Shown one piece after another: positions 1 through 6,695 of a DNA stretch of 6,695 nucleotides; positions within the stretch are counted from its first letter, which is position 1, and every line of letters begins with the position of its first letter. The position numbers and the translations under genes are program-made. Under the pieces are notes generated by a model. The model searched no databases, was not told where the DNA came from, and saw only the letters and a program-made list of their open reading frames with translations. Source of the DNA: Moraxellaceae bacterium (GTDB lineage Bacteria > Pseudomonadota > Gammaproteobacteria > Pseudomonadales > Ketobacteraceae); assembly GCA_002402125.1 (NCBI GenBank), contig NVVG01000107.1, positions 3,008 through 9,702 on the forward strand. The letters run 5' to 3'.

Positions 1-47
1 GCTTAAGCGAAGCTGAGCTACACTAAAAAGGTACCCTCAACAAAGCT

Positions 48-89
48 GCTAAGCACCGTATCTGTATACCAATTTCGCGGCTAAGCACC
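48..89. repeat. 10-bp direct repeat upstream of the kinase gene
   Basis: GCTAAGCACC occurs at 48-57 and again at 80-89, exactly 32 bp apart (about three helical turns). It lies 67-108 bp before the kinase ATG, where a regulator could bind. No GG-N10-GC sigma-54 element and no convincing sigma-70 pair was found in 1-155. The stretch shows no supported gene. Confidence 0.4.
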
Positions 90-155
90 CTTCTAGTCCG
101 TGGGCTTATGATATATACAACCTCGGCGTTCATCTAAGCTCTGAGATCGCGATTC

Positions 156-2702
156 ATGACCAATATTGACAATCAAGTTCCAACCTCCAAGCGACTTTCT
201 AATCGCAAACTATTCCTCGCACAGACAATCTGTATAGTTAGCGTTATTGCCATTACCTGTGCACTTTTTCTCTATACGACCATAAAAAACGATGTTGAAG
301 AAATCCAGCAAAAAGATTTCGACCGCAGAATGCAATCCTATGAGGCCTTGGTAAATCAATTTATCCAGTTAAACATGCATTTTGTTAGAGATGCATCCAC
401 ACACCCGGATATCGCGCAATCAGCAATACAACCACGTTTCATGAAGGAAATCTTGCACGACCATATGAGCCGCATCCAATTAATGGGTAAAGATGTGCAA
501 CTGACTTTGCTTGATGTTAAAGGTAAGATAATTCATTCAACATTAAGTAGCCCCGACTTCAATTACCAGGAACATGAGGGAATAAAAGGAATCATTGGCC
601 AAAGTCGAACTCAATATATTGGCATTCACTCTGACAAAGACCAATATTACATCACCTTTGCGGTCGGGATATCTATTAAAAACAAAACAAGAGGAGTACT
701 TCTTACAGAAATTCCTATCAGCGAAATGACAACCCATGCTCATTGGCCGACTACGATGGTAACCGATTATCTTGAATTTATTTATGATAATACTCTTATA
801 CTGTCCCTCGGGCCTGAAATTACCGACATGCCAAGAAAGGTTGTTGATCTACCTATCAAAGACTTTCAGCTTATTGGCCAACTAGATGGCAGTCATTATT
901 TGGATACGAGGAAAAGTATCCAAAAAAGAATTTTTATCGCTTTTATTACTTTTATGGTGTTATCGGCCTGCTCAGCGGTAGCTATATTTCGCCTAAAAGG
1001 TATATCGGTAATTAACCCTAGTGAGAAACCAGCTGACTCCAACACAACGTCAACTAAACCTCCTCCTCCCACTACTACATCCACTGCACCCGTTGCTAAC
1101 GACAACAGCTTAAACGCAAACCAAGCGAAATCGAGCTTTTTAGCGACAATGAGCCACGAGATTCGAACTCCAATGAACGCCGTTCTGGGTATTCTTGGTT
1201 TGTTACGAAATACTCAGCTCACAGAAGATCAACAGCGCCTTGTTCGAACAGGTAGAGACGCCGGCGAACTATTACTCACCATCATTAATGACATCCTAGA
1301 CTTCTCGAAAATGGAAGCCGATCGACTTCAGCTAGAGAATTCGGGCTTCAACTTACATGAAATGCTTGAATCTACAATACGGTTAATGAAATCCCAATCA
1401 GACCGCAAGCAAATCAATCTCGAACTCATCGTTCATCCTGAACTACCAAAATATGCCAAGGGAGATCCTGATAGGTTACGACAGATTTTGATTAATCTCA
1501 TCAGCAACGCAACAAAATTCACTACCGGCGGAGGTATCAAGGTTATCGCATCGTCAACTGGCCTCGACGACGATGATGAAGATTTTGAATTTTTATGTGC
1601 CATAAAGGATACAGGTATCGGCATCCCGGAAGAAATCAGGTCAACTCTGTTCGACGAATTTACGATGGCTGATCAAACTCACTCTAGACGATACGAGGGT
1701 ACGGGTTTAGGATTGGCAATCTGTAAACGCCTCGTATCGCTAATGAAAGGTAGAATAGATGTTTCAAGTGAAGTCGGTTCTGGTAGTACATTTACCTTTA
1801 CTGCGAAACTAGGATCAGCCGTAGGTTTAGAGGACGAAATTAACCGTGGAAATGAAGAACCTACATTAATCCCTAAACAAGGAACTAGAATTTTACTCGC
1901 AGAAGATAATCCTGCCAATCAGATGTTAGTAAAAATGATACTCGAAGATGTTGACCTATTTGTTGATACCGTGGCAGATGGTTCAGAAGCCGTTGAGGCG
2001 GTTAGATCCATCCCTTACGACGTTATACTAATGGATATATCAATGCCGGAAATGGACGGGATGACGGCAACAGCAGAAATACGCAGGCTTACCAATGGCG
2101 CAGAAAAAACGCCTATTATCGCGTTGACAGCCCACGTGCTATCTGGCGATAGAGAACGATTTATAGCGTCCGGAATGGATGACTATTTGACAAAACCGGT
2201 AGACCGGGAGAAAACCTTACACTGCATCGCAGTCTGGACAGGTTCGTCCATAAGACAAGATGCTACACCCGCAAACGACAGCGACAACATCATCCAACCG
2301 ACAATGACCAACTATCAAACACTACCGCAAGATTCGCAATTAGACCATGAGTCTGAAGCCGTATGTGAACTCACTCTTACTCAGTTAGTAAAAGACACCT
2401 CCGCTGAGGTCCTGCCAAAATTATTAACGTTATACATAAAAGACGCTCGGGTGAGAATGAAACGTATAGAGTTAGCCATCAAAGAAAATGATGCCAAAAT
2501 ACTAGAATTTGAGTCTCATACCATTGGAAGCAGCGCAGCGGCCCATGGCAATATGGCATTGCACGATATTGCAAGAGAGATTGAGAACCTCTGCATTGAG
2601 AAAAAAACGACTGAAGCCATGCAAAAAGCCACTGATTTATCCGTATTAGCTAGCGATTCCTTTACAAAGCTCGAACTACGGATAGAAATTGGGTTTACTT
2701 AA
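156..2702 (+). CDS. Hybrid sensor histidine kinase with receiver and HPt domains (SypF-like architecture)
   Basis: This is an inner-membrane hybrid histidine kinase of 848 residues. Membrane segments lie at about 20-43 and 259-280 and enclose a periplasmic sensor of roughly 215 residues. The sensor has no clear family motif, but its stretches around LLDVKGKI and a later YYITFAVGI look PAS/Cache-like. A Pro/Thr-rich linker (about 290-318) replaces a HAMP domain. The DHp domain carries MSHEIRTP with phospho-acceptor His334. The ATPase domain has the N box (N447, N451), DTGIGIP from D485 and GTGLGLAI from G515. The receiver (about 577-692) has E583/D584, phospho-Asp627, T658 and K680. A C-terminal HPt has His788 in SHTIGSSA. 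All catalytic residues are present, so a His-Asp-His relay is expected, most likely ending on Asp55 of the regulator encoded 84 bp downstream. The start is set by the first membrane segment; the ribosome site is weak (GAG, 10 nt upstream). The architecture matches SypF of Vibrio fischeri; the signal is unknown. Confidence 0.95.
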
Positions 2703-2712
2703 TATTCAATTT

Positions 2713-2764
2713 GTCTTTAAACATATTCTTTAAACATAGCCTTCAAACATAGTCTTTTAACATT
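2713..2764. repeat. Four tandem 13-bp units between kinase and regulator genes
   Basis: Four head-to-tail units of 13 bp, with consensus GTCTTTAAACATA, fill most of the 84-bp gap. Units 1 (2713-2725) and 2 (2726-2738) differ at one base; units 3 (2739-2751) and 4 (2752-2764) differ from the consensus at two positions each. No sigma-54 element and no strong terminator are seen here, so the two genes are probably cotranscribed across it. The role is unknown: a protein-binding array, a spacer that varies by slippage, or neutral sequence. Confidence 0.65.
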
Positions 2765-2786
2765 GATCAACGATCGAGATTGAATC

Positions 2787-4211
2787 ATGCGAAAAAACCC
2801 CAGTGTATTAGTAGTTGAGGATTCTGAGCCGTTGGCACTGCTCTACCAAGAGTATTTAAAAGATGAATCAATCACACTTTCTATCGTTGATTCTGGAAAA
2901 GCAGCAATGGATTCTATTGCAAAAAACCCTCCTGACCTCCTTTTATTAGATCTAATGCTACCTGATATGAAAGGGCAGGAAATATTATCCTGGATTGTTA
3001 AAGAAGGGTTTCCAACAAGCACAATTGTCGTTACTGGCCATGGGTCTGTCGATGTCGCCGTCGATGTTATGCGTATAGGTGCGGAAGACTTTTTAGAGAA
3101 GCCAGTTTCAGCAGACAGGCTTAAGACATCCATCAGGAATCAGCTTGAGCGATCACGCTTGAAATATTTAGTTGAAGATTTCGAAAGCTCTTTTGAACGA
3201 CAAGAATATCATGGATTTATTGGTTCATGCTTACCAATGCAGGGAATCTATCGCATCATTGATGCAGCAGCCCCGAGCAAAGCCACCGTTTTTATAACTG
3301 GAGAAAGCGGCACTGGAAAAGAAGTTTGCGCTGAGGCAATTCATAAACAAGGAAATCGAGCAGAGAAAGAATTTGTAGCCATCAACTGTGGAGCAATACC
3401 AAAAGACCTGATGGAAAGTGAAATATTTGGTCATGTCAAAGGGGCATTTACTGGTGCGATATCAGATAGAATGGGGGCTGCGTCTTTGGCTGATGGCGGA
3501 ACGCTGTTTCTTGATGAAATTGGCGAAATGGATATTGATTTACAAACAAAACTATTACGCTTTGTTCAAACGGGCACATTTAAGAAAGTAGGTGGTAGCA
3601 AGACTGAAGAAGTTGATATTCGTTTCATCTGCGCCACTAATCGAGACCCATTGCAGGCAGTTGCCGATGGGCTTTTTAGAGAAGACCTATACTATCGTTT
3701 ACACGTTGTCCCTATTCATCTACCACCTCTACGTGAACGTGGTGACGATATTATCGCCATTGCAAACCGTTTTTTACATGAATTCGCGAGAGAGGAAAAT
3801 AAAAAGTTCGAAAGCTTTTCTCCGGAAGTAGAAATAATCTTTAGACGCTATAGCTGGCCAGGGAACATACGCCAACTACAAAACGTCATTCGAAATATAT
3901 TGGTGTTGCATGACGGTGTAAACATAACATTTGAACATTTGCCTCCGCCGCTAAACACATCAATAAATAAAGAAGATATCTATCAATTGGTACCAAAAGA
4001 AACATCTACTCCCCTACCCTCAAATACTGATATTTCCGCTAGTGAAGAAGATTCGACGCTCATCATTCCACTCTCCACAGTGGAAAGAGAGACCATTACT
4101 CGAGCTATCAACATATGTGAGGGCAACATACCGAAAGCTGCAGCTCTATTGGATGTAAGCCCATCTACCATATACCGGAAAAAACAATCCTGGGAGTCAG
4201 GCGGACATTAG
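2787..4211 (+). CDS. Sigma-54-dependent response regulator of the LuxO/SypG family
   Basis: This 474-residue NtrC-class activator has a receiver (1-120), an AAA+ domain (about 146-385) and a Fis-type helix-turn-helix (about 430-468). The receiver shows E11/D12, phospho-Asp55, T83 and K105. The AAA+ domain shows Walker A GESGTGKE from G172, the sigma-54 contact loop GAFTGA at 219-224, Walker B LFLDE ending D243/E244, FREDLYYRL with R298, and WPGNIRQLQN from W357. From memory, FIGSxxxMQxxYRxID, then SKA, FITGESGTGKEVCAEAIH and DLQTKLLRF are nearly those of Vibrio LuxO, closer than to NtrC or the PrsR regulators of PEP-CTERM loci. The helix-turn-helix has EGNIPKAAALLDVSPSTIYRK. It should bind upstream enhancers and drive sigma-54 polymerase, here most plausibly at the three -24/-12 elements in this window. 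The neighbouring kinase is its likely partner. The ribosome site is weak (GAG, 8 nt before ATG). LuxO and SypG cannot be told apart here; the sugar genes favour a SypG-like role. Confidence 0.96.
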   Translation: MRKNPSVLVVEDSEPLALLYQEYLKDESITLSIVDSGKAAMDSIAKNPPDLLLLDLMLPDMKGQEILSWIVKEGFPTSTIVVTGHGSVDVAVDVMRIGAEDFLEKPVSADRLKTSIRNQLERSRLKYLVEDFESSFERQEYHGFIGSCLPMQGIYRIIDAAAPSKATVFITGESGTGKEVCAEAIHKQGNRAEKEFVAINCGAIPKDLMESEIFGHVKGAFTGAISDRMGAASLADGGTLFLDEIGEMDIDLQTKLLRFVQTGTFKKVGGSKTEEVDIRFICATNRDPLQAVADGLFREDLYYRLHVVPIHLPPLRERGDDIIAIANRFLHEFAREENKKFESFSPEVEIIFRRYSWPGNIRQLQNVIRNILVLHDGVNITFEHLPPPLNTSINKEDIYQLVPKETSTPLPSNTDISASEEDSTLIIPLSTVERETITRAINICEGNIPKAAALLDVSPSTIYRKKQSWESGGH

Positions 4212-5141
4212 CGGCGGATCGGTACCAACGACTTCACACTCTAACAAAGCCCGCAGACCTCTAATTAATGGTTGTTTAGCGGTAACCCCTAGTATTTGAG
4301 CGGCATATCGCGGGTCCCCCACGGAGACGCGCACATCTGCTTTACGTTGTGGGCCGTTCTCAATTGGAAGCTGAACACCACTAATTGCCATCATTATTTT
4401 AGCCAGTTTCTTGATACTAACCGTTTTCCCGGTACAAACATTATACACCGATGGCACACGCCCTATCTTTTCCAGTGCCACCCTAAGAAATACAATAACA
4501 TCATCAATATGTACAAAATCCCTCACCTGTTGCCCATCGCCGTAGATTGTTAACGGTTTTAAATTTCGAATGCTGTCCTTAAATTGACTAATGACACCTG
4601 AATGTGGCGAATCAAAACCTTGTCTATCTCCATATACATTAAATAGGCGAACCCCAGCAGTAGGCACCCCGTGTTCCAATGTAGCGACTCGAGCATATAA
4701 CTCCGTTCCAAGCTTATTAGCGCCATAGACAGTGATGGGCCTCTCCATTGAATCCTCAGACAGTGGCATATCCGCATTATCACCATACACCGATGAGGAA
4801 GTTGCATACACAACCGGTGTAGAATTTTTCCTTGCAGCATCAAATATATTTACGCTACCAGTAAGATTAACCGAATGTATAGATTCTAGGCTTCTTACTG
4901 GTGGATGAATTGAGGGGACGGCTGCAAGATGAAAGCAGGCATCAATATTCCACATAGATGTCCGCACTACATCTTTGTCGCAAACACTACCTACAATTAG
5001 GTCGCAATTATTGGGTATTCTAGAGCGATTCCCTGTCGACAGATCATCAAGCACGCGTACAGAATGACCATCTTTCAGGAGGTTCTCAACTAGATACGAA
5101 CCAATAAAACCACACCCACCAGTTACAAGATAATTTGCCAT
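4197..5141 (-). CDS. NAD-dependent nucleotide-sugar epimerase/dehydratase (extended SDR, GalE/WbpP-like)
   Basis: This cytoplasmic extended short-chain dehydrogenase/reductase of 314 residues probably epimerises or otherwise alters a UDP-sugar that feeds polysaccharide synthesis. It shows the Rossmann NAD motif TGGCGFIG (G8, G11, G14), an adenosine-ribose acidic pair after strand 2 (VLDDLSTGN), the catalytic serine region SSSVYG (S115-S117), the YxxxK pair Y139/K143, the substrate loop RLFNVYG and RDFVHIDD from R207. Length and motifs fit UDP-glucose or UDP-GlcNAc 4-epimerases, but a dehydratase or decarboxylase cannot be excluded. In-frame GTG at 5150 and ATG at 5147 lie upstream, but ATG 5141 is preferred. 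It gives the standard MANYLVTGG beginning and has AGGTGA five bases upstream, and the other two starts would fall inside that site. A sigma-54 element lies 38-54 bp upstream. The gene converges on and overlaps the response regulator by 15 bp. Confidence 0.92.
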   Translation of the reverse strand: MANYLVTGGCGFIGSYLVENLLKDGHSVRVLDDLSTGNRSRIPNNCDLIVGSVCDKDVVRTSMWNIDACFHLAAVPSIHPPVRSLESIHSVNLTGSVNIFDAARKNSTPVVYATSSSVYGDNADMPLSEDSMERPITVYGANKLGTELYARVATLEHGVPTAGVRLFNVYGDRQGFDSPHSGVISQFKDSIRNLKPLTIYGDGQQVRDFVHIDDVIVFLRVALEKIGRVPSVYNVCTGKTVSIKKLAKIMMAISGVQLPIENGPQRKADVRVSVGDPRYAAQILGVTAKQPLIRGLRALLECEVVGTDPPLMSA

Positions 5142-5146
5142 GACCA

Positions 5147-5152
5147 TCACCT
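5147..5152 (-). promoter_or_regulatory. Ribosome binding site deciding the epimerase start
   Basis: AGGTGA on the minus strand lies five bases before ATG 5141 and pairs well with the 3' end of 16S rRNA. It covers the two alternative upstream starts (GTG 5150 and ATG 5147 overlap or abut it), which argues that ATG 5141 is used. Confidence 0.7.
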
Positions 5153-5180
5153 ATTTCAATTGTTATTACATGTGAAATAG
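5151..5180. repeat. Perfect 8-bp inverted repeat at the epimerase promoter
   Basis: CTATTTCA (5151-5158) and its exact reverse complement TGAAATAG (5173-5180) flank 14 bases. The outer arm reaches the -12 GC of the minus-strand sigma-54 element and the inner arm touches the ribosome site. The predicted transcript start (about 5168) falls between the arms, so a leader hairpin would not form from that start. A protein operator is more likely than an RNA structure. Confidence 0.5.
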
Positions 5181-5195
5181 CAAACCGCATGCCAA
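5179..5195 (-). promoter_or_regulatory. Sigma-54 (-24/-12) promoter for the epimerase gene
   Basis: Read on the minus strand this is TTGGCATGCGGTTTGCT, against the consensus YTGGCACGRNNNTTGCW. The invariant GG (5193-5192) and GC (5181-5180) are exactly 10 bases apart, as sigma-54 requires. Predicted transcription starts near 5168, giving a leader of about 27 nt before the ATG at 5141. The match is by eye and not tested. Confidence 0.8.
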
Positions 5196-5277
5196 CTGGA
5201 AACCTAATATTTTCAAGCCGATCTATAACCGTTGACGAAAAACAAAACATTCTATTAGCTAAAAAACGCGAGATGCG

Positions 5278-5290
5278 TTGCGAACTGCAA
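5278..5290. promoter_or_regulatory. LuxO-type enhancer dyad, site 1
   Basis: TTGCGAACTGCAA matches the Vibrio LuxO site TTGCA-N3-TGCAA at 9 of 10 defined positions. Its centre is about 96 bp upstream of the predicted glycosyltransferase start and about 116 bp upstream of the predicted epimerase start. Both are workable distances for a sigma-54 activator. The regulator encoded at 2787-4211 is the obvious candidate to bind it, by inference from family. Confidence 0.65.
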
Positions 5291-5307
5291 TGAAATAATG
5301 ATCTCCA

Positions 5308-5320
5308 TTGCATAATGCAG
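5308..5320. promoter_or_regulatory. LuxO-type enhancer dyad, site 2
   Basis: TTGCATAATGCAG matches TTGCA-N3-TGCAA at 9 of 10 defined positions. Its centre is 30 bp from that of site 1, close to three helical turns, so both sites would face the same side of the DNA, as paired enhancers commonly do. It lies about 66 bp upstream of the predicted glycosyltransferase start. Confidence 0.65.
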
Positions 5321-5352
5321 CCAAATAACTCTCCTAGAGTCAGCTTTTGGTA

Positions 5353-5369
5353 TCGGCACTAACATTGCT
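5353..5369 (+). promoter_or_regulatory. Sigma-54 (-24/-12) promoter for the glycosyltransferase gene
   Basis: The sequence TCGGCACTAACATTGCT keeps GGCAC and TTGCT, with GG (5355-5356) and GC (5367-5368) exactly 10 bases apart. Departures from consensus are C for T just before GG and T for G after GGCAC. Predicted start of transcription is near 5380, 31 bases before the ATG. Confidence 0.82.
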
Positions 5370-5410
5370 TTTAAATTAGTTATCTTTCTTTATTTAGTAG
5401 GAGTCTCATT

Positions 5411-6433
5411 ATGAAATCACCCAAAAATACTATATGGATACTATTGGATAGTCGAAAACCTGGAGGCATTGAATCCCACACATTTGAACTTGCAAAAGGT
5501 TTAGTTCGATTCGGAAAAAGAGTTGTGGTCGTTTTCCTTAATAACTATGGTCATCATCCACTAAGGTCCTTACTAATAAGCCAGGGTATATCAACCATAT
5601 CTTTAGATGGATCGTTTTTCTCCCTGTATAAAAAGGCCAACCAAAAAAAACCCGCCATTATTCATACTCATGGGTATAAAGCCGGTATATACGGTAGAAT
5701 TGTGGCAACAACATTAGATATACCTGTAGTTTCTACCTATCATGCTGGAGAAATATCAAAGGGAAAACTTGCCATTTACACTTGGCTTGATCGTTCCACG
5801 GCAGCATTAGCCGACAAGGTTTATACCGTTAGTAAATCTATTAAAGAAAACATTCCAACAAAATCAGAAATAGTAAATAACTTCATCGATACCAGAAACA
5901 TTAAAGAGTCACACGGAAACCAAATTGCTTTTGTTGGCAGACTTAGCCAGGAAAAAGGTCCAGACATTTTTGTTAAACTTGCATCCATGTTCCCTCGCCA
6001 TCACTTTCACATTTATGGTGATGGTCCCTGTATAAAGGAATTACAATCGAACGCCACACCAAACGTTGTATTTCATGGGCAAAAAAATACTATGAGCGAC
6101 CATTGGAAGAATATTGGATTATTGGTGATGCCATCTCGCCATGAAGGCATGCCTTTGGCAGCATTAGAAGCAATGGCCCATGGGATTCCAGTAATCGCCT
6201 CCGACGTGGGAGCACTTAGTCAATTGATAGAACATGGAGAAAACGGATGGATCAATCAACCTGGAAACATTGAGGAAACGAGAAAACTGATTTTTTACTG
6301 GTTAACTATGTCACCTGACAACCAAAATAAGATAAAAACTGAAGCCAGATATACAATTAACGCCAACTTTTCTCAAGAAAAGGTTATTCCTAAACTCATA
6401 AAACAATATCATAAACTCTCTCATCAATTGTAA
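5411..6433 (+). CDS. GT4-family glycosyltransferase (GT-B fold)
   Basis: This 340-residue protein is a retaining glycosyltransferase that would add a sugar from a nucleotide donor to a growing polysaccharide or lipid-linked repeat at the cytoplasmic face of the inner membrane. The N-terminal Rossmann domain has the GGIE glycine-rich motif (18-21), a conserved IIHTHGYKAG strand and the STYHAGE loop. The C-terminal domain begins at FVGRLSQEKG, with R177 and K182 expected to bind donor phosphates, followed by YGDGP (202-206) and the EX7E motif E245/E253 inside HEGMPLAALEAMAHG. There is no signal peptide or membrane span. The acceptor and donor cannot be read from sequence. The start has a good ribosome site, AGGAG at 5399-5403, seven bases before ATG. 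A sigma-54 element at 5353-5369 would give a leader of about 31 nt. The gene stands alone in its transcription unit as far as the window shows: 140 bp and another promoter separate it from the next. Confidence 0.94.
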   Translation: MKSPKNTIWILLDSRKPGGIESHTFELAKGLVRFGKRVVVVFLNNYGHHPLRSLLISQGISTISLDGSFFSLYKKANQKKPAIIHTHGYKAGIYGRIVATTLDIPVVSTYHAGEISKGKLAIYTWLDRSTAALADKVYTVSKSIKENIPTKSEIVNNFIDTRNIKESHGNQIAFVGRLSQEKGPDIFVKLASMFPRHHFHIYGDGPCIKELQSNATPNVVFHGQKNTMSDHWKNIGLLVMPSRHEGMPLAALEAMAHGIPVIASDVGALSQLIEHGENGWINQPGNIEETRKLIFYWLTMSPDNQNKIKTEARYTINANFSQEKVIPKLIKQYHKLSHQL

Positions 6434-6439
6434 TTTGAG

Positions 6440-6452
6440 TCGCAAACTGCAT
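6440..6452. promoter_or_regulatory. Weaker LuxO-type dyad, site 3
   Basis: TCGCAAACTGCAT matches TTGCA-N3-TGCAA at 8 of 10 defined positions and shares the AACTGCA core with site 1 (10 of 13 bases identical overall). It is centred about 105 bp upstream of the predicted sigma-54 start for the exported-protein gene. It begins seven bases after the glycosyltransferase stop codon. No second site at a 30-bp phase was found here. Confidence 0.5.
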
Positions 6453-6523
6453 TTGTTATGAACAAGCATTACCGAATAAAACGTAACCTAATGTTATATA
6501 AAGCATTAATTTTTATTTTACAG

Positions 6524-6540
6524 TTGGATCGTTTTTTGCT
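6524..6540 (+). promoter_or_regulatory. Sigma-54 (-24/-12) promoter for the exported-protein gene
   Basis: The sequence TTGGATCGTTTTTTGCT has GG (6526-6527) and GC (6538-6539) exactly 10 bases apart, a full TTGCT, and a T-rich spacer. The -24 half departs from consensus at two positions (AT in place of CA). Predicted start of transcription is near 6551, 23 bases before ATG. Confidence 0.72.
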
Positions 6541-6573
6541 CATAAGTCGTAACAACAAACTTGGAGAGCATCG

Positions 6574-6695
6574 ATGCGACATATACTAATACTATTCAGC
6601 ATAGCCTTATTAATATCAACAACCACTTATGCGGAAATACAATGGCTATGGGTAGGAGAAAATAATACTGCCGAAACACACCCTGAAGATAACTA
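6574..6695 (+). CDS. Exported protein of unknown function, 5' end only
   Basis: Forty codons are visible before the window ends. The reading starts MRHILILFSIALLISTTTYA, a textbook Sec signal peptide: one basic residue near the N terminus, a hydrophobic core and a T-Y-A end that signal peptidase I would cut before EIQWLWVG. There is no cysteine, so it is not a lipoprotein. The visible mature part is acidic and polar (about 20 residues) and matches no family I can name. The last two bases are TA, so the next codon is either Tyr or a stop; the protein may be long or only 40 residues. GGAG at 6563-6566, seven bases before ATG, supports the start. A sigma-54 element at 6524-6540 and a LuxO-like dyad at 6440-6452 lie upstream, so it probably belongs to the same regulon as the epimerase and glycosyltransferase. 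Confidence 0.75.
   Translation, partial: MRHILILFSIALLISTTTYAEIQWLWVGENNTAETHPEDN

Follow-up and report, generated by a model that had tools for sequence, protein, structure and literature searches.

Paired LuxO-like dyads between two divergent predicted sigma-54 promoters beside a LuxO-type regulator in a Moraxellaceae bacterium

Introduction

In E. coli, an FhlA site is shared between hyc and hyp. The available text of PMC8743547 gives hycA and hypA as divergent RpoN targets. A comparable case is that of orp1/orp2 of Desulfovibrio vulgaris, for which the available part of PMC3897727 describes how the activator DVU2106 synchronises two divergent sigma-54 operons via palindromes; it reports two palindromic sites and a need for IHF. 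In the LuxO/qrr system of Vibrionaceae, paired sites are found at about 60-120 bp from sigma-54 promoters, and a stricter LuxO-site consensus, TTGCAWWWTGCAA, is quoted in the available text of PMC10162802. The same text places the Vibrio fischeri polysaccharide locus syp, which is associated with an Hpt-bearing hybrid kinase (SypF) and a sigma-54 regulator (SypG), under sigma-54 promoters, and adds that SypG also acts via LuxO dyads at qrr1. In the open-access titles and abstract beginnings covered by our literature search, no LuxO-type sites were described outside Vibrionaceae.

Gene setting and the LuxO-type regulator

The window, that is, the whole stretch of 6,695 nucleotides analysed here, harbors a kinase gene, a regulator gene and two divergent genes with a pair of LuxO-like dyads between them (Table 1). 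The kinase ends C-terminally in a receiver followed by an Hpt domain, and the likely start of the epimerase gene, judged by eye, is at 5141 (MANYLV). Around the kinase and the regulator were found the epimerase, three glycosyltransferase-like genes and an LruC-domain protein, and the cluster also contains the beginning of a membrane-protein gene, flippase-like by eye.

Table 1. Coordinates of the features discussed, counted from the first letter of the window
Feature	Sequence	Position	Strand	Remarks
Hybrid histidine kinase		156-2702	+	Pfam HisKA, HATPase_c, receiver, Hpt; predicted phosphodonor
LuxO-type sigma-54 response regulator		2787-4211	+	Pfam receiver, AAA+, Fis-type HTH; dyad binding predicted
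NAD-dependent sugar epimerase/dehydratase-like gene		4197-5150	-	Pfam PF01370; one arm of the divergent pair
Predicted sigma-54 -24/-12 element	TGGCATGCGGTTTGC	5180-5194	-	Epimerase gene; one mismatch; start near 5168
Dyad 1	TTGCGAACTGCAA	5278-5290	.	One mismatch from TTGCANNNTGCAA; overlaps a 25-base stretch common to the G152 gap
Dyad 2	TTGCATAATGCAG	5308-5320	.	One mismatch from TTGCANNNTGCAA
Predicted sigma-54 -24/-12 element	CGGCACTAACATTGC	5354-5368	+	Glycosyltransferase gene; one mismatch; start near 5380
Family 4 glycosyltransferase-like gene		5411-6433	+	Pfam PF13692, PF00534, PF13439; other arm of the divergent pair
Weaker dyad	TCGCAAACTGCAT	6440-6452	.	Before the LruC-domain gene; two mismatches
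Possible sigma-54 element	TGGATCGTTTTTTGC	6525-6539	+	LruC-domain gene starting at 6574; two mismatches

It had been claimed that the window encodes a LuxO-like regulator, and both the domains of the protein and its helix region GNIPKAAALLDVSPSTIYRKKQ, which keeps 10 of the 11 critical LuxO residues, agree with this. According to the available text of PMC11407668, these are the residues at which an alanine change abolished the constitutive activity of V. cholerae LuxO; the register of the reading helix was inferred from three Vibrionaceae LuxO proteins, each of which scores 11/11 and with which the regulator shares 53-56% identity. The assignment could be refined, since the regulator scored 645.1 bits against the NCBIfam LuxO model, under the equivalog cut-off of 800, and fell outside the LuxO clade. 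In a tree of 38 regulators, whose deeper branching order is not settled and several rows of which are long, it was placed in an 18-row clade (98/99) without Vibrionaceae LuxO rows, while the three Vibrionaceae LuxO rows formed a clade of their own (100/99). By these sequence comparisons the protein is a sister of LuxO, and its assignment as a LuxO orthologue was rejected. The PEP-CTERM-box response regulator model TIGR02915 gave 361.8 bits, short of its cut-off of 502.6. The genome holds only one member of the regulator family at E 1e-150 or better.

The resemblance to LuxO/qrr comprises the dyad, the reading helix, sigma-54 promoters at about 60-120 bp and the pairing of the sites. In contrast, no Qrr was found on the contig of the window by a search that finds Qrr beside a dyad in all three Vibrionaceae control loci, and the targets here would be genes that encode proteins, in a cluster predicted to make a polysaccharide. 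A search of the organism's own genome for Qrr (RF00378) likewise gave no match, with 150 of the 449 candidates scored and the controls of that search silent too, and no Rfam family reached threshold in the window. As for SypG, an Hpt-bearing kinase is encoded alongside the regulator and polysaccharide-type genes adjoin it, so that, likened by gene setting, the regulator resembles SypF-SypG more closely than Qrr quorum sensing. Unlike at syp, the promoters are divergent and would share their sites, and both dyads of the pair differ from the SypG motif TTCTCANNNTGMDWN by four mismatches each, for which reason a SypG-type site was rejected for them; the weaker dyad at 6440 differs from this motif by two.

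The LruC-domain protein (TIGR04456, PF16130, PF13448) of the predicted polysaccharide cluster was observed at 6574-6695 of the window (9581-11461 in the coordinates of its locus, L016), and a similar protein occupies the same place, by eye, in the same-genus genome G004. The last ORF of L016 (14520-15053) is flippase-like at its start and closes, where the contig stops, with a stretch weakly resembling an FMN reductase, which may be an assembly artefact.

The dyads and the predicted promoters

The original prediction, that two dyads each miss the Vibrio LuxO site by one base and have centres 30 bp apart, was reproduced in positions, mismatches and spacing, the centres being at 5284 and 5314. 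These are the only sites of the window at one mismatch or less to TTGCANNNTGCAA; relative to the stricter TTGCAWWWTGCAA, dyad 1 has two mismatches because its centre is AAC. At two mismatches or less, the window contains 10 sites against a shuffle mean of 4.37, a number reached in 4 of 200 shuffles. Within the 260-bp gap (5151-5410), the two sites compare with 0.034 expected at one mismatch or less (p 0.0003, 4000 dinucleotide shuffles). The paired pattern TGCDNNNTGCAN{6,36}TGCDNNNTGCA occurs at two places in the 4,620,605-base assembly, namely the window and contig C23, and its reversed control at none; a dyad with a sigma-54 element downstream of it occurs at three places in the genome, of which only that of the window is outside a coding frame. 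The weaker dyad at 6440 was not significant at two mismatches (p 0.16), and its core GCANNNTGC gave p 0.034.

Exactly two sigma-54-type elements with GG and GC in register were found in the window at one mismatch or less, and these flank the dyads and point outwards, which places an in-register -24/-12 element downstream of the sites in both directions. With the start set 13 bases from the -12 element, the dyad centres lie at -66/-96 of the glycosyltransferase start and at -116/-146 of the epimerase start, the distances that had been given approximately before. This rule was calibrated on two Vibrionaceae controls, L041 and L046, in which the computed starts (7826 and 7744) coincide exactly with the base at which the Qrr RNA found by Infernal begins, and the centre of a perfect dyad lies at -96 and -117, respectively. 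The third control, L043, has a Qrr and a one-mismatch dyad, and the scan gave no sigma-54 element there.

The interval that separates the dyads from the epimerase promoter contains no other site at up to three mismatches, except for two overlapping that promoter. The next promoter of the same cluster (TGGCGCACTGATTGC near L016 12100, by eye) is without a dyad. The stretch before the kinase gene (window 1-155) contains neither a sigma-54 element at three mismatches nor a dyad at two, the one exception being a two-mismatch site within the start of the kinase gene, so the kinase and regulator pair does not look self-regulated. The gap also lacks an IHF-like site at one mismatch or less, on which ground IHF-assisted looping was rejected as a necessary part of the mechanism. 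The locus differs in this from orp1/orp2, and also in having one pair of sites between the promoters.

Syntenic gaps in related genomes

The kinase, the regulator, the convergent epimerase and the divergent glycosyltransferase are kept together in G001 and G004, of the same genus, and in G152, from another family of the order. In G003, the kinase, regulator and epimerase are kept and the contig ends in the gap, and the fourth same-genus genome, G002 (84% complete), gave no regulator match. Outward sigma-54 elements flank the three complete gaps, with 2+1 mismatches in G001, 0+2 in G004 and 1+3 in G152. Dyads recur at these homologous loci, at which the original prediction could be checked. When scanned at up to three mismatches, the gap of G001 shows a run of four dyads, the best with one mismatch, that of G004 three, the best with two, and that of G152 one perfect dyad at 108 and 110 bases from its two starts. 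Taken singly, not all gaps are significant: for one-mismatch sites, p was 0.095 in G001, 1.0 in G004 and 0.046 in G152, the perfect site of G152 giving 0.002. The G004 dyads are weak (p 0.29 at two mismatches), and the three GCANNNTGC cores of that gap gave p 0.0003.

By blastn, the gaps have only short islands in common: 25 bases (84%) that cover a dyad in the window and G152, 15 bases that cover a dyad in G001 and in G152, and 15 bases, themselves a sigma-54 element, in G001 and G004. A further site, TAGCATTATGCAA at L037 10117, straddles a gene end, and the G001_GT2 region, cut there, was thus counted without a dyad. Searches with the regulator gave matches in at least 3 of 244 and at least 3 of 369 genomes (own included, few candidates being scored per genome), and in 1 of 54 and 1 of 6. 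The glycosyltransferase-based search for related loci confirmed none of 52 stretches, and the stretch fetched from relative G021 (L039) contained no such regulator.

Association of dyads with LuxO-type regulators

Intergenic dyads at one mismatch or less were counted in 87 loci against a first-order Markov expectation, a locus being classed as LuxO-type when its regulator carried the helix SPSTIYRK or SPSTLYRK. The control loci came from the regulator-alignment search, 80 among the matches listed, most with other helices; the class of other loci also takes in a slightly different helix (L040, APSTIYRK) and a locus whose regulator was not picked up (L094). The 16 LuxO-type loci contained 19 dyads versus 1.57 expected, and the 71 others 3 versus 3.27. 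Without the window's own locus and the three control loci from Vibrionaceae, 12 dyads versus 0.83 expected remained in 12 loci. Five of the 16 LuxO-type loci had no intergenic dyad at this threshold. Dyads are therefore enriched beside LuxO-type regulators and not beside the other loci examined.

Divergent sigma-54 pairs were found in gaps at five places among 20 LuxO-type loci, with dyads between the elements in all five (four at one mismatch or less), versus two places among the 71 other loci, with dyads between in neither. The G152 pair, whose second element has three mismatches, was for that reason not counted among these five. One of the five belongs to L045, a Rhizobiaceae-group MAG (alphaproteobacterium), where the divergent pair is found at non-homologous genes; in another, G591 (L128), the kinase and regulator are preceded by two genes with one dyad between them. 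It was observed in L045 (11628-11917) that three dyads, one of them perfect, are spaced 28 and 21 bp between the divergent elements, flanked by mannose-1-phosphate guanylyltransferase-like and PilZ-like genes (by eye), and that a LuxO-type regulator adjoins.

A second set, of ten loci, came from plasmids that encode relatives of the regulator. A mechanical count gave no dyad versus 0.42 expected in the ten loci; in this GC-rich DNA, mechanically defined frames hid real gaps, and the regulator was recognised in just six of the ten. With gene tables, usable for five of the ten, three dyads were counted versus 0.10 expected, a post hoc count made once the zero count and the L148 pair were known. 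In L148 (3925-4012, a Paroceanicella plasmid), two dyads 30 bp apart lie at -93/-63 of a two-mismatch sigma-54 element and precede a run of genes with kinases and the regulator itself, as if self-regulated. The single dyad of L142 (Azospirillum) is found in its sister L144 only at two mismatches, is absent from two others and has no good promoter, and is probably due to chance.

Proposed mechanism and alternative explanations

In the mechanism that we propose, the kinase would pass phosphate through its own receiver and Hpt domains to the regulator, dimers of which would occupy the two dyads, placed on almost the same side of the helix, and promote assembly of the AAA+ ring. By looping, this ring could reach either promoter and open the sigma-54 polymerase, and both arms of the predicted polysaccharide cluster would then come on together. 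The dyads are very probably upstream activating sites of the 2787-4211 regulator, and to the reading in which the one pair serves both predicted promoters, glycosyltransferase and epimerase, we assign a probability of about 0.78.

That the regulator does use the dyads, but for the glycosyltransferase promoter alone, with the epimerase promoter weak or driven from elsewhere, appears unlikely. The sites are indeed nearer the glycosyltransferase promoter, and the L148 pair, with the same spacing, would serve one promoter; however, the epimerase-side element is an equally good one-mismatch match with no better site on its side, the single dyad of G152 lies midway between two outward elements, and dyads stand between all five divergent pairs at LuxO-type loci. 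It is quite improbable that another regulator reading a similar palindrome uses these sites while the neighbouring one acts elsewhere: the genome does hold many further candidate matches of the sigma-54 activator kind, but the dyads go with the LuxO-type helix from locus to locus, and at the syntenic gaps, too, the regulator is encoded alongside. In AT-rich DNA, a palindrome of 10 positions would find near-matches by chance, and single dyads are common (185 genome-wide at one mismatch or less), a frame of at least 90 codons enclosing the listed dyad in 12 of the 15 loci fetched first and a sigma-54 element lying near in one of the 15 (L015). Chance is hardly tenable for the pair itself and was rejected, given the local p of 0.0003, the two paired places in the genome and the recurrence at related loci.

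Since the same layout stands beside such regulators in other bacteria, the shared enhancer arrangement is likely to be widespread and related to the quorum-sensing switch of Vibrio, here probably used for polysaccharide genes. More tentatively, and at somewhat less than even odds, the LuxO dyad may be no invention of Vibrio quorum sensing: a horizontally spread module of activator, dyad and sigma-54 promoter would control polysaccharide and surface genes in Gammaproteobacteria and Alphaproteobacteria, often with one array for two divergent promoters, and the Vibrio Qrr circuit would be one special use of it. If so, the DNA code of LuxO would not be confined to quorum sensing, and for many LuxO-like regulators that are still uncharacterised the targets could be read off the sequence. 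The G152 gap, with its single dyad, would then offer a clean setting in which to ask whether one sigma-54 enhancer can drive two promoters by looping either way.

Other candidate targets

The C23 site (L015 1501-1585, G000:C23) comprises four dyads at two mismatches or less, starting at 1501, 1523, 1544 and 1573, at least 189 bp from a sigma-54-type element (1312, minus strand) before a lineage-specific, secreted-looking protein of 186 aa. This protein had no match in four same-genus genomes and one weak match among the other 52 genomes. The site is a candidate second target of the regulator. In Photobacterium, four overlapping dyads at L046 11458-11578, a stretch in which no Qrr was found, lie close to a sigma-54-type element that precedes an ORF of 195 aa, a possible non-Qrr target of LuxO.
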